From Sphingomonas sanxanigenens DSM 19645 = NX02 (lineage in GTDB: Bacteria; Pseudomonadota; Alphaproteobacteria; Sphingomonadales; Sphingomonadaceae), in assembly GCF_000512205.2 (NCBI RefSeq), contig NZ_CP006644.1:558001-622000 (forward strand): a DNA stretch of 64,000 nt, given 5' to 3'. Below, piece by piece: positions 1 through 64,000 of the stretch (the first letter of the stretch is position 1; every line of letters starts with the position of its first letter). The notes beneath the pieces are model-generated. The model did not search any database. It saw nothing but the letters and a program-made list of their open reading frames with translations, and had not been told where the DNA came from. The position numbers and the translations under genes were made by a program.

Positions 1-1280
1 TCGGGTCGATGGAGGCAGGCGGCAGCGAGTTGCAGGCGTTGCCGTATGCCGAGCGGAAGCGCCGAGGGAACGGCGTCGGCATGGGCCTCGAGCTCGAACT
101 GGGCAAGCGCGGCCGAAACCAGTTCGCCTGCCTGCGCGCGTGGCACGCGATAGAGCCGCGCATGAAGGACCAAGTTCTGGCGAACCGAAAGCTCTTCATA
201 GAGGGAGAAGGCCTGCGACATATAGCCCACGCGCATGCGCGTCTCCATGTCTCCGGGGGCGATCGGCCGCCCAAAAAGGCTGGCCGTCCCGTCCGTTGCA
301 TCGAGCAGGCCGGTCAGCATTTTCATGGTCGTGGTCTTGCCGCAGCCGTTCGAGCCCAGAAAACCGAATATCTCGCCGCGTCCGATGCGAAAGTTCACAT
401 GATCGACCGCTACGAAATCGCCAAAGCGCCGGGTAAGGTCATGCGCCTCGATTGCCGGCGCCTCGCCCTTGTCCTGCCAGGCCGGCACGACCAGCGCGTC
501 GCCCGACGGCCGCTTGTCTTGCGGGAGCAGGCGTACATAGGCGGCTTCCAGCGTATCCGCGCCCGCTTCACGCATGATCTCGCCTGTATCCCCTTGCGCG
601 ATCACCTTGCCATCATCCATCGCCACGAGGTGGCCGAAGCGCTCTGCTTCTTCCATGTAAGCCGTGGAGACGAGCACGGTCATGTCCGGCCGCTCCGCGC
701 ACATCGCATCCACCAGTTCCCAGAACTGCCGTCGCGACAGGGGATCGACACCCGTGGTGGGCTCATCGAGGATGAGCAGGTCGGGATCGTGGACCAGCGA
801 GCAACACAGGCCCAGCTTCTGCTTCATGCCGCCCGAAAGCTTGCCGGCGGGCCGGTCCGGAAAGGGAGCGAGTCCCGTCGCGTCCAGCAGGCGCCGCAGA
901 TGCGCTTCCCGCTCGGCTGCGGACAGTCCGAAGAGGCGCCCGAAGAAGTCGATATTCTCGCGGACGGAAAGCGTCGGGTAGAGATTGCGACCAAGCCCCT
1001 GGGGCATGTAGGCGACGCGGGCAAGGAAATCCTCCCGCTTGCGACGCTCGGCAAGATCGAAGCCGAGAACCGAAAGACGTCCCGTCTGCAGCTTTTTCAC
1101 GCCGGATATGAGGCCGAGCAGCGTCGACTTGCCGACACCGTCGGGCCCGACCAGCGCGGTGGTCTTCCCCTTGGGCAGGGAGAGCGAAACCTCGTTCAGG
1201 GCGACGATACCACCGTATCGATGCGAAAGGCTTTCGATCCGTATCGCCTCTTCGGGGAGGATCTGAGCGGGCGGGATCAT
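1..1280 (-). CDS. ABC exporter ATP-binding protein with two ATPase domains (partial, RbbA/YhiH-like)
   Basis: The gene runs off the left edge of the window, so only about 426 N-terminal residues are visible. They contain two complete ABC ATPase domains in tandem. The first has Walker [10 protein letters not shown], signature LSGGMKQK and Walker [14 protein letters not shown]; the second begins with Walker [10 protein letters not shown] near residue 315 and is cut before its Walker B. Two fused ATPase domains directly downstream of a HlyD-family gene match the RbbA/YhiH arrangement of E. coli, where a permease domain follows; that part lies outside the window. The start codon overlaps the HlyD stop (ATGA), so the two are probably translationally coupled. 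It likely powers export of an unknown substrate across the inner membrane. The first Walker A has Asp where Asn is usual. Confidence 0.88.
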
Positions 1281-2254
1281 TTGTCGATCTTGGTGAGGTC
1301 GGGCCAGGGCTGGTGCGTATCGGTGCGCACGAACCCGTCCGCCGTCATGCCGGCCTTCAGCCTTCCGTCCAGGCGACGGGCGAGATCGGGCGCGATCTGC
1401 AGCTTCACCCGGTAGGACAGGTTCTCGCGTTCGCTGGCCGTCTCGACGAATTTGGGCGTGAACTGCGCATCGGGCGCCACAAAGCTGACGCGCGCGGGAA
1501 TGGCGTCGCCAAAACCCTGCGGAAGAATGCGTGCCTCGTCGCCGATCCTGATCTTGCCGGCGACCGAGGCGGGCAGGAAGATGGTGAGCCAGGCATCCTC
1601 GGCATTGACCAGCGACACGATCTTGCCGCCCGGCGGCAACATGGTTCCAGGCTCGACGATCCGATATTCGACGCGCCCGGGCGTCGGTGCGATGATCCGC
1701 AGGTCGGCAAGGCCGGCTCTGGTTTGCGCGATCAGGGCGTCGGCCTGGGCAATGGCCGAGCGTGCCTCGCCGACACCGCCGCCCGCCGCCTGCGCGCCAC
1801 CTTGCGCAGCGCCCAATGCCAGGCGACGCTGCTCCAGCTCGACGTTCGAGACCATGTCGCGATCACGAAGCTTGGCTGTCTCGACCCAGTCGATGCGGGC
1901 GAGCTGGGCCTGGCTGTCCCGCGCGGCGAGCTCCCCTTGCGCGCGCATGAGGGCGGACACTGCCTGTTCGCGCTTGGCAAGCGCTCCGGCGAGTTGTGCC
2001 TTGAGGTCTACGTCATCCTGCCGGGCGATGACCTGACCCGCCCGGACGAGATCACCTTCATGGACGTCAAGCGACATCAGGCGGCCGGGATATTTGGCGG
2101 CGATATCGGTGCGCGTCATCTCGAGACGGCCGTTGCCGCGCACGATGGTTTCGGGGAGCTTGTCGGTGCGTCCAAACATCCACCACAGCCCGAAAGCCAG
2201 GGCGATGAGGACGACGGCCAGAATGGGAATGACGATACAGGCCCGCAGCTTCAC
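1277..2254 (-). CDS. HlyD-family membrane fusion protein (periplasmic adaptor)
   Basis: About 325 residues. One N-terminal membrane anchor ([19 protein letters not shown]) is followed by a biotinyl-lipoyl-like half motif ([20 protein letters not shown]), a coiled coil rich in Ala, Gln and Arg, the second lipoyl half and a beta-barrel domain. This is the standard plan of periplasmic adaptors such as YhiI/EmrA. I chose the GTG at 2254 because AAGGAGG lies six bases upstream; an ATG at 2284 in the same frame would overlap the preceding gene and lacks a ribosome site. The gene follows the phospholipase gene by 19 bases and overlaps the ABC ATPase gene by four, so it is mid-operon. It probably links the ABC exporter to an outer-membrane partner that is not in view. 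Confidence 0.9.
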
Positions 2255-2273
2255 GCTATGCCTCCTTGAGCGT

Positions 2274-3509
2274 TCATCGCACAAGCGCCACGCCGATCCG
2301 CAGGCGCGTCACGTGCTTGTTATAGTCGAGCAGATTTTCGCCGTAGCCGGTGAAGCCCTGGCCGAAGAGATAGAAGTCCGGGCCTCCGCCCAGGATACGC
2401 CGGAACGGGTAGGAGAGATCGGCGGTCAGAGCTCCCTTGCCGCTACCCAAGTTCAGACGGGTAGAAGCCGAGACGCGCAGCCCATCATCCTCGCCGGCCT
2501 CAATGAAAAGCCCGCTATTGCCGCGATATCGGCGAATGTCAGGATTGTCCGAAAGGTCTCCGAGATAGAGCCACAGCCGCGGCGCGATCGTCAGCCTTCG
2601 GTCCTCGCCGAGCGAGAAGACGGCCATCGGGGCCACATAGAGCATGTTGAGGCTGCGCGAGGCCGCGCCATCGCGTCCATTGGACTCATGGCGAAGGCCG
2701 ATCTGGCCGCTGATCGTGGCCTTTTCTGACACGGGCAGGGCAGGCGAGAGATAGAAGAGCTCGGGTTGATAATCGATATTTCGGAAGGGTGAGGATTTCG
2801 CCGCCACGTCCCAGAACATGCGCTGGGTATAGGCGAAGTAGAGGCCGTCGATCAGCGAGGGAGAGCGGTCCATCCGCGCTCGACTTCCGAACAGCTGATA
2901 TTTGAAACTGATCTGGATGCGCGCGTCGCTGTTGGTGCCGGGGCCATAGACCGCATAGATCGGTTCGTAGACCGAGAGATTGGGGATGAAAGCATTGCCC
3001 CGGGTTCGGTCTGCCGGCGATGGTGTGACAGGGGCTGGCGATATCTGCGTAGAGGTCGGGGGTGTGAGCGAGGGCGCCATAGCCAGGGCGGCAGGTGCAG
3101 AGCGGTCGGCTTCAGGATCGACGCCGATCGTCAGCAGGATTTGCTGCGTTGACCAGGAGGGAATGGACAAGACCGCGCCGTCCATGACGTCCTGAAAGTC
3201 GATCCGGTAGAGCGCCGCCGCGAAGCCATTGGCCGGGATCGTCAGAACCGCAGCCTGTTTTTCGCCTCGTTGCAGCCAGACCTTTCGATACGTGCCGTTG
3301 CTGACCAGATCGGCCGCAACCTTGTCGGGAAGGCGAACCTCCTGCGCGGCTGCCCCGGCATTGAGAACGCGCACATCGACAAGGATATACCTGCTCTCAT
3401 CGCGGTTGCCGGCGCGCTGGACGACATATTCCAGAGCGCCTTGCGCGTGCGCCTGCGGCGCCAGTACGGCGCTGGCCGCAAGGGCAAGAGGGGCGGCCCG
3501 AACGATCAC
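2274..3509 (-). CDS. pldA: outer membrane phospholipase A (OMPLA/PldA family)
   Basis: 411 residues with a signal peptide (APLALAASAVLAPQAHAQG) and a C-terminal beta-barrel region with alternating hydrophobic strands. The OMPLA active-site block is present: HESNGR supplies the catalytic His and Ser, and a downstream Asn lies in SRSLNMLYV. YQPELFY is another family signature. The first 170 or so residues after the signal form an extra periplasmic-looking domain with a Pro-rich linker (PPTSTQISPAPVTPSP), longer than the enterobacterial enzyme. The GTG start at 3509 overlaps the FabI stop (GTGA), which implies translational coupling. The expected role is Ca-dependent hydrolysis of misplaced phospholipids in the outer leaflet. 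Its place between a fatty-acid enzyme and an exporter suggests envelope lipid remodelling, which is inference. Confidence 0.85.
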   Translation of the reverse strand: MIVRAAPLALAASAVLAPQAHAQGALEYVVQRAGNRDESRYILVDVRVLNAGAAAQEVRLPDKVAADLVSNGTYRKVWLQRGEKQAAVLTIPANGFAAALYRIDFQDVMDGAVLSIPSWSTQQILLTIGVDPEADRSAPAALAMAPSLTPPTSTQISPAPVTPSPADRTRGNAFIPNLSVYEPIYAVYGPGTNSDARIQISFKYQLFGSRARMDRSPSLIDGLYFAYTQRMFWDVAAKSSPFRNIDYQPELFYLSPALPVSEKATISGQIGLRHESNGRDGAASRSLNMLYVAPMAVFSLGEDRRLTIAPRLWLYLGDLSDNPDIRRYRGNSGLFIEAGEDDGLRVSASTRLNLGSGKGALTADLSYPFRRILGGGPDFYLFGQGFTGYGENLLDYNKHVTRLRIGVALVR

Positions 3510-4279
3510 GCGAAAAGATGCTGTCCGTTATCGACCGGAATGACCGTGCCGGTGATCCCCTTCGCGGCATCGCTGACGAGGAAGGCGGCCAGCGCGCCGA
3601 CGTCGCTGACGTCAACCAATTTTCCTGCGGGAACCTGCGCGGCAGCCCGATCGAGCAGTTCGTCGAACCGGTCGATCCCGCTCGCGGCGCGGGTGGCGAT
3701 CGGCCCCGGTGAAATGGCATGTGCCCGGATGGCTTTGGCGCCCAGTTCCGCGGCGACATAGCGCGTCGCGCTTTCCAGCGCCGCCTTGACGGGGCCCATC
3801 AGGTTATAGTGCTCGACCACCCGCTCCGAACCATAGAAGGTCACGCAAAGCAGGCATCCGCCCGTCGCCATCAGCGGTTCGGCGAGCTTCGCCATGCGAA
3901 GGAAGCTGTGGCAGGACACGTCCATCGCGATCGAGAAGCCTTGCGCACTGCTGTCGACCACCCGACCGTGGAGATCCTCCTTCGGCGCGAAGGCGATCGA
4001 GTGCAGCAGGAAATCGAGGCCGCCCCAGCGTTCTTGCACTTGGGCGAAAAGCGCCTCGAGTTCGCCGGGGATGCGTACGTCGCACGGCGCAGTCCATTCG
4101 ATGCCGAGCTGGTCGACGACAGGCTGGACCCAGTCCTTTGCCTTGTCGTTGAGATAGGTAGCGGCAAGCCGGGCTCCGCATCGGGCAAATGCCTCCGCGC
4201 ACCCTGCCGCGATGCTATGTTCGTTTGCGATGCCGATAACGAGGCCGCGCTTCCCTTTCAGATCCACAAGCGGTGTCAT
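3506..4279 (-). CDS. fabI: enoyl-[ACP] reductase FabI
   Basis: 257 residues. The N-terminus KRGLVIGIANEHSIAAG is the FabI form of the NAD-binding motif. The catalytic Tyr-x6-Lys is seen in HYNLMGPVKAALES, with the second Tyr in TFYGSERVV, and the C-terminus ends in a DNGQH element. The enzyme reduces trans-2-enoyl-ACP in the last step of fatty-acid elongation. I chose the ATG at 4279, preceded by GGAGGGG; the frame stays open further upstream but only with non-conserved sequence. A usual chromosomal FabI has Leu-Gly where this protein has Tyr-Gly in the first active-site loop, so this may be an accessory paralogue working with the downstream lipid operon rather than the housekeeping enzyme. 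Confidence 0.88.
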   Translation of the reverse strand: MTPLVDLKGKRGLVIGIANEHSIAAGCAEAFARCGARLAATYLNDKAKDWVQPVVDQLGIEWTAPCDVRIPGELEALFAQVQERWGGLDFLLHSIAFAPKEDLHGRVVDSSAQGFSIAMDVSCHSFLRMAKLAEPLMATGGCLLCVTFYGSERVVEHYNLMGPVKAALESATRYVAAELGAKAIRAHAISPGPIATRAASGIDRFDELLDRAAAQVPAGKLVDVSDVGALAAFLVSDAAKGITGTVIPVDNGQHLFA

Positions 4280-4487
4280 CAAGCAAACCCCTCCAACAGA
4301 TTGTCTCTGTGAATTGCGATCATGCGTTGAATTGCGATCGTGCGTTTCTCGGCGATATGGTTCTGCCAACGCTTCGCGTGCCTCCGTGGCGCTCTGCATC
4401 GCGCCGTTGTCCAGATGCACAGCGAAACCGCGTCCGTCGGCAATCGCTCTGAAGCCTTTGAAGGCGTCGAGCGGCTTTGCTCCTTTT

Positions 4488-5162
4488 TTACCGTTGCGGC
4501 GGGCATGGCTCGCCGTGAAGCAACGTTTCGACAATGGTTTCTGCAATGAGGATCCGCGCGGCATCCGCAGGTATTTCAGGGGCAAGAGATTGCAGGACGG
4601 TCGGAAAACTTGCAGGTTGATTGGCTGCGGCACTTAGCAATGCGAAAAAAAGTGCTGGGTGACTCGCCCGGATAATGCCTTGAGCGATCCCGTCCTCGTA
4701 AAGGGCACGGCAGCTTTCATAGGCGGGATAAATGAGTTGCTCCGTGACCAACGTTGATCGTTCAGACCTGTCTGCAGCGTGCCGAACGACAAAGTCCCTG
4801 ACGTAGGGGTGATCGGAGTAAAAATAGACTATGCGAGGAAGTACGTCGCAAAGGCGGTCGTGAACCGAACGGCTTTCGTCGGAGGCAATTTTCGAGATCT
4901 CGGAAATTATCCCGGCCGCACTTTTCGTTATTGTGTCAAGGCACGCATTCCAGAGCTGAGCCTTGTTTCCAAAATGCACGCGAATCAGGTTCTGGCTGAC
5001 ACCGGCCGCCGACGCGATTCCTCTCAGATCCGCGCGCTCAAACCCGTCATGCGAAAATGCACAAATGGCGGCAGCCAACAACTCTTGCCTGCCTCCTGCC
5101 ATATCCTTGGGCCTACGCCCACGGGGCGGAGTGGCAGGAGGAAAGATGACTTCACTCGACAT
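4488..5162 (-). CDS. TetR/AcrR-family transcriptional regulator
   Basis: 224 residues. The N-terminal helix-turn-helix is clear (RADLRGIASAAGVSQNLIRVHFGNKAQLW, spanning roughly residues 43-71), followed by an all-helical ligand domain with no specific family signature. It lies just upstream of the FabI-PldA-HlyD-ABC operon on the same strand, with a 208-base spacer that holds no other gene. A perfect inverted repeat lies 13 bases upstream of its start, which fits autoregulation. It may also control the FabI operon, but no copy of the same repeat is visible in the spacer, so that is inference. Confidence 0.88.
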   Translation of the reverse strand: MSSEVIFPPATPPRGRRPKDMAGGRQELLAAAICAFSHDGFERADLRGIASAAGVSQNLIRVHFGNKAQLWNACLDTITKSAAGIISEISKIASDESRSVHDRLCDVLPRIVYFYSDHPYVRDFVVRHAADRSERSTLVTEQLIYPAYESCRALYEDGIAQGIIRASHPALFFALLSAAANQPASFPTVLQSLAPEIPADAARILIAETIVETLLHGEPCPPQR

Positions 5163-5174
5163 GCGTGCTCCATG

Positions 5175-5194
5175 ATATGTTCAGTTGAACATAT
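5175..5194. promoter_or_regulatory. inverted-repeat operator upstream of tetR
   Basis: ATATGTTCA and TGAACATAT form a perfect 9-base inverted repeat with a two-base spacer, immediately upstream of the TetR gene starting at 5162. Size and symmetry suit a TetR dimer. Binding is inferred from position only. Confidence 0.6.
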
Positions 5195-5227
5195 ATGACG
5201 TATTGCGCCGGCACAATGCTCGTTTCA

Positions 5228-5267
5228 GATTTGGTGGAACGGCGGTCGCCTCATTGACCGCCAAATC
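5228..5267 (-). terminator. hairpin downstream of ackA (possible terminator)
   Basis: GGCGGTC (5241-5247) pairs with GACCGCC (5256-5262), and a second pairing GATTTGG (5228-5234) with CCAAATC (5261-5267) shares two bases with it. It sits just after the acetate kinase stop. There is no T-run, so intrinsic termination is uncertain. Confidence 0.4.
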
Positions 5268-5278
5268 CACAAGCGGCC

Positions 5279-6472
5279 TCATGCAAGCTTCTCGCTCAAT
5301 ATTTGCAAGGTGTGCAGCGCGATCATGCGCTCCTCGTCGGTCGGAATAACATAGACCTTGATCAGGCTATCGGGCAGACTGATCAAAGGGCCGTTGCCAG
5401 CATTGGCGATCTCGTCAATCTCGAGCCCGAGCCATTTCAGGCTGTTGCAGATGCGACTACGCATGCCGGCGTCATTCTCGCCGATACCGGCGGTGAACAC
5501 GATGCCATCTAGGCCGCCAAGTGAGGACGCGAGCGCCCCGGCCTCCCGGCCAGCCCGCCAGGCGAAGAGGGCGATCGCTTCCTCTGCTGGCGCGGTCGTG
5601 CTCGCGGAAAGCGTGCGCATATCACTTGATAGGCCCGAGACACCCAGCAGACCGGACTTCCTGTAGAGAAGATCTTCGACTTGCGCGGTAGTCATGCCCA
5701 TCTGTGTCAGGAGATGCAGCACTACGCCGGGGTCCAGACCGCCACAGCGCGTGCCCATCATCAGCCCATCGAGCGCGGTGAAGCCCATTGTCGTATCGAT
5801 GCTTTGCCCCGCCTGCATGGCGCACAGGCTGGCGCCATTGCCGAGATGCGCGGCGATCACGCGCCCTGCCGCAAGCTCCGGATCGATTTGCGCGAGGCGC
5901 CGGGCGACATATTCATAGGACAGGCCGTGGAAGCCGTAGCGGCGGATGCCCTGGTCGTGGAGCGCGCGCGGCAGGGCGAAACGCGAGGCCAGCGCGGGCT
6001 TATCGTGATGGAAGGCGGTGTCGAAGCAGGCGACCTGCGGCAGTCCGGGACGGAGCCTTGCGATCGCGCGGATCGCGGCCAGATTATGGGGCTGGTGTAG
6101 CGGCGCCAGCGGGCACAGTGCTTCAAGCTTGTCGATGAGGGCGTCGTCGACGAGGAGCGGCGCGGCAAAATCGGGGCCGCCATGGACGACCCGATGTCCG
6201 ATCGCGATGATCTCCCGGCCTTCGAGCGGATGATCCGCCGCCCAGGCGAAGAGGTCCGCCAGCAGATCGGCATGGCTGAGCGAAGCGCCGTCGGGCCAGT
6301 CCCGTTCGAGCACCATGCTACCATCAGCCGAACGGGCCGCAAGGGTCGGCGCAATTCCGATCTTCTCGATCTTGCCGCCGGCCGAGAGCTGAAGCGTGCC
6401 GGCCGGATCGACGACAAACAGCGAGAATTTTATGCTGGAGGAACCCGAATTCAGGCTGACGACCGCTTTCAT
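5279..6472 (-). CDS. ackA: acetate kinase
   Basis: 397 residues, the normal length. Family signatures are all present: NSGSSSIKFSL at the N-terminus, GHRVVHGG, FDTAFH, YGFHGLSYEY, AAHLGNGAS and TMGFTALDGLMMGTRCG. The enzyme converts acetyl phosphate plus ADP to acetate plus ATP in the cytoplasm. The ATG at 6472 overlaps the stop of the MaoC-phosphotransacylase gene (ATGA), so the pair is translationally coupled and works in series: acyl-CoA to acyl phosphate to acid plus ATP. Since the same operon carries phaC, this branch probably gives ATP by substrate-level phosphorylation when respiration is limited. Butyrate or propionate as substrate cannot be excluded. Confidence 0.96.
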   Translation of the reverse strand: MKAVVSLNSGSSSIKFSLFVVDPAGTLQLSAGGKIEKIGIAPTLAARSADGSMVLERDWPDGASLSHADLLADLFAWAADHPLEGREIIAIGHRVVHGGPDFAAPLLVDDALIDKLEALCPLAPLHQPHNLAAIRAIARLRPGLPQVACFDTAFHHDKPALASRFALPRALHDQGIRRYGFHGLSYEYVARRLAQIDPELAAGRVIAAHLGNGASLCAMQAGQSIDTTMGFTALDGLMMGTRCGGLDPGVVLHLLTQMGMTTAQVEDLLYRKSGLLGVSGLSSDMRTLSASTTAPAEEAIALFAWRAGREAGALASSLGGLDGIVFTAGIGENDAGMRSRICNSLKWLGLEIDEIANAGNGPLISLPDSLIKVYVIPTDEERMIALHTLQILSEKLA

Positions 6473-7890
6473 GTATGCGGCTCCTGCGGCAGGCCCGGCG
6501 CGGCCCTGGTCGCCGCGCGCGCCATCAGCACCGCGACCGCGCAGGAGGCAAGCCGCGTGCGCAGGCTGTCGGCCCGGCTCGTCAGGATGATCGGCACCCG
6601 CGCGCCCAGCACGATGCCCGCGGCATCCGCACCACCCAGGAAGGTCAACTGCTTGGCCAGCATATTGCCGGCTTCGAGATTGGGGACGACCAGGATATCC
6701 GCCTTGCCCGCCACCGGCGAGACGATGCCCTTTTCTTTGGCTGCTGCTTCGCTGATCGCATTGTCGAAAGCGAGCGGGCCGTCGAGCAGGCCGCCGCTGA
6801 TCTGTCCCCGATCGGCCATCTTGCACAGCGCCGCTGCGTCCAGGGTCGACGGGATGTCGGGGTTGACGGTCTCCACGGCGGAAAGGATCGCGACTTTGGG
6901 TTCTTCAATGCCGATCACCTGGGCAAGGTCGATGGCGTTGCGAATGATATCGGCCTTTTCCTGCAGCGTCGGCGCGATATTGATCGCGGCATCGGTGATT
7001 ATGAGAGGGGCAGGGTGGTCGGGTACGTCCATGATATAGGCATGGCTGATCCGGCGCTCGGTGCGCAGACCAGTGGATGAACGAACCACCGCGCCCATCA
7101 GTTCGTCGGTGTGGAGCGAGCCCTTCATCAGCAGCCTGGCCTCGCCTGACCGGACGAGCGCCACGGCCTTGGCGGCGGCATCATGGCTATGGTCGGCGTG
7201 GACGATCCGGACGCCCGAGATATCCTTGCCGGCCTCTTGTGCCGCCTGCCTGATCCTTGCGTCGGGTCCGACGAGGATCGGGGCGATCAGTCCTGCTTCG
7301 GCCGCTTCGATGGCGGCGAGGAGTGCCGCCGCGCTGCACGGATGGGCAACGGCGGTGCTCTCCGGCTCGCCTTTCGTGAGGTCGATCAGCCTGCGATAGC
7401 CGTCATGATCGCGCAGTTGGATTTCGGGTAGCGTCGCGCGTGCGCGCCGGACTTTCTCCCTGGGCGCCTTGACCTCGGCCTGGCCGGAAATCACGAGTTC
7501 CCCATCCTGATTGACGCAGCGGCAGTCGAATATGACAATGTCGTGGTCCGGGCGCTTCTCAATGACTGTGACCGAGGCTGTAATCGTGTCCCCCAGGCCC
7601 ACCGGCCAGGTGAAACGGAGCGACTGGCTGAGGTAGATGGCGCCCGGGCCCGGCAGCTCGGTTCCCAGCACGGCGGAGATCAGGCCGCCGCCCCACATGC
7701 CATGGGCGATCACCCGCCGGAACAGATCGGTCGCGGCATAGTCCGCGTCCATATGGGCCGGATTGACGTCGCCGGACACCAGCGCGAAGAGCTGGATATC
7801 CTGCCCGGTCAAGGTGCGGACTATGCTTGCGGTATCGCCGACACCGATCTCATCGAAGGTGCGGTTCTCGATCATGGCGTCTTCGCTCAT
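6469..7890 (-). CDS. bifunctional (R)-enoyl-CoA hydratase (MaoC) / phosphate acyltransferase fusion
   Basis: 473 residues. Residues 1 to about 150 form a MaoC/PhaJ hot-dog domain with the R-hydratase active site: the Asp in SGDVNPAHMD, the His in IAHGMWGGG, and PGPGAIYLSQSLRF. Residues from about 165 to the end form a phosphate acetyl/butyryltransferase domain (GPDARIRQAA, LMKGSLHTDELMGAV, TDAAINIAP, NLEAGNMLAKQL). The hydratase can supply (R)-3-hydroxyacyl-CoA to PhaC from crotonyl-CoA; the transacylase makes acyl phosphate for the next gene, ackA. The fusion is known in proteobacteria under this bifunctional name. It starts 3 bases after phaC and overlaps ackA by four. A later Met (residue 6) is an alternative start. 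Confidence 0.9.
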   Translation of the reverse strand: MSEDAMIENRTFDEIGVGDTASIVRTLTGQDIQLFALVSGDVNPAHMDADYAATDLFRRVIAHGMWGGGLISAVLGTELPGPGAIYLSQSLRFTWPVGLGDTITASVTVIEKRPDHDIVIFDCRCVNQDGELVISGQAEVKAPREKVRRARATLPEIQLRDHDGYRRLIDLTKGEPESTAVAHPCSAAALLAAIEAAEAGLIAPILVGPDARIRQAAQEAGKDISGVRIVHADHSHDAAAKAVALVRSGEARLLMKGSLHTDELMGAVVRSSTGLRTERRISHAYIMDVPDHPAPLIITDAAINIAPTLQEKADIIRNAIDLAQVIGIEEPKVAILSAVETVNPDIPSTLDAAALCKMADRGQISGGLLDGPLAFDNAISEAAAKEKGIVSPVAGKADILVVPNLEAGNMLAKQLTFLGGADAAGIVLGARVPIILTSRADSLRTRLASCAVAVLMARAATRAAPGLPQEPHT

Positions 7891-7893
7891 GGC

Positions 7894-9651
7894 TCAGCGC
7901 TCCAGGACATAGTGACCGGGCGCATCCATGATCGGCGCATAGTTCTTTTCGGAGTTTCCGGTCGGCGGGGGTGCTACCGGCTCGCCGGAATGACGGCCAA
8001 GCCACTCGCCCCATTCGATCCACCAGCTTCCTTGCTTGCGCTCAGCGCGTCCTTCCCATTCCTCGGGGTCATAGGACAGGCCATCCGCTTTCCTGGTCAG
8101 CACCCGATAGCGGCGGCCCTTATGGCCCGGCTCGGAGACGATGCCGGCATTGTGACCGCCGCTAGTCAGCACGAACGTGATTTCCGCGCTGGTGAGGAGA
8201 TGGATCTTGTGGACCGAGTGCCATGGGGCGACATGATCGCGCTCGGTGCCGACGACGAACAGCGGCTTGCGGACGGCTGAAAGCGCGATGGTCCTGCCAT
8301 CGACCTTATACTTGCCTTCAGCGAGATCATCGTCGAGGAAGAGCCGCCGCAGATACTGGCTGTGCATCGCATAGGGCATGCGTGTGCCATCGGCATTCCA
8401 CGCCATAAGATCGTTCATGGGCTCGCGCTCGCCCATCAGATATTCGCTGAGGATGCGCGACCAAACCAGGTCGTTCGATTTGAGGATCTGGAAGGCGCCG
8501 CCCATCTGGCTGCTGTCGAGATAGCCGCGCCCCCACATCATCTTCTCGAGCAGGCTAAGCTGCCCCTCGTCGATGAAGAGACCCAGTTCGCCCGGCTCGC
8601 TGAACTCGGTCTGCGCAGCGAACAGGCTGACGCTCGCCAGGCGGTCGTCGCCATCGCGCGCCATGGTGGCAGCCGCAATCGAGAGCAGGGTGCCGCCCAG
8701 GCAGTATCCAACGGCGTGGACCGACGACGCGCCGGTGATCGCGGTCACCGCATCGAGCGCGGCCACCGGCCCCATCAGGCGATAGGCCTCCATGTCGAGA
8801 TCGCGATCCTGCGTTCCAGGATTGTGCCAGGAGATCATGAAAACAGTGAAACCCTGGTCCGTCAGCCATTTGACCAGGGAATTTTCGGGCGAGAGATCGA
8901 GAATATAATATTTCATGATCCAGGCGGGGACGATCAGGATCGGCTCCGGGCGGACCTTCTCCGTCGTCGGGTCATATTGGATCAGTTCGATGAGGCGGTT
9001 GCGGTAGACGACCTTGCCGGGCGAGACGGCAACATTCTCGCCGACGCGGAAGTTCTCGACGCCGACGGCCGGCAGTCCCCGGGCGAGATGCTGCATGTCT
9101 TCCAGCAGATGCTGGAATCCATCGACAAGGCATTTGCCTCCGGTCTCGACGATTTTTTGCTGAAGCAAAGGATTGGTCGCCAGGAAATTGGTCGGCGCCA
9201 GGACATCGAGCATCTGCCTGGCGGTGAATTGAAGCATGTCTTCATGATGGCTGGTGACGCCGCTCACGCCGGTGGTTGCGGCATGCCACCATTGCTGGTT
9301 GAGAAGGAAGGCTTGCGAGAGGATATTGAAAGGCGGCTGCTTCCAGGCCGGATCTGCAAAGCGCCGGTCCTGCGGCAAAGGTTCGATCGCGAGTGTCGCC
9401 CCGCTGTCGGTTGCGCTTCGCATCGCATAGTCGAACAGCCGGGTATATTTGCGCGCTACCTTGGCGCCCAGCTGCAACTGCTTTCCCGGAGAAAAGGCCA
9501 GGTGCAGTGCCCAATCCGAAAAGGCTTGCAGGAGCGTTGCAGGGGCGAGCCCGGCAGTCACCTGCGCAATAGCGGCACCTGCGGCATTGTCGAGGGTCTG
9601 GGCGATGCCGTCCAGCGGGTCGGGCGGTGATGTCATAGTCTCAGCGCTCAT
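7894..9651 (-). CDS. phaC: class I poly(3-hydroxyalkanoate) synthase
   Basis: 585 residues, usual for class I PhaC. The lipase-like box is GYCLGGT with the nucleophilic Cys near residue 317. The catalytic Asp is in GTERDHVAPW and the His in TSGGHNAG. The N-terminal domain typical of class I is present (WKQPPFNILSQAFLLNQQWW), as is the conserved PAWIMKYYILDLSPENSLV. The enzyme polymerises (R)-3-hydroxybutyryl-CoA and similar short monomers at the granule surface. It heads a three-gene unit with the MaoC-phosphotransacylase fusion and ackA. Monomers can come either from PhaA plus PhaB encoded just upstream or from the hydratase half of the fusion. Confidence 0.96.
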   Translation of the reverse strand: MSAETMTSPPDPLDGIAQTLDNAAGAAIAQVTAGLAPATLLQAFSDWALHLAFSPGKQLQLGAKVARKYTRLFDYAMRSATDSGATLAIEPLPQDRRFADPAWKQPPFNILSQAFLLNQQWWHAATTGVSGVTSHHEDMLQFTARQMLDVLAPTNFLATNPLLQQKIVETGGKCLVDGFQHLLEDMQHLARGLPAVGVENFRVGENVAVSPGKVVYRNRLIELIQYDPTTEKVRPEPILIVPAWIMKYYILDLSPENSLVKWLTDQGFTVFMISWHNPGTQDRDLDMEAYRLMGPVAALDAVTAITGASSVHAVGYCLGGTLLSIAAATMARDGDDRLASVSLFAAQTEFSEPGELGLFIDEGQLSLLEKMMWGRGYLDSSQMGGAFQILKSNDLVWSRILSEYLMGEREPMNDLMAWNADGTRMPYAMHSQYLRRLFLDDDLAEGKYKVDGRTIALSAVRKPLFVVGTERDHVAPWHSVHKIHLLTSAEITFVLTSGGHNAGIVSEPGHKGRRYRVLTRKADGLSYDPEEWEGRAERKQGSWWIEWGEWLGRHSGEPVAPPPTGNSEKNYAPIMDAPGHYVLER

Positions 9652-9779
9652 GATCGATCCTTGTCTTGTCGCGATAATTTACGGGTGAGTGACGCCGCCG
9701 CGGACTGGCTTGGCCTGGAGGCGGCTGCATATGTCTTCCTGGCGTGGCACCGATCGGCGGGCCGGCTCGAAATCAAGCG

Positions 9780-10610
9780 TCATTCCTCAAAATCCTTGCC
9801 GAGATAGAGCCGGCGCACGTCAGGGTCATGGAGGATCGCCCGCGGCTCTCCTTCGAAAAGCAGCCTGCCGGCATGGATGACGTAGGCACGATCGACCAGT
9901 TCGAGCATCTCGTGGACATTGTGGTCGGTGATGAGAACGCCGACATTGCGCCGTTTGAGCGCGCGAACCATGGCCTTGATGTCGAGGATAGACAGCGGAT
10001 CGACACCCGCGAAGGGCTCGTCGAGGAGAATGACTTTCGGATCGGCGGCCATGGCCCTTGCTATCTCGCACCGGCGGCGTTCGCCTCCCGACAGCGCCCC
10101 GGACGGCGTATGGCGCACATAGGCGATGTTGAACTCGCCGAGCAGCGCGTCCAGCCGCTTCTCCAGCGTCGCTCGATCGCGGCAGCGCAGTTCCAACACC
10201 GCGCGAATATTTTCCTCCACGCTCATGCCCCGGAAGATCGAAGATTCCTGTGGCAGATATCCCATGCCCCGCTTGCCGCGTTCGCTCATCGCAAGTGCGG
10301 AGACATCTTCTCCTGCAAGCAGGATGCGGCCACCGTCCAATCGGAGCAGGCCCATGATCCCATAGAAGCAGACCGTCTTGCCCGCCCCATTGGGGCCAAG
10401 GAGCCCGACGATCTCACCGGGTGCGACATCGAGCGAGACGCCGTCCAGCACCTTGCGCTTTCCAAACGTTTTCTCGATGTTCATCACACGCAGCATGGGC
10501 GTGGGCGTGTCTTCGGGGCCGATGGCGCAGCCCTGTTGTCCGCCGACATCGATCTGGCAAGCGGGATCATCCGGTTTTCCGGCGAGCCATGCATGCGCTT
10601 CATCGAACAT
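9780..10610 (-). CDS. LptB-like ABC transporter ATP-binding protein
   Basis: About 276 residues. Walker A is GPNGAGKT, the signature LSGGERRRCEIARA, Walker B KVILLDEPFAGVDP, with the H-loop in ITDHNVHEML. The close spacing of these motifs and LGPNGAGKTVCFYGIMGL match LptB, the ATPase of lipopolysaccharide export. It has an unusual N-terminal extension of about 38 residues with two Cys before the core begins at a MLRVMNIEKTFG segment. I place the start at the ATG at 10610, with AAAGG about seven bases upstream; a GTG at 10616 is also possible. No lptA, lptC or rpoN neighbours are present, so this is likely a second copy located in the PHA cluster between phaC and the thiolase gene. Confidence 0.82.
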   Translation of the reverse strand: MFDEAHAWLAGKPDDPACQIDVGGQQGCAIGPEDTPTPMLRVMNIEKTFGKRKVLDGVSLDVAPGEIVGLLGPNGAGKTVCFYGIMGLLRLDGGRILLAGEDVSALAMSERGKRGMGYLPQESSIFRGMSVEENIRAVLELRCRDRATLEKRLDALLGEFNIAYVRHTPSGALSGGERRRCEIARAMAADPKVILLDEPFAGVDPLSILDIKAMVRALKRRNVGVLITDHNVHEMLELVDRAYVIHAGRLLFEGEPRAILHDPDVRRLYLGKDFEE

Positions 10611-10676
10611 GCTCACCCTTTCGGGCAGCAGACCGCCCAGCCAAGGGCAAGCCCGGGATTGCCGTGTGCGCTGACC

Positions 10677-11861
10677 TCATGAGACGGCTTCGAGTGCGAG
10701 CGCGACGCCCTGGCCGCCACCGATGCACAAGGTGACAAGCCCGCGGCGCAGGCCCTCGCGTTTCATCGCGTGCAACAGCCGGGTCGCGAGCACGGCCCCG
10801 GTCGCGCCGATCGGATGACCATGAGCGATGGCGCCACCCTCGACATTGACCACATCCTCGGCGAGCCCGAGTTCGCGCGTCACGGCTATGGCGATGGCGG
10901 CGAACGCTTCATTGATCTCGACGCGGTCGAGATCAGCGACCGACCAGCCCGCCCGTTCCAGCGCTTGCCGGACGGCCGGAACAGGCCCGAGCCCGAACAG
11001 GCCCGGAGCGACCGCGCCGACACCGAAGGCGACGAGGCGCCCGAGCGGTGCCACAGCGTTGCGCTCGGCCCATTGTTCGCTGGCGACGATCATGGCTGCC
11101 GCGCCGCTGTTGAGGCCCGGGGCATTACCGGCTGTGATCGTGCCCTCCGGCCGGAAAGCCGGCTTGAGGCGTGACAGGCTCTCGAGGCTCGTTTCGGGCC
11201 GGTTCTGCTCGTCCTTTGCGAAGACCGTCGGCCCTTTGCGCGAAGGGATCTCGACCGCCACGATCTCCTCGTCGAACGTGCCGGCCGCCTGGGCGGCGCT
11301 GAAATTCTGTTGCGACCGGGCCGCCCAGGCATCCTGCGCCTCGCGTGAGATCTGAAACTGCGCGACAAGGTCTTCCGTCACCCATCCGCTATGCTGGTTG
11401 CAAAAGGCGTCGTTGAGGCCATCATGGAGCATGGCGTCGATGAGCTTGCCGTCGCCCATGCGGTAGCCCCAGCGTCCTTTCTCGATGAGATAGGGGGCCT
11501 GGTCCATATTCTCCATGCCGCCTGCCACCACGGCCTGGCTTAGGCCCAGCATGATTTCCTGCGCGGCCGACGCGATCGCCTGTGCGCCCGAGCCGCAGAC
11601 GCGATTGACGGTGAGCGCGGGGACGCTGTCGGGCAGCCCGGCGGCGATGGCGGCCTGGCGGGCGGGATTCATTTTCGCGCCCGCCTGGACTACTTGGCCC
11701 ATGACGGCGGCATCGATCGTGCTGGCGCCAACGCCCGCGCGCTTCAGCGTCTCGGCGATCGCGACGCTGCCCAGGGAAGGCGCGGTGATGTCCTTGAGCG
11801 TTCCGCCATAGGCGCCGATGGCGGTGCGGACGGGCGCACACAGGAAGACAGGGCTGGTCAT
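10677..11861 (-). CDS. phaA: acetyl-CoA acetyltransferase (beta-ketothiolase)
   Basis: 394 residues, the standard length. The acylated Cys is in NRVCGSGAQAI near residue 89, the catalytic His in GGAIAHGHPIGATGA, and the C-terminal Cys in LCIGGGQGVALALE. It condenses two acetyl-CoA to acetoacetyl-CoA, the first PHA step. It lies between phaB (95 bases upstream) and the LptB-like gene (66 bases downstream), all on the minus strand, so transcription may run from phaB through to ackA. The PHA context favours a biosynthetic role over fatty-acid degradation. Confidence 0.94.
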   Translation of the reverse strand: MTSPVFLCAPVRTAIGAYGGTLKDITAPSLGSVAIAETLKRAGVGASTIDAAVMGQVVQAGAKMNPARQAAIAAGLPDSVPALTVNRVCGSGAQAIASAAQEIMLGLSQAVVAGGMENMDQAPYLIEKGRWGYRMGDGKLIDAMLHDGLNDAFCNQHSGWVTEDLVAQFQISREAQDAWAARSQQNFSAAQAAGTFDEEIVAVEIPSRKGPTVFAKDEQNRPETSLESLSRLKPAFRPEGTITAGNAPGLNSGAAAMIVASEQWAERNAVAPLGRLVAFGVGAVAPGLFGLGPVPAVRQALERAGWSVADLDRVEINEAFAAIAIAVTRELGLAEDVVNVEGGAIAHGHPIGATGAVLATRLLHAMKREGLRRGLVTLCIGGGQGVALALEAVS

Positions 11862-11955
11862 GGGGAAGTCCTTTCCTTGATCCTGAAGCGATTCCCAGAC
11901 AGTTGGATTGACCTGCCGACTTGGACGATCGCTTCGTGGCGATGGCGGTCAGCCA

Positions 11956-12678
11956 CTACTGAAGATATTTGCCGCCGTTGATTGACAGCGTGGCACCGGT
12001 CACGAACCCTTGCTCGTCCTCGACGAGGAAAAGCACGCCGCGGGCAATCTCCTGCGGGGTGCCGAGCCGCCCGACCGGCACGCCCGCCAATACCGCCTTC
12101 AGCGCCTCCTCCGGCACGGCCGCGACCATTCCGGTGTCCGTGTAGCCCGGCGCGATCGCATTGACGGTGATGTTGCGGCTCGCGCCTTCGAGCGCGAGCG
12201 CCTTGGTGAAGCCGATCACCCCCGCCTTGGCGGCGGCATAATTGGTCTGGCCGAACTGGCCGGAGAGACCATTGACCGAGCTGATGTTGACGATCCTTCC
12301 GAAACGCCGCGCACGCATGCCCTCGATAACGGCGCGGCACATGTTGAAGCAGCCGCCAAGGTCCACGTCGATGACGCTTCGCCATTGTTCCTCGGTCATC
12401 TTGTGGAGCGTGCCGTCGCGGGTGATGCCGGCATTGTTGATGAGGATGTCGATCGATCCGAGTTCCGCGACGACCTTGGCGATTCCGTCCCGGCTTTCCG
12501 AGAAGCTGGCGACGTTCCAGCTATAGGCAGGAATGCCCGTCTCCTCGACGAACCGGTCGGCTTCCTCGTCATTGCCGAAATAATTGACGGCGACGCCATA
12601 GCCCTTCTCTTTGAGGAGCTTTGCGGTTGCGGCACCGATTCCGGTGACGCCGCCAGTTACGAGCGCAGTTCTGGGCAT
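11956..12678 (-). CDS. phaB: acetoacetyl-CoA reductase, copy 1
   Basis: 240-residue short-chain dehydrogenase. TGGVTGIGAAT is the NADPH-binding loop, NNAG and the Ser of ISSVNG follow, and the catalytic Tyr and Lys are in TNYAAAKAGVIGF. The PhaB-type substrate region INGLSGQFGQTN-like (here VNGLSGQFGQ) and the end GATLSINGGKYLQ are characteristic. It makes (R)-3-hydroxybutyryl-CoA from acetoacetyl-CoA. The ATG at 12678 is chosen because the family starts at this Met; the open frame upstream is not conserved. A second intact copy lies at 16133 and a broken one at 28303. Confidence 0.94.
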   Translation of the reverse strand: MPRTALVTGGVTGIGAATAKLLKEKGYGVAVNYFGNDEEADRFVEETGIPAYSWNVASFSESRDGIAKVVAELGSIDILINNAGITRDGTLHKMTEEQWRSVIDVDLGGCFNMCRAVIEGMRARRFGRIVNISSVNGLSGQFGQTNYAAAKAGVIGFTKALALEGASRNITVNAIAPGYTDTGMVAAVPEEALKAVLAGVPVGRLGTPQEIARGVLFLVEDEQGFVTGATLSINGGKYLQ

Positions 12679-12713
12679 GGGCAATATCCTGGATTGAGGG
12701 AGAAGAGGACGCA

Positions 12714-12863
12714 TCACCGGACGAGATTGTCGCCATCGACAGGGTAGCGGCCGCCGGCATTCAAGGAGGCTTGGCCTGAGAGAAGCGGGGTCCTGCGCCA
12801 TTGCGTCGCCAGGCCCCATCGCAGCGCTGTCAGAATCACTGCCTTGCCCTCGAAATCGGACAT
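12714..12863 (-). pseudogene. 49-residue ORF, possible SDR remnant
   Basis: A small reading frame with a good ribosome site (GGGAGG, seven bases before ATG). It starts SDFEGKAVILTA, like the first strand of a short-chain dehydrogenase, and ends GRYPVDGDNLVR, like the end of that family (VDGGN...). The middle 200 or so residues are missing. It could be an internally deleted dehydrogenase lying directly upstream of phaB, or a chance small protein. Confidence 0.3.
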
Positions 12864-13158
12864 GTGTGTCCTCCCGGCCGATATGAGCACCGCCCCGAAA
12901 CGATATCGAAGGCGGCAAGGAGGAGCTTCAGGCCAGAAGCGACACTCCATGCCGAGGGCATACTCTCCTTGAGATTTCTGAGGCTTCTTGTGGCGCTTTT
13001 GTCGACGCGAGGCAGCGCGTCCGCCATTAGTAACTATACTTATAAGTTTCGTATTCCGCTGGTCAAACCGGATGGAGCACGGCCGCCCCTGATGGGGCGC
13101 GACATGCGACGGAACGAGCCTTGGCGGCGATGAAAAATCCACCGGTCAGATTTTAACA

Positions 13159-13181
13159 TTTGCACAATTATATTGTGTAAA
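13159..13181. promoter_or_regulatory. OhrR-type operator upstream of ohr
   Basis: The near-perfect palindrome CACAATTATATTGTG, extended by TTTG on the left and TAAA on the right, lies 38 bases before the ohr start. It matches the known OhrR site core (CAATT-AATTG type), and an OhrR gene follows ohr. The palindrome is seen; the binding is inferred from the family. Confidence 0.75.
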
Positions 13182-13218
13182 ATATATCAACGCCTCAACC
13201 TGATCAAGGAGAACCTGG

Positions 13219-13644
13219 ATGAGCGCGCTCTACAGTACCAAGGTGACTGCGGTGGGTGGCCGCGCCGGAACCGTCAAAAGCGACGATGGCCTGCTCGATC
13301 TTTCTCTCGCTCTGCCAAAGCCTCTCGGCGGCAAGGGGGACGCGACCAACCCCGAGCAACTCTTCGCGGCCGGCTATGCCGCCTGCTTCGAGAATGCTGT
13401 CATCCATGTGACGCGTGCGACGTCGGACAAGGTCAAGGACGACGATATCATCGTAGTGGCCGAAGTCGGCATGCAGCCGAACGGGCAGGGCGGCTTTGCA
13501 CTGACTGTCGCGCTCGATGTGGCTATTACCGGCCTCGATTCAGCGACGGCCGAGGACATCGTTGCCAAAGCCCATGCCGTCTGCCCCTATTCCAACGCGG
13601 TCAAGGGCAATATCGATGTCGCTATCTCGGTGTCGGTGAACTGA
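13219..13644 (+). CDS. ohr: organic hydroperoxide resistance protein Ohr
   Basis: 141 residues, typical. The two redox Cys of Ohr are seen at C56 in YAACFENA and C122 in HAVCPYSNA, and TNPEQLFAAG is a family motif. Ohr is a lipoyl-dependent thiol peroxidase that reduces fatty-acid and other organic hydroperoxides. AAGGAG lies seven bases before the ATG. Its gene is followed by an ohrR 10 bases downstream and preceded by an OhrR-type palindrome, so expression should rise when the repressor's Cys is oxidised. Confidence 0.95.
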   Translation: MSALYSTKVTAVGGRAGTVKSDDGLLDLSLALPKPLGGKGDATNPEQLFAAGYAACFENAVIHVTRATSDKVKDDDIIVVAEVGMQPNGQGGFALTVALDVAITGLDSATAEDIVAKAHAVCPYSNAVKGNIDVAISVSVN

Positions 13645-13654
13645 GGATCAATGT

Positions 13655-14116
13655 ATGAGCTTGCCGGTCAGCGACGACCCACTCGATCTCGATCGGCAGG
13701 TCTGCTTTCCTCTTTATGCCGCGTCGAACCTGCTGGCTCGGCTCTATCGGCCTGTTCTGGCCGATCTCGGGCTGACCTACCCACAATATCTGGTCATGCT
13801 TGTGCTGTGGAAGCACGCGCCGCAGACGGTCGGCTCGCTCGGCGAGGCGCTATATCTCGACAGCGGAACGCTGACGCCCTTGCTCAAGCGGATGGAGCAA
13901 GCGGGCCTGATCCAGCGGGCGCGGGACCCGCAGGACGAAAGACGGGTGCAGATTGATCTGACTCCCGAGGGGCGCGTCTTGCGTGCATCGGCCGAGACGG
14001 TGCCGGCGACGCTCGTCGCGGGCCTTTCCATCACAGAGGGCGAAATCGTGGGCCTGCGCGACCAGGTGCGGGCGCTCGTAGGCATCATCCACGGTTCGCT
14101 TGTCGAACGGAGTTGA
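13655..14116 (+). CDS. ohrR: MarR-family regulator OhrR
   Basis: 153 residues. The reactive N-terminal Cys of OhrR is present at C17 in RQVCFPLYAASN, followed by GLTYPQYLVMLVLW and the winged helix with its wing motif RDPQDERRVQIDLT. OhrR represses ohr until the Cys is oxidised by organic peroxide. The gene is 10 bases after ohr and 3 bases before a glutathione transferase gene, so the three probably form one operon under the palindromic operator at 13159. Confidence 0.93.
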   Translation: MSLPVSDDPLDLDRQVCFPLYAASNLLARLYRPVLADLGLTYPQYLVMLVLWKHAPQTVGSLGEALYLDSGTLTPLLKRMEQAGLIQRARDPQDERRVQIDLTPEGRVLRASAETVPATLVAGLSITEGEIVGLRDQVRALVGIIHGSLVERS

Positions 14117-14119
14117 ACG

Positions 14120-14758
14120 ATGACCCAAGAAACTGCCATGCTGACAGTCCACCATCTGGGAGTTTCGCAGTCCGACCGCATAGTCTGGCTCTGTGAGGAA
14201 CTCCAGATCCCTTACTCTCTCATCCGGTACGATCGCGATCCCGTCACACGCCTTGCGCCCGCGGCCTATAAGGCGCTTCATCCCTCCGGCACCGCGCCGG
14301 TTGTGACAGAAGGCGGGCTTTGCCTCGCCGAATCGGGCGCGATCATCGACTATATCGTTGCGCGCCATGGTGGAGGGCGGCTGACCCTTCCGGCCAATCA
14401 CGCTGACTTTGCAACCTATCTCTACTGGTATCATTTCGCCAACGGTTCGTTTCTGCCTAGCATGATGCTGTTGATGGCGAGCGGGGACATGGCGGCGCTG
14501 ATGAAGCAACGATTTGATCGAGGCATCGCCGCGCTTGAAGCGCATCTTTCCCAGACTGGCCCTTGGTTGGCAGGCGAGGTGTTCACGGTCGCCGACATCA
14601 TGATGATCTTCCCTCTTACGACCATGCGGGAATTCGTGCCGCTCGATCTCGCGCCCTATCCCGCTATTCGGGCCTATTTGCACCGGATTGCGCAAAGGCC
14701 CGCTTTTGTCAGGGCCATTGAGAAAGCGGATCCGGGGCTGCAACTCAAACTCGAGTGA
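14120..14758 (+). CDS. glutathione S-transferase family protein
   Basis: 212 residues. The N-terminal thioredoxin-like domain has the glutathione-binding ESGAIIDY and cis-Pro in GTAPVV; the C-terminal helical domain contains FTVADIMMIFPL, the N-capping box of GSTs. The substrate is not predictable. It is closely linked to ohr and ohrR (3-base gap), which suggests detoxification of peroxidised lipids or their breakdown products. Ser14 after VSQ may serve as the active residue, as in the bacterial class with no Tyr at that site. Confidence 0.9.
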   Translation: MTQETAMLTVHHLGVSQSDRIVWLCEELQIPYSLIRYDRDPVTRLAPAAYKALHPSGTAPVVTEGGLCLAESGAIIDYIVARHGGGRLTLPANHADFATYLYWYHFANGSFLPSMMLLMASGDMAALMKQRFDRGIAALEAHLSQTGPWLAGEVFTVADIMMIFPLTTMREFVPLDLAPYPAIRAYLHRIAQRPAFVRAIEKADPGLQLKLE

Positions 14759-15296
14759 CGTCCAGGTGCATCAGAACTCTGCTGCGTTTGCGCGATTTCA
14801 CGGATGTGCGGCGTGATCAGCCTTTGTCGGCGGACTGCCAAACGATTGACGCCGCGAACCCTCCTTCGAACGCTGGGCCAGATCATTTTGCGAAATACCG
14901 GCCTGGCCAGAACCGCCAACGCAAGGTTTACCATTCGATCTCAGGTTCCGCCGTAAGAACGTTTGTTGCCGTTCGGATATCTGAAAGGCCAAGGACCGCT
15001 TATTGCGCGGAGCAACCATCGCAGTTGCTTTCGCCTGTCGCGGAAAGATCCGATACCGCGTTCGTCGCGGCAATGACCGGTTGATTACCGTTCCAACCAG
15101 TCATCGGGCGTTCCAGAAGATCTGAGAAGTGTCTCCTTGTGAAAGACACGGGACCGAACGAGAGGGCATAACAAGCCTGTTGTTGGGGAAAGCCCGCCGG
15201 CGGCCCGATCTTGCTCGCGACGAAGACTTAAGCGAGACCGGCGGCGAGGGAGCAAGCCTGACCAGGCTTTGCAGTTCGCTTTTGCGTTCAATTCGT
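14759..15296. other. 538-base gap without a recognisable gene
   Basis: No reading frame here has a ribosome site together with a recognisable family pattern in either strand. Short frames exist but show composition like non-coding sequence. The stretch separates the rightward ohr-ohrR-gst unit from the leftward tetR gene. Confidence 0.5.
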
Positions 15297-15974
15297 CTAT
15301 TTCCCAGCGAGGAGAGGAACAGCTTGGGCGACCAAGTCCATCGTCCGCTCAAGATAGTCTGCCTTGGCCTGGGCAGTATTGGCCAAATCTCGTCGCCAGA
15401 GAATGCGTGTCCTTGGAGCTCCGACAAGTGCATCGAAAACGAAGCCTGCAATAAATGGCAGGTCGTCATCCCGAGAGTCGAGGTTAGAAGCGGCTTGCCG
15501 GAGGATGGGCAGGATAACCGATACTCCTGCCGTCGCGCCGATTGAGGGCCGCGGCCTGTTCGTTTCCAGTCCCTGCTTTGCAATCCAATCCACAAGGGTT
15601 TGTATGCCGATCAGTTCTTCACTGAGCGAAAGATCGAGCAGCTTCCTTGCGACATGGAGAACCTGTTCCCGCGGCGTTCCGTGCGGAATGGCCGACCTGA
15701 TCGGCTTGAGGTGGCGAGCGGTTCCATGTTCGGTCGCCGCAACGAGAAGTGCCTTTTTCGAACCATAGCGCGTATAGAGCGTACGCTTCGAGACATTCGC
15801 CGCCGCCGCGATCCTGTCCATGCTCGCTCCTTCGGCGCCCTCCGTGATGAACTGCCGAAGGGCAACCTCGAGAATATGCTCGCCAAGGCGTGCCGCCAAT
15901 TCAAGCGACGGCCGTCCACCCCTGGGATCGCGCGGCGGGAGAGGTTGGGGCCGAGATGGTTTCCTTACTGCCAT
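15297..15974 (-). CDS. TetR/AcrR-family transcriptional regulator
   Basis: 225 residues from the ATG at 15974; the frame is open upstream but that part overlaps the promoter region and is not conserved. The DNA-binding domain is clear (MDRIAAAANVSKRTLYTRYGSKKALL), preceded by a basic Pro/Arg-rich tail. The ligand domain resembles the TetR_C group of AcrR-like proteins. It diverges from phaB copy 2 at 16133, and a 12-base perfect palindrome lies between them, so it probably represses phaB2-phasin, itself, or both. The inducing ligand is unknown. Confidence 0.88.
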   Translation of the reverse strand: MAVRKPSRPQPLPPRDPRGGRPSLELAARLGEHILEVALRQFITEGAEGASMDRIAAAANVSKRTLYTRYGSKKALLVAATEHGTARHLKPIRSAIPHGTPREQVLHVARKLLDLSLSEELIGIQTLVDWIAKQGLETNRPRPSIGATAGVSVILPILRQAASNLDSRDDDLPFIAGFVFDALVGAPRTRILWRRDLANTAQAKADYLERTMDLVAQAVPLLAGK

Positions 15975-16054
15975 ATGCCTTGATAGCGGCTTTCGATCCG
16001 TAAGGGAAAGACTGCACCTGATCGTGGCCTGCTCCGGCGCAATAACAAAACCAC

Positions 16055-16066
16055 TAAGTATACTTA
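16055..16066. promoter_or_regulatory. palindrome between tetR and phaB2
   Basis: TAAGTATACTTA is a perfect palindrome in the 158-base divergent promoter region. A related AT-rich palindrome, ACTTATAAGT, occurs at 13038-13047 upstream of ohr. Likely a TetR operator; inference from position. Confidence 0.5.
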
Positions 16067-16132
16067 CGCATTTTCCGAAAGGGCGCTGCGATCGACTGTC
16101 GCTGCGTAACCTCAAGAAGGAACCGGAGAATC

Positions 16133-16861
16133 ATGACGCATATTGCTCTCGTAACGGGTGGAACCCGCGGCATCGGCGCTGCCATCGCGCGGTCGTTGAA
16201 AGCCGCGGGATGGAGCGTGGGTAGCGTCTATCATGGCAACGAGAAAGCAGCCGACGCATTTCTGCACGAGACCGATATCCCGATATTCCGCTGGGATGTC
16301 GCGGACGAAGCGGCATGTCGGGATGGTCTGGCGAAGGTTGAAAGCGAACTCGGGGCGGTGAGTCTCCTCGTCAACAACGCAGGAATTACGCGGGATGGAA
16401 TGTTCCACCGCATGACCTGGGCGCAGTGGCGCGACGTGCTGGCGACCAATCTCGATTCAATGTTTACCATGACCCGTGCAGTGATCGAAGGCATGCGCGA
16501 GCGAGGTTTCGGGCGGATCATCAATATTTCTTCGATCAACGGTCAAAAGGGTCAGGTCGGACAAGTGAACTACTCGGCCGCCAAGGCCGGGGTCATCGGC
16601 TTCACCAAGGCATTGGCCCAGGAAAATGCCGGGCGCGGGATCACGGTCAACGCAGTTTGCCCCGGCTATGTGGATACTGAGATGGTTGGCGCCGTTCCGC
16701 AGGAGGTCCGTGCGAAGATCATCGCCAGCATTCCAACCGGCCGGCTGGGCTTGCCAGAGGAAATCGCCGAAGCGGTGGCATTTCTCGCGTCACCTGGTGC
16801 CGCATTTTGTACGGGGTCGGTGCTGACCGTTAACGGTGGGCAATATATCGCTAACGGCTGA
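16133..16861 (+). CDS. phaB: acetoacetyl-CoA reductase, copy 2
   Basis: 242 residues with the same plan as copy 1: TGGTRGIGAAI, NNAGITRDGMFHRM, ISSINGQKGQVGQ, catalytic Tyr and Lys in NYSAAKAGVIGF, and the end VLTVNGGQYI. It reduces acetoacetyl-CoA to (R)-3-hydroxybutyryl-CoA with NADPH. AAGGAACCGGAG precedes the ATG. The two intact copies differ at many positions, so they are paralogues rather than a recent duplication. It is followed by a phasin gene 107 bases downstream, and that pair is divergent from a tetR gene, which suggests separate control from copy 1. Confidence 0.94.
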   Translation: MTHIALVTGGTRGIGAAIARSLKAAGWSVGSVYHGNEKAADAFLHETDIPIFRWDVADEAACRDGLAKVESELGAVSLLVNNAGITRDGMFHRMTWAQWRDVLATNLDSMFTMTRAVIEGMRERGFGRIINISSINGQKGQVGQVNYSAAKAGVIGFTKALAQENAGRGITVNAVCPGYVDTEMVGAVPQEVRAKIIASIPTGRLGLPEEIAEAVAFLASPGAAFCTGSVLTVNGGQYIANG

Positions 16862-16968
16862 TAGCGGCAGAGCCCAAGGCACTGCCACTACGTAAGAATC
16901 CCAATATCGCGCCGATTCACGGGCGCGGAAACTACCCTAACCAGTTCCCTTTATGAAAGGATCACTTC

Positions 16969-17403
16969 ATGACTTATCCATTTGATCAGATCGCCGCCCT
17001 CGGCAAGGCCAATGGGCAGCTGGTTGTCGCGCTGGTCAATATTGGCCGGGAAAACAGCGAGACATATGCGCGTATTGGGGGCAAGACGACGTCCGCGCTT
17101 GTCGATCAGTTCAAGGATTGGAAGCTCGGCACTGTTCCCGACTTCAAGAGCGAGCCGCTCTCCATCTGTTACAGCGAGTTCCAGTCGTGCGGGGAGGACG
17201 CGGTTTCCCGAATCAAGTCCGCGTTCGATGAATGGCAGGAATGTAGCAGGGATGCGCTCACGCAGGCAGCAGAGGGACAGCAAGGTTTCGTGCAAACATG
17301 GGCGTCATGGATTCGCCCGGCTTGGCAAGCCTCTCCAGTTGAGCCGGCCGCGACCAAGAAAGCGCAGAAGAGCACGGCGAGTGAAACCTTGACGGCATCC
17401 TGA
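16969..17403 (+). CDS. phasin family protein
   Basis: 144 residues, helical, without signal or membrane segment. The core (ALGKANGQLVVALVNIGREN...FKDWK) and the amphipathic heptads fit the Phasin_2 type, and a Lys/Ala/Thr-rich tail (ATKKAQKSTASETLTAS) is common in phasins. Phasins coat PHA granules and control their size and number. AAGGATCACTTC precedes the ATG. It is the last gene of the phaB2 unit, closed by an intrinsic terminator at 17421. Confidence 0.85.
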   Translation: MTYPFDQIAALGKANGQLVVALVNIGRENSETYARIGGKTTSALVDQFKDWKLGTVPDFKSEPLSICYSEFQSCGEDAVSRIKSAFDEWQECSRDALTQAAEGQQGFVQTWASWIRPAWQASPVEPAATKKAQKSTASETLTAS

Positions 17404-17420
17404 AGGTCGCGACTTCAGGT

Positions 17421-17463
17421 CGTCGGTCCCCTCTCGCAGGCGGGGCCGACGATCGCCATTTTT
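17421..17463 (+). terminator. intrinsic terminator after the phasin gene
   Basis: CGTCGGTCCC pairs with GGGGCCGACG through one G-U pair and a short loop, followed eight bases later by a five-T run at 17459-17463. Confidence 0.7.
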
Positions 17464-17641
17464 CAGCAACCGGATTCGATCAATCCTATGCCTTAGTTGC
17501 GATGAATATTGCTAGGCAGAAGCAGGGATGAGGTACTCTCGATCCAGACCATCGGTACGCTTTTTCTGAGCTGCCATTCGTTCGCGTCCATCCAGTGCCT
17601 ACCCGCCGCGGTGGGTGACCTTACGTTCCGACCTGCGAAAC

Positions 17642-18427
17642 TCAGATACGCGGAAAGACAGGCAGGCGTTCGAACATGAGTGACGCCAGGCTCCAGATGC
17701 TGGTGGCGACCAGCAGCACCCCGACAAGTTGCAGCAGTAGCTTGGGCGGCATGCGCCGTGTCAACCAGGCGCCGAAAGGCGCTGCCACGAGGCCGCCGAT
17801 CAGGATGCCGGTCGCGGCGTTGGTGAACTGCAGGCCGTGAATGCCGACGAAGGCAGTGAGGACCGTGACGGTCACGAAGAATTCCGCAGCATTGGCCGTA
17901 CCGACGGCTATGCGCGGGGTCATGCCCTGGGCCAGGAGATTACCGGTCACCAGCGGCCCCCAGCCGCCACCGCCTGAGCTGTCGAGGAAACCTCCGAGAA
18001 AGCCTAGCGGAGCAACCAGCCTGATCCTGCGGAAGGCAAACGGCCTGCGCGGCGCGCGCCATAACAGGTAGGCGCCGACCGCGATCAGATAGACGAGCAG
18101 CACGGGCCGCAAAATATCGCTCTTGAGGAAATAGAGCACCCAGATCCCTGCGACACCGCCGATTACGCCCGGGACTGCGAGCCGGGCAAAGAGCGGCCAG
18201 TCGACATTGCGCTGCAAGATATGCGCCATGCCCGCCGCGCCGCTGGTGAAGCTCTCGGCCGTGCGCGTCGCGGAAGAAGCCGCGATCGGTGGAGTGCCGA
18301 ACAGGACAAGCAGGGAATTGGACAGCACGCCGAAACCCAACCCCAGCGCACTGTCGATAGTCTGGGCGAACAGGCCAATGAGAATAAAGGGCGCAAGCTC
18401 GGCCCAGGGGATCGCCGCTATGTCCAT
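17642..18427 (-). CDS. TauE/SafE (TSUP) family membrane permease
   Basis: 261 residues with about eight hydrophobic segments. The two repeated TSUP motifs are visible: FAQTIDSALGLGFGVLSN near the N-terminus and GGFLDSSGGGGWGPLVTGNLL in the middle. The family exports or imports sulfite, sulfonates or related organic anions. The ATG overlaps the stop of the ATP-grasp gene by one base (TGATG), so the two are coupled. The substrate cannot be read from sequence; it may be related to the product of the ATP-grasp ligase. Confidence 0.85.
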   Translation of the reverse strand: MDIAAIPWAELAPFILIGLFAQTIDSALGLGFGVLSNSLLVLFGTPPIAASSATRTAESFTSGAAGMAHILQRNVDWPLFARLAVPGVIGGVAGIWVLYFLKSDILRPVLLVYLIAVGAYLLWRAPRRPFAFRRIRLVAPLGFLGGFLDSSGGGGWGPLVTGNLLAQGMTPRIAVGTANAAEFFVTVTVLTAFVGIHGLQFTNAATGILIGGLVAAPFGAWLTRRMPPKLLLQLVGVLLVATSIWSLASLMFERLPVFPRI

Positions 18428-19809
18428 CAGCCGCGGTCGCTTTTCGCGAGCGCGGACACCGATCGACCGACCCGGCCGGTCGGCGCGGTCAGCGCATAGA
18501 GAAGCGGGAAGCATAGCGCCATCAGCGACAGGAACCCGCTGGCCATCGCGCCGGCGTCCGCGATCCAGGGGAGAATCGCTGCCCATATGGCGAGCGCCAG
18601 AACAACGATCAGCGTGCGCTCCTGTTCGCTGTCGTCGAGCGCGGAGAGATCGGTTCGCGACCGGCCTTCGAACAGCGCCCGCAAGCCGAGGCCCGTCCTG
18701 CTTCTGGCGTCCACCAACAGGGCGGGCGCCAGAGCCTGTCCCAGACAGTTCATGCTCGCCCCGAACAGCCGCACACCCATGGCGCTCGCAAACTCGCGGA
18801 AGTGCGTGTTGCGGTCGGTGATGGCGCGCAGGCCCGTGCGCCCGCCGAAGATCATGTCCGCCAGCACGCTACTCTCGGCGGCCGCTGGCGCGGGCGCCGG
18901 TGCATCCTGCGTGGCGACGATCCACTCCAGGATCGTCGCAGGCACGTCAAGCCCGCTTGCGCGCTCCAGCCCCTGGAAGCCGGGCGCGGAATTGGCCTCG
19001 CAGATCCGATAGCCTTCCTCATCGAACAATATGTCGATGCCGGTAATGTCGAGGTCGAGGATATCGGCTGCCTTGATGGCCAGCTCGGCCATCTCCGGGG
19101 GCGGGTTATAGGCGACGCCGACCCCGCCCAGCGACACGTTGGATTTGAAGCTACCGGTGAGAGAACGGCGCTCCATCGCCGCCACGACGCGCCCGCCCAC
19201 GACGAGGACGCGAACATCGCGGCCGTGGCTTGCGCGGACATAGTGCTGCAGGATGAAATCGGCCTTCGCTTCCGCGCTTTCGAGAAGGCCCGCGAGATCC
19301 TCGAACTGGCTCCGGTTCTCGCATTTGAGGACGCCAGCGCCGCGCGTGCCCTTGAGTGTCTTGACGATCACGGGGAAGCCAAGCTCGCGCTCGACCAGAT
19401 CGACATCCATCGGGAAGGTCCCGAGGATCGTGCGCGGGATCGGCAGGCCCGCCCGGTTCAGGCTTTGCAGCGTATGGAGCTTGTCGGCCACCCGCTCGAT
19501 CGTCGCGGGCCCATTGATCAGCCGCACGCCGCGCCGTTCGAAGTGCCGCAGCAGCGCGAGCGTGTAATAGTCGGTCTCAGCGCCCGTCCGGCAGATGATG
19601 AAGTCGGGACGCCCCATCGGGTTGTCATTGTAGGTGACAGACCAATCCTCGTCGCCGCCGACGATCAGATCGAAGCGATGGGGATCATAGACCATGAGAT
19701 CGATGCCCATCGCACTTGCCGCTTCCTGAAAGCGCAGGACTTCGGGCACCTCCGGGATCGCCGGATCCAGTTCATGATGAAAGAGAATCCAGCCTCGCAA
19801 ATCTCTCAC
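18427..19809 (-). CDS. RimK-like ATP-grasp ligase with a membrane C-terminal extension
   Basis: 460 residues. Residues 1 to about 300 are a RimK-type ATP-grasp: PDFIICRTGAETDYY, the loop GFPVIVKTLKGTRGAGV, QHYVRASHGRDVRV and the metal-binding GIDILFDEEGYRICEANSAPGF. Such enzymes join an amino acid, often Glu, to a carboxyl group. The last 150 or so residues are not part of RimK: a soluble segment (FREFASAMGVRLFGASMNCLG) and two hydrophobic helices near the end (LIVVLALAIWAAILPW and SLMALCFPLLYALTA). I do not recognise this tail. Coupling to a TauE/SafE gene suggests a membrane-tethered ligase whose product or substrate is transported. Confidence 0.75.
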   Translation of the reverse strand: MRDLRGWILFHHELDPAIPEVPEVLRFQEAASAMGIDLMVYDPHRFDLIVGGDEDWSVTYNDNPMGRPDFIICRTGAETDYYTLALLRHFERRGVRLINGPATIERVADKLHTLQSLNRAGLPIPRTILGTFPMDVDLVERELGFPVIVKTLKGTRGAGVLKCENRSQFEDLAGLLESAEAKADFILQHYVRASHGRDVRVLVVGGRVVAAMERRSLTGSFKSNVSLGGVGVAYNPPPEMAELAIKAADILDLDITGIDILFDEEGYRICEANSAPGFQGLERASGLDVPATILEWIVATQDAPAPAPAAAESSVLADMIFGGRTGLRAITDRNTHFREFASAMGVRLFGASMNCLGQALAPALLVDARSRTGLGLRALFEGRSRTDLSALDDSEQERTLIVVLALAIWAAILPWIADAGAMASGFLSLMALCFPLLYALTAPTGRVGRSVSALAKSDRG

Positions 19810-19929
19810 TCCCAGCCTCTTCTGATCCTTGACAAGATCGTGGGGGAAACCGGTACGACGCTATGCCATCAGATCGCCATGGACAGTATGAGATTGGACC
19901 ATGGCGTTGCCATTACGTGAACGGCTTGA

Positions 19930-20424
19930 TCACCCGTCGCTCGAAAGCCTTTCCCGACGCTCATGGCGCTCCTGGGCGTTGATCGTCATCGTGGCGATTG
20001 GGCGGGCTTCGAGCCGGCGAAGCGAGATTGGTTCACCTGTTACCTCGCAATAGCCATATTCGCCATCGTCGATCCTGCGCAAGGCGGCAGCGATCTTGGC
20101 AAGGAGCTTGCGCTGGCGATCACGCGCTCGCAGTTCTATCGACCAGTCTGCTTCACTTGAGGCGCGATCATTGAGGTCCGGCTCTCGCAAGGGCTCCATC
20201 TGCAAAACGTTGAGCGTGGCCTCAGAGTCATCGAGAATCTGCTTCTTCCAAGCGAGCAGGCGTTGCCGGAAATATTCGAGCTGCAGCGGATTCATGAACT
20301 CTTCTTCCGAAGACGGATTGTAGTCGATCGGGACTTGCACCTGAGGGTCAGTCCTGAGTGCAATTCCCTTTAGATTGGCGTGGTCGGGATTCACATTGAT
20401 GGTGCTCACGATTCCAACTCGCAT
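19930..20424 (-). CDS. DksA/TraR-family RNA polymerase-binding protein
   Basis: About 164 residues from the ATG at 20424; the frame is open to 20478, but no good ribosome site marks either start. The coiled-coil helix pair (LEYFRQRLLAWKKQILDD... and LLAKIAAALRRIDDGEYGYC) and the terminal globule (GEPISLRRLEARPIATMTINAQERHE) are DksA-like. Only the first of the four zinc Cys (in YGYCEVTGEPI) is present; this depleted finger is seen in alphaproteobacterial DksA. The N-terminal 40 residues are not conserved. It may tune transcription during starvation alongside the stress genes to its right. Confidence 0.82.
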   Translation of the reverse strand: MRVGIVSTINVNPDHANLKGIALRTDPQVQVPIDYNPSSEEEFMNPLQLEYFRQRLLAWKKQILDDSEATLNVLQMEPLREPDLNDRASSEADWSIELRARDRQRKLLAKIAAALRRIDDGEYGYCEVTGEPISLRRLEARPIATMTINAQERHERRERLSSDG

Positions 20425-20800
20425 GTGATTTTTGCTGCGTGAGACATGACATGCATTGTCCCGCTGCAATCTTACCAAAAAACGGCGCTCTGCTCGTAAT
20501 AGTCACTTTGTGGTCCCAGTGCCACGATAACAGGACAAGTGTATGCATTTTCTAAAGCAAATGAGGATCGGACCACGACATTCATTCGACGTCCGGAGTC
20601 CGGTGCCGCGGTCGGACCGGTTCAGGCCGTATGGAAAGACCAGCGGGAAACCGGGCCATCAGTCAGCGCATCATGGCATTTGAGCATCGATTTTTTAACA
20701 ATGTCGAAATCCATCCAGAACGATCAGGTCGGCATCTTGCCGTATCCTCGCTTCCATTCGTCGCACGAAGCGGGATGTCGCCACGGACGCGGCCCATCTT
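20425..20800. other. 376-base intergenic stretch, no gene seen
   Basis: The region lies between dksA-like and the mgtA stop, both on the minus strand. It has no convincing coding frame. It should contain the dksA-like promoter, but no clear -35/-10 pair could be assigned. Confidence 0.5.
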
Positions 20801-23356
20801 TCATGACGTAGACCGAAGAGCAAAACGCTTCATCCCTTCAGAGATCACCAGGTAGGCGAGTACCAGAAGGGCGATCGCGCCCAGCAGCATGCCGCTCGGC
20901 GGCGCGAAATCCAGAAGCGGCGCGAAGGGAAGGAATGGCAGGGCAAGCGCTGCCAGCAAGCCGCCCAGAGCGGTCACGACCAGGGCAATATGGGCACGAC
21001 CCGTCCAGGCGGGTCTGGCGGTACGAATGATGAAGACCACCAGGATCTGGGTCGCCATTGATTCGATGAACCAGGCCGACCGGAAGGTCGCGACGTCGAC
21101 GTGAAAGATCTCGAGCAGGAGGGCGAAAGTCGCAATGTCGAACAGGGAGGAGAGCGGACCCATGATGGCGGTGAAGCGCACGAGGCCGGTCATGTCCCAG
21201 CCACGCGGCCGTTCAAGATCGCTCGCATCCGCGCTGTCGAAGGGAATGCCGATCTGGGACAGATCGTAGATGAGATTGTTGAGCAGCACCTGAACCGCGG
21301 TCAGCGGCAGGAAAGGCAGCACCAGCGAAGCGAGCGCCATGGTCAGCATGTTGCCGAAGTTCGAGCTCGTCCCCATGCGGATATATTTCATGATGTTGGC
21401 ATAGGTGCGCCGTCCTTCAGCGACCCCGTCGGCCAGAACGCCGAGATCGGGCGCGAGCAGGATCATATCAGCCGCTTCCCGCGCGACATCGGTGGCGCCG
21501 TCCACCGATAGGCCAACGTCCGCTGCATGGATGGCGGGCGCGTCGTTGATCCCGTCGCCCATGAAGCCCACCGTATGGCCCCGCGCGCGCAGCGCCCGCA
21601 CGACGCGCACCTTCTGGTCCGGCGTTACCCGCGCGAACAGATCGACGCTGTCGACACGGGCGGCAAGCGCTGCATCATCCAGCCTGGCGATCTCCTCTCC
21701 CGTGAGAAGGCCTTCGACGGGCAGCGCGAGGTTTGCAACGAGGTGCTCGACGACGGCTCCAGCGTCGCCCGAAATGACCTTGATACGGATGCCGGCGGCC
21801 TCGAGCCTGGCAACCGCATCGGCTGCGCTCGCCTTTGGCGGGTCGACGAACACGCAATAGCCCGCGAAGATAAGGCCATCCTCATCAGTGTCGCCGATGC
21901 GATCCTGGTCCGGCGCGGGCTTCCAGGCGACACCAAGCAGGCGCAAGCCCTGCGCGGCGCGTTCGTCGTGCAGGGCGATCAAGCGGCTTCGCAGTGCTTC
22001 GTCCATCGTGACAAGAGCGCCGGACCGATCCCGCGCCTGCCTACAGAGAGCGAGCATCGTCTCGGGCGCGCCCTTGACGATCTCAATCCGCTCGCCTTGG
22101 TGCTCGGCCAGCACCGACACGCGTCGCCGCTCGAAGTCGAACGGCCGTTCGTCCAGCTTCGTCCAGTCGCCCTGCGGCCGACCGGTCATATGCGTGATGA
22201 GCGCCTCGTCGAGAGGACTTTTGAGGCCCGTTTCGAACCGGGCGTTGATCGCCGCCAGTTCGGCGACGCGATCGTCATCCTCGCCGTCGATGCCCGGGTG
22301 GCCGACCAGCGTTATCCGCGCCTCGGTGAGTGTGCCCGTCTTGTCGGTGCACAGCACGTCCATCTCGCCAAGGTCATGGATGGCGGAGAGGCGCTTCACC
22401 ACGACCCTCGCGCTCGCCATGCGCCGTGCGCCGCGCGCCAGCGACACCGTCATGATCATCGGCAGCAACTCGGGCGTCAGACCGACCGCGAGCGCCATGG
22501 CGAACAGGAAGGATTGCAGGGGAGGGCGGCCGAGCGCCAGATGCGCTAGCAGCACGAACAGTACCAGGAAGATCGTGAGCCGGGCGATCAGCATGCCAAG
22601 CTTGTGAATGCCACGCTCGAACGCGGTGGGTGCGGGCGCGACCGCCAGGGATTGCGCGATCGCGCCGAACCGCGTCCTGGCGCTTGTCTCCACGACCAGC
22701 ATAGTCGCGGTGCCGGCGATCACCGACGTCCCATGGAAAAGCGCGCCGGTGGCTTCGGCGGGAGTCGAGGCTTCGGGATTCGCTCCGACGCGCTTCTCGA
22801 CCGGATAGGGCTCGCCGGTCAGCAGTGCTTCATTGACCTGCGCGCCATTGGCGGCGAGCGCGATCCCGTCGGCGGGAACGAGATCGCCCGCGCAGAGCTG
22901 AACGACGTCGCCCGCCACGATGGCGTTGATCGGGATCTCGGTCGGGTGGCCATCGCGCAGCACGCTGGCATGGAGCGCGATCGAGCGTTTGAGCGCCGCA
23001 GCCGTGGCTTGCGCGCGGTGTTCCTGCACCATGTCGAGCAGCGTGGAGAGGATCACCACGGCCAGAATGATGAGGAAGCTCGCAAGATCGCCGGTGGCCC
23101 CAGCGATGGCAGCAGCGACGAGCAGAATGGCGATCAGCGGATTGGCGAGGCGGTGGAGAAGATCGACGACGATGTGCCGCGGCGCGGTTTCTCCGATCTC
23201 ATTGGGGCCGTTGCGGGTCAGGCGTGCGTCCGCGTCCGTCTGAGCCAGGCCTTCACGTGCAGACAAGAGGCGCGCGAGCAGCGCATCCGGGTCGGATTTC
23301 CAGAAAGCGTCCCCGACATCCGCCGAGGGAGCCGGGGCGGCCAGGGCCCGGGACAC
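20801..23356 (-). CDS. mgtA: magnesium-translocating P-type ATPase (MgtA type)
   Basis: 851 residues. Domains in order: cation ATPase N-terminus (residues 20-90), the E1-E2 actuator with LTGEPYPVEK, the M4 GLTPELLPMI, the phosphorylation site DKTGTLTEARI near residue 340, the hinge GDGINDAPAIHAADVGLSVDGATD, and C-terminal membrane helices with the MgtA pattern NNLIYDLSQIGIPFDSAD. It imports Mg2+ into the cytoplasm at the cost of ATP. It starts with GTG one base after the stop of the tandem Usp gene, so the two share an mRNA. The family's usual regulatory leader is not evident because the gene is internal to an operon. Confidence 0.92.
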   Translation of the reverse strand: MSRALAAPAPSADVGDAFWKSDPDALLARLLSAREGLAQTDADARLTRNGPNEIGETAPRHIVVDLLHRLANPLIAILLVAAAIAGATGDLASFLIILAVVILSTLLDMVQEHRAQATAAALKRSIALHASVLRDGHPTEIPINAIVAGDVVQLCAGDLVPADGIALAANGAQVNEALLTGEPYPVEKRVGANPEASTPAEATGALFHGTSVIAGTATMLVVETSARTRFGAIAQSLAVAPAPTAFERGIHKLGMLIARLTIFLVLFVLLAHLALGRPPLQSFLFAMALAVGLTPELLPMIMTVSLARGARRMASARVVVKRLSAIHDLGEMDVLCTDKTGTLTEARITLVGHPGIDGEDDDRVAELAAINARFETGLKSPLDEALITHMTGRPQGDWTKLDERPFDFERRRVSVLAEHQGERIEIVKGAPETMLALCRQARDRSGALVTMDEALRSRLIALHDERAAQGLRLLGVAWKPAPDQDRIGDTDEDGLIFAGYCVFVDPPKASAADAVARLEAAGIRIKVISGDAGAVVEHLVANLALPVEGLLTGEEIARLDDAALAARVDSVDLFARVTPDQKVRVVRALRARGHTVGFMGDGINDAPAIHAADVGLSVDGATDVAREAADMILLAPDLGVLADGVAEGRRTYANIMKYIRMGTSSNFGNMLTMALASLVLPFLPLTAVQVLLNNLIYDLSQIGIPFDSADASDLERPRGWDMTGLVRFTAIMGPLSSLFDIATFALLLEIFHVDVATFRSAWFIESMATQILVVFIIRTARPAWTGRAHIALVVTALGGLLAALALPFLPFAPLLDFAPPSGMLLGAIALLVLAYLVISEGMKRFALRSTS

Positions 23357-23357
23357 G

Positions 23358-24152
23358 TCAATGGCCGAGAATGAGCGGCAGCTTGCTATGCGCGAGCATG
23401 CGTTTGGTCACGCCGCCGAAGGTCTCCATCAGCCGTCCTCGTCCATAAGCGCCCATAAGGATATAGTCCGCATGCCAGTTGGCAGCTTCGTCGGCGATCA
23501 GCTGGTCGGCTGCGGTCAAACCATCGTCGACGATCCGGATCGAGGCATGGATATTGTGGCGCGAGAGATATTGCGCGGCTTCGGTCGGCTCGGTCTGCTC
23601 CGCGCCGTCGCGGGCCATGAAGATCTGCACCTCTTCGGCCTGCGCCAGCAGCGGAACGCACGCCTGCATTGTCGCAGCCGCAGACCCCTGTCCGTCCCAG
23701 GCGATGAGTGCGCGGCCGAGGTTGAAGCCCCTGACATCGTCGGGCACGGCGACGACGGGCTTGCGCGCCTTCATGACGATGCGGCTCGCGAGCTCAGCGA
23801 AGTCGGGGTACGGAAACTGATCGAGCTTCCGATTGAGGATGATGAGATCGGCAAGCGCTGCCGCGTCGATCACGGCCTCGGCGGCGAACCCGGTCACATC
23901 GCTCCAGCTCCACACGACATCCTCGGAGGCCAGGCGGGCCTGGAGGCTGGCCTTGTTGTGGGCTTCGCGGTCGCGCTCGTCACCAAGCAACATCGCCGAG
24001 CCGGTGCCATCATAGTCACCCGCGATATTGGGCACCATCGTGACATCGATGCATGACAGGTGGCCATCCAGCGACCGGGTCAGGTCAAGCGCCGCCTGCA
24101 GCCGGGCCTCCTGACCCTCGTCGTCATGCACCAACAAAAGGATATTCTTCAT
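23358..24152 (-). CDS. tandem universal stress protein
   Basis: 264 residues forming two Usp folds. The second repeat ends in the nucleotide-binding pattern MGAYGRGRLMETFGGVTKRML, close to the consensus G-x2-G-x9-G-S/T; the first repeat has lost that motif. Proteins of this type bind ATP or AMP and act in survival under oxygen or energy limitation. The gene is first in a two-gene unit with mgtA. The 121-base gap to the next Usp gene upstream may hold its promoter, which includes an ATATGCGGGAT element at 24203. Confidence 0.88.
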   Translation of the reverse strand: MKNILLLVHDDEGQEARLQAALDLTRSLDGHLSCIDVTMVPNIAGDYDGTGSAMLLGDERDREAHNKASLQARLASEDVVWSWSDVTGFAAEAVIDAAALADLIILNRKLDQFPYPDFAELASRIVMKARKPVVAVPDDVRGFNLGRALIAWDGQGSAAATMQACVPLLAQAEEVQIFMARDGAEQTEPTEAAQYLSRHNIHASIRIVDDGLTAADQLIADEAANWHADYILMGAYGRGRLMETFGGVTKRMLAHSKLPLILGH

Positions 24153-24273
24153 GCGCGCCTCCGTCTCGATAGGCGGAGGCTATGGCGCGTCCCTGGCCGT
24201 CTATATGCGGGATATTACGGAGGTCGATCATATCTCCGCACAGGTGATTTCACTTCACGAACAGACGTTTGGA

Positions 24274-25155
24274 CTATTCTTTGGGGTTATAGTGTACGAT
24301 GAGCAGATCGCCTTCGAGTGTCTCGATGAGATTCTTCGCCGTGCTTCCGATCAAAGCGTCGAACAGCGCGCCGCGTCCATGGCTTCCAATGACGGTCAGA
24401 TCGACATGCTGGTCCTCGACATAGTCGCTGAGCAAGCGCTCGGGGCTGCCGTGCTCGATGACGACATCCGTCCTGTCCCTAAGGCGACTGTCGACCCGAT
24501 CGTCGGCCAGGAATTTCGTGCCAAGTTCTTTCTCCATGGCGCCGAGATCGCGCTTGAAATCCTGTTCGTCGAGATAGCCCGAGAAGGGGACGTCATAGCC
24601 ATGGAACAGGGTCAGCGCGGCCGCCGGGAAGAACTGCGCCGTCAGCAACAGCGCCTGGAGCGATGCCTCGGAGAAGTCGGTGCCGACGACGATGTCGCGA
24701 TAGTGCCGGACAGCGCGATCATGGACGACGAGCACCGGCGCCGGCGACCCGCGCACCAGCCGGTTGACGGTGTTACCGAGGAACATGCGGCCCAGCGTCT
24801 CGTCACGGGCAATGCCGGTGACGATGAGGTCGCAGCCCTCGCGCGCCGCCATGGAAAGGAGCACCTCGGCCGGCTCGCCTTCCTCGACCAGGATGCGAAT
24901 GGTGTCGGCCGCCGTGCCCAGATCACGCTTGAGGCGCCATTTCATCCGGTCGACGGGGCTCGGAAGCCGCCGCCAAGAGGCGGGCGTCCGGTCGAACCGG
25001 AACTGACGGGTCTCCGCTGGATCGATGACATAGGCTGCGATCAGCTCGGCCTCCCACTCCTGCGCCAGTTGCACGGCCCTGTCGAGCGCCCGGTCGCAGC
25101 GGCAGCTCATATCCGTGGCCAGCAGGATTTTTCGCGGACGGGCTGGCGTGGTCAT
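24274..25155 (-). CDS. tandem universal stress protein
   Basis: 293 residues with two Usp domains. Both have a nucleotide-binding motif: GIARDETLGRMFLGNTVNRLV in repeat 1 (degenerate) and IGSHGRGALFDALIGSTAKNL in repeat 2 (full). It lies 33 bases downstream of the P2A ATPase gene and likely shares its transcript. Together with the other tandem Usp and the two ATPases it forms a compact ion/energy stress block. The precise role is not predictable from sequence. Confidence 0.9.
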   Translation of the reverse strand: MTTPARPRKILLATDMSCRCDRALDRAVQLAQEWEAELIAAYVIDPAETRQFRFDRTPASWRRLPSPVDRMKWRLKRDLGTAADTIRILVEEGEPAEVLLSMAAREGCDLIVTGIARDETLGRMFLGNTVNRLVRGSPAPVLVVHDRAVRHYRDIVVGTDFSEASLQALLLTAQFFPAAALTLFHGYDVPFSGYLDEQDFKRDLGAMEKELGTKFLADDRVDSRLRDRTDVVIEHGSPERLLSDYVEDQHVDLTVIGSHGRGALFDALIGSTAKNLIETLEGDLLIVHYNPKE

Positions 25156-25188
25156 ACAGCTTCCTTTCGAGAGTGAGGGAACTGGCAG

Positions 25189-27879
25189 TCAGTTGAGTTC
25201 CTCGAACCAGCCGAGGTGGCGCATCAGCAGCTTTTCGCCTTCGAGGCAGAGAAACAGTCCGATGCTCAGGGCGATGATGAGCGCACCATCCATCAGGGTC
25301 AGCGAGCGGCTTTCGAAGACCGCCTGCATGAACGGGGCATAAGTGTAGAGAAGCTGCGCCAGCACCACGACGGCGATCGCGCCGAGGACGGCGGGCGTGC
25401 CAAGCGCGCCGCGCCAGGTCAGCGATCGCATGTGCAGATAGCGGACGTTGAAGAGGTAGAAGATCTCGGCGACCACGAGCATGTTGACGACCATGGTGCG
25501 CGCGGTCTCGAGGTCGCGTCCCTGTCCCAGCGTGTAGAAGAAGACGCCCAGCGCGAGGACGGCCAGAAGGACCGACACCAGCAGCACCCGCCACAGCATG
25601 AACGGAGAAAGTAGAGGCGCAGATGCCGGCCGCGGGCGCCGCTCCATCGTGCCGGGTTCGCCAGGCTCGAACGCCAGAACCAGACCGAGCGTCACCGCCA
25701 GCACCAGATTGATCCAGAGGATCTGCGTGGCGGTCATCGGCAGGGTGAAGCCGATCAGGATCGCCAGCACCACGGCTACGGTCTCGCCGCCATTGGTGGG
25801 CAAGGTCCAGGCGATCACCTTTCGGATATTGTCGTAGACGGTGCGGCCCTCGCGGACCGCGGCGACGATCGACGCGAAATTATCGTCGAGCAGCACCATC
25901 TCGGCCGCTTCCTTGGCCGCCTCGGTGCCTTTGTGCCCCATCGCAGTCCCGACATCGGCTTGCTTCAGCGATGGGGCGTCATTGACGCCATCCCCGGTCA
26001 TCGCGACGATCAGGCCGTGCGACTGCAGCGCGCGAACGATCCGCAGCTTATGTTCGGGGCTGGTGCGCGCGAAGACGTCGATGTCGAGCACGCGCGCGGC
26101 AAGCGCGTCGTCCGAGAGGGTTTCCAGTTCCTTGCCGGTGAGGCCTTGCGGATCCTCGCTGATCTGAAGCTGACGCGCGATGGCAAGCGCGGTGCCGAGA
26201 TGGTCGCCCGTGATCATCTTGACCGCGATGCCGGCCGAGCGGCATTCGGCGATCGCCGCCCTGGCCTCTTCGCGCGGTGGGTCGATAAAGCCCATCAGGC
26301 CTAGGAACTCGACGCCGCCTTCAAGGTCATCGAAGGCGATGCGCGACTTGCCGGCTGGTATCCGTTTCATCGCGAAGCCGAGCAGCCGTTCGCCATGATC
26401 GGCCGCCTGTGCGATCCGCTGTTCCCAGTTTCGCGGATCGATCCCGGCGATCGCCATCACTTCCTCGGGCGCGCCCTTGAGGAAGATTACATGTTCGTCG
26501 GCCGGTCCCGCATGGAGCGTCGCCATGAAGCGATAGGCGGCATCGAACGGGATTTCGTCCAGCCGCTTCCATTCATCGCGCAGGTGACCGGCATTGAGTC
26601 CCGCCTTCATCGCCAGCGCGAAGAGCGCCCCTTCCATAGGATCGCCATCCACCTTCCACAGGCCGGCGTCACGCTTCAGCGTCGCGTCGTTGCAGAGCAG
26701 CCCGCAGCGCAGGATCGCGCTCGCCGCCGCAATCGCATCCGCATCGTCCTCGGCGACATCATCCTCGGCGCCTTCGCTGGTGAGCCCGCCCTCGGGCGCA
26801 TAGCCCGATCCGCCGACGAGGATTGTGGCGCGCTCGATAAGCAGGCGCCGGACCATCATCTCGTTGCGCGTTAGCGTGCCTGTCTTGTCCGAACAGATCA
26901 CCGAGGTTGCGCCCAGCGTCTCTACAGCCGGCAGGCGCCGGATGACGGCGTTGCGCGATGCCATCCGCTGCACGCCGATGGCAAGCGTGATGGTGATGAC
27001 CGCTGGCAGGCCTTCGGGGATGATACCGACGGCAAGGGCCACGACGGCGATTAGGGCATCGATCCAGTGAAACTCGCGCGCAATCACGGCGAACGCGAAC
27101 AGCAGCACCGAGCCGGCCATCACCAGCCAGGTGAAGCGGCGTGCGAAGCGATTGATCTGCCGGAGCAGAGGGGTGGTCACGGTCTCGACGGCCTGCAGCA
27201 AGCCGCTGATCCGGCCGATCTGCGTTTGCGTGCCGGTGGCCGCGACGACGCCGCTCGCCTGGCCGGAGGCGACCAGAGTGCCGGAGAACGCCATGCTGCG
27301 CTGGTCCGCGATGCCGGCCGCGTCCTCGACGGGCTCTTCCTGTTTCTCGACCGGCACGGATTCGCCCGTGAGTGGCGCTTCGTCGATCAATAAGCCGCGC
27401 GCGCGGAGCAGGCGCAGGTCGGCTGGAACACGATCGCCGGCTTCGAGCATGACGATGTCGCCGGGCACGAGGTCCGGGACCGAGACTGTCCGGCGCGCGC
27501 CGTCGCGCAGGACGGTCGCGTGCGGGGCGATCATGTCGCGGATCGCGCCCAGCGCTCGCTCTGCCTTGCCCTCCTGGGCGAAGCCGACGATTGCGTTGAC
27601 CAGGACGACGACGCCTGTGACCAGCGCGTCGACGAGGTGGCCCAGCAACGCTGCCGCGAAAGCCGCTGCGAGCAGGAAATAGATGAGCGCGCTGTTGAAC
27701 TGGGCGAGAAAGCGTAGGAGAGGGTGCGTCGCCGCGGTGCTCGGCAGTGCATTCGGCCCGTGACGGGCCAGCCGTTCTTCGGCTTCATGCTGGCTGAGGC
27801 CCGCGATATCGGCTTCCAGCCGGTCGAGCACCGAGTCAGCCGCCAACGCGTGCCAGGCTTCGATCTTTTCCAGCTTCAC
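25189..27879 (-). CDS. P2A-type cation-translocating ATPase (Ca2+-like)
   Basis: 896 residues. Order of elements: N-terminal cation ATPase domain (HEAEERLARHGPNALP), actuator LTGESVPVEK, M4 IPEGLPAVITITLAIG, phosphorylation site DKTGTLTRNEMM, hinge GDGVNDAPSLKQADVG, and M5-M6 with WTLPTNGGETVAVV and QILWINLVLAVTLG. PEGLP in M4 is the SERCA/PMCA-type ion site and differs from the MgtA pattern. It probably exports Ca2+ or Mn2+; H+ or K+ and Na+ variants of this family exist. The start is GTG. It is the first gene of the Usp/ATPase set. Confidence 0.88.
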   Translation of the reverse strand: MKLEKIEAWHALAADSVLDRLEADIAGLSQHEAEERLARHGPNALPSTAATHPLLRFLAQFNSALIYFLLAAAFAAALLGHLVDALVTGVVVLVNAIVGFAQEGKAERALGAIRDMIAPHATVLRDGARRTVSVPDLVPGDIVMLEAGDRVPADLRLLRARGLLIDEAPLTGESVPVEKQEEPVEDAAGIADQRSMAFSGTLVASGQASGVVAATGTQTQIGRISGLLQAVETVTTPLLRQINRFARRFTWLVMAGSVLLFAFAVIAREFHWIDALIAVVALAVGIIPEGLPAVITITLAIGVQRMASRNAVIRRLPAVETLGATSVICSDKTGTLTRNEMMVRRLLIERATILVGGSGYAPEGGLTSEGAEDDVAEDDADAIAAASAILRCGLLCNDATLKRDAGLWKVDGDPMEGALFALAMKAGLNAGHLRDEWKRLDEIPFDAAYRFMATLHAGPADEHVIFLKGAPEEVMAIAGIDPRNWEQRIAQAADHGERLLGFAMKRIPAGKSRIAFDDLEGGVEFLGLMGFIDPPREEARAAIAECRSAGIAVKMITGDHLGTALAIARQLQISEDPQGLTGKELETLSDDALAARVLDIDVFARTSPEHKLRIVRALQSHGLIVAMTGDGVNDAPSLKQADVGTAMGHKGTEAAKEAAEMVLLDDNFASIVAAVREGRTVYDNIRKVIAWTLPTNGGETVAVVLAILIGFTLPMTATQILWINLVLAVTLGLVLAFEPGEPGTMERRPRPASAPLLSPFMLWRVLLVSVLLAVLALGVFFYTLGQGRDLETARTMVVNMLVVAEIFYLFNVRYLHMRSLTWRGALGTPAVLGAIAVVVLAQLLYTYAPFMQAVFESRSLTLMDGALIIALSIGLFLCLEGEKLLMRHLGWFEELN

Positions 27880-27934
27880 GCGTCTACCCCGCTCATCCGT
27901 GCAACTTCCCGGAAAGATCAGGGTCGGCGTGGCT

Positions 27935-27990
27935 CGGGAATATACGGGATCATACTAGGGCCGACCCGGGGGCGCTTACGGGAATATGCG
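27935..27990. repeat. direct repeats CGGGAATATRCG upstream of the ATPase operon
   Basis: CGGGAATATACG starts at 27935 and CGGGAATATGCG at 27979, 44 bases apart, between the divergent ATPase gene and a small rightward gene. A similar element, ATATGCGGGAT, lies at 24203 before the other Usp operon. They look like binding half-sites; the regulator is unknown. Confidence 0.4.
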
Positions 27991-28043
27991 TAATGCGAAC
28001 CAGCAGGCCGTGTCGCAGGCTTGCCTGGGAAAGGGCGAGGACC

Positions 28044-28295
28044 GTGCTGGACAATGACCACAGCTATTATCTGAAACGCGTGCTGTTTCATCGACGTCGG
28101 CTTGAACAGGCCGGTTGCCCTGAAGCACGCCTTTGCCATGCCCAATTGGTGAAAGCCTATCAGCGCCGTCTGGCGGAAATCCGTGGCAATCGAGCGCTGG
28201 CTCCGATCAAGGCACCGATGGCGCTGTCTGCCCGCCCGACTTTGTCCCTCTTCAGTTCCGGCGGTGCGAAGTCCCCCATGAAAGAAACATGCTGA
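28044..28295 (+). CDS. small conserved-looking hypothetical protein
   Basis: About 83 residues from a GTG with GGGCGAGG just upstream; an ATG at 27993 in frame is possible. The core YYLKRVLFHRRRLEQAGCPE then RLCHAQLVKAYQRRLAEI is two amphipathic helices, a pattern seen in small sphingomonad proteins of unknown function (helical, Glu/Arg-rich, 'YY..R' start). No signal or membrane segment. It precedes the broken phaB by 7 bases. I cannot assign a function. Confidence 0.5.
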   Translation: MLDNDHSYYLKRVLFHRRRLEQAGCPEARLCHAQLVKAYQRRLAEIRGNRALAPIKAPMALSARPTLSLFSSGGAKSPMKETC

Positions 28296-28302
28296 GAATG
28301 TC

Positions 28303-28996
28303 ATGCGAACGGCACTTGTAACCGGCGGTACGACCGGCATCGGCGCGGCCATCTGCACCGCGCTTCAGGCTGCAGGCGCTCGTGTCGCTGCGACATATAG
28401 CGGCAACGAAGCGCGCGCGGCCGACTTTCCGCTGGGACGTGTCCGACCATGCGGCCTGCGCGGCAGGCGTCGCGCAGGTTGAAGCTGCGATCGGTACCAT
28501 TGATATCCTGGTCAACAATGCGGGCATCACCCGCGGTTCCAGCTTGCTCAAGATGAGCGAAGAGGCCTGGAAACGGGGTGCTCGGTGTTGATCTCGACAG
28601 CTGCTTCAACATGGCGCAGGCCGTTGTAGGCGGCATGAAGGCGCGGCGATGGGGACGCATCGTCAATATCGCTTCGATCAACGGCCAGACGGGTCAGTTC
28701 GGGCAGACCAACTATGCTGCCGCCAAAGCCGGCATGCTTGGCTTCACCAGGCCCTGGCGCTCGAGGTGGCGCGCGATGGCGTGACGGTGAACGCGGTCGC
28801 GCCGGGCTATACCGACACCGAAATGGTCGCGGCCGTACCGCCCGAGATCATGGAGACGATCGTGGCGCGCATCCCGGTCGGGCGCCTCGCGCAGCCTACG
28901 GATATTGGACGCTGCGTTGCCTTCCTCGTTGCCGAAGAGGCGGGGTTCATCACGGGATCGACGCTGTCGGTCAATGGTGGCCAGGCCATTATCTGA
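28303..28996 (+). pseudogene. phaB: acetoacetyl-CoA reductase, copy 3, frameshifted
   Basis: The translated pieces match PhaB along its whole length but occur in several frames. The first piece runs from MRTALVTGGTTGIGAAI to about 28425, where roughly 29 bases (about ten codons) are missing relative to the intact copies. Near 28573 one extra G in a CGGGG run shifts the frame, and near 28750 one A is missing (ACCAGG for ACCAAGG). The catalytic Tyr-Lys region and the end STLSVNGGQAII remain readable. The single-base changes could be sequencing errors, but the 29-base loss cannot be explained that way, so it is most likely a decayed gene. Two intact copies exist in the window. Confidence 0.85.
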
Positions 28997-29082
28997 TGGT
29001 GAAGGCGCGACCGCGTCGGTGCAGGGGCTTGTACCTGCCCGCCTTGACGTTCACGGTGAAGCCGGCTGGTGTCCCGCCAAGC

Positions 29083-29643
29083 TCATTGCGATGCGTTCGC
29101 AAGGCATGTCACCAGGTTGAGCAGATCATCGTCATCGAGGGCGTATTGCCGGGGTTCAGCGACGACGGCGGCAATTCCGTAAATCATCATCTTCGCGCGG
29201 GCCTCTTCTGCCCGTGTATTGTCGTAGGCGAGAAGCACGGCGAGTTGGTCGACAAGGAGATCGACTTTCCCGGACAGGACGGAGCCGAGTGCCGGGCGAT
29301 CAAAGAAGACAGTGCTGATGATGTCACGATGCTTGACCGTGAAGGCAGCATAGAAGTCCAGGGCGGAGCGAAAGTGTTCTTCGCGGGGCAGATCGCTAAT
29401 CCGTGCAATCGCAGTTTCGGCATCCACCACCACCGGTTCCATCAACGCCTCGATGATGTCGTCGCGGGATTTGAAATGATGGTAGATGGCCGCCTTCGAC
29501 ACACCGAGCCTGTCCGCGATCATCTGCAGCGACGTACCCGCGAAGCGATGGGTTCGGAAAAGGTCGGTCGCCGCTTGAAGCAAGCGCTCGCGCCCGCCTC
29601 GCGTCCGTTTGAGCGATTGAAGGGCTGGATCGGTTTGACTCAT
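29083..29643 (-). CDS. TetR-family transcriptional regulator
   Basis: About 186 residues from the ATG at 29643, which has GGGG a few bases upstream; a GTG at 29658 is an alternative. The helix-turn-helix is textbook (SLQMIADRLGVSKAAIYHHFKSRDDII). The C-terminal domain matches the group that binds long acyl or aromatic ligands only in a general way. It diverges from a truncated membrane-protein gene at 29733, with a large palindrome at 29662-29707 between the two, so it likely represses both genes. Confidence 0.9.
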   Translation of the reverse strand: MSQTDPALQSLKRTRGGRERLLQAATDLFRTHRFAGTSLQMIADRLGVSKAAIYHHFKSRDDIIEALMEPVVVDAETAIARISDLPREEHFRSALDFYAAFTVKHRDIISTVFFDRPALGSVLSGKVDLLVDQLAVLLAYDNTRAEEARAKMMIYGIAAVVAEPRQYALDDDDLLNLVTCLANASQ

Positions 29644-29661
29644 CGTCACCCCATGCACGAA

Positions 29662-29707
29662 AACTTGACGATCGGTAAGTTCCTAAATACTTGCCGATCG
29701 TCAAGTT
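29662..29707. promoter_or_regulatory. large inverted-repeat operator
   Basis: Two 19-base arms, AACTTGACGATCGGTAAGT (29662-29680) and ACTTGCCGATCGTCAAGTT (29689-29707), are inverted repeats with one mismatch and an 8-base spacer. They lie between tetR and the divergent membrane gene. Size and place suggest a double TetR site. Confidence 0.7.
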
Positions 29708-29732
29708 AGGCCGATAGCGCGGAGTCGCTTCG

Positions 29733-30167
29733 ATGTATGATCAACTCATGGCCGCGTTCCGGCTCGACAACACGCCGCTGCTTGCGATCACGGCGGTGAC
29801 CTTCCTGTTCGGCTATCTCGAATATATCTACAGCTTCGCGCTCATCTTCCGGGAGAAGAAGGCGCCCTATCCGATCTGGATGCATACCTTCTATCTGGCG
29901 CATGACAGCAGCTGGGCGATCATCATGTTCATGGCTGCGGCCAGCCATGAATGGCACTGGTTCTTCACCGCCACGGCGATCGCGCTGCTGGTCTGGAACA
30001 TATTCGAGATCATCAACATATACATGGTCATCACGGTTGAGCGGCAGGAGGTTTTCGGGGAGGTCTTTTCCCGCCCGGTTACGCTCGGGAACGCACTGCT
30101 GAGCGTGGGCCTGCAATGTGGAGCGGCGTGCAAAAGGGACCCCGTTATGGGGGTGATCGGCGTCTAA
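29733..30167 (+). pseudogene. four-helix membrane protein gene truncated by IS21 insertion
   Basis: The readable part gives about 128 residues of native protein up to GNALLSVGLQ, then the frame continues 17 codons into the IS left end (junction at 30117). It has about four membrane helices (LLAITAVTFLFGYLEYIYSF; AIIMFMAAASHEWHWFF; TATAIALLVWNIFEIINIYM) and a charged loop REKKAPYPIW. I do not recognise the family. The missing C-terminus is not found on the right side of the IS. It was probably the target of the divergent TetR. Confidence 0.7.
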
Positions 30168-30231
30168 AAGGGACCCCCATCTCGATGGTTTAGGTGCGTC
30201 CGCTTGGTTGTAGCCAGGCGGCGGGATCGGG

Positions 30232-31746
30232 ATGTTGATTTTGGAGACGGTGGTAAGGATTCGGCGCGAGCACGCCGACGGTAAATCGATCAAGGCGATC
30301 GCGCGTGACCTGCGGGTGTCGCGCAAGGTGATAAGGAAGGCGATCCGAGCCCCGGAGGCGGGCTTTGCTTATCGGCGGTCGGTGCAGCCGCTTCCCCGGA
30401 TCGGTCCGTTCCAGGAGCGCCTGGATACTCTGCTGACGGAGAACGAGGCACGGCCGCGGCGCGAACGGCTGCGGATGACGCGGATTCACGACCTGCTGCT
30501 GCGCGAGGGGTTCGACGGCTCCTACGATGCGGTCCGGCGCTATGCGAAGCGCTGGCTGGACGACCGACGCAAGGATGCCGGCGACGGCGCCGCGGCGTTC
30601 ATCCCGCTGATGTTCCGGCCCGGCGAGGCCTACCAGTTCGACTGGAGCCACGAGGATGTGGAGATCGCCGGCAAGCCGATGCGGGTGAAGGTCGCGCATA
30701 TGCGGCTTTGCGCGTCGCGGGCGGTGTTCGTGCGGGCCTATCCCCGCGAGACGCAGGAGATGGTGTTCGACGCCCATGCACGGGCGTTCGCTTTCTTCGG
30801 CGGCGTGCCGACGCGCGGCATCTACGACAACATGAAGACCGCGGTGACGACGGTGTTCACCGGCAAGGAGCGGGTCTTCAACCGCCGGTTCCTGATCATG
30901 GCCGATCACTACATGATCGAGCCTACCGCCTGCTCGCCAGCAGCGGGTTGGGAGAAGGGCCAGGTCGAGCACCAGGTGCAGACGATCCGGGGGCGGTTCT
31001 TCCAGCCCCGATTACGCTTTGCGAGCCTGGAGGAGCTGAACGGGTGGCTTGAGGCCGAGTGCCGCCGCTGGGCGGCGCTGCACCCGCATCCCGATCAACG
31101 CGAGCTGACCATCGCCGAGGCATGGGACGCCGAGCGCCCCTCGCTCCAGGTGATGCTGGCGCCGTTCGACGGCTTCCACGAGACGCCGCACGCGGTGACC
31201 GGCACTTGCCTGATCAGCTTCGACCGCAACCGCTACTCGGTCATGGCCAAGGCGGCCCGGCGGGCGGTGCAGGTTCGCGCCTATGCGGACCGGATCGTGG
31301 TCCGCCTCGACGATGAGGTGATCGCCGAGCATCCCCGCTTCTTCGGCCGGGATCGGATGATCCTCGATCCCTGGCACTACCTGCCGGTGCTGGCCAAGAA
31401 GCCGGGCGCCTTGAGGAACGGAGCACCGTTCCAGGACTGGGATCTCCCGCCGGCACTGGCGCGGCTCAGGCGCAAGCTGGGGACAGGCGATGAAGCCGAC
31501 CGCCGGTTCGTGCGCGTGCTCTCTGCCGTGCTGACCGATGGCCTCGAAGCGGTCGAGGCCGCGATCCGCGAGGCACTCGCCGCCGGCGCTGCCAGCGATG
31601 ACGTAATCCTCAACATCTTGGCACGGCGGCGAGAGCCGCCCCGGCCACTGACCATCGCCACGTCCGAAGCGCTAGCGCTCAGCCACCCACCGACCGCGGA
31701 CTGCGCTCGCTATGACCTTCTGCGAGGCGCCCGTGCAGCGGCATGA
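30232..31746 (+). CDS. istA: IS21-family transposase IstA
   Basis: 504 residues. The N-terminus has a helix-turn-helix ([21 protein letters not shown]) for end binding. The DDE integrase core starts with [11 protein letters not shown], then YDNMKTAV and the Glu-bearing [15 protein letters not shown]. The C-terminal part resembles other IstA. It catalyses strand transfer for the element. It overlaps istB by 35 bases, as usual in IS21. It appears intact, so the element may still be active. Confidence 0.96.
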
Positions 31747-32461
31747 GATGATCGCCGCGATGAGCGGCCTGGGCCTCAAGGGCATGGCTGGCGCCTTCGA
31801 CGAGGCGGTCACCACGGGCATGCAGCGCAAGCGCACCGCCATCGAGATCCTGACCGATCTGCTACGCGCTGAGGCTGCTCATCGCCATGCGGCATCGATC
31901 CGCTATCGCATGACCGCGGCCAGGCTTCCGGTGGTGAAGGACATCGATGCGTTCGTGTTCGAGGGGACGCTGATCGATGAGCAGCTGGTGCGCTCGCTGC
32001 ATGCTGGCTCGTTCCTGCCCGGTCAGCGCAATATCGTCCTGGTCGGCGGCACCGGGACCGGGAAGACCCACCTGGCCGTCGCAATCACTGCCAGCGTCGT
32101 GCGTGCCGGCGCCCGCGGCCGCTACTACAACACCGTGGATCTGGTGAACCGGCTCGAGGAAGAGAGCCGCCTCGGCAAGGCCGGCGCGCTTGCGGCCCAG
32201 CTCTCCCGCCTCGATCTCGTCGTGCTCGATGAGCTTGGCTATCTGCCGTTCGCCCGCTCGGGCGGCCAGTTGCTGTTCCACCTCGTCAGCAAACTCTACG
32301 AGCGCACCTCGGTGATCATCACGACGAACCTGGCGTTCGGGGAATGGCCGACCGTGTTCGGCGATCCCAAGATGACGGCCGCGCTGCTCGATCGCATCAC
32401 CCATCACTGCGACATCGTCGAGACCGGCAACGACAGCTGGCGCCTCAGAAACCGAAGCTAA
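31712..32461 (+). CDS. istB: IS21-family helper ATPase IstB
   Basis: 249 residues, normal length. AAA+ elements: Walker [12 protein letters not shown], Walker [13 protein letters not shown], sensor [10 protein letters not shown]. The conserved N-terminus for this group ([16 protein letters not shown]) is present. IstB is a DnaA-like ATPase that remodels target DNA for IstA. The start overlaps istA; a later Met, in HEM at 31748, is also possible. Confidence 0.96.
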
Positions 32462-32659
32462 AACCCTCCCCCCGGACCCCCCACCCGGCGGTTGACCCGG
32501 TGGGTCCACAGGAACCTCCCACGGCCGGCACCGCCAGCGCTTGGGGGGCGCGCAGCGCCGGCCGTGGGTCCCTCCTATGGACTACCGGGACAACCGCCCG
32601 GCAACCCGAAAAGGGGGTCCCTATTGCACGCCGATATGGGGTCCCGGTTCGACGCCTAT

Positions 32660-32830
32660 TTACAAACCGGGGTGGCAGTATAGCAGTTCGCCGTCCGATA
32701 GCGGAAGCTCTGCAAACCACCATATTTCGACGATCGGCGCGACCGTTTTCCGGTAGTGCGGATGACCTGATGTTTCGGAGATGAAATAAAAATGGGTGCG
32801 ATCGGAGCCTGCAGCGGCTTCTGACCGGAA
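32660..32830 (-). pseudogene. truncated hypothetical gene at the IS right flank
   Basis: The minus-strand frame reads SDRTHFYFISETSGHPHYRK then TVAPIVEIWWFAELPLSDGE and stops just inside the IS end. The sequence is protein-like with aromatic and charged residues, but no start codon with a ribosome site is seen. It looks like a gene fragment cut by the insertion or by an IS-adjacent deletion. Family not recognised. Confidence 0.3.
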
Positions 32831-32907
32831 TTTTATATTGTGTCCCCGTAATGCAGGTTGGTTGGCGCCCAATTGCCGACGTTGCATCAAGGCTCTAGAA
32901 CGTACGC

Positions 32908-33114
32908 ATGCAGCCCCCTTGGTCCGTTTTCCCCGACATTCCGCGAGGGTCAATCGGTTGGAGAATGGGGCCAGGGGAAGACTATTACGATGAATTTTAT
33001 CGCTGGTTTTCAAACCTCTCCGCCGCCGAACAGGCGCATTATGCTTTGAACAATCCGCCGCCGGTGGATTGGGTTGATCTGTATGAAATAATCAAGGAAC
33101 ATCCTTGGATCTAA
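32908..33114 (+). CDS. small conserved-type acidic/aromatic protein
   Basis: 68 residues, rich in Trp, Tyr, Asp and Glu. The pattern PWSVFPDIPRGSIGWRMGPG, then EDYYDEFYRWFSNLS and a final EHPWI is distinctive and looks like a small stand-alone protein family known from scattered proteobacteria, often near effector or accessory genes. No signal peptide. The start ATG is the first in frame; no strong ribosome site. It lies in AT-richer cargo DNA right of the IS. The function is unknown. Confidence 0.6.
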   Translation: MQPPWSVFPDIPRGSIGWRMGPGEDYYDEFYRWFSNLSAAEQAHYALNNPPPVDWVDLYEIIKEHPWI

Positions 33115-33279
33115 CGATAGCTGCTCGCCATGTTCACGCGGGGTCAACAGCTTTCGGCCGCTTTCAGGTGCGCTGGAGGGTGCCGCGGGCAGCGGCTTGT
33201 GGCGCGAAGCGGACGAAAAGGCTGCGAACGGTGTAGCAGCCTCTGTCGCCCATTTGTGGACGTTGGCGCCTCGTCATCA

Positions 33280-33606
33280 TCACGCGTCGAAGCCGATCAG
33301 GTTCCGATGCTTCTCCATGCGTTGTCCATCAACCATCAGGACGCAGATGTACGCGCGGTCCTGAAAGGTTTCTCCTATCGCGCCGGCAAAGGCACGAGCA
33401 TTGTCCTCGCATTGTTGAATGCCAGTCGCATGTCCGATCATCTGGTTGTCCTTCTCGTCATCTGCTTGGAGATGTTGCCAGTACCAAACCTCGTAATCGG
33501 CCCTGTTTTCAACATACGAACACGAGTATTCAGATGCGTACTTGGAACAACCGCACGCGCTGAGCACGATGCCACTCACAAGCGATGCAAACGCCCTAGT
33601 CCTCAT
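33280..33606 (-). CDS. small putative lipoprotein
   Basis: 108 residues. The N-terminus MRTRAFASLVSGIVLSACGC carries a lipobox (LSAC), predicting export and lipid attachment at Cys18. The mature part has three more pairs of Cys (CGCSKY, YSCSYV, IQQCED, AYICVLM), so disulfides are likely. No recognised domain. It stands on the opposite strand to its neighbours, and its DNA is AT-richer than the region beyond 35.6 kb, so it is probably cargo. Confidence 0.6.
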   Translation of the reverse strand: MRTRAFASLVSGIVLSACGCSKYASEYSCSYVENRADYEVWYWQHLQADDEKDNQMIGHATGIQQCEDNARAFAGAIGETFQDRAYICVLMVDGQRMEKHRNLIGFDA

Positions 33607-33957
33607 AACGTCTGCTCCTCACAGTTCTCCTGCAAACCGATAGCGCAACGAATGTCCGCTTCCCACCATTCCGCGCCGACGGACAGATGGGCGGGAAGCC
33701 CGCAGTCGCCGTCAGCGATGTTGGGCCGTGATCGAGGTCTACTTTCGGGCGCGCCGGAAATGCTCTGCCATAGCGGAAATTGGCGCGAAGCGGACCTCGC
33801 GCTGGATGCGGGTATCGGCCGAAATGGAAGGACAGTTCTGCGGTCTGCAAATGTGCGCCGATCTGGCGCCTTGCCTGGTAGAGCCCTTACCGCCATCCCC
33901 TATTTGACGCCAAATGGGCCTGACGGGGGAAAGCGACGTGAACGACGGGCGCGGGAA
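33607..33957. other. 351-base stretch, no gene seen
   Basis: Frames are open on both strands here, but none has a ribosome site or a recognisable family pattern. The frame that leads into the DUF1963 gene is open but shows no conserved sequence. Confidence 0.45.
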
Positions 33958-35397
33958 ATGAGCCATATGGAAGACAAAGATGTGGACCGTCGCGTAGCGA
34001 TGCTTCTGAAGCGTTATTCAGAGCCGGCCATTCTTCTGAACCGGCCCTATCCGCCCCAGCCTGCGCCGAGCGGGCGCTCCTACTTCGGCGGCCTCCCAAC
34101 GTTGCCCGATGGTTTCGAATGGCCCCGTACAACCGGAGGCGTGCCGCTGCATTTCCTCTGCCAAGTGGATTGCGCGGATATAACGTGGCAAAATCCGTTA
34201 CCGAACCGCGGGGTCCTGTTCTTCTTCGGTCGTGACGATGCTCAGCAAATATGGGGCGAGGGCGCTTTGGAAGACGATTGTCGCGTGCTCTACGCTGCAG
34301 AAAGTCGCGTGCTGGGTAAGGCAATGGAACCTCCAGCCGATCTGCCCCCAATCGGCTGGAGCTACCCGCGGAGTTCGTTCTGCGACATCTCTCTTGAAAG
34401 CGATTCGCCCCAGCGGCTGCATGTCAATTGGCCAGCGCAGCCACTGCGAATGGCTACCTTTCCCGACACCAGCGGCTTACCACCGGCCATCGCCGACACT
34501 CAACAGTCTTACTATCGCCTTATTTGCAAAACAACTATTGACGAAATTATACCCTACCTCAATCCGAGTCTTATTACGCGCTCGCTATTAGAAAGAGAGC
34601 CGGCAGATCGCCCGGCCTGGGATAGATATGACGAAGTTCTTCCCTTGGCACGCGCGCAGGCCTTTGAAGAAGCGACAGGACAGAAAACGTTTGAAGATCG
34701 ACTCTTAGTCGGAATGTATGATGGCGCGCGCCGGATGTTCGACGATAAGTCATTCCCACAGTTTTGGATATTGATACATTTCTTCGCAAGAGCGGTGCTC
34801 CGTCGACATCGCGGCACCAGCGTGTTTGAAGATCCCGCGCTAACCCCCGAGCAGTTGACGGCGCGAGCAAGCGCAGACGACTTGCTCGATGAAGAGGCGC
34901 GAAGCTGGTTTGATCGCTCCTGCATTGTTCCCCTCTCGACGGTCACTAGTGACGACGAGCGTCGCGAATTTCGGGCATGGGCTGCCGGCATTCAGCGCTA
35001 CCCAAGCGAAACGTCGCCCAGTTATGATACGCTGAAATGGTTGCAACTGGCTGCGTTGTGGGCAATCCGATTATGGGCTGGAGACCCCCATCTCGCAGCC
35101 AAACTACCTTCGTCGACCTATGAATGCGTTGCAGCCGAGTTTCACCTCAGCAGAGTTCAGAGGAGTCACGAGAGAGACTGGTATACGTTCGAATTCTCGC
35201 AGATGCTTGGACACGCTCCTGCGGCACAGGATGCGAAACCTGCCGATGATCCCTTGGTCTGTCTCCTCAATATCGCCACCGATCGAGGGCTTGGCTGGTC
35301 GTTCGGCGACGGTGCGGCATGCAGCTTCTGGATTACACAAACAGATCTCGCGGCGCGTGACTTCAGTCGCGTCCGCGGTACGATCGAGGGATACTGA
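33958..35397 (+). CDS. DUF1963 (YwqG-like) domain protein
   Basis: About 479 residues. The first 200 form the DUF1963 fold: SYFGGLPTLPDGFEWP, PLHFLCQVDCADI, RGVLFFFGR and a following WSYPR. The second half is helical and not recognised, with an EFSQMLGHAP stretch near the end typical of long DUF1963 proteins. The family is cytoplasmic and of unknown role, and frequently occurs beside toxin or immunity genes. The ATG at 33958 (or 33967) is chosen because conservation begins shortly after; the long upstream frame is not conserved. Codons are clearly AT-richer than in genes to the right, suggesting transfer. Confidence 0.75.
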   Translation: MSHMEDKDVDRRVAMLLKRYSEPAILLNRPYPPQPAPSGRSYFGGLPTLPDGFEWPRTTGGVPLHFLCQVDCADITWQNPLPNRGVLFFFGRDDAQQIWGEGALEDDCRVLYAAESRVLGKAMEPPADLPPIGWSYPRSSFCDISLESDSPQRLHVNWPAQPLRMATFPDTSGLPPAIADTQQSYYRLICKTTIDEIIPYLNPSLITRSLLEREPADRPAWDRYDEVLPLARAQAFEEATGQKTFEDRLLVGMYDGARRMFDDKSFPQFWILIHFFARAVLRRHRGTSVFEDPALTPEQLTARASADDLLDEEARSWFDRSCIVPLSTVTSDDERREFRAWAAGIQRYPSETSPSYDTLKWLQLAALWAIRLWAGDPHLAAKLPSSTYECVAAEFHLSRVQRSHERDWYTFEFSQMLGHAPAAQDAKPADDPLVCLLNIATDRGLGWSFGDGAACSFWITQTDLAARDFSRVRGTIEGY

Positions 35398-35664
35398 GGC
35401 GGAAACTTGGTGCTTGTACAATGCGATGACCTCGCCTTGGCGGGCGCAGCAGGACGATCAGATGGTTTGGCGGCCGCTGAGGTGGCATTCGATACCTTTT
35501 CTGTTTGAACGATGGCAGACGTCCGATGCAACCGACGTCCGCAATGGGAACGTTTCCGACGGTCTGCTTCACGACGGCATCGCGGGGAAAGCTGCCGCCG
35601 CGGTTTTCGGCGGAAGGCCGCGACCGGACGATTCGCGCCCATCCGCAAGCCGCTCTTTCCCACC

Positions 35665-36714
35665 TCAGCGATCATAATCCGGCGGCGTCAGCTTTACCGG
35701 CCTGGGGTTGAGCGCCACCCATGCCACCGCCAGTTCGCACATCCGCCCTGGTTCGCCCGCGCGCTTGCGGATTGCCGCCGCCAACGCCGTGGCTTCGGCG
35801 AGATCGGCGGCGGGCAGGGGCTTGCCCGATCCGACATGCGCCAGCCACGTGTCGGTCATCCGGCGATATTGCGCGTCCCAGTTGACGCCGCCATTGCCGT
35901 CCAGTTCGCGGGCGATCCGGCCGGAGAGGCGGATCACCTCGCCCTGCACCGTCTCGGCCGCGCCGCTGGAGGGCACGAGCAGCTCCCACAATTCCTGATG
36001 CCGGTCTTCCCAGCGCGCGGCGGTGGCGACGATCGGCGCCCTGCCGTCGTGCAGCGCGCGGCGCGGCACCGGAGGCACGCCGAACAGCGCGTAGAGGCGC
36101 TGCAGGCCGGCGTCGGTCTCTTCCAGATAGTCCGGGTTGAAGCCGGCGCGGTGGAACTCGAAATTGGTGCCGATGCGGGTGATTGCCTCCGCCGCGCGAT
36201 CGGTCTTCGCAGCGCCGGCCTGAAGCAGGAGGTCGGCCAGCTTCGCCCTCTGCGCAATCTCCGCGTTGCTGCAGCGGATCAGCGCATGTTCGAGGGGTGT
36301 GTGGCCCGACCGGTCGAGCGCATCGACATGCGCGCCATGCGCCAGCAGCACGCGGGCATTGTCGACATGGCCCGATCCCGCGGCGTTGTGCAGCGGCGTC
36401 CCGCGGCCGCCCTCGCCGGCATTCACGTCCGCACCGAGTTCGATCAGCACGTCGAGCCCGCCGCGCCAGTGACGCGCGCGCGAATGGAGCGGCGTTTCGC
36501 CATAGCTGTCGCCCGCGCCGATGTCCGCACCCTCGGCGACCAGCCAGCGCGACAGATCGTCCGGGCATTCGCTGAACGCCAGCGCGGTCTGCTTGAAGAC
36601 GCCGCCGCGCGCGTCGCGTTCGCATGTCGCGAACACCGCCTTCAGCGCGGCGACATCGCCCGCCTTGAGCAGATCCTCGAAATCCTTGGGGAGCATCTTC
36701 TTCTTGCGGGCCAT
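35665..36714 (-). CDS. ankyrin repeat protein
   Basis: 349 residues. Residues 10-165 hold about four ankyrin repeats (GETPLHSRARHWRGGLDVLI, GTPLHNAAGSGHVDNARVLL, GHTPLEHALIRCSNAEI). The C-terminal half is a helical region without a known domain (FGVPPVPRRALHDG, WEDRHQELWELLVPS). No signal or membrane segment, so it is likely cytoplasmic. The ATG at 36714 starts a basic MARKKKMLPKDFEDLL and is the usual start for such proteins. It is the first clearly high-GC gene right of the mobile segment. Confidence 0.85.
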   Translation of the reverse strand: MARKKKMLPKDFEDLLKAGDVAALKAVFATCERDARGGVFKQTALAFSECPDDLSRWLVAEGADIGAGDSYGETPLHSRARHWRGGLDVLIELGADVNAGEGGRGTPLHNAAGSGHVDNARVLLAHGAHVDALDRSGHTPLEHALIRCSNAEIAQRAKLADLLLQAGAAKTDRAAEAITRIGTNFEFHRAGFNPDYLEETDAGLQRLYALFGVPPVPRRALHDGRAPIVATAARWEDRHQELWELLVPSSGAAETVQGEVIRLSGRIARELDGNGGVNWDAQYRRMTDTWLAHVGSGKPLPAADLAEATALAAAIRKRAGEPGRMCELAVAWVALNPRPVKLTPPDYDR

Positions 36715-36827
36715 GCTTCGCTCTCCGACGGTTGATCCGCTGTCCTCCTCCGTGCCGCCGCAGCGGGTCAATCCGCGGGAAGGCAGGTGGAGGTGATGCT
36801 GCGTCAAAACATGGCTATGGCGATGCG

Positions 36828-37697
36828 GTGCATGCACCGTTCACCCGCTTCGCCGTCGCCGACTGGTCCGGCGCCAAGGGCAGCAGCCACAAGGGCATCG
36901 CGCTGGCGCTGTGCGAGGCGGGGCGGGCGGCGCCGGTGCTGGTGCCGCCGCCGGGGCGGGCCTGGTCGCGCGAGGGGATCGCCGAATGGGTGGAGGCGCA
37001 GGCGGACACGCGGTTGCTGATCGGCTTCGACTTTAGCTTCGCGCCGCCGCTTGTCGAACGCGGCGCCTATCTGCCGGGGGAGGGGGCCGACGTCCCGTCC
37101 GCGGCGAAGCGCTTCTGGGCCTATGTCGCCGCCTGCTGCGCCGATAGCGATCCCGATCTCGGCGCCGCCAGCTTCCTCGAACGCACGCACCGCCGCCATT
37201 TCTATTTCGGCGCCGCCGATGGCCGGAAGGCGGATTATATGCATCTGCGCCGCTGCGAGGCGCACTACAACGCGGGCGGCGGCGGCAAGCCTTCCACCGT
37301 CTATGACGCGATCGGCGCGGCGCAGGTTGCAAAGGCGAGCTTCGCGGGGATGCGGCTGCTCGACCGGCTCTCGCGCCGCGTGCCGGTGTGGCCGTTCGAT
37401 CCGGTGCCGGCCGAGGGTGCGCTCGTCGTCGAGATCTATACGGCGATCGCCGCCCGCGCCGCCGGGCTGCGCAAGGGGCTGAGCAAGCTGCGCGACGGCG
37501 CGGCGCTCGACGCGGGCCTTGCGGCGCTCGGTTCCGAGCCCCACGTGCCGCTCGCCCGCTATGACGATCATGCCACCGACGCGATCCTCACCGCCGCCTG
37601 GCTGCGCGCCTGCGCCGCACGCGCCGACCTGTGGCATCCACGCGCGCTCACGCCGCAGATTGCCGAAACCGAGGGCTGGACCTTCGGCGTCGTCTGA
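36828..37697 (+). CDS. DUF429-like (RNase H-fold) hypothetical protein
   Basis: About 289 residues from a GTG at 36828; earlier in-frame starts are not conserved. The N-terminus FAVADWSGAKGSSHKGIAL and the segment LLIGFDFSFAPP have the Asp-bearing strands of an RNase H/actin-like fold, and YDDHATDAILTAAWLRA near the end supplies another acidic pair. This pattern fits DUF429-like predicted nucleases. The function is unknown. It sits immediately before tRNA-Thr (17-base gap) on the same strand. Confidence 0.7.
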   Translation: MHAPFTRFAVADWSGAKGSSHKGIALALCEAGRAAPVLVPPPGRAWSREGIAEWVEAQADTRLLIGFDFSFAPPLVERGAYLPGEGADVPSAAKRFWAYVAACCADSDPDLGAASFLERTHRRHFYFGAADGRKADYMHLRRCEAHYNAGGGGKPSTVYDAIGAAQVAKASFAGMRLLDRLSRRVPVWPFDPVPAEGALVVEIYTAIAARAAGLRKGLSKLRDGAALDAGLAALGSEPHVPLARYDDHATDAILTAAWLRACAARADLWHPRALTPQIAETEGWTFGVV

Positions 37698-37714
37698 CGC
37701 ATGTGGACCGCAGT

Positions 37715-37790
37715 GCCGCCTTAGCTCAGTTGGTAGAGCAACCGCCTTGTAAGCGGTAGGTCATCCGTTCGAGTCGGATAGGCGGCACCA
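37715..37790 (+). tRNA. tRNA-Thr (anticodon TGT)
   Basis: 76 bases with encoded CCA. Acceptor arms GCCGCCT and AGGCGGC pair fully, the D-loop AGCTCAGTTGGTAGAGCA and T-loop TTCGAGT are canonical, and the anticodon loop CTTGTAA reads threonine ACA codons. Confidence 0.97.
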
Positions 37791-37926
37791 TTTCTGAACC
37801 CTGCCTGATCCGCCCCGTGCTTTGTGCGCAGGCCCCCATGTGCATTTCGCACGCATCGGATCGTCGTGCCGATGAAACATTTCGCCGCTCATGCGTTTTA
37901 TCCCGACGATGGTCAGGGAACGTGAC

Positions 37927-38184
37927 ATGAGAGACATGGATGCGGAAGCGGGGAAGCGATTGGGCGGTTCCTTTCGGTTCCTCTATTATGATGGCGAAGA
38001 AAATCGCTGTCCCGGTTGCGGCGGCAAGCATTGGACGATCGGCCGGTTGATGGCCGAATGCGCCTATTGCGAAACCGCGCTGCCGCTGCAGTCGGCGCAC
38101 GGCTTCGGCCATACGATGCGCATCTTCGGCCATGGCGCGCCCGGCTATGAGCCGGACGGCAGCGAAGCCTTGGCGATGCATTGA
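37927..38184 (+). CDS. small zinc-ribbon-like hypothetical protein
   Basis: 85 residues from the ATG at 37927, which has AGGGA upstream; an ATG at 37891 is possible. Two Cys pairs, CPGCGG and CAYC, spaced by about 18 residues, form a probable zinc ribbon. The surroundings (RLGGSFRFLYYDGE and HWTIGRLMAECAYCETALPL) resemble a small uncharacterised sphingomonad family. It is cytoplasmic and unlinked to an operon. A hairpin CCGCGCA-GGC-TGCGCGG follows at 38193-38209. Confidence 0.65.
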   Translation: MRDMDAEAGKRLGGSFRFLYYDGEENRCPGCGGKHWTIGRLMAECAYCETALPLQSAHGFGHTMRIFGHGAPGYEPDGSEALAMH

Positions 38185-38281
38185 TCTTTCCGCCGCGCAG
38201 GCTGCGCGGTAGGCTATGCCTGACCATCCGTCGCGGGCGCATCCCGCGCGCGGGGTCCGGAGGGAGCGGCCAGGAACGGTG

Positions 38282-38707
38282 ATGCGCTACGCGATCGGCT
38301 ATCTTGCGACGGCGCTGGTCTTCGGGCTGCTCGATTTCGTTTGGCTGACCCGCGTCGGCCCCGGCCTCTATCGGCCGATCCTGGGCGATCTGCTCGCGCC
38401 GCAGCCGCGCGCCGCCCCCGCCGCGATCTTCTACTTCCTCTATGTACTGGCGATGATGATCTTCGCCGTCGGCCCCGCGCTTAACGGCGGCGGCTGGCGG
38501 GCGGCGTTGCTGTGGGGCGTGCTGCTCGGCTTCTTCGCCTATGCGACCTATGACCTGACCAACCATGCGACATTGCGGGTGTGGTCGGTGAAGATCACGC
38601 TGCTGGACATGGCCTGGGGCAGTTTCGCGACCGGGCTGGGGGCGCTTGGGGGGTATTGGCTGACCGTGTTCGCGACGGGGCTGGTGACGGGCACGCGCAC
38701 GGGCTGA
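38282..38707 (+). CDS. DUF2177 family membrane protein
   Basis: 141 residues with four membrane segments. The family signatures are LDFVWLTRVGPGLYRPILGDLL at the start and YATYDLTNHATLRVWSVKITLLDMAWG in the middle. The function is not known. In alphaproteobacteria DUF2177 genes often neighbour the DUF1295, CFA-like methyltransferase, FAD protein and DUF1365 genes, and here they lie just downstream, although on the opposite strand for the first two. This supports a link to the lipid cluster. Confidence 0.85.
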   Translation: MRYAIGYLATALVFGLLDFVWLTRVGPGLYRPILGDLLAPQPRAAPAAIFYFLYVLAMMIFAVGPALNGGGWRAALLWGVLLGFFAYATYDLTNHATLRVWSVKITLLDMAWGSFATGLGALGGYWLTVFATGLVTGTRTG

Positions 38708-38731
38708 GCTTTGGTCAGCATGTGAGCCCGG

Positions 38732-39754
38732 TCAGCAGGGGCGCAGCCGATAATGGCTGACGCCCCATTCCTCGCCCCTGGCGTGGCCGAACAAGCCGGC
38801 GGTGGCGAGGAAGAACAGCCGCCAGCGCCGCTCCCACAACTGCGCTTCGGCGCCATAGACCTCTGCCAGGATCGGCCGGATATCGTCGATCGCGCGGTCG
38901 TATCGCGCCAGCCAGTCTTCCGCGGTGCGCGCATAGTTGCGGCCGTTCCAGCGCCATTGCGCGTCGATCGCGAAGAGATCGCCGAACTGGGCCATCAGCC
39001 CGTGCGCGGGCATGATGCCGCCGGTGAAGAAATGCTGTGCGATCCAGTCCGCGCGGTTGGCCTGGTCGAAGCGATAGCTGTGCGCGCGGTGGGTGAAGAT
39101 GTGGACGAACATCGCCCCGTCGCGTTCCAGCCAGCCATGCGCGCGTTCGAGCAGCGCGCGCCAGTTGGACATATGCTCGAACATCTCGACCGAGACGATG
39201 CGGTCGAATCGCTCGTCCGTGGCGAAATCGTTCATGTCGCACGTGACGACGCGCAGGTTGGTGAGGCCGCCCGCGATCGCCGCGCCTTCGATGTGGCGGC
39301 GCTGGCCGTGGGAGTTGGAGACCGCGGTGATCCGCGCGCGCGGAAACATCCGCGCCATGAACAGGCTGAGCGATCCCCAGCCGCAGCCGAGTTCGAGGAT
39401 GCGCTGCCCGTCTGCCAGCGCGGCGCGCTCCACGCTGATCGCCAGCGCGCGCTGCTCCGCCTCCGCCAGCGACGTCGCGCCATCCTCATAATAGCAGCAG
39501 CTATATTTGCGCGCCGGGCCGAGGACATGGCCGAAGAAGGCGGCCGGCAGTTCATAATGCTGGGCGTTGGCGTCGTCGGTGTGCGTGGCCACCGGATAGT
39601 GCATCATCGTCGCGGCGAAGGCGCGCTCGGCGCCGGCACGGCCCGCCAGCCGCCGCCGGGTGCGCGCGCACAACGCATGGATGCCTGCGCGGGTGACGCG
39701 ATCGGGCAGGGCGGTGCGCTCGACGAGACCGATGGCACGGGCGACGGCGGTCAT
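38732..39754 (-). CDS. cyclopropane-fatty-acyl-phospholipid synthase-like methyltransferase
   Basis: 340 residues. SAM-binding motif I is ILELGCGWGSLSLFMA near residue 120. The CFA-type patterns AQHYELPAAFFGHVLGPARKYSCCYYEDG and DWIAQHFFTGGIMPAH are present. It is shorter than E. coli Cfa (about 380) at the N-terminus. This branch methylates unsaturated fatty-acyl chains in membrane phospholipids. Its start overlaps the DUF1295 stop (ATGA), so the two are coupled. Related enzymes in Rhodobacter take part in fatty-acid methylation under singlet-oxygen stress; that link is from the family, not from this sequence. Confidence 0.88.
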   Translation of the reverse strand: MTAVARAIGLVERTALPDRVTRAGIHALCARTRRRLAGRAGAERAFAATMMHYPVATHTDDANAQHYELPAAFFGHVLGPARKYSCCYYEDGATSLAEAEQRALAISVERAALADGQRILELGCGWGSLSLFMARMFPRARITAVSNSHGQRRHIEGAAIAGGLTNLRVVTCDMNDFATDERFDRIVSVEMFEHMSNWRALLERAHGWLERDGAMFVHIFTHRAHSYRFDQANRADWIAQHFFTGGIMPAHGLMAQFGDLFAIDAQWRWNGRNYARTAEDWLARYDRAIDDIRPILAEVYGAEAQLWERRWRLFFLATAGLFGHARGEEWGVSHYRLRPC

Positions 39755-40557
39755 GCTTCACGCCTCGGTGGCCAGGGAAAGAAGGCGCTGGTGCGCGCCT
39801 GATAGGTGCGGAAGGCCTCACCCCGGCTGCGCAGCATATGCGCCTCCAGCGGCGGGATGCCGCTGGCATGAACCAGCAGCACATAGATCAGCACGGGCGC
39901 GACCAGCGCGGCCCAACCCCACGGCCACGCGCCGGACAGGTCGATCGCCATGACCGGCCAGGCGAGCCAGCCCAGCCATTCGAAGAAGTAATTGGGATGG
40001 CGGGACCAGCGCCACAGCCCGCGATCGCAGACCTTGCCGCGATTGGCCGGATCGGCAGCGAAGCGGCGGAGCTGCGCATCCGCGATCCCCTCGCCGACGA
40101 TGGCGACGGCGAGGATCGCGGCGGCGATCAGGTCGCGCAGGTCGGGCGCCGTGCGCGGCGCGTGCGCGCCCGCGAAGACCGCCAGCGCCAGCCCGAAGCC
40201 GCACAGCGCCTGGATCATCAGAAAGCCGTAGAGGCGCTGCGGCAGCCGGTCCCCCCATTGCCGGGCGAGATCGGCATAACGCGGATCGTCGCCGCCCCTG
40301 GCCGCGCGCAGCGCGATATGGCCGCCCAGCCGCAGCCCCCAGCCGCCCACGAGCAACGCCGCCAGCAGCATCCGCGCCGGCTGGCTGTGCGGCGTCGCCG
40401 CGCCGAGCGCGAGCAGCACCCCCGCCGCGGCGGTGGCGATCGACCAGCAGGCATCGATCCAGCCCGAATTGCCGGTGCGCATCCGCACGCCCCAGGCCAC
40501 CGTCATCGCGGCGATGAGCACGACCAGCGCGATGCCGAGCGCGGCGGATGCCGCCAT
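39751..40557 (-). CDS. DUF1295 (steroid 5-alpha-reductase-like) membrane protein
   Basis: 268 residues, about seven membrane helices. The signature is DRGLWRWSRHPNYFFEWLGW, in the C-terminal third, shared with 5-alpha reductases and isoprenylcysteine methyltransferases. The family is thought to reduce or isomerise lipid double bonds with NADPH. It is co-transcribed with the CFA-like methyltransferase (4-base overlap) and divergent from the FAD protein at 40741. Cofactor-binding residues are not obvious. Confidence 0.88.
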   Translation of the reverse strand: MAASAALGIALVVLIAAMTVAWGVRMRTGNSGWIDACWSIATAAAGVLLALGAATPHSQPARMLLAALLVGGWGLRLGGHIALRAARGGDDPRYADLARQWGDRLPQRLYGFLMIQALCGFGLALAVFAGAHAPRTAPDLRDLIAAAILAVAIVGEGIADAQLRRFAADPANRGKVCDRGLWRWSRHPNYFFEWLGWLAWPVMAIDLSGAWPWGWAALVAPVLIYVLLVHASGIPPLEAHMLRSRGEAFRTYQARTSAFFPWPPRREA

Positions 40558-40740
40558 GACTGCTCCCTCCCGAACGTCGTTCCCGCCCAGCTACGCCGTT
40601 GCACCGGGTGCGGATGCGACGCTGCCGCGCGATTTAATCTGAAACTAGCACATGTTATTGACAATCACCTGTCCGGCCGAAGCATCCGGGAAGCGTTCCG
40701 ATCCGTAGCTTGCCGAAGGGACAGGATCGGGCGGGGGACC

Positions 40741-42075
40741 ATGCGGACAGTGGCCGATGGCAAGCGGATCGCGGTGATAGGCAGCGGCATTGCAGGCCTC
40801 GCGGCGGCGTGGAGCCTGTCGCGGCAGCATCAGGTGACGCTGATCGAGGCCGCGCCGCGCGTCGGCGGGCACAGCCGCACCGTCGATGTCCGCCTGCCCG
40901 ACGGAAGCGCGCATGCGGTGGATACCGGCTTCATCGTCTACAACGACACGACCTATCGCAACCTCAACCGGCTGTTCGCGCATCTCGGCGTTGCCAGCCG
41001 GCCCACCGACATGTCGTTCGCGGTCTCGCTGGACGACGGCCGGCTGGAATATGCCGCGCGCGACGGGTTGCGCGGGCTGTTCGCGCAGCGCAAGAACATG
41101 GTCTCGCCGCGCTTCTGGCGGATGCTCCACGATCTGCTGCGCTTCTATCGCGAGGCGCCTGCGCATGCCGGCAAGCTGGGGCTGGCGACCCTGGGCGATT
41201 TCCTTGCCGAGCGCCGCTACAGCAGCGCCTTCCGCGACGATCATCTGCTGCCCATGGCGGCGGCGATCTGGTCCGCGCCGGCGCTGGCGATCCTCGACTA
41301 TCCGGCGGAAGCCTTCATCCGTTTCTGCGAGAATCACGGCCTGCTGCGCCTTGCCAACCGCCCGCAATGGCGCACGGTGGTGGGCGGCAGCCGCGCCTAT
41401 GTCGAGGCGCTGCTGGCCGATTTCGCCGGCACGGTCATCACCGGGCGGCGGGTGGTGCGGATCGAGCGCGACGGCTTCGGCGCGACCTTGACCGACGACG
41501 CCGGTCAACGCGAGCGGTTCGACGTGGTGGTGATCGCGACGCATCCGCCCGAGGCGCTGGCGATGCTCGCCACGCCCGGCGACGCCGAGCGGGCGTTGCT
41601 CTCGCCCTTCCGCTACACCCGCAACCGCGCGGTGCTGCATGCCGATCCGGCGCTGATGCCGCGCCGCCGCTCGGCCTGGGCGAGCTGGAACTATCTCGGC
41701 CGCGGCGCGGGCGAGGGGCGCGCGCTCAGCGTCAGCTATTGGATGAACGCGCTGCAGGGGCTTGAAACCGCAACGCCGCTGATCGTCACCCTCAATCCCT
41801 GCCGCGAACCGCGCCCCGATCTGGTGTTCGACGAGGCCAGCTTCGACCATCCCCTGTTCGATGGCGCGGCGCTGGCCGCGCAGCGCGAGCTTTGGCGGAT
41901 CCAGGGCGCGGATCGCATCTGGTTCGCCGGCGCGTGGCAGGGCGCGGGCTTCCATGAGGATGGGCTGCAATCCGGGCTGGCGGTGGCGGAGGCACTGGGC
42001 TGCAGGCGGCCGTGGCAGCTCGACGATGCCGACGACCGCATCGTCACCGGCCCGCCGCTGTCGGACGCCGCGTGA
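40741..42075 (+). CDS. FAD-dependent amine-oxidase-like protein (COG2907 type)
   Basis: 444 residues. The FAD-binding GSGIAGLAAAWSLSRQHQVTLIEA opens the protein, followed by RVGGHSR and the second half FAGAWQGAGFHEDGLQSGL. It belongs to the NAD(P)/FAD protein family found next to DUF1365 and CFA-like methyltransferases. The ATG at 40741 gives the dinucleotide fold near residue 10 as usual. The downstream DUF1365 gene starts two bases after its stop. A role in oxidation or desaturation of methylated acyl chains is plausible; no substrate can be read directly. Confidence 0.9.
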   Translation: MRTVADGKRIAVIGSGIAGLAAAWSLSRQHQVTLIEAAPRVGGHSRTVDVRLPDGSAHAVDTGFIVYNDTTYRNLNRLFAHLGVASRPTDMSFAVSLDDGRLEYAARDGLRGLFAQRKNMVSPRFWRMLHDLLRFYREAPAHAGKLGLATLGDFLAERRYSSAFRDDHLLPMAAAIWSAPALAILDYPAEAFIRFCENHGLLRLANRPQWRTVVGGSRAYVEALLADFAGTVITGRRVVRIERDGFGATLTDDAGQRERFDVVVIATHPPEALAMLATPGDAERALLSPFRYTRNRAVLHADPALMPRRRSAWASWNYLGRGAGEGRALSVSYWMNALQGLETATPLIVTLNPCREPRPDLVFDEASFDHPLFDGAALAAQRELWRIQGADRIWFAGAWQGAGFHEDGLQSGLAVAEALGCRRPWQLDDADDRIVTGPPLSDAA

Positions 42076-42076
42076 C

Positions 42077-42832
42077 GTGACCGCCTCGGCGCTTTACCGC
42101 GGCATCGTCGTCCACCGCCGCACCCGGCCGCGGCGCCACCATCTGCGCTACCGCATCTTCCAGATGCTGATCGATCTCGACGAGGTCGCGGCGCTGGGCG
42201 ACCGCCTGCGGCTGTTCGCCCATAACCGCTTCGGCGTGACCGCCTTCCACGACCGCGATTACGGTGACCGCTCCGGCCGGCCGCTGCGCACGCAGGCGCA
42301 GGAGATGCTGGCGCGCGCCGGGGTGGTTGCGCCGCTCGGTGCGATCCGCCTGCTGACGATGCCGCGCGTGCTGGGCCATGGCTTCAACCCGCTGACGATC
42401 TGGTTCTGCCACGCTCAGGACGGTCTCCTCGTCGCGCTGATCCATGAGGTGACCAACACCTTCGACGAGCGGCACAGCTACGTGATCGCTGTCGCGGACC
42501 CCCACGCGCCGATCATCCGCCAGCGCTGCGACAAGCGCTTCTACGTCTCGCCCTTCCTCGATCTCGATCTCGTCTACGACTTCGCGATCCGCCCGCCGGG
42601 GGAAGGCGTCGCCACGGCGGTGACCGCCAGCGACGGGGAGGGGGCGTTGATGGTCGCGCGCTTCGAAGGCGAACGCCGCGCATTGACCGATCGGACGATC
42701 CTTGCCGCATGCCTCGCGCATCCGCTGCTCACCGTGAAGGTGGTGGCGGCAATCCATGTCGAGGCGCTGCGGCTTTGGCTGAAGCGCATCGATGTGCGGC
42801 GCCACGTGAAGCCGGTGGAGACGAAGGGATAG
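42077..42832 (+). CDS. DUF1365 family protein
   Basis: 251 residues from the GTG at 42077. Family patterns: SALYRGIVVHRRTRPRRHHL, LLTMPRVLGHGFNPLTIWFCH, EVTNTFDERHSYV and KRFYVSPFLDLDLVYDF. Function unknown, but the family is nearly always adjacent to COG2907-like FAD proteins and CFA-like enzymes. The stop of the FAD gene lies one base upstream, so translation is coupled. It has no signal peptide. Confidence 0.9.
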   Translation: MTASALYRGIVVHRRTRPRRHHLRYRIFQMLIDLDEVAALGDRLRLFAHNRFGVTAFHDRDYGDRSGRPLRTQAQEMLARAGVVAPLGAIRLLTMPRVLGHGFNPLTIWFCHAQDGLLVALIHEVTNTFDERHSYVIAVADPHAPIIRQRCDKRFYVSPFLDLDLVYDFAIRPPGEGVATAVTASDGEGALMVARFEGERRALTDRTILAACLAHPLLTVKVVAAIHVEALRLWLKRIDVRRHVKPVETKG

Positions 42833-42961
42833 TCGGCAGCGCCGGCGGGTTCCGCCGCTGATCGCTGAAACGGCACGACTCGTGTATTTGCAAGGCACTT
42901 CATACTTAGCTACTCATTAACCAATGCGCGCCATCATAAGCGGCGGGGCATGGGAGGAATG

Positions 42962-43840
42962 ATGAGGGACGATCGAACCTTCCGCCGTGCGGCGGGCTGG
43001 GCGGCCATGCTTGCGCTGGCCTCATGCGCGAAGCCGGCGCGTCACGTCGAGGCGCCGCCACCGCCGCCGCCGGTACCCGAGCAGGTGCCGCCGCGTCCGG
43101 CGCCGCCGATGGGGGCCTCTGCCACCACCCGCGTGCCGCCGCGCGCTGCCGATGGTCGCTTCCTGACGGTCAATCACGCGGTCGCGCCGGCGGAGGCGGC
43201 CTGGCATCTGCGCGCCGGGCTGAACGTCGCGGCGCTGGGCTGCACGGGCGCGCAGGGCGCGGCAATCACCGCAGCCTATAACGCCATGCTGCGCAGCCGT
43301 GCGAAACCGCTCGCCGCCGCCGATGCCGCGATCAAGGCGCGCCTGCGGGCGGAGCGCGGCAAGGATTGGCAGGATGCGCATGACGATCGCATGACCCAGC
43401 TCTATAATTTCTATGCCCTGCCGCCGGTGCAGCCGGGCTTTTGCGCAAAAGCGGCGGCGATCGCCGCGGCCGAGCCGGCGGTGGATGCGAACGGGTTCTC
43501 CGCCTTCGCAACCCAGGCACTGGCCGAACTCTCGGCGCCGTTCGACAGCTTCTATGCCGCCTATGACGACTATCGCGTCGCGCTCGCCGCCTGGGAGGCG
43601 CGCTACGGTGCCGGCGCGCCCACCCGTGTCGCTGCCAATGCGCCGGCCTCGGCGCGGGCGGCGGCGGTGGTGGAGGTCGATCTGCCGCCGGCGATCCCGG
43701 CGCGCACCGCCGGCCCGCGCATCGCCTATGAAAGCCAGGCCGCGCTCGACGACATCGGGGGCAGCGCGGCGATCAGTTGCGGCGATTGCACGCGGACGGC
43801 GGGCCGGCTGGCCGCGCGCGCGGTGACGTCGCGGCCGTGA
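42962..43840 (+). CDS. putative lipoprotein, Pro-rich N-terminus
   Basis: About 292 residues; starts at 42950 and 42959 are also possible, and GGGAGGA precedes the chosen ATG. A lipobox, LALASC, sits near residue 20, followed by a Pro-rich linker (EAPPPPPPVPEQVPPRPAPP). The mature domain is helical with four Cys and a C-terminal SCGDCTR. The family is not recognised. It faces the exopolysaccharide genes convergently, with a hairpin at 43841 between them, so it may or may not be related. Confidence 0.6.
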   Translation: MRDDRTFRRAAGWAAMLALASCAKPARHVEAPPPPPPVPEQVPPRPAPPMGASATTRVPPRAADGRFLTVNHAVAPAEAAWHLRAGLNVAALGCTGAQGAAITAAYNAMLRSRAKPLAAADAAIKARLRAERGKDWQDAHDDRMTQLYNFYALPPVQPGFCAKAAAIAAAEPAVDANGFSAFATQALAELSAPFDSFYAAYDDYRVALAAWEARYGAGAPTRVAANAPASARAAAVVEVDLPPAIPARTAGPRIAYESQAALDDIGGSAAISCGDCTRTAGRLAARAVTSRP

Positions 43841-43866
43841 CCGGTGGGCGTCGCGCCCCCGACCGG
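43841..43866. terminator. hairpin between convergent genes
   Basis: CCGGT-GGGCG pairs imperfectly with CGCCC-CG-ACCGG across a TCG loop, right after the stop at 43840 and before the convergent stop at 43878. There is no T-run. It may serve both directions. Confidence 0.4.
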
Positions 43867-43877
43867 CGGCGTGGCGT

Positions 43878-45116
43878 TCAGCGCGGCTTGATCGCGACGC
43901 TGCGGATGGTGAGCGTGGTGGCGCTGCCGATGGTGGATGCGCCGGCCTCGGCCGTCAGTCGCTGATAGGGGCAATCGTTCGCCACCGCGAAATCGAACTG
44001 CATCGCCGTCGCGCCGGCGCCCTGGCTGATCTCGGCCGGCGCAGCATCGGCTTCGACGCGTGAGGGCAGGCATTCGACGGTCCAGCGGATCAACTCCCGC
44101 GCTTGCGGGACGGCGCCGGCGAGCCGGGCGTCGAACCGATAGGCGCCCGCCGGAAGCGCGAGCAGTTGCTGGGCCACGGTGCCGCGACGCCGCGGATCGA
44201 TGGCGATCGTCAGTCCGCCGGCGGGATCGAAGCCGGTGGTGATTCCCAGGGGTGCGCTGATCGTCCAGTCGAACGACTGGGCGGGGGAGGTGGTCACGTC
44301 GCCGCGCGCCGCGCTCTGGCGGAAATCGGGGTCGTGCAGGCGGTTGCCGTCCGCCGCCTTGGTCGCGCCGAACGCCAGATCGTAGATGCGATAGGCGCTG
44401 CCGATCGCGCCGGCGCGGATCAGCGTGTCGATATAGGGCGTAATCTCGGCGCGGGTCACCGGATGCGGCGTGCGGCGCAGCGCGCCCACCAGCGCCTCGA
44501 CGCCCTGGCGCTGTTCTTCGGACATGGTGCGCGCATCGAGAAACAGGCGCGGGCGCCAGCCCGGCGCCTCCGCGAGCCGGGCGAGGATCGCCGGGCGGAT
44601 CTTGGGATCGAGCGCGCCGGCGCGGACGAAGCCGAGCACCTGGTCCGAATATTCCTGGCGGCGCAGCAGCGCATCGGCGCGCTGCAGCGCGATTTCATAC
44701 TCGCCGAGGCGCGAGGCCTTGTCGATGTACCAGAGCTGGGTCAGCGTATCGCGCCAGCCGAGCTGGCCGGCCAATGCCATATAGCTGGCCGCCGATTCGT
44801 CATCCGCGCTGATCGCCTCTCGCGACAGGCCGGCGACGCGCCACGCGACGACGTTGAACAGGCTGTGGGTGAGGGCGCGGTCGGCCAGCGCGCGGGCTTC
44901 CGCGTAGCGGCGGTTGCGGAAGGCGGCATCGCCGGCGGCGGCAAGCGTCTCGTCGGTGGGGTGCTGCGCGGCGGCGGTGGCCGCGTCGTTGCGGCTGAGC
45001 GACAGTGCCGAAAGCGAATCCGGCACCATCACCCAGGCCAGCGCCAGACCGAGCAGCCCGGCACCTGCCCGGGCTGCCCAGCGGCGGGCATCAGCCCGCG
45101 TTGGCGCGGTTTCCAT
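43878..45116 (-). CDS. TPR-containing exopolysaccharide-locus protein
   Basis: 412 residues. One N-terminal membrane helix (AGAGLLGLALAWVMVPDSL) is followed by TPR-like helices (AAFRNRRYAEARALADRALTHS; YMALAGQLGWRDTLTQLWYI), then a C-terminal beta-rich domain from about residue 260 (FDWTISAPLGITTGFDPAGG; YRFDARLAG) that looks like a carbohydrate-binding or sugar-recognition fold. It overlaps the end of the Wzc-type gene by 26 bases. Location at the tail of the EPS operon suggests a part in polymer assembly or secretion. I cannot name the family. Confidence 0.65.
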   Translation of the reverse strand: METAPTRADARRWAARAGAGLLGLALAWVMVPDSLSALSLSRNDAATAAAQHPTDETLAAAGDAAFRNRRYAEARALADRALTHSLFNVVAWRVAGLSREAISADDESAASYMALAGQLGWRDTLTQLWYIDKASRLGEYEIALQRADALLRRQEYSDQVLGFVRAGALDPKIRPAILARLAEAPGWRPRLFLDARTMSEEQRQGVEALVGALRRTPHPVTRAEITPYIDTLIRAGAIGSAYRIYDLAFGATKAADGNRLHDPDFRQSAARGDVTTSPAQSFDWTISAPLGITTGFDPAGGLTIAIDPRRRGTVAQQLLALPAGAYRFDARLAGAVPQARELIRWTVECLPSRVEADAAPAEISQGAGATAMQFDFAVANDCPYQRLTAEAGASTIGSATTLTIRSVAIKPR

Positions 45117-47346
45117 ATTCGTAGCTGTAGCTGTAGTTGTAGTTGTAATAGCCCAGCGCCGGGGCGTCGAACTTGGTCAGGATGGCGCCGACCACATTGG
45201 CGCGGCTGGTGACCAGGCGGCGGATCGCGGTCCGTGCGGCACCACGGTGCGCCACGTCGGCCTCGACCACGAACACCGTGCCCTCGGTGATCGCCGCGAT
45301 CAGCGGCGCGTCGGCGAAGCCCATCACCGGCGGGGCGTCGATCACCACCACGTCGTAATGCGCCAGCGCATCGTTGAGGAAGCGGTTGAGCGACGCCTCG
45401 CTGAGCAGTTCCGCCGGGGCAGGCGGCAGCGGGCCCGACGAGATGAAGTCGAAGCCTTCCAGTCCGGTCGGCTGGCGCACGTCCATCACCGTCTTCTGGC
45501 CGGTCAGCAAGCTGACGAAGCCGGCATTGTTCTTGAGGTCGAGGAACTTGTGCAGCGTCGGCAGACGAAGATCGGCATCGACGAGCAGCGCGCGCTTGCC
45601 GGTCCGCGCCAGGTTCTGCGCGGTGGCGGTGGCCGAGGTCGACTTGCCTTCCGACGGGCGGCTGGACGTGAACACCAGGCTGCGCGGCACGCCGTGCGCG
45701 GTCGAGAGTTCCAGCGCCGTGCGGATCGACTGATAGGCTTCCGCCATCGCCGAGCGCGGGTTGCTGATTTCCTCGAACGGGTTCTCGCCGGCCTTGAGCA
45801 GCGGGACGGCGCCCAGCGCAGGCACGTTGAGCATGCGCTGGACATCGTCGGGCGTGCGGATCGCGTCGTCGAGATTTTCGCGGGCGAAGACGAACAGCGC
45901 GGCAAGGCCGAGGCCGATCGCGAGCGCGATCGCCATATTGACCAGCGGCCTCGGCTTGATCGGGCTGAACGCGGGCTCGGCCCGGTCGATGATCGAGACG
46001 TTGTTCGATTCGACGCCGGCCGTCGCGCTCAGTTCCTTGAAGCGCTGGAGAAGGCCGTTGTAGAGTTCGCGGTTGGTGTCGACCTCACGCTGCAGGATGT
46101 TCATGCGGACCTGGCGGCCCTGTTCCTCAAGCGCGGTGGACCGCAGCTGGCCGACGGTGGTGTCGAACTGCTGTTCCTGGCCGACGGTGAGCTGATAGGC
46201 CTCGCGGATCGAGTCCCGGATGTCGGTGGCCTGGCGATTGATCTGCGCATCAAGCTCGGCGATCTGCGCGTTGAGCTGGATCACCTCGGGGTGATCGGCC
46301 TTGTGGCGGCGGCGCTGCTCCTGCAACTCGCCGCGCAGGGTCGCGCGCTGGCCGACGAGGGCCTGCACCGCGCCGTTTTCGATCACTTCGGGCAGGCTCA
46401 TCAGCGGCGCCCGCTGCGCGGCGCGCCAGCGCTGCTCGGCCTTGATGCGCTCGGCACGCGACGCCGTGTAGGCGGTGTTGAGATCGAGCAGCGCCGCCGA
46501 GGTCAGCGACTGCGGCTTGGATACACCCTCACCACCATTGGAATCGCCGCCGCTGGCGCCACCGGCGCCGCCCACCGTCACCAGATCGGATTCGCGGGCA
46601 TAGGCGATCATCGCCCGCTCGCTGTCCTCGAGCCGCTGCTTCTGTTCGGCGAGCTGGCCGGCCAGATAGTCGCGTGCGTAGGCCGAGGTGTCGAACTTGC
46701 GCTCGAGGTTGCCGGTCACATAGGCATCGGCGATGCCGTTGGCGACCTGCGCGGAAAGGCGCGGATCGGGCGAGTCGAAGCGAAGCTGGGCGACGCGCGA
46801 GTTGGTCGGCAGTTCGACGCTGGTGTTGGTGCGCAGCAGGTTGATCACCATCTCGCGACGCTGACGGATCGCTTCGGGCGTGTTGGTCTGCGCGGCATCT
46901 ACCTTCACGCCCATCGCGACCAGGAAGTTGCTGTTGTCGAACAGCTTCATCCGTTCCGCGGTGCGGATCGCGAGGCCGCGGCTCTGCAGGATGGCGAGCT
47001 GCGTGTTGAGGAAGCGGTTGGCGTCGGCGATCGATGTCGCCGGCTCCAGCATCTGCGTGTCGACGATCTTGGCGGTCTGCTGCTCGATCTGCACGCTCGC
47101 CGCCGAGCGATAGATCTTGGTGGCGAGCAGGGTCGCGACGAGACCGGCGATCAGCGCGAGCGCGACGATCACCGCCACCGGGATCCAGTTGCGGCGGAGG
47201 ATGCCGATCAGGGCGCCGATGTTGAGGCGGAAGCCCTGATCCTGTTCATCATAGTCGGCGACGTAGGCCTGATAGCCATCATCGCGCGCGCGCACGGCGT
47301 GTCCGCCGTTTCCGTCGCGGCGATCGGGGAAGCTGGAGTCGTTCAT
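45091..47346 (-). CDS. Wzc/ExoP-type polysaccharide copolymerase with tyrosine autokinase domain
   Basis: 751 residues. The N-terminal Wzz domain is flanked by membrane helices near residues 55-80 and 450-470, with a periplasmic coiled coil between. The cytoplasmic BY-kinase has Walker A SSRPSEGKSTSATA, Walker A-prime LLVDADLRLPTLH and Walker B VVIDAPPV. The last 20 residues are a Tyr cluster (YYNYNYSYSYEYG), the autophosphorylation tail. The protein controls chain length and assembly of capsule or EPS with the Wza-like protein. It lies 40 bases downstream of the Wza-type gene. Confidence 0.93.
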   Translation of the reverse strand: MNDSSFPDRRDGNGGHAVRARDDGYQAYVADYDEQDQGFRLNIGALIGILRRNWIPVAVIVALALIAGLVATLLATKIYRSAASVQIEQQTAKIVDTQMLEPATSIADANRFLNTQLAILQSRGLAIRTAERMKLFDNSNFLVAMGVKVDAAQTNTPEAIRQRREMVINLLRTNTSVELPTNSRVAQLRFDSPDPRLSAQVANGIADAYVTGNLERKFDTSAYARDYLAGQLAEQKQRLEDSERAMIAYARESDLVTVGGAGGASGGDSNGGEGVSKPQSLTSAALLDLNTAYTASRAERIKAEQRWRAAQRAPLMSLPEVIENGAVQALVGQRATLRGELQEQRRRHKADHPEVIQLNAQIAELDAQINRQATDIRDSIREAYQLTVGQEQQFDTTVGQLRSTALEEQGRQVRMNILQREVDTNRELYNGLLQRFKELSATAGVESNNVSIIDRAEPAFSPIKPRPLVNMAIALAIGLGLAALFVFARENLDDAIRTPDDVQRMLNVPALGAVPLLKAGENPFEEISNPRSAMAEAYQSIRTALELSTAHGVPRSLVFTSSRPSEGKSTSATATAQNLARTGKRALLVDADLRLPTLHKFLDLKNNAGFVSLLTGQKTVMDVRQPTGLEGFDFISSGPLPPAPAELLSEASLNRFLNDALAHYDVVVIDAPPVMGFADAPLIAAITEGTVFVVEADVAHRGAARTAIRRLVTSRANVVGAILTKFDAPALGYYNYNYSYSYEYGNRANAG

Positions 47347-47386
47347 CAGATCACCTTGAACGGAGCGGTTGTGAGGCGCGTGCGCA

Positions 47387-48079
47387 TCAGAAGCGGGTGA
47401 AGACGCCGATCAGCGGCGCGGCCGAGATAAAATCCCGATAGACTTGGCGGAGGCCCGAATAGCCGACCACGACGACATCGTTGGGTTCGATGCGCGGATC
47501 GACCGCATCGCCGCGGCGGATCGCGGCGATGTCGAACACCGCGCCCATGCGCTGCCCGTCGACGGTGCGGAACACGATCACCTCGTCGAGACGGGCGACC
47601 TGGGTCGGCCCCTTGGCGAGCGCGAGCGCTTCGATGAGGGTGGTCTGCGGCCGGATCGGGAACACGCCGGGGCTGGTGACCGAGCCTTCGACGACGACCT
47701 GGCCCGGGGTGGCGGTGGTCACGTAGACCGAGACCTTGGGCGAAACGAGATAGTTGCGGCCGAGCGACTTGGCGATCTCGTCGGCCAGCTCGAAGCTCGT
47801 CTTGCCGGCCGCCTGCACGCGGCCGATCAGCGGTATGGAAAGGCTGCCGCCGGCATCCACGGGAACGTCCTTGATCGAAAGATCGGGTTCCTGGAACACG
47901 ATGACCGACAGCGTGTCGCCCGCGGCGATGCGATAGTCGGTCACGACGGTCGGGGCATCGGATGCCTTGATGGTGCTGTAGGCCACCGGTCCGCGCGGCA
48001 GCGAGGAACGTTTCGTGCCGGCGCACCCACCCAACGTCAGCAGCGTGATTGCCACGGACACTGTAACGAACCTGCTCAT
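47387..48079 (-). CDS. polysaccharide export outer-membrane lipoprotein (Wza/GumB type)
   Basis: 230 residues. Signal peptide with lipobox LTLGGC, then the Poly_export domain (YRIAAGDTLSVIVFQEPDLS, VDAGGSLSIPLIGRVQAAGK) and a SLBB domain (VVVEGSVTSPGVFPIRPQTTL). It is shorter than E. coli Wza (about 379), like GumB. It forms the outer-membrane channel for the polymer together with the Wzc-type protein that follows. Confidence 0.93.
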   Translation of the reverse strand: MSRFVTVSVAITLLTLGGCAGTKRSSLPRGPVAYSTIKASDAPTVVTDYRIAAGDTLSVIVFQEPDLSIKDVPVDAGGSLSIPLIGRVQAAGKTSFELADEIAKSLGRNYLVSPKVSVYVTTATPGQVVVEGSVTSPGVFPIRPQTTLIEALALAKGPTQVARLDEVIVFRTVDGQRMGAVFDIAAIRRGDAVDPRIEPNDVVVVGYSGLRQVYRDFISAAPLIGVFTRF

Positions 48080-48222
48080 CTCTTCCCCTTTACCGTACCC
48101 GCAGCGTCAATCGGCTCTTCCGGCCATCCGCCCGCATCGGCCACCCCGCGTGGAAGCAGATGCGGTATAAGTGTGAACGGTGGCCGATGCAATTCTCACA
48201 CAGCCCCGCGCGCAAGCTCTTT

Positions 48223-49602
48223 CTACGCCATTTCATCCTCCTCTGCGCTCGAAGCCGGGCGCAGCGCCCGCACCAGCAGGCCACAGAGCAGAGCGAATAA
48301 TGCTGCAACTGCGAAGGTGCGCAATGGATAATCGACGAGGCTATGCAACATTGCGAGGAATATCCCTGCCAGCGCGATCCAGCCGCGGCCGCCTTCGGGC
48401 CCCGGCTGCCGATGCCGCAGCATGCGCCATGCTGCGACCAGGAGGAAGAGCGCGAACAACGCCATCGCCACCACCGCGGGCAGGCCGCCTTCCAGCGCCA
48501 GTTCCAGATAGTCGTTGTGGGCATGGTTGATGAAATGGCTGCCCAGCGAATCGAGGCTCTCGATCGAGCGGAAATAGGGGTCGAACGTGCCGTATCCCGA
48601 GCCGAACGGCCACACCGAGCCGATCGCGTAGGTCACGTCGGGCCAGAAGTGAAAGCGGTTGTCGTCATCCAGCGCGAAGCGGCCCATCAGGCGCTGGAAC
48701 GCGCCGGTCTGCACCAGGATCGCGACCAGCAGAACGGTCACCCCGGCGATGCTGCCGCCGATCAGCGCAGAGCGGCGGCGATGGCGCACCACCATCGGCA
48801 CGAACACGGCCGCGAGCGCGAGCAGCAGCAGCACCGAGCCGGTGCGCGAGGCGGTGGCCAATGCTGCGGCTGCGAACAGCGCCATCAGCCCGAACAGACC
48901 CCATCGTATCGCCAGCGCGCGGCCCTTGCGCCGCCGGTCGCGCGCGAGCAGCCAGGCCGTGAGCAGCGCCAGCACCATCAGCAATGCCTGGTGATTGCGG
49001 TTGGCGAACACGCCGGTGGGCAATCCCTGCTGCGAGGTGTTGTAGAAATAGACGGCGTCGCTGTCGCCGAACACCGCCTGCACCATCGCGAGCAACGCGC
49101 CGGCAACCGCCGCACCGACGACGACCCACAGCAGCAAGCGGATCTCGCGTCCGTCCGCCTGCAGCACGGCGACGAACATCGTGACGGGCACGATCAGGGT
49201 CAGCCACATCGACACCGTCGCATCCGGAATCAGGCTGAGCGGGCGCGGCTGGTCGAGCGTGCCGGTGAAGTCGGCGGCCTGCAGCAGGAAATCGCGGCCC
49301 GGCAGTGCCCGCCAGGTCGCGGGCGGCAGCGGGATCAGTTGCACCAGCGGCAGCAGCAGCACCAGCAGCACGAAGCCGATTCCCAGCCAGTCGAACAGCG
49401 CGGCCCGGTCGCGGCGATATTCCGCGAGCATGTACACGAGCACGATCAGGGCTGTGCACTGCACAACGATCTCGGTGGCGGGGAAGCGCGCGCCGCCGCC
49501 GCCAAGGATCAGCGCGATGCCCAGCAGCGCCGAACTGAGGAAGGTGCGAACGGGCTGGCGCGGCAGCGGCTGGCCGATCGGGCGGAAGGGGGAAGTCGCC
49601 AT
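48223..49602 (-). CDS. O-antigen ligase/polymerase (Wzy/RfaL-like) membrane protein
   Basis: 459 residues, ten or more hydrophobic segments. The Wzy_C-type loop is FGSGYGTFDPYFRS then LGSHFINHAHNDYLELALEGGLP, characteristic of O-antigen ligase-type polymerases. The start ATG at 49602 follows non-conserved upstream frame. In the EPS context it is the likely polymerase of the repeat unit. It is the first of a minus-strand run of four genes that includes Wza, Wzc and the TPR protein. Glycosyltransferases and a flippase are not in the window. Confidence 0.88.
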   Translation of the reverse strand: MATSPFRPIGQPLPRQPVRTFLSSALLGIALILGGGGARFPATEIVVQCTALIVLVYMLAEYRRDRAALFDWLGIGFVLLVLLLPLVQLIPLPPATWRALPGRDFLLQAADFTGTLDQPRPLSLIPDATVSMWLTLIVPVTMFVAVLQADGREIRLLLWVVVGAAVAGALLAMVQAVFGDSDAVYFYNTSQQGLPTGVFANRNHQALLMVLALLTAWLLARDRRRKGRALAIRWGLFGLMALFAAAALATASRTGSVLLLLALAAVFVPMVVRHRRRSALIGGSIAGVTVLLVAILVQTGAFQRLMGRFALDDDNRFHFWPDVTYAIGSVWPFGSGYGTFDPYFRSIESLDSLGSHFINHAHNDYLELALEGGLPAVVAMALFALFLLVAAWRMLRHRQPGPEGGRGWIALAGIFLAMLHSLVDYPLRTFAVAALFALLCGLLVRALRPASSAEEDEMA

Positions 49603-49851
49603 TCTGCTCCGGTCTTGCTGCGGTTGGACCTGCGGTTGGCCGTCGATGTTCGCAGGCGCACATAGCCGGGTGCGGCATGTCCTGTCGAGCCTTGGCGTGC
49701 ACCGCCCGCATCCTTGGACCGATTGCGGGTGCGGGCTATGCACCTCGCAGCGCAGCGGAAACGGCTGGTCATGCTGCATCTGCGTGATTAAGGATCGGCG
49801 CTCGACGAGGCTGCCGGAGGTCGGCGGTGCAGGCGGCGGGGGGCTCCGGCG

Positions 49852-50472
49852 ATGGGCGTGGTCGGCAAGGCGATCGACAAGGCGAAGCTGTTCCGCTGGT
49901 TGCGCGATCAGGACGAGAATCGGGATTTGCGCCGGTTCTTCCGCGAACGGCACGGCATCGATGTCGGGCTGCACAGCTATGGCTGCTTCGATCGCTGGCG
50001 GATGCCGGGGCCGCTCGTCATCGGCCGCTATTGTTCCTTCGCGAAGACGGTACGCGTGGTCGATGCCAACCATCCGCTCGACGCGATCACCACCCACCCG
50101 ATGCTGTACGAGAAGCGCTTCGGCGTGATCGAGCAGGACATGATCCATGCCGAGCCGCTGGTGATCGAGGATGATGTGTGGGTGGGCCACAACGTCGTGA
50201 TCCTGCCCGGCTGCAAGTTCATCGGCCGCGGTGCGGTAATCGGCGCCGGTGCGATCGTCACCGCGAACGTGCCGGCCTATGCGATCGTCGCGGGCGTCCC
50301 CGCCAAGCAGATCCGCTGGCGCTTCGACGCCGAACTGCAGGCGGCGCTCGAGGCGAGCCGGTGGTGGGAGCTGGAGCCGCCGGCGATCCGCGCGCTGCTG
50401 CAATCGGACCCCGACGTCATTCGCAACCCGACCGCGGCGCGCGTCGCGGCGGTATTGCCGCCCAGAGGCTGA
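49852..50472 (+). CDS. hexapeptide-repeat acetyltransferase (CatB/WcaF-like)
   Basis: 206 residues. Left-handed beta helix repeats are visible (PLVIGRYCSFAKTVRV, PLVIEDDVWVGHNVVILPG, FIGRGAVIGAGAIVTANVPA), with the active His in DANHPLDAITTHP and the C-terminal AGVPAKQIRWRF. The family O-acetylates sugars or small molecules using acetyl-CoA. It diverges from the polymerase gene by 249 bases and may decorate the polysaccharide. A gene of the chloramphenicol/streptogramin type is less likely from context. Confidence 0.88.
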   Translation: MGVVGKAIDKAKLFRWLRDQDENRDLRRFFRERHGIDVGLHSYGCFDRWRMPGPLVIGRYCSFAKTVRVVDANHPLDAITTHPMLYEKRFGVIEQDMIHAEPLVIEDDVWVGHNVVILPGCKFIGRGAVIGAGAIVTANVPAYAIVAGVPAKQIRWRFDAELQAALEASRWWELEPPAIRALLQSDPDVIRNPTAARVAAVLPPRG

Positions 50473-50496
50473 TCCCGGCGCGCGAGCGCGTCAGGC

Positions 50497-50967
50497 TCAG
50501 CGCGTCAGGCCCGCCAGGGGCTCGTCGCCCGGCGCGCATTCACCGACATGGCGCGCGGTGACGCGCATCGTCACGATCACCGGCGCGGGTTCGGCCGGGC
50601 TTTCGGTCACGATGTCGAGCGCATAGCTGCCGGCATCGTAGCGGCCATTGCCGGTGAGGGTGAGCGGCCCGGCCTCGTCGGCAGTGCAGCGGCCGCGAAA
50701 ACGGACCACGCCGCCGGCGATCTCGCTGTCGACGATCGCGCAATCGACGTTGGCCGGCGGCAGGATCAGCCGCGCGGCATTGGCCGCCTCCGGCGGCACG
50801 CAGCGCCGCCGGACGTCGGGTTCGGATCCCGCGTCGGGAACCGGCTTGCCGTCTTGCGTGGCGGAGACGAATTCGGTCCGCCGCTCCCACGCGCCGGGCC
50901 GCATCGCCTCGTCACCGGCGCCCGCGAGCAGCAGCGCCGCAGCCGCCAGCGCCGCGGCGGCGCGCAT
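50497..50967 (-). CDS. DUF3617-like exported protein, first of four
   Basis: About 156 residues from the ATG at 50967, six bases after the VOC gene stop. A signal peptide (AAAALAAAALLLAGAG) is followed by a small beta domain starting RPGAWERRTEF, as in DUF3617 (W-E pattern), and later CAIVDSEIAGGVVRFRGRC, with paired Cys. No known function; a periplasmic location is expected. Confidence 0.7.
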   Translation of the reverse strand: MRAAAALAAAALLLAGAGDEAMRPGAWERRTEFVSATQDGKPVPDAGSEPDVRRRCVPPEAANAARLILPPANVDCAIVDSEIAGGVVRFRGRCTADEAGPLTLTGNGRYDAGSYALDIVTESPAEPAPVIVTMRVTARHVGECAPGDEPLAGLTR

Positions 50968-50972
50968 CGCGC

Positions 50973-51359
50973 TCAGGCGGGGCCGACGCGGAAGGCGCAC
51001 AGCTTGTTCCCGTCGAGATCGCGGAAATAGGCGGCGTAGAAGGCCTGGTCGCCATCCCCGCCACGCACGCCGGGGCCGCCCTCGCAGGTGCCGCCGAGCT
51101 CGAGCGCGCGGGCATGGAGCGTGTCGACGGTCGGCCGCTCGCTGGCGACGAGCGCGATCATCGTGCCGTTGCCGATGGTCGCGTCCTGCTGGTCATAGGG
51201 CCGGGTCACGCCGAACATCGGCTTGTCCATCGCCACGCCCCACGCGCACATTTCACCCATTTCGAGCACCCGGCCCGCGCCGATCGTCGCGAACAGCGCG
51301 TCGTAAAAGCCCTTGGCGCGATCGAGATCGTTGGTGCCGACGAGCGTGTATCCGATCAT
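50973..51359 (-). CDS. VOC (glyoxalase/bleomycin-resistance) family protein
   Basis: 128 residues. Two VOC modules: GYTLVGTNDLDRAKGFYDAL and AAYFRDLDGNKLCAF. The vicinal-oxygen-chelate fold binds a metal, but the substrate is unknown, and several usual metal ligands are not clearly placed. It lies between two DUF3617 genes on the same strand, possibly in one transcript. Confidence 0.85.
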   Translation of the reverse strand: MIGYTLVGTNDLDRAKGFYDALFATIGAGRVLEMGEMCAWGVAMDKPMFGVTRPYDQQDATIGNGTMIALVASERPTVDTLHARALELGGTCEGGPGVRGGDGDQAFYAAYFRDLDGNKLCAFRVGPA

Positions 51360-51387
51360 GTCTGGTCTCCATGGAAATATCGGCGGA

Positions 51388-51921
51388 TCAGGCCTTGCAT
51401 TCGCCGATCCGCTCGGACCGGCTCTTGAGGCGCATGGTGATCGTCTTGCCCTGCTGCGTCATCACCATCTCGGCGGCGACGTCATAGCGTTCGGGCTGGT
51501 AGTTGCCGGACATGCTGATCTGCATCTCGCCCGGCTGCTCGGTGCCCTTGCAGCGCATCACCGCGTCGATCTTGCCGCCGCCCATCTGGAAGCGGTCGTA
51601 GCGGCACTCGCCATTGTCGCGCGCCAGCATCTCCTGCGGCTTGTCCGCCTCTTCCTGCGTCACGCAATCCTCGGTGGTCGAACTCTTCGCGGCCGACTGG
51701 CCGATCTGGTCGGCGACCTCCTTGGGCAGGCCCGGCACGTCGATCGAGACGAGTTCCGCGGTGGTGCGCCATTGGCCGGGTTTCAGCTTCACCGTCGTGG
51801 CCTTGTCCTTCGTCGCTTCCGCGACGTCGGCAACCGAGGCGTTTTCGAGCTTCACCTCGTCGCTCTCGCCGCAGGCGGCGAGCGCAAGCAGCGCGATGAG
51901 GGCGGAAGACGCGGTACGCAT
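51388..51921 (-). CDS. DUF3617 lipoprotein, second of four
   Basis: 177 residues from the ATG at 51921, with GGAGAG upstream. The lipobox LLALAACG predicts a lipoprotein. The DUF3617 core is KPGQWRTTAELVSIDVPGLP, then CVTQEEAD, ECRYDRFQMGGGKIDAVMRC and a C-terminal GECKA. The two Cys pairs probably form disulfides. Function unknown; the family is abundant in sphingomonads. Confidence 0.85.
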   Translation of the reverse strand: MRTASSALIALLALAACGESDEVKLENASVADVAEATKDKATTVKLKPGQWRTTAELVSIDVPGLPKEVADQIGQSAAKSSTTEDCVTQEEADKPQEMLARDNGECRYDRFQMGGGKIDAVMRCKGTEQPGEMQISMSGNYQPERYDVAAEMVMTQQGKTITMRLKSRSERIGECKA

Positions 51922-52019
51922 GATACTCTCCATCGACATGGAAAAAGGAATGCGACCCGTCCGTGCGGCGTTTTGCGGCGATGCTAGCAGGCCGCACGGC
52001 CAAGTCGAGGCCGGATCGC

Positions 52020-52517
52020 TCAGCCTGCCGGGCAGTCGCCGATGCGCTTGCCGGTGAGCTTCGAGGTGATGCTGACATCGCCGTCGCTGGCGAGCTGCGT
52101 CTCGACGATCTGCTGCGCGTCGATCGTCGTCGCGGTATAGCTGCCGCGCACGGTTGCGCCGATCGCGCCGTTCAGCCCGTCCTTCCGGCAACTGATCTGT
52201 GCCTGCAGCGTGCCGTCGGAGAAATAGTCGTTGGTATAGGTGCAGCTCGTCATCGAGGGCATGAAGAAAGCCGGCTGCGGCTTGGCGGCGTCGGCCGCGG
52301 CCAGGCAGACCTTGCTGGTCTCGGTGGCGCCCGCCTCGATCGGGAACACCGCCTTGCCCGTGTCGGTGTTGCGGCCGCTTTCGACGACCGTTATGATTTC
52401 CCACTGGCCCGCCTGCAGCGAAATCGGCCCGGCGGGCGCCGCCTCTTCCGTCGCGCCGCCCGAGCATCCCGCCAACATCGCGACCGCGATGGCCGCTGCC
52501 ATCATCGTCTTCGTCAT
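52020..52517 (-). CDS. DUF3617 lipoprotein, third of four
   Basis: 165 residues from the ATG at 52517, preceded by a purine-rich ribosome site. Lipobox LAGCSGG; the core begins LQAGQWEIITVVESG and includes KVCLAAADA and SCTYTNDYFSDGTLQAQISC. It ends in GDCPAG. It differs much from its neighbours, so the set arose by old duplication. Confidence 0.85.
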   Translation of the reverse strand: MTKTMMAAAIAVAMLAGCSGGATEEAAPAGPISLQAGQWEIITVVESGRNTDTGKAVFPIEAGATETSKVCLAAADAAKPQPAFFMPSMTSCTYTNDYFSDGTLQAQISCRKDGLNGAIGATVRGSYTATTIDAQQIVETQLASDGDVSITSKLTGKRIGDCPAG

Positions 52518-52543
52518 CCTCTTCCCCCTCCGTCCATAGTGTT

Positions 52544-53014
52544 TCAGCCGGTTTCCTCGTCGCCGCGGCACGCGCCGGTGCGGCGGCCATCCAGCGCCGC
52601 CTCGACGGTCAACTGGTGATCGCCGGCCGGGCCGCTAGCCGCCATCGTCATGCGGTAGCTGTCGCGGGTCCAGTTGCCCTGCGCAGCCAGGTCGCGGGGG
52701 CCTTCGTCGCTGGTCGCGGTACATTGCGCGCGGATCGTGAAACCGGCGGCCCCACCGGTCACCTGCGGCGCCGCGCACCCCACCTCGCGGCTGAGGATGA
52801 AGCCGAGCGGATCCTTGCTGCGCTCGGGCGTGACGCAGCGCGCGCGGGTCTGCGCCATCTTCGCCACCATGTCGGGGCCAAGCGGCGCGCCATCGAGCAG
52901 GACGCGCGAGGGGACGAAGCGCTCTTCCCAGCGGCCCGCCTCGATCGTCACATCTGCCTGCGCGATCAGCGGCAGCGCCAGTGCGGGCAGCGCGAGCCGC
53001 CCAAACCCTCTCAT
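52544..53014 (-). CDS. DUF3617 exported protein, fourth of four
   Basis: 156 residues with a cleavable signal (LALPALALPLIAQADV) and no lipobox. The core begins IEAGRWEERFVPSRVLLDGA, with ARCVTPERSKDP, VGCAAP and ACRGDEETG. It is the first of the DUF3617 run in the direction of transcription. Function unknown. Confidence 0.82.
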   Translation of the reverse strand: MRGFGRLALPALALPLIAQADVTIEAGRWEERFVPSRVLLDGAPLGPDMVAKMAQTRARCVTPERSKDPLGFILSREVGCAAPQVTGGAAGFTIRAQCTATSDEGPRDLAAQGNWTRDSYRMTMAASGPAGDHQLTVEAALDGRRTGACRGDEETG

Positions 53015-53105
53015 CGTGAAACCCGTCCCCGCCCGATTCGTGGCGGCAGACTAGCATTCCGTCGTCACGGTCGCGAACGCGTTTCGCACAGGGTTTTTCC
53101 AGGCT

Positions 53106-53302
53106 TATCCACAGCTTCATCCACGACCGTCGACCGCAGGCGCTACGAACCGACCCTCCTTCCCGAGGGGCAGGCGTTGCTCGACCGGTTGTTCGCGATC
53201 ATGGCCAAAGTGGAAAGCGGCGTGCGCGCGGAACGCAGCGCAGAAGAACGGCAGATCTTCGATGCCGCGCGCGATCATATATATGCGGTGTTCCACCGAT
53301 AA
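53106..53302 (+). other. possible small protein fragment
   Basis: The frame encodes DRRRYEPTLLPEGQALLDRL then FAIMAKVESGVRAERSAEER and ends DHIYAVFHR, which looks protein-like and resembles a small helical family in sphingomonads. No ATG, GTG or TTG start is found at the right place; the first Met (in FAIM) leaves only about 33 residues. It may be a decayed gene or use an unusual start. Confidence 0.3.
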
Positions 53303-53349
53303 GCGCCGCTGGATATCGCTTTCGGACGAGTTGACGGCACCGTCAAATC

Positions 53350-53823
53350 ATGGCCATCACGCAAGCGATGTCTCGGGAAAATACGAAGATCGGCGCCCTG
53401 GCGCCTTTGGTGGGTTATCATCTGCGGCGCGCGTCGAGCGCCTTCGCGGTCGACTTTGCGGCAGCGATGGAAGGGACCGGGATTCGCCAGGTGCCGTTCG
53501 GCATCATCGCGGTGGTCGCGGGCAGCCCCGGGATCAACCAGGGCGCGGTTGGGCGCGTGCTGGGCATCAAGCGCGCCAATATGGTGTCGCTGATCAACGA
53601 ACTGGTCGACATGGGCCTCGTCGACCGCACCGTCGATGAGACGGATCGTCGCGCCTTCGCGTTGACCCTGACCCCGGCCGGCACCGCGATGCTGGAAGAT
53701 TGCCTCGCGCGCATCGATGCGCATGAGCGGCGAATGCTGGCGAGCTTCTCGGATGACGAGAAAGCCCTGCTGCTCGATATGCTGCGGCGGATCGAGAAGG
53801 CACGGGTGATCCCGCTGAGCTGA
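53350..53823 (+). CDS. MarR-family regulator (FerR-like)
   Basis: 157 residues. The winged helix is clear (INQGAVGRVLGIKRANMVSLINEL and the wing DETDRRAFALTLT). MarR proteins beside ferA/ferB genes, such as FerR of Sphingobium, respond to hydroxycinnamoyl-CoA. It is convergent with the amidohydrolase gene, 21 bases apart. An inverted repeat at 59844, before the first gene of the fer cluster, is a candidate site. The specific ligand is inferred from context only. Confidence 0.8.
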   Translation: MAITQAMSRENTKIGALAPLVGYHLRRASSAFAVDFAAAMEGTGIRQVPFGIIAVVAGSPGINQGAVGRVLGIKRANMVSLINELVDMGLVDRTVDETDRRAFALTLTPAGTAMLEDCLARIDAHERRMLASFSDDEKALLLDMLRRIEKARVIPLS

Positions 53824-53844
53824 CGATCGCCTGCGGGGGGCGCT

Positions 53845-54711
53845 TCACTGCAACCCCAGCACCCGCGCGGCATTGCCCTTCAACATCTTCTCCCGCAGTT
53901 CGGGCTTGAACCCCGCCTCGTCATACGCAGCGATCCAGCGGTCGGGCGGGATCAGCGGGAAATCGGAGCCGAACAGGAATTTGTCGCCGAGCTGCGTGTT
54001 GGCGTAGCGCATGATCTGCGGCGGGAAATATCTGGGGCTCCAGCCGGACAGGTCGATGAAGATGTTGGGCTTGTGCAGCGCCATCGAGAGCGATTCATCG
54101 GTCCATGGCCAGCCGGGATGCGCCAGGATGATGCGGATGTTGGGGAAGCGCACCGCAACCTCGTCCACCAGCATCGGCTGGCCGTAGCGCAGCCGGATGC
54201 CGCCGCCGCCGGGCATGCCGGTGCCCATGCCCGAATGGCCGGTGTGGAAGATGGCGGGCAGGCCATAATGGTCGATCACCTCGTAGAGCGGCCACGCCAT
54301 CGGATCGCCGGGATCGAAATCCTGCAGCGGCGGATGGAATTTGAAGCCCTTCACGCCATGCTTCTCGATCAGGTCGCGCGCCTCGATCGCGCCGCGCTTG
54401 CCCTTGTGCGGATCGATCGAGGCGAAGGCGATCATCACGTCGCCGTTCGCCGCGGCGGCCTCCGCGATCTCCTCGTTGCGCATGCGCTTGATGCCGGTCC
54501 CCGCTTCCATGTCCACCGTGAACATCACGAAGCCGATGTTGCGCGCGCGATAATAAGCGATGGTTTCGGGAATGGTCGGGCGCCGGCGATCGGCCTTGAA
54601 GTAGCGCGTGCTGGCATCGAGAAATTCGCCGAAGATCGGATCCTCCTGGTCGCAGCAGGAAACCTCGGCATGGACATGCACGTCGATCGCGGCGAGCTTG
54701 CTCACGTCCAT
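53845..54711 (-). CDS. amidohydrolase-2 family protein
   Basis: 288 residues from the ATG at 54711, with AGGAG upstream; an in-frame ATG at 54717 is possible. Metal ligands: IDVHVHAEV, GFKFHPPLQ, the His of IFHTGHSG and the Asp in FGSDFPLI, all on a TIM barrel. It lies 11 bases downstream of the ferA-like gene. In hydroxycinnamate clusters of Agrobacterium type, a PF04909 enzyme acts as a phenyl-beta-ketoacyl-CoA hydrolase; others are decarboxylases of aromatic acids. I cannot choose between these from sequence. Confidence 0.78.
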   Translation of the reverse strand: MDVSKLAAIDVHVHAEVSCCDQEDPIFGEFLDASTRYFKADRRRPTIPETIAYYRARNIGFVMFTVDMEAGTGIKRMRNEEIAEAAAANGDVMIAFASIDPHKGKRGAIEARDLIEKHGVKGFKFHPPLQDFDPGDPMAWPLYEVIDHYGLPAIFHTGHSGMGTGMPGGGGIRLRYGQPMLVDEVAVRFPNIRIILAHPGWPWTDESLSMALHKPNIFIDLSGWSPRYFPPQIMRYANTQLGDKFLFGSDFPLIPPDRWIAAYDEAGFKPELREKMLKGNAARVLGLQ

Positions 54712-54722
54712 GCGCATCTCTC

Positions 54723-56816
54723 CTATTCGGCGAGGATCAGCGCATCGAGCGCCACCGCGCCTTCGCCCTTGGGATAGACCACCACCGGGTTGAGGTCGAC
54801 CTCGCGGATCGCGGGCGTGCCGGCCAGCGCACGACCCAGCGCGGCGATCAAGGTCGCGACCGCCTCGACGTCGAGCGCCGGGGAGCCGCGATAGCCGTCG
54901 AGCAGCGCGCCCTGTTTCAACAGGCGCAGCTCGGCGGCGATGGCATCGGCGGTGAGATCGACCGGCAGCAGCCGCACGTCGTGGAGCAGTTCGGCGGTGA
55001 CGCCGCCGAAGCCGACGAGGATCACCGGCCCCCATTCGGGATCGTTGCGCGCGCCGACGATCAGTTCGGTCCCGCGCTTGCCCATCGCCTCGATCAGCGC
55101 GCCATCCAGCGCGATGCCGGGATCATAGGCGGCGACATTGTCGTAGAGCCGCGCCCAGGCGGCGTCGAGCGCGGCCGCATCGGCGATGTTGAGGATGACG
55201 CCGCCGGCATCGCTCTTGTGGCTGAGCGCGGCGGCCTGCGCCTTGATCGCGACCGGATAGCCGACCCGCGCCGCGACTGCCCCGGCCTCCTCCGCGGACG
55301 CCGCGAAGCCGCCCTTGGGGAAGGGGATGCCGAGCGGTGCCAGCAGCTCCTTGGCGCGATATTCGGGGATCACGCCGCTCGGCAGGTCGAGCGTGACCGG
55401 CTCGGCCCCCGCGCGGGAGACGTCGCGCTCTGCGGCGCGGGCGAGGTGGCGCAGCGCGCGGAAGGCGCGGTCGGGCGACGGGAAATAGGGCACGCCGATC
55501 GCGCGCAGCCGCTCGATATAGGCGGCGGGCACCGGCGCGCCGTCGTCCAGCCCCGCGAAGATCACCGGCTTGTCCGGCGCCAGCCTGGTCACCGCGTCGA
55601 TGATCGCGGGGAATTTGCGCGCGCTGGTCGCCTCGTCGGTCTGGATGATGCCGAACACGAGCGCGGCGAAATTGTCGTCGGCCAGCAACGGTTCGAGCGT
55701 GCGGCGGTAGAGGTCGGGATCGACCAGCGCCTGCGCGGTCAGGTCCATCGGGTTGGAGACGGGGATGAAATCGGGGATCGCCGCGCGCATCGCACTGGCG
55801 GTGGCGCCGTCCATCGGCGGCAGCGCGAGGCCGATCTGCTCGGCCAGGTCGAGCGTCAGCGCCTTGAACGCGCCGGATTCGGTCAGCACCGCGGTGCCGC
55901 CGCGCCTCACCGGTTTCGCGCGGGTGACGAGTTCGAGCACGTCGCCGAGCGCTTCGAGGCTGTCGACCAGGATCACGCCGGCGCGCTCGACCTTGGTCTT
56001 CATCAGCTGCCAGTCGCCTGCCATCGCGCCGGTATGGGTGGCGGCGGATTCGCGCGCGGCGCTGGAGGTGCCCGGGTGGAGCAGCACGATCGCCTTGCCG
56101 GCGGCGCGGGCGCGTTCCGCCAGCGCCAGGAAGCGCGCCGGCTTGCGGAACTGCTCGACGATCATGCCGATCGCCGGCGTCGCCGGATCGTCGATCAGGT
56201 GCTCGACATAATCCTCGACGCCGCTCGCCGCCTCGTTGCCGGTGGAGACCGACACGGTGATGCCCAGCCCCTTCGCCATCAGGGTGGTGCCCAGCACCAC
56301 CGCCATCGCGCCGGACTGGCTGACGATGCCAACCGAAGGCCTGCCCGCGAGATCGAGCACCGGCGCCTCGACGAAGGTCAGCGGCACGCCCGCGGCATAG
56401 TTGACCATGCCCAGGCAATTGGGCCCCTCGATCACCATGCCATGTTCGGCGGCGATCCGTGCCACCGCGGCCTGCGCGGCGAGCCCTTCCTCGCCACCCT
56501 CGGCGAAGCCCGCCGAGAAGATGATCGCAGCCCCCACGCCGCGCGCCGCCAGCGCCTCGACCGCCCCCAGCACCGCGCCGCCGGGGATCGCCAGCACCGC
56601 GGCGTCGACACCCTCGGGCAGTTGATCGATCGACTTCAGGCAGGGGCGGCCGCCGATCTCGTCGCGCTTGGGGTTGATCAGGTGGATCTCCCCCGCGAAG
56701 CGATGCCGCTCGAGGTTCTGCAGCACCGAATTGCCGAGCGCGCCGGGGGTAGGGGAAGCGCCCACGATCACGACCGAGCGCGGGGTGAGCAGGCGGGACA
56801 GGTTGGGCATGGTCAT
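54723..56816 (-). CDS. ferA: NDP-forming acyl-CoA synthetase (feruloyl-CoA synthetase FerA-like)
   Basis: 697 residues. Order: CoA-binding domain (SVVIVGASPTPGALGNSVL), succinyl-CoA ligase-like domain (GIVSQSGAMAVVLG, the phospho-His in ATHTGAMAGD), and the ATP-grasp_5 domain from about residue 490 (GIPFPKGGFAASAEEAG; PVAIKAQAAALSHKSDAGGV). Sphingobium FerA belongs to this unusual ADP-forming type. The product would be feruloyl- or coumaroyl-CoA, the substrate of the FerB-like enzyme encoded 168 bases upstream. Specificity is inferred from the adjacent genes. Start 56816 or 56810. Confidence 0.8.
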   Translation of the reverse strand: MTMPNLSRLLTPRSVVIVGASPTPGALGNSVLQNLERHRFAGEIHLINPKRDEIGGRPCLKSIDQLPEGVDAAVLAIPGGAVLGAVEALAARGVGAAIIFSAGFAEGGEEGLAAQAAVARIAAEHGMVIEGPNCLGMVNYAAGVPLTFVEAPVLDLAGRPSVGIVSQSGAMAVVLGTTLMAKGLGITVSVSTGNEAASGVEDYVEHLIDDPATPAIGMIVEQFRKPARFLALAERARAAGKAIVLLHPGTSSAARESAATHTGAMAGDWQLMKTKVERAGVILVDSLEALGDVLELVTRAKPVRRGGTAVLTESGAFKALTLDLAEQIGLALPPMDGATASAMRAAIPDFIPVSNPMDLTAQALVDPDLYRRTLEPLLADDNFAALVFGIIQTDEATSARKFPAIIDAVTRLAPDKPVIFAGLDDGAPVPAAYIERLRAIGVPYFPSPDRAFRALRHLARAAERDVSRAGAEPVTLDLPSGVIPEYRAKELLAPLGIPFPKGGFAASAEEAGAVAARVGYPVAIKAQAAALSHKSDAGGVILNIADAAALDAAWARLYDNVAAYDPGIALDGALIEAMGKRGTELIVGARNDPEWGPVILVGFGGVTAELLHDVRLLPVDLTADAIAAELRLLKQGALLDGYRGSPALDVEAVATLIAALGRALAGTPAIREVDLNPVVVYPKGEGAVALDALILAE

Positions 56817-56855
56817 CCGATCCGTTCGGGCCAGTAAGCAGGGGGGCACGCACCT

Positions 56856-56972
56856 CCGTTCGCCCTGAGGAGCCATCGAGCGTGTCGAGATGGCGTATCG
56901 AAGCGCCCGGCTCCGGGCATGTCCTTCGATACGCGTCTTCGACTTCGCTCAGCCGCTGCTCAGGACGAACGG
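56856..56972. repeat. sphingomonad-type palindromic intergenic repeat
   Basis: CCGTTCGCCCTGAG at the left and its inverted counterpart CTCAGGACGAACGG at the right enclose matched arms that both contain GCGTATCGAAG. Such CCGTTCG-CCTGAGC...ATCGAAGG elements are common between genes in sphingomonads. It separates the ferA-like gene from the ferB-like gene. Confidence 0.8.
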
Positions 56973-56983
56973 CTAAGCGTCGA

Positions 56984-57817
56984 TCAGCCCGCGCGGTCCT
57001 TGTCATAAGCCCCGAGCCCGGGCTTGTAGCTCTTCTCGTCGATGAACTGGCGGATGCCTTCCTTGCGGCCGTCACTGTCGTAGGAATTGGCCGCTTCCTG
57101 CGCGCGGACCAGATAGTCCTCGGCATCGTCATAGCTCATCACGCTGACGCGGCGCACGGCGTCCTTGGTCGCCTTCAGCGCCACCGGGTTCTTCTTGAGC
57201 AGGACATTGGCCACCTCGATCACCCGCGCCCTGAGCGTTTCCAGCGGCACCGCTTCGTTGACGAGGCCCCATTCGGCGGCGGTGGCGCCGTCGATATTCT
57301 CGCCCATCATCGCGTGGTACATCGCCTTGCGGAACGGCATCAGTTCCACCGCCACCTTGGTCGCGCCGCCGCCGGGCAGGATGCCCCAGTTGATCTCCGA
57401 AAGGCCGAAGGTCGCCTCTTCCGCAGCGAAAGCGAGATCGCAGGCGAACAGCGGGCCATAGCCGCCGCCGAAGCACCAGCCATTGACCATCGCGATCGTC
57501 GGCTTCTGATACCAGCGCAGGCGGCGCCACCAGCCATAGCTCTCGCGCTGCGCCTTGCGCGTGCCGGCCAGGCCGAGCGCCTCGGTCTCGCGGAAATATT
57601 CCTTGAGGTCCATGCCGGCCGTCCATGCCGCGCCTTCGCCCGAAAGCACCAGGACGCCGACATCCTCGCGGAACTCGAGCAGATCGAGGACCTCCATCAT
57701 GTCGCGGTTGAGCGTGGGGCTCATCGCGTTGCGCTTGTCCGGACGGTTGAAGCGCACCCAGGCGATCCCGTCCGCGACGTCATAGGCGACGACGCCGTTG
57801 CTGCTCGTTTCGGTCAT
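56984..57817 (-). CDS. ferB: p-hydroxycinnamoyl-CoA hydratase/lyase (FerB-like)
   Basis: 277 residues from the ATG at 57817. Crotonase fold with the HCHL-specific patterns MDLKEYFRET, PTIAMVNGWCFGGGYGPLFA, and EATFGLSEINWGILPGG, near-identical in layout to the Pseudomonas enzyme. It hydrates feruloyl-CoA and cleaves it to vanillin and acetyl-CoA. It is encoded between the DUF3237/aldehyde dehydrogenase genes and ferA-like, so the four form a likely operon with ferA. Confidence 0.9.
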   Translation of the reverse strand: MTETSSNGVVAYDVADGIAWVRFNRPDKRNAMSPTLNRDMMEVLDLLEFREDVGVLVLSGEGAAWTAGMDLKEYFRETEALGLAGTRKAQRESYGWWRRLRWYQKPTIAMVNGWCFGGGYGPLFACDLAFAAEEATFGLSEINWGILPGGGATKVAVELMPFRKAMYHAMMGENIDGATAAEWGLVNEAVPLETLRARVIEVANVLLKKNPVALKATKDAVRRVSVMSYDDAEDYLVRAQEAANSYDSDGRKEGIRQFIDEKSYKPGLGAYDKDRAG

Positions 57818-57851
57818 AGCGTGTTTACCCCTAGGCCGAGCCCGATCGGGC

Positions 57852-58382
57852 TCATTCGACGATGTAGAATTGGATGAGAACATGGTCCGGCATGCGGATG
57901 CCGCGACCCACGAAGATCTTCTCGCGCAACCATTGATGCTTGCCTGGTGGCGGATCGAACACCGGTGCACTGCGGAAATAGTAGCTGGATGGATCGACCG
58001 TCTCGCCGCGCGCGATCCGCTCGCTCACTTCGGGACTGGCGACGCGCATCCCCGGATTGTGAATGCCGATCACCGTGCCGTCGGCCGCCTTGAGGAAATA
58101 GCGGGCCTCCACCCGGGTGAACCCGCCCGGATGGATGGTCTGCCAATCGCCGCCACCGTTCAGCACGGTGCCGTTCAGCCTCGGCCCCGTGACCGTGCCG
58201 CCGGTGATCGGCACGAAGCGGCGGCGGCCGCCGTCGATCTCTCCTTGCTCCACCGGCGGCGCCAGCTCGACGCGCACGGTGAAGGCGTAAGTGAGGGCGG
58301 GCGGTGTCTCGGCCGATACCGATGGCGCCGCGGCAAGCAATGCTGCTGCCAGTCCCGTGAAGCCTGTGCGAAGATCCGCCAT
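57852..58382 (-). CDS. DUF3237 family exported protein
   Basis: 176 residues. A signal peptide (GLAAALLAAAPSVSAETP) precedes a DUF3237 beta-barrel domain (YAFTVRVELAPPVEQGEIDG, FVPITGGTVTGPRLNGTVLNGGGDWQ, and YYFRSAPVFDPPPGKHQWL). The family is seen next to aromatic and polyketide genes but has no established activity. It sits between ferB-like (34 bases) and the aldehyde dehydrogenase gene (11 bases). Export of such a protein from a catabolic operon is unusual. Confidence 0.82.
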   Translation of the reverse strand: MADLRTGFTGLAAALLAAAPSVSAETPPALTYAFTVRVELAPPVEQGEIDGGRRRFVPITGGTVTGPRLNGTVLNGGGDWQTIHPGGFTRVEARYFLKAADGTVIGIHNPGMRVASPEVSERIARGETVDPSSYYFRSAPVFDPPPGKHQWLREKIFVGRGIRMPDHVLIQFYIVE

Positions 58383-58393
58383 CTGCGTCGGCC

Positions 58394-59824
58394 TCAGATC
58401 GGATAGTGCCCGGGCTCGGTCTCGATCGTGATCCAGCGCAGTTCGGTGAAGGCGTCGATGCCCGCCTTGCCGCCGAAGCGGCCATAGCCGGACGCCTTCA
58501 CGCCGCCGAACGGCATCTGCGCCTCGTCATGCACGGTCGGCCCGTTGACGTGGCAGATGCCCGACTTGATCTGCCGGGCGACACGCAGCCCGCGCGCGGT
58601 GTCCCGCGTGAACACCGCGGCGGACAGGCCATATTCGGTGTCGTTGGCGAGTTCGATGGCATGTGCCTCGTCCCGCGCGCGGATCACGCCGACGACGGGG
58701 CCGAAGCTCTCGTCGCGGAACAGCTTCATCGCCGGCGTCACCCTGTCGATGACATGCGCGGGCATCAGCACGCCGTTCGCCTCGCCGCCATTCACCTGCA
58801 CCGCGCCGGCGCCGACCGCATCGGCGATGAGGCTGCGGACATGATCGACGGTCTTCCGGTCGACGACCGCGCCCAGCGGCGTCTTGCCCGCGCGCGGATC
58901 GCCCACCGGCATGCTCGCCACCTTGGCCTGGAACCTGGCGACGAAGGCGTCGGCAACGGCCTCGACGACGATGATCCGCTCGGTCGACATGCAGATCTGG
59001 CCCTGGTTCATGAAGGCGCCGAACGCGGCGGCCTTCACTGCCTCGTCGAGATCGGCATCCTCGAGCACGATCAGAGGCGCCTTGCCGCCCAGTTCGAGCA
59101 GCACCGGCTTCAGATGCTCGGCCGCGCGCCTGGCGATGATCTTGCCGACCGCCGTGGAACCGGTGAAGTTGATGCGGCGGATGTGCGGATTGTCGATCAG
59201 CGCGCCGACGATCGCCGGCGCATCCTGCGGCGCGTTGGTGACGATGCTGACCGCCCCCTTGGGCAGCGCCTCGTCGAACGCCTCGGCGATCAGGCTGTGC
59301 GTGCGCGGGCATTGTTCGCTGGCCTTGAGCACCACCGTGTTGCCGCAGGCGAGCGGGGTGGCGACGGCGCGGACGCCGAGGATAATCGGCGCGTTCCACG
59401 GCGCGATGCCCAGCAGCACGCCCACCGGTTCGCGGATCGCCATCGCGATGCAGCCCGGCTTGTCGGAGGGGATGACTTCGCCACCGATCTGGGTCGTGAG
59501 CGCGGCCGCTTCGCGCACCATCGACACGCCCAGCATCAGGTTGAACCGGGCCCAGCCTTCGGTGGCCCCGATCTCTCCCATCATCGCGTCGACGAACTGA
59601 TCCGCCCGCGCCGCCAGCGCATCCGCCGCCTTGCCGAGCGCGGCCCGCCGCGCATTGGGGCCCAGCGCGGACCAGGCGGGGAAGGCGGCCGCTGCCGCCG
59701 AAACCGCCGCATCGGCATCCGCCACCGTCGCCGCCGGCGCGGTGGTCGCGACCGCGCCGGTCACCGGGTTGAGTCGATCGAACGTGGCCCGGGTTTCCTG
59801 GGCCGGCGGTGCGAGTGTAGCCAT
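58394..59824 (-). CDS. aldehyde dehydrogenase (vanillin dehydrogenase-like)
   Basis: 476 residues from the ATG at 59824, with GGAGAGG upstream. Catalytic Glu in VLLELGGKAPLIV, catalytic Cys in MNQGQICMSTERI, and NAD-binding FTGSTAVGKI. The likely reaction is oxidation of vanillin or 4-hydroxybenzaldehyde to the acid with NAD. It opens the operon that continues with DUF3237 and ferB-like. An inverted repeat at 59844 lies 20 bases upstream and may bind the MarR regulator. Confidence 0.9.
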   Translation of the reverse strand: MATLAPPAQETRATFDRLNPVTGAVATTAPAATVADADAAVSAAAAAFPAWSALGPNARRAALGKAADALAARADQFVDAMMGEIGATEGWARFNLMLGVSMVREAAALTTQIGGEVIPSDKPGCIAMAIREPVGVLLGIAPWNAPIILGVRAVATPLACGNTVVLKASEQCPRTHSLIAEAFDEALPKGAVSIVTNAPQDAPAIVGALIDNPHIRRINFTGSTAVGKIIARRAAEHLKPVLLELGGKAPLIVLEDADLDEAVKAAAFGAFMNQGQICMSTERIIVVEAVADAFVARFQAKVASMPVGDPRAGKTPLGAVVDRKTVDHVRSLIADAVGAGAVQVNGGEANGVLMPAHVIDRVTPAMKLFRDESFGPVVGVIRARDEAHAIELANDTEYGLSAAVFTRDTARGLRVARQIKSGICHVNGPTVHDEAQMPFGGVKASGYGRFGGKAGIDAFTELRWITIETEPGHYPI

Positions 59825-59843
59825 CTGCGCCTCTCCAAATATT

Positions 59844-59858
59844 GTTATGTGATATAAC
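59844..59858. promoter_or_regulatory. inverted repeat before the aldehyde dehydrogenase gene
   Basis: GTTAT-GTGAT-ATAAC gives perfect 5-base arms in an AT-rich promoter otherwise surrounded by high-GC DNA. It may be the operator of the MarR protein encoded at 53350. Confidence 0.5.
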
Positions 59859-59883
59859 CTAAGCGTCGCGCGTGCAAGCGCCT

Positions 59884-61251
59884 TCAATCAAGCCAGGCCG
59901 CAGCGGCGCGCAAGAGCGGCGCGTCGAGGATTTGCGCTGCAATCGCCGTGGCTTGCGCGGGCATGACCGGCGCGGCGGCATGGCCGGCGCAGCCGATGAA
60001 CTTGGCGACCAGCGCCGAATCGGACAGCGGCCAATCGGGGTGGCCGGCGGCCTGCATCACGCGATGGAACAGGCGGCTGCCATCGTCGAGCAGGATGGTC
60101 AGGCTGCCGCTGGCGGCCTCGGCGCGGCCCCACTCGGGATTGCGGCGTTCGATCACCGACGCGCCGATGCGATGGAGGCCTGGATCGGCAAGCCGATCGG
60201 CGGTGAAGCTGTCGAGCGTGACGGCGCCGTCGCGCACTGCGGTGGCCACGGTGAAGGGGATGCTGAAGCGCGCGTCGATCGCGCTGGCCGGCTGCGCTTT
60301 CGCCGGTTGCGGGCGGATCAGCATCTCCTGGATGGGGCCGGTCTCGGCCTCGATCCGGGTGATCCGCGCAAGGTCGAGCGATGGGCGCAGCGCCAGCGCC
60401 GCCTCGATATAGGCATGGGTGCCGCGGCAGGCCGGCCAGGGCTTGAAGCTGACGAGATCGCCGAGGAAGCGTTCGCCCAGCCCGTCGGTGAGCGCGGCCG
60501 TGGGCGCGCCACCGGCATAGACGGCGAAGAAGCCCGCCTTGCCGCCCAGCGGGTCGGCAAAGGCGCGCGCGCCGCCGGCGGCAAGCAGCGCCGCTTCCAC
60601 CGCCGCGCGCGCGACGAAGCCTTCGCGCACGCCCCGCAAGGGAGACGTGGAATCATATTTGATCTCGCCCGGGAAGGCGCCCTGCATCAGCGCGAGGCCC
60701 ATTGCGTGACGGATGCCATCCGCGCCGAGCCCCAGCAGCTTGGCGCAGCCGGCCGCGGTTGCGATCAGGTTGACCAGCGGCGGCGGATACCAGCCGCGCG
60801 CCTCATAGGGGCAGGGCGCGGCGACGGCGAGGCGGCAGGCGAGGTCGCTCGCGCCCGCCATCGCGGCAAGGAAGCGGCCGCCATCGATGCCGCGGTCGGC
60901 GTCCGCCAGCGCGAGCAGCGCGGGGACCAGCGCGGCGTTGGGATGCGCCGGGCCGGCGTCGAAGGTGTCGCCGAAATCGAGCGCATGCGCGAGCGCGCCG
61001 TTCGCCAAAGCGGCAAGCGACGGGCTGGTTCGTCCGCTGCCGCCGAGCAATCGCGCGGGGCCGGCGCCTTGCTCGGCATGGCGGCGATAGGGGCGGGCGT
61101 CTTCGGCCAGCCCGCTTGCGGCGAGCATGACGCCGAGCGCGTCGAGCAACGCCCGGCGCGTGGCGTGGAGCGTGGCGGCGGGCAGCGATGCGGTGTCGAT
61201 CGCGGCGAGATGGGCGGACAGAGTGCCCGAGATTGTTTCGTCACAGAACAT
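59884..61251 (-). CDS. MmgE/PrpD family protein
   Basis: 455 residues from the ATG at 61251; a TTG at 61260 also reads in frame and overlaps the palindrome. Family patterns: LLDALGVMLAASGL, NGALAHALDFGDTF, HPNAALVPALLAL, EARGWYPPPLVNLIATAAG and SFKPWPACRGTHAYI. Members are 2-methylcitrate dehydratases, aconitate decarboxylases or related lyases. Here it diverges from a secreted hydrolase gene. The substrate is not clear, since no methylcitrate genes are adjacent. Confidence 0.88.
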   Translation of the reverse strand: MFCDETISGTLSAHLAAIDTASLPAATLHATRRALLDALGVMLAASGLAEDARPYRRHAEQGAGPARLLGGSGRTSPSLAALANGALAHALDFGDTFDAGPAHPNAALVPALLALADADRGIDGGRFLAAMAGASDLACRLAVAAPCPYEARGWYPPPLVNLIATAAGCAKLLGLGADGIRHAMGLALMQGAFPGEIKYDSTSPLRGVREGFVARAAVEAALLAAGGARAFADPLGGKAGFFAVYAGGAPTAALTDGLGERFLGDLVSFKPWPACRGTHAYIEAALALRPSLDLARITRIEAETGPIQEMLIRPQPAKAQPASAIDARFSIPFTVATAVRDGAVTLDSFTADRLADPGLHRIGASVIERRNPEWGRAEAASGSLTILLDDGSRLFHRVMQAAGHPDWPLSDSALVAKFIGCAGHAAAPVMPAQATAIAAQILDAPLLRAAAAWLD

Positions 61252-61255
61252 TCTA

Positions 61256-61269
61256 TGCAAACGCTTTCA
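61256..61269. promoter_or_regulatory. LacI-type operator
   Basis: TGCAAACGCTTTCA matches the LacI/GalR consensus TGNAANCGNTTNCA and is near-palindromic. It lies between the divergent MmgE/PrpD and hydrolase genes. No lacI-type gene is in the window. Confidence 0.6.
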
Positions 61270-61306
61270 TCAACCCTAAGATCGATGCAAGCGAAAAGGA
61301 GAGGAT

Positions 61307-62560
61307 ATGCGCAGATCGATCGTGCGTGCGGTGGCGCTGATGCTGGCGACGGCGGTTCCGGCCGCCATCGGGGCCGATGATGGCGGCGTGCTGCCGGCGG
61401 GTGCGCATTGGGATGCCGCGGTTCCCGCCAACTGGAACGGCACCTTGCTGCTCTACAGCCGCGGCTACAGCGCCAATCCCGGCGCGCCGGAGGCCGCGCC
61501 GAAACCCCATCGCCAGGCGCTGCTCGATGCCGGCTATGCGATCGCCGGATCGGATTATGGCGCTTCGGGCTGGGCGCTGGAGGAGGCGGTGCCGGCGCAG
61601 CAGGCGACCGTCGCCGCGTTCGCGGCGCGTCACGGCAAGCCGAAGCGGGTGATCGCCTGGGGATCGTCGATGGGCGGGCTGGTCACGACCGCGCTCGCCG
61701 AACGGCGTGGCAGCGGCATCGATGGCGGGGTGGCGATGTGCGCCTCGATCGGCGGCGCGCTCGGCATGATGAACATGGCGCTCGACGGCGCCTATGCCTT
61801 CCGCACCCTGATCGCGCCCGATGCGGATATCCGCATCGTCGATGTCGATGACGATCGCGCGAACGGCCGGCGCGTCGCCGCGGCGCTCGCCAGCGCGACG
61901 CAGACCCCCCAGGGCCGCGCGCGCATCGCGCTGGCCGGGGTGCTCGCAGGCATTCCCGGCTGGACGCGTGCCGACGGCGCCGAGCCCGCGCCCACCGACT
62001 ATCGCGCGCAGGTGGACGAGATCGCGAAGGCGTTCGTTATGGGCGTCTATCTGCCGCGCACCGATCAGGAGAAGCGCGCGGGTGGCGCCTTCTCGTGGAA
62101 CAGCGGCATCGACTATCGCGCGCAGGTGGCGCTGTCGGGCCGGCAGCCGCTGCTCGCCGCGCTCTATCGCGAGGCGGGGCTGGATCTCGACGCCGATCTG
62201 GCGAAACTCAACGCCGGGCAGCGGGTAACGGCGAAGCCGGCGGCGGTGGCCTATATGCGCGCGCACTACACGCCCAACGCCCGCCCGCTCGTGCCGCTGG
62301 CGGCGGTGCAGATGATCGGCGACGGGCTGACATCGCCCTCATTGCAGCGCGGCTATGTCGAGGCCGCGAAAGGCGCCGAGAGCCTGTGGGTGCGCGGCGC
62401 GGGCCATTGCGGCTTCGATACGCCGACCGTGCTGGCGGCGATCCGCCATGTCGAGGCGCGGATCGAGAGCGGGCGCTGGGGCGCGCGGCCCGCGGGGTTC
62501 GTGGCCCATACGCCGCCGCCGATGCTGCGGCCCTGCGTGCGGGGCGGAACGTGCCGCTAG
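61307..62560 (+). CDS. secreted alpha/beta hydrolase
   Basis: 417 residues. A signal peptide (SIVRAVALMLATAVPAAIGAD) directs export. The nucleophile elbow is WGSSMGGLVTT, with the Ser near residue 120, and a C-terminal catalytic His in GAGHCGFDT. AAGGAGAGG precedes the ATG. A role as esterase that frees hydroxycinnamates from plant material would suit the neighbouring catabolic genes, but no substrate signature is visible. Four Cys could form disulfides. It stands alone on the plus strand, next to a LacI-type site. Confidence 0.78.
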   Translation: MRRSIVRAVALMLATAVPAAIGADDGGVLPAGAHWDAAVPANWNGTLLLYSRGYSANPGAPEAAPKPHRQALLDAGYAIAGSDYGASGWALEEAVPAQQATVAAFAARHGKPKRVIAWGSSMGGLVTTALAERRGSGIDGGVAMCASIGGALGMMNMALDGAYAFRTLIAPDADIRIVDVDDDRANGRRVAAALASATQTPQGRARIALAGVLAGIPGWTRADGAEPAPTDYRAQVDEIAKAFVMGVYLPRTDQEKRAGGAFSWNSGIDYRAQVALSGRQPLLAALYREAGLDLDADLAKLNAGQRVTAKPAAVAYMRAHYTPNARPLVPLAAVQMIGDGLTSPSLQRGYVEAAKGAESLWVRGAGHCGFDTPTVLAAIRHVEARIESGRWGARPAGFVAHTPPPMLRPCVRGGTCR

Positions 62561-62969
62561 CCCGGCCCGAAGGTGGAGACTGACGCCGGCCGCTCGATGG
62601 ATCAGGAAGCCTTCGTCCCGGATTGCCGGAACAGGTCGAGACAATGACAAGACGGCAGCCTATCCCGGGCCGTCATCGTTTTCGGGATGGCAGCTATCGC
62701 CCCGTACCGCCGTGCTCCCAGGTAAATCGATCTCCGACATCCGCTTCCGAAAGCACAAAAAGCGCTATCCCGGGCTGCGCCCGGGACGATGACATATCTG
62801 GATGGAGTCTGTCCGGATTGTCAGCCGCCGACATACATTTCGGGGATCATGCGTCATCCGCGTCTGTATAACATTATGTCACAAAATTTCCTTTGAACGA
62901 TTTCTGGTCGATCGGCATTCTACAGCCACTCCCGGCTGATCGGCACCATCACGCTAGAGGGAGTGCCTC
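62561..62969. other. 409-base intergenic region with repeat-like hairpins
   Basis: No coding frame is supported. TCCCGGG-CTGCG-CCCGGGA (62768-62786) is a perfect hairpin in a TATCCCGGG...GGGACGATGAC repeat context; a related piece TATCCCGGGCCGTCATCG is nearby at about 62660. Close to the araC gene the DNA is AT-rich (ATAACATTATGTCAC at about 62869), probably its promoter. Confidence 0.5.
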
Positions 62970-63986
62970 ATGTCCAGAATGCCCGAAACAGCAAAAATTT
63001 TGCCTTTTCCTCCAACTTCTTCTACGCCGGTGGCGGTGACGGCGGGCCTGCAGGGGCCGCGTCGCCAGCCGGAGACCATGATGTCGTCGACGCTTCTCGA
63101 CACGGTCAACGCCTTTGTCGAGGAACGCGGCGGGGGCGAGGGGCATTTCAGGACGCCGATGGCCGGCGTCCACATCATCCGCTCGTTCGCGCAGCGCATG
63201 CCGATGCGGCAGATGTACCGGCCGTCGCTGTGCGTCGTGGTGCAGGGCGCCAAGCAGATCATGTTCGGGGAAGACAGCCTCGATTATGGCGCGATGGAGT
63301 GCCTCGTGGTTTCCATGGAGCTGCCCGGCATCGGCCGCATCGTGCAGGCCAGCCCGACCGAGCCGTTCCTCGGCCTCACCATCGAGTTCGACATCGCGAT
63401 GGTGCGCGAGGTGCTGCAGCAGATCTCGACACCGCCGGAGCCGAGCACGTCGGGCGGCCCCTGCGTGTTCGTGGGCAAGGTGGATGCCGGGCTGGCGGAT
63501 TCGATCGTCCGCCTCGTCCGCCTCGCCGGCACGCCGGATGCGGTGGCGGTGCTCTACCCGTCGATCATGCGCGAGATTTCCTACTGGCTGCTCGCCGGGC
63601 CGCATGGCGCCGAATTCTGCAAGCTGGCGCTGCCCGAAACCCATGCCGAGCGTGTGGCCAAGGCGATCTACCTGCTGCGCGACAATTACAACCAGCCGGT
63701 GCGCGTGGAGCAGCTGGCGGATACCGCGGGGATGAGCCCATCCTCCTTCCACCAGCATTTCAAGGCGCTCACGGCGATGACGCCGCTGCAATATCAGAAG
63801 CAGTTGCGGCTGCTGGAGGCGCGGCGGCTGATGGTGGCGGATGCGGCGAATGTCGGCGAGGCGGCCTACCGCGTCGGCTATGAAAGCGCGTCGCAGTTCA
63901 GCCGCGAATATGCCCGCATGTTCGGCGTGGCGCCCAAGCGCGACGTGATGAACTACAAGGCGCTGCTGGCCTATGGGTCGCGGTGA
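62970..63986 (+). CDS. AraC-family transcriptional regulator
   Basis: 338 residues. The N-terminal AraC_N domain (PF06719 type) shows MYRPSLCVVVQGAKQIMFGE and the C-terminal half has both helix-turn-helices (VEQLADTAGMSPSSFHQHFK and VGEAAYRVGYESASQFSREY). GAGGGAG precedes the ATG. Its regulon is unknown; regulators of this type often control oxidoreductases or transporters nearby, which may lie beyond the window. Confidence 0.93.
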   Translation: MSRMPETAKILPFPPTSSTPVAVTAGLQGPRRQPETMMSSTLLDTVNAFVEERGGGEGHFRTPMAGVHIIRSFAQRMPMRQMYRPSLCVVVQGAKQIMFGEDSLDYGAMECLVVSMELPGIGRIVQASPTEPFLGLTIEFDIAMVREVLQQISTPPEPSTSGGPCVFVGKVDAGLADSIVRLVRLAGTPDAVAVLYPSIMREISYWLLAGPHGAEFCKLALPETHAERVAKAIYLLRDNYNQPVRVEQLADTAGMSPSSFHQHFKALTAMTPLQYQKQLRLLEARRLMVADAANVGEAAYRVGYESASQFSREYARMFGVAPKRDVMNYKALLAYGSR

Positions 63987-64000
63987 ATAAGCGTTTTCCT

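Follow-up and report, generated by a model that had tools for sequence, protein, structure and literature searches.

A RimK-type ligase with a membrane tail and its TSUP permease partner in Sphingomonas sanxanigenens and related bacteria

A gene for a RimK-type ATP-grasp ligase with a C-terminal membrane tail is followed directly by a gene for a TSUP (TauE/SafE) permease in Sphingomonas sanxanigenens NX02, and the two recur as a pair in other genomes. The known roles of RimK relatives lie in the tagging of proteins and of coenzymes. The RimK kind of enzyme is familiar in itself, and what is new here is its tie to a single permease subfamily. The explanation that we favour, though we rate it at no better than an even chance, is that the two proteins form one unit, with a RimK-type ligase that is anchored by a hairpin and docks onto a TSUP permease for sulfur compounds; such a complex best explains the co-occurrence of the genes and the matching sequence features of both proteins. 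In a literature search that had preprints and most subscription papers outside its range, no description of a ligase-TSUP pair was found. With a ligase that ends in a membrane tail and a constant permease partner that bears matching features, the existence of a physical complex can be tested directly. Should it be confirmed, amino-acid ligation would be connected with the uptake of sulfur, and the cargo of TSUP permeases would become easier to approach; to our knowledge, only a few of these permeases have a tested substrate.

The gene pair and its recurrence

Both genes lie on the reverse strand of the window, that is, the whole stretch of 64,000 nucleotides that was analysed. The ligase gene (18427..19809, GTG start, 460 amino acids) was assigned by its reading frame, by Pfam and NCBIfam scores and by fold matches, and the permease gene (17642..18427, ATG start, 261 amino acids) by a PF01925 score of 138.5 bits against a cut-off of 32.6. 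The stop codon of the former (18429-18427) and the start codon of the latter (18427-18425) have base 18427 in common, within TGATG. The one-base overlap described in the initial annotation is thus confirmed, as are its assignments of a TSUP permease and of a RimK-like catalytic half, the latter by Pfam RimK and TIGR00768 scores above their cut-offs (given below).

Scanning of genome contigs returned 38 relatives of the ligase, 35 of which carry the tail and have the permease gene directly downstream, in the same order and on the same strand; the scan relied on exact short motifs, and distant relatives may have escaped it. The hosts, a group of bacteria from soil and water, are Novosphingobium, Sphingopyxis, Sphingomonas, Sphingobium, Hephaestia, Sphingosinicella, Sandaracinobacteroides and one Micavibrio MAG, with two of the 38 records carrying the name of a higher group only. 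The remaining three are a tailless ligase in the Micavibrio MAG (L099), a ligase cut short (L100) and a locus at a contig end (L101). At 33 of the 35 loci, the start codon of the permease and the stop codon of the ligase have 1 or 4 bases in common; L082 and L090 lack such an overlap, the ligase frame of L090 continuing past its expected end, and at L097 the ligase is frameshifted. The family survey of 397 genomes found the ligase (E up to 1e-50) in ten, namely seven with the tail, one of these being split over two contigs, and three without it (46-47 % identity). TSUP permeases were found at E<=1e-76 in 18 of the 397, and among permeases within that threshold the C-terminally extended form discussed below occurs in exactly seven genomes, the same seven that encode a tailed ligase. 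The pairing was unfamiliar to the initial annotation, which proposed a co-occurrence search as a check; it recurs at 35 of 38 loci and in the matching seven genomes, and chance adjacency is ruled out by these two results.

Tailless RimK-family ligases of 46-49 % identity are encoded by three sphingomonads (G305, G245 and G336), the Micavibrio MAG and four Pseudoalteromonas replicons. They have the same catalytic half as the window ligase, including the RTGAETDY motif in L099. No relative of the window permease was detected in the flanks of G305, G245, G336 and L099 (tblastn, E 1e-10), although in G305 and G336 a different TSUP-like gene, identified by eye, lies about 5 kb from the tailless ligase. 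In the one Pseudoalteromonas record of the four that was read, no such permease is annotated near the ligase. These relatives in other settings, without a relative of the window permease in the flanks searched, are what would be expected from mere co-transcription, in which the target of the ligase would be some unrelated component of the cytoplasm or membrane, the permease having no more than a promoter in common with it. Against this, the near-complete co-occurrence, the overlapping frames and the pair-specific features of the permease make co-transcription alone very improbable.

Some individual loci are worth describing. In the Micavibrio MAG, the tailless ligase is followed by an N-formylglutamate amidohydrolase-like gene, identified by eye (L099, 380-2103), which represents another ligase partnership. 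In Sphingobium arseniciresistens (L100, 7998-8603) the ligase matches over about 119 residues and then breaks off, and its neighbours, P-type ATPase and universal-stress-type genes, resemble those in the window. Novosphingobium sp. RL4 has its tailed ligase on a replicon of 1.8 Mb (L206, NZ_CP141945.1) whose record calls it a plasmid.

The ligase: catalytic half and tail

The catalytic half consists of a Rimk_N pre-ATP-grasp domain (residues 24-104; 19498..19740, reverse strand; PF18030, 43.1 bits, cut-off 26.4) and a RimK ATP-grasp domain (residues 108-297; 18919..19488, reverse strand; PF08443, 145.8 bits, cut-off 21). The protein passes the cut-off of the NCBIfam RimK subfamily TIGR00768 (209.3 against 143.4) and misses that of the S6-ligase equivalog PRK10446 / NF007764 (169.2 against 331). 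It aligns with RimK over profile positions 19-298, with 214 bits to PDB 5zct, and its best fold matches are RimK structures. The ATP-grasp fold is common to the window ligase and RimK, the S6:glutamate ligase (PDB 5zct, 4iwx, 7qyr and 7qys), whereas of the two only the window ligase has a membrane tail of 160 residues and a permease partner.

According to the available text of PMC10092738, residues R64, R189 and N262 of Pseudomonas aeruginosa RimK touch the bound glutamate chain. They align with R74, R200 and N273 of the window ligase, which are invariant across 35 aligned ligase sequences. In the same alignment the acceptor-chain contact S68 of RimK is replaced by E78; S14 corresponds to E23 by eye only, as the aligned stretch starts there. 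With the glutamate contacts kept and S68 and S14 replaced, it is likely that amino-acid ligation is retained and probable that the acceptor differs from that of RimK. Judging from the sequence, the ligated amino acid is probably glutamate. Residues of the E78 and E23 type are also present in the tailless relative L099, and so are not specific to the pair.

The C-terminal tail (residues 300-460; 18430..18912, reverse strand) is present in full-length paired ligases and absent from the tailless relatives of 46-49 % identity. No domain match above any cut-off was found for these residues. The two hydrophobic helices that the initial annotation had seen in the tail are found at residues 399-417 and about 421-441, and to these we add a third, weaker helix at 337-360 that it had left uncounted; structure prediction, which it had put forward as a check, places helices at 337-360, 393-417 and 421-441 (mean pLDDT 66.3). 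The weaker helix falls within a segment resembling DUF6356 (residues 328-377; 18679..18828, reverse strand), as delimited by hhalign and the model helix. A tail profile of 14 sequences compared with a DUF6356 profile of 13 gave an hhalign probability of 95.6 over 50 columns at 14 % identity, with an E-value of 1.2e-8 that is that of a single comparison; the Pfam score of the tail for DUF6356 (PF19883) is 15.5, below the cut-off of 24.4. DUF6356 comprises small proteins of sphingomonads and relatives, with 64 positions and of unknown function, whereas in the ligase it is merely a segment of a longer tail. Borrowing of the tail from a known domain was considered and rejected, as only DUF6356 came up, below the Pfam cut-off. 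The description of the tail as unrecognised therefore holds, with this sub-cut-off resemblance and no known domain of unrelated role. A class-wide scan for the tail gave weak matches (E up to 0.01) in nine of 289 genomes, the genome of the window included.

The two hydrophobic helices form a predicted membrane hairpin (residues 399-441; 18487..18615, reverse strand), followed by a basic C-terminus, as judged from hydrophobicity, the model and charges. Since the C-terminal end is basic, the hairpin probably has its two ends in the cytoplasm, and this fits the demand of the ATP-using half. The hairpin would anchor the ligase in the inner membrane. A membrane-held ligase tied to the permease, as the initial annotation proposed, is well supported, for neither of the findings that it named as contrary (a tail known as a domain of unrelated role, or a pair missing from other genomes) was obtained. 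Its further proposal, that the ligase makes or uses the compound moved by the permease, is a possibility only.

The permease and its pair-specific features

The window permease belongs with other TSUP (TauE/SafE) proteins by its PF01925 membership, and no relative of its profile was found among solved structures. A model of the protein arranges its helices as two repeats of five (mean pLDDT 59.8). Unpaired TSUP homologues of sphingomonads, at about 50 % identity, differ from it in lacking two features. One is a C-terminal extension (residues 253-261; 17645..17671, reverse strand), which is present in all 36 paired permeases (those of the 35 loci and the window's own). That it might already exist in unpaired permeases was considered and rejected, as it was sought in 41 of these (29 in a first comparison and 12 further) and is absent from all; the unpaired G215 alignment reaches residue 259 only by running through a stop codon, and the protein ends before the extension. 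Compared with unpaired sphingomonad TSUPs, the paired proteins are longer at the C-terminus by 6-9 residues (9 when measured against 23 of the first 29), and 32 of the 36 end in F-x-R/G plus a hydrophobic residue. Residue P256 is found in 36 of 36 paired permeases or, by non-redundant sequences, in 21 of 21 paired and 0 of 27 unpaired. The second feature is a basic loop (residues 124-136; 18020..18058, reverse strand), whose R128 divides the non-redundant sequences in the same way, occurring in all 21 paired and in none of the 27 unpaired ones. A total of 13 such positions distinguish the paired group from the unpaired one, and several of these fall within predicted helices. Identity is 63 % among paired permeases and 50 % between paired and unpaired ones; since the paired permeases thus form one group by identity, their specific features may be of single origin. 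Unpaired homologues (L104-L132) often adjoin genes that by eye resemble those for serine O-acetyltransferase, OxyR-type regulators and peroxiredoxin.

Other positions, including Q22, D25, E58, H69, N74, D149, R172 and E182, are invariant in paired permeases and nearly so in unpaired ones. Sharing of these residues suggests that the paired permeases may carry the same cargo as their unpaired homologues and not a new one. Because the loop and the extension are group-specific while the most conserved residues are common to unpaired homologues, control of the permease, or docking on it, is about as possible as a cargo shared by the two proteins.

One such alternative is that the ligase regulates the permease: with its tail as the docking device, the enzyme would aminoacylate the permease or a small partner protein, as RimK does with S6, and so switch uptake, possibly with c-di-GMP as a signal. 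We consider this unlikely, though it is the strongest of the rival explanations. It is favoured by the basic loop and extension that set paired permeases apart while conserved residues stay unchanged, and by GGDEF-type genes, identified by eye, in the flanks of 14 of 38 loci (L067, L069, L072, L073, L075, L080, L083, L085-L089, L093 and L094) compared with 1 of 40 controls (Fisher p 1e-4). In the available text of PMC10092738, c-di-GMP stimulates the ATPase of Pseudomonas RimK, and GGDEF genes near the ligase could mean c-di-GMP control. They apparently have at least three architectures, in Sphingopyxis, Novosphingobium and Sandaracinobacteroides; the Sphingopyxis loci, however, have one arrangement in common, so independent events are few, and the match at L080 lies about 7 kb from the ligase. 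Two properties of the permease also argue against regulation by aminoacylation. The last residue of the extension is hydrophobic in nearly all sequences and is not Glu, and the C-terminus may be periplasmic, an orientation that by our reading fits the charges slightly better. As it would put the extension on the side opposite the ligase active site, this orientation also speaks against the favoured reading of a docked pair; the models of the two proteins are poor.

Gene neighbourhoods, cargo and proposed joint function

Sulfonate-, sulfate- or CysE-type genes were matched near the pair in 10 of 38 neighbourhoods (L076, L078, L079, L080, L082, L083, L084, L098, L054 and L101) and in 0 of 40 control windows (Fisher p 4e-4, with loci that are not independent). 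The 20 sulfur-type query proteins were taken from the loci themselves, CysA being set aside as a general ATPase that matched 6 controls; nine of the ten loci, all but L101, were also matched by a query from another locus. The neighbourhoods comprise L065-L098 and L102, the contig end L101, the window region (L064) and L054 (G216), and leave out L099, L100 and L055-L063, the last being repeats of named loci or tailless; the controls were taken at regular steps in seven sphingomonad genomes only. No sulfur query matched in the other 28 neighbourhoods, which include all those of Novosphingobium, most of Sphingopyxis and the window's own; this inconstancy of the surroundings tells against a sulfur role.

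By Pfam and NCBIfam, the genes near the pair in various genera include SsuA-family proteins, TauD-family dioxygenases, a Sulfatase-family protein, NtaA/DmoA monooxygenases, sulfate ABC components and an EpsC-type serine O-acetyltransferase. Scores lie above cut-offs for SsuA at L084 and L080 (NCBIfam), a sulfate-binding protein and CysT at L063 (same contig as L101), NtaA/DmoA monooxygenases at L080, L078 and L054, and the EpsC-type enzyme at L056 (same species as L076); they lie below for the SsuA-like protein of L078 and for the TauD protein of L057 against the taurine-dioxygenase cut-off. As read from the coordinates, 3 of 23 genomes have TauD genes, four in total, at no more than 8 kb from the ligase, where about 0.35 would be expected by chance given 101 matches in those 23. 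This proximity is no more than suggestive, and members of the TauD/TfdA family may have substrates other than sulfonates. Proximity of NtaA/DmoA-type monooxygenases is suggestive as well, with 2 of 23 loci compared with about 0.13 expected from 37 matches in 12 of the 23 genomes. A sulfur theme is thus supported for part of the surroundings of the pair. TonB-type receptors of one subfamily, identified by eye and of 34-75 % mutual identity, stand beside L054, L066, L080, L082 and L084; best matches in controls are of 30-31 %, in 2 of 40 windows, and as such receptors are common we conclude nothing from them. A constant third gene was sought and rejected, as the only neighbour clusters common to most loci are those of the pair itself.

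The cargo of the permease is probably a sulfur oxyanion or a small sulfonate, on account of the sulfur context at about a quarter of the loci and of sulfate import by the TauE family. For the latter, the available text of PMC11535334 describes a TauE-family protein of Pseudomonas fluorescens that rescues growth of an Escherichia coli cysA mutant, from which its authors infer sulfate import; what we take this protein to have in common with the window permease is TSUP membership.

In the favoured reading, the tail of the ligase would dock physically on the permease, so that the enzyme would work at its cytoplasmic mouth. There it might join a small (sulfo)carboxylate, the load of the permease, to an amino acid, and ligation would trap or load the cargo; for this chemical step we allow about one chance in three. 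A wider form of the proposal is a transport-coupled ligase, in which the cargo or its carrier would be conjugated with an amino acid while crossing the membrane, as a vectorial aminoacylation for sulfur acquisition. This form we regard as doubtful, and the literature search turned up no described counterpart of it for RimK-family enzymes or TSUP permeases.

The ligase might instead make a glutamyl or other aminoacyl conjugate that the permease exports. A precedent for such biosynthesis is the RimK relative MyfB, which lengthens the polyglutamate chain of methylofuran (available text of PMC8141765). A pathway of this kind fits poorly with the lack of a constant third gene beside the pair and with flanks that differ outside close relatives, and we judge export to be improbable. 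We place conjugation of cargo at the mouth of the permease a little ahead of permease control, with export of a product and mere co-transcription behind these two.

The genome of the window encodes a second copy of the ligase (G000:C1:371298-372407; L032, 9080-10471, minus strand), which is 97 % identical over residues 3-372 and is cut in the tail where an IS21 element starts (istA/istB by eye). The 19-kb stretch around it yielded no permease relative. This stretch also contains a counterpart of the window's P-type ATPase and universal-stress region, 86 % identical at the DNA level, and the interrupting element is 99.9 % identical to an IS21 element in the window (30117-32670, istA/istB by eye). 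The near-identity of the two elements is a sign of recent movement. The island around the window pair, in which no sulfur genes were seen, encodes OsmC, MarR, GST, short-chain dehydrogenases, DksA, two P-type ATPases and a universal stress protein. Two similar short-chain dehydrogenases, by eye perhaps acetoacetyl-CoA reductases, are encoded on opposite strands (11956-12918 and 16133-16861) and flank the OsmC-MarR-GST genes.
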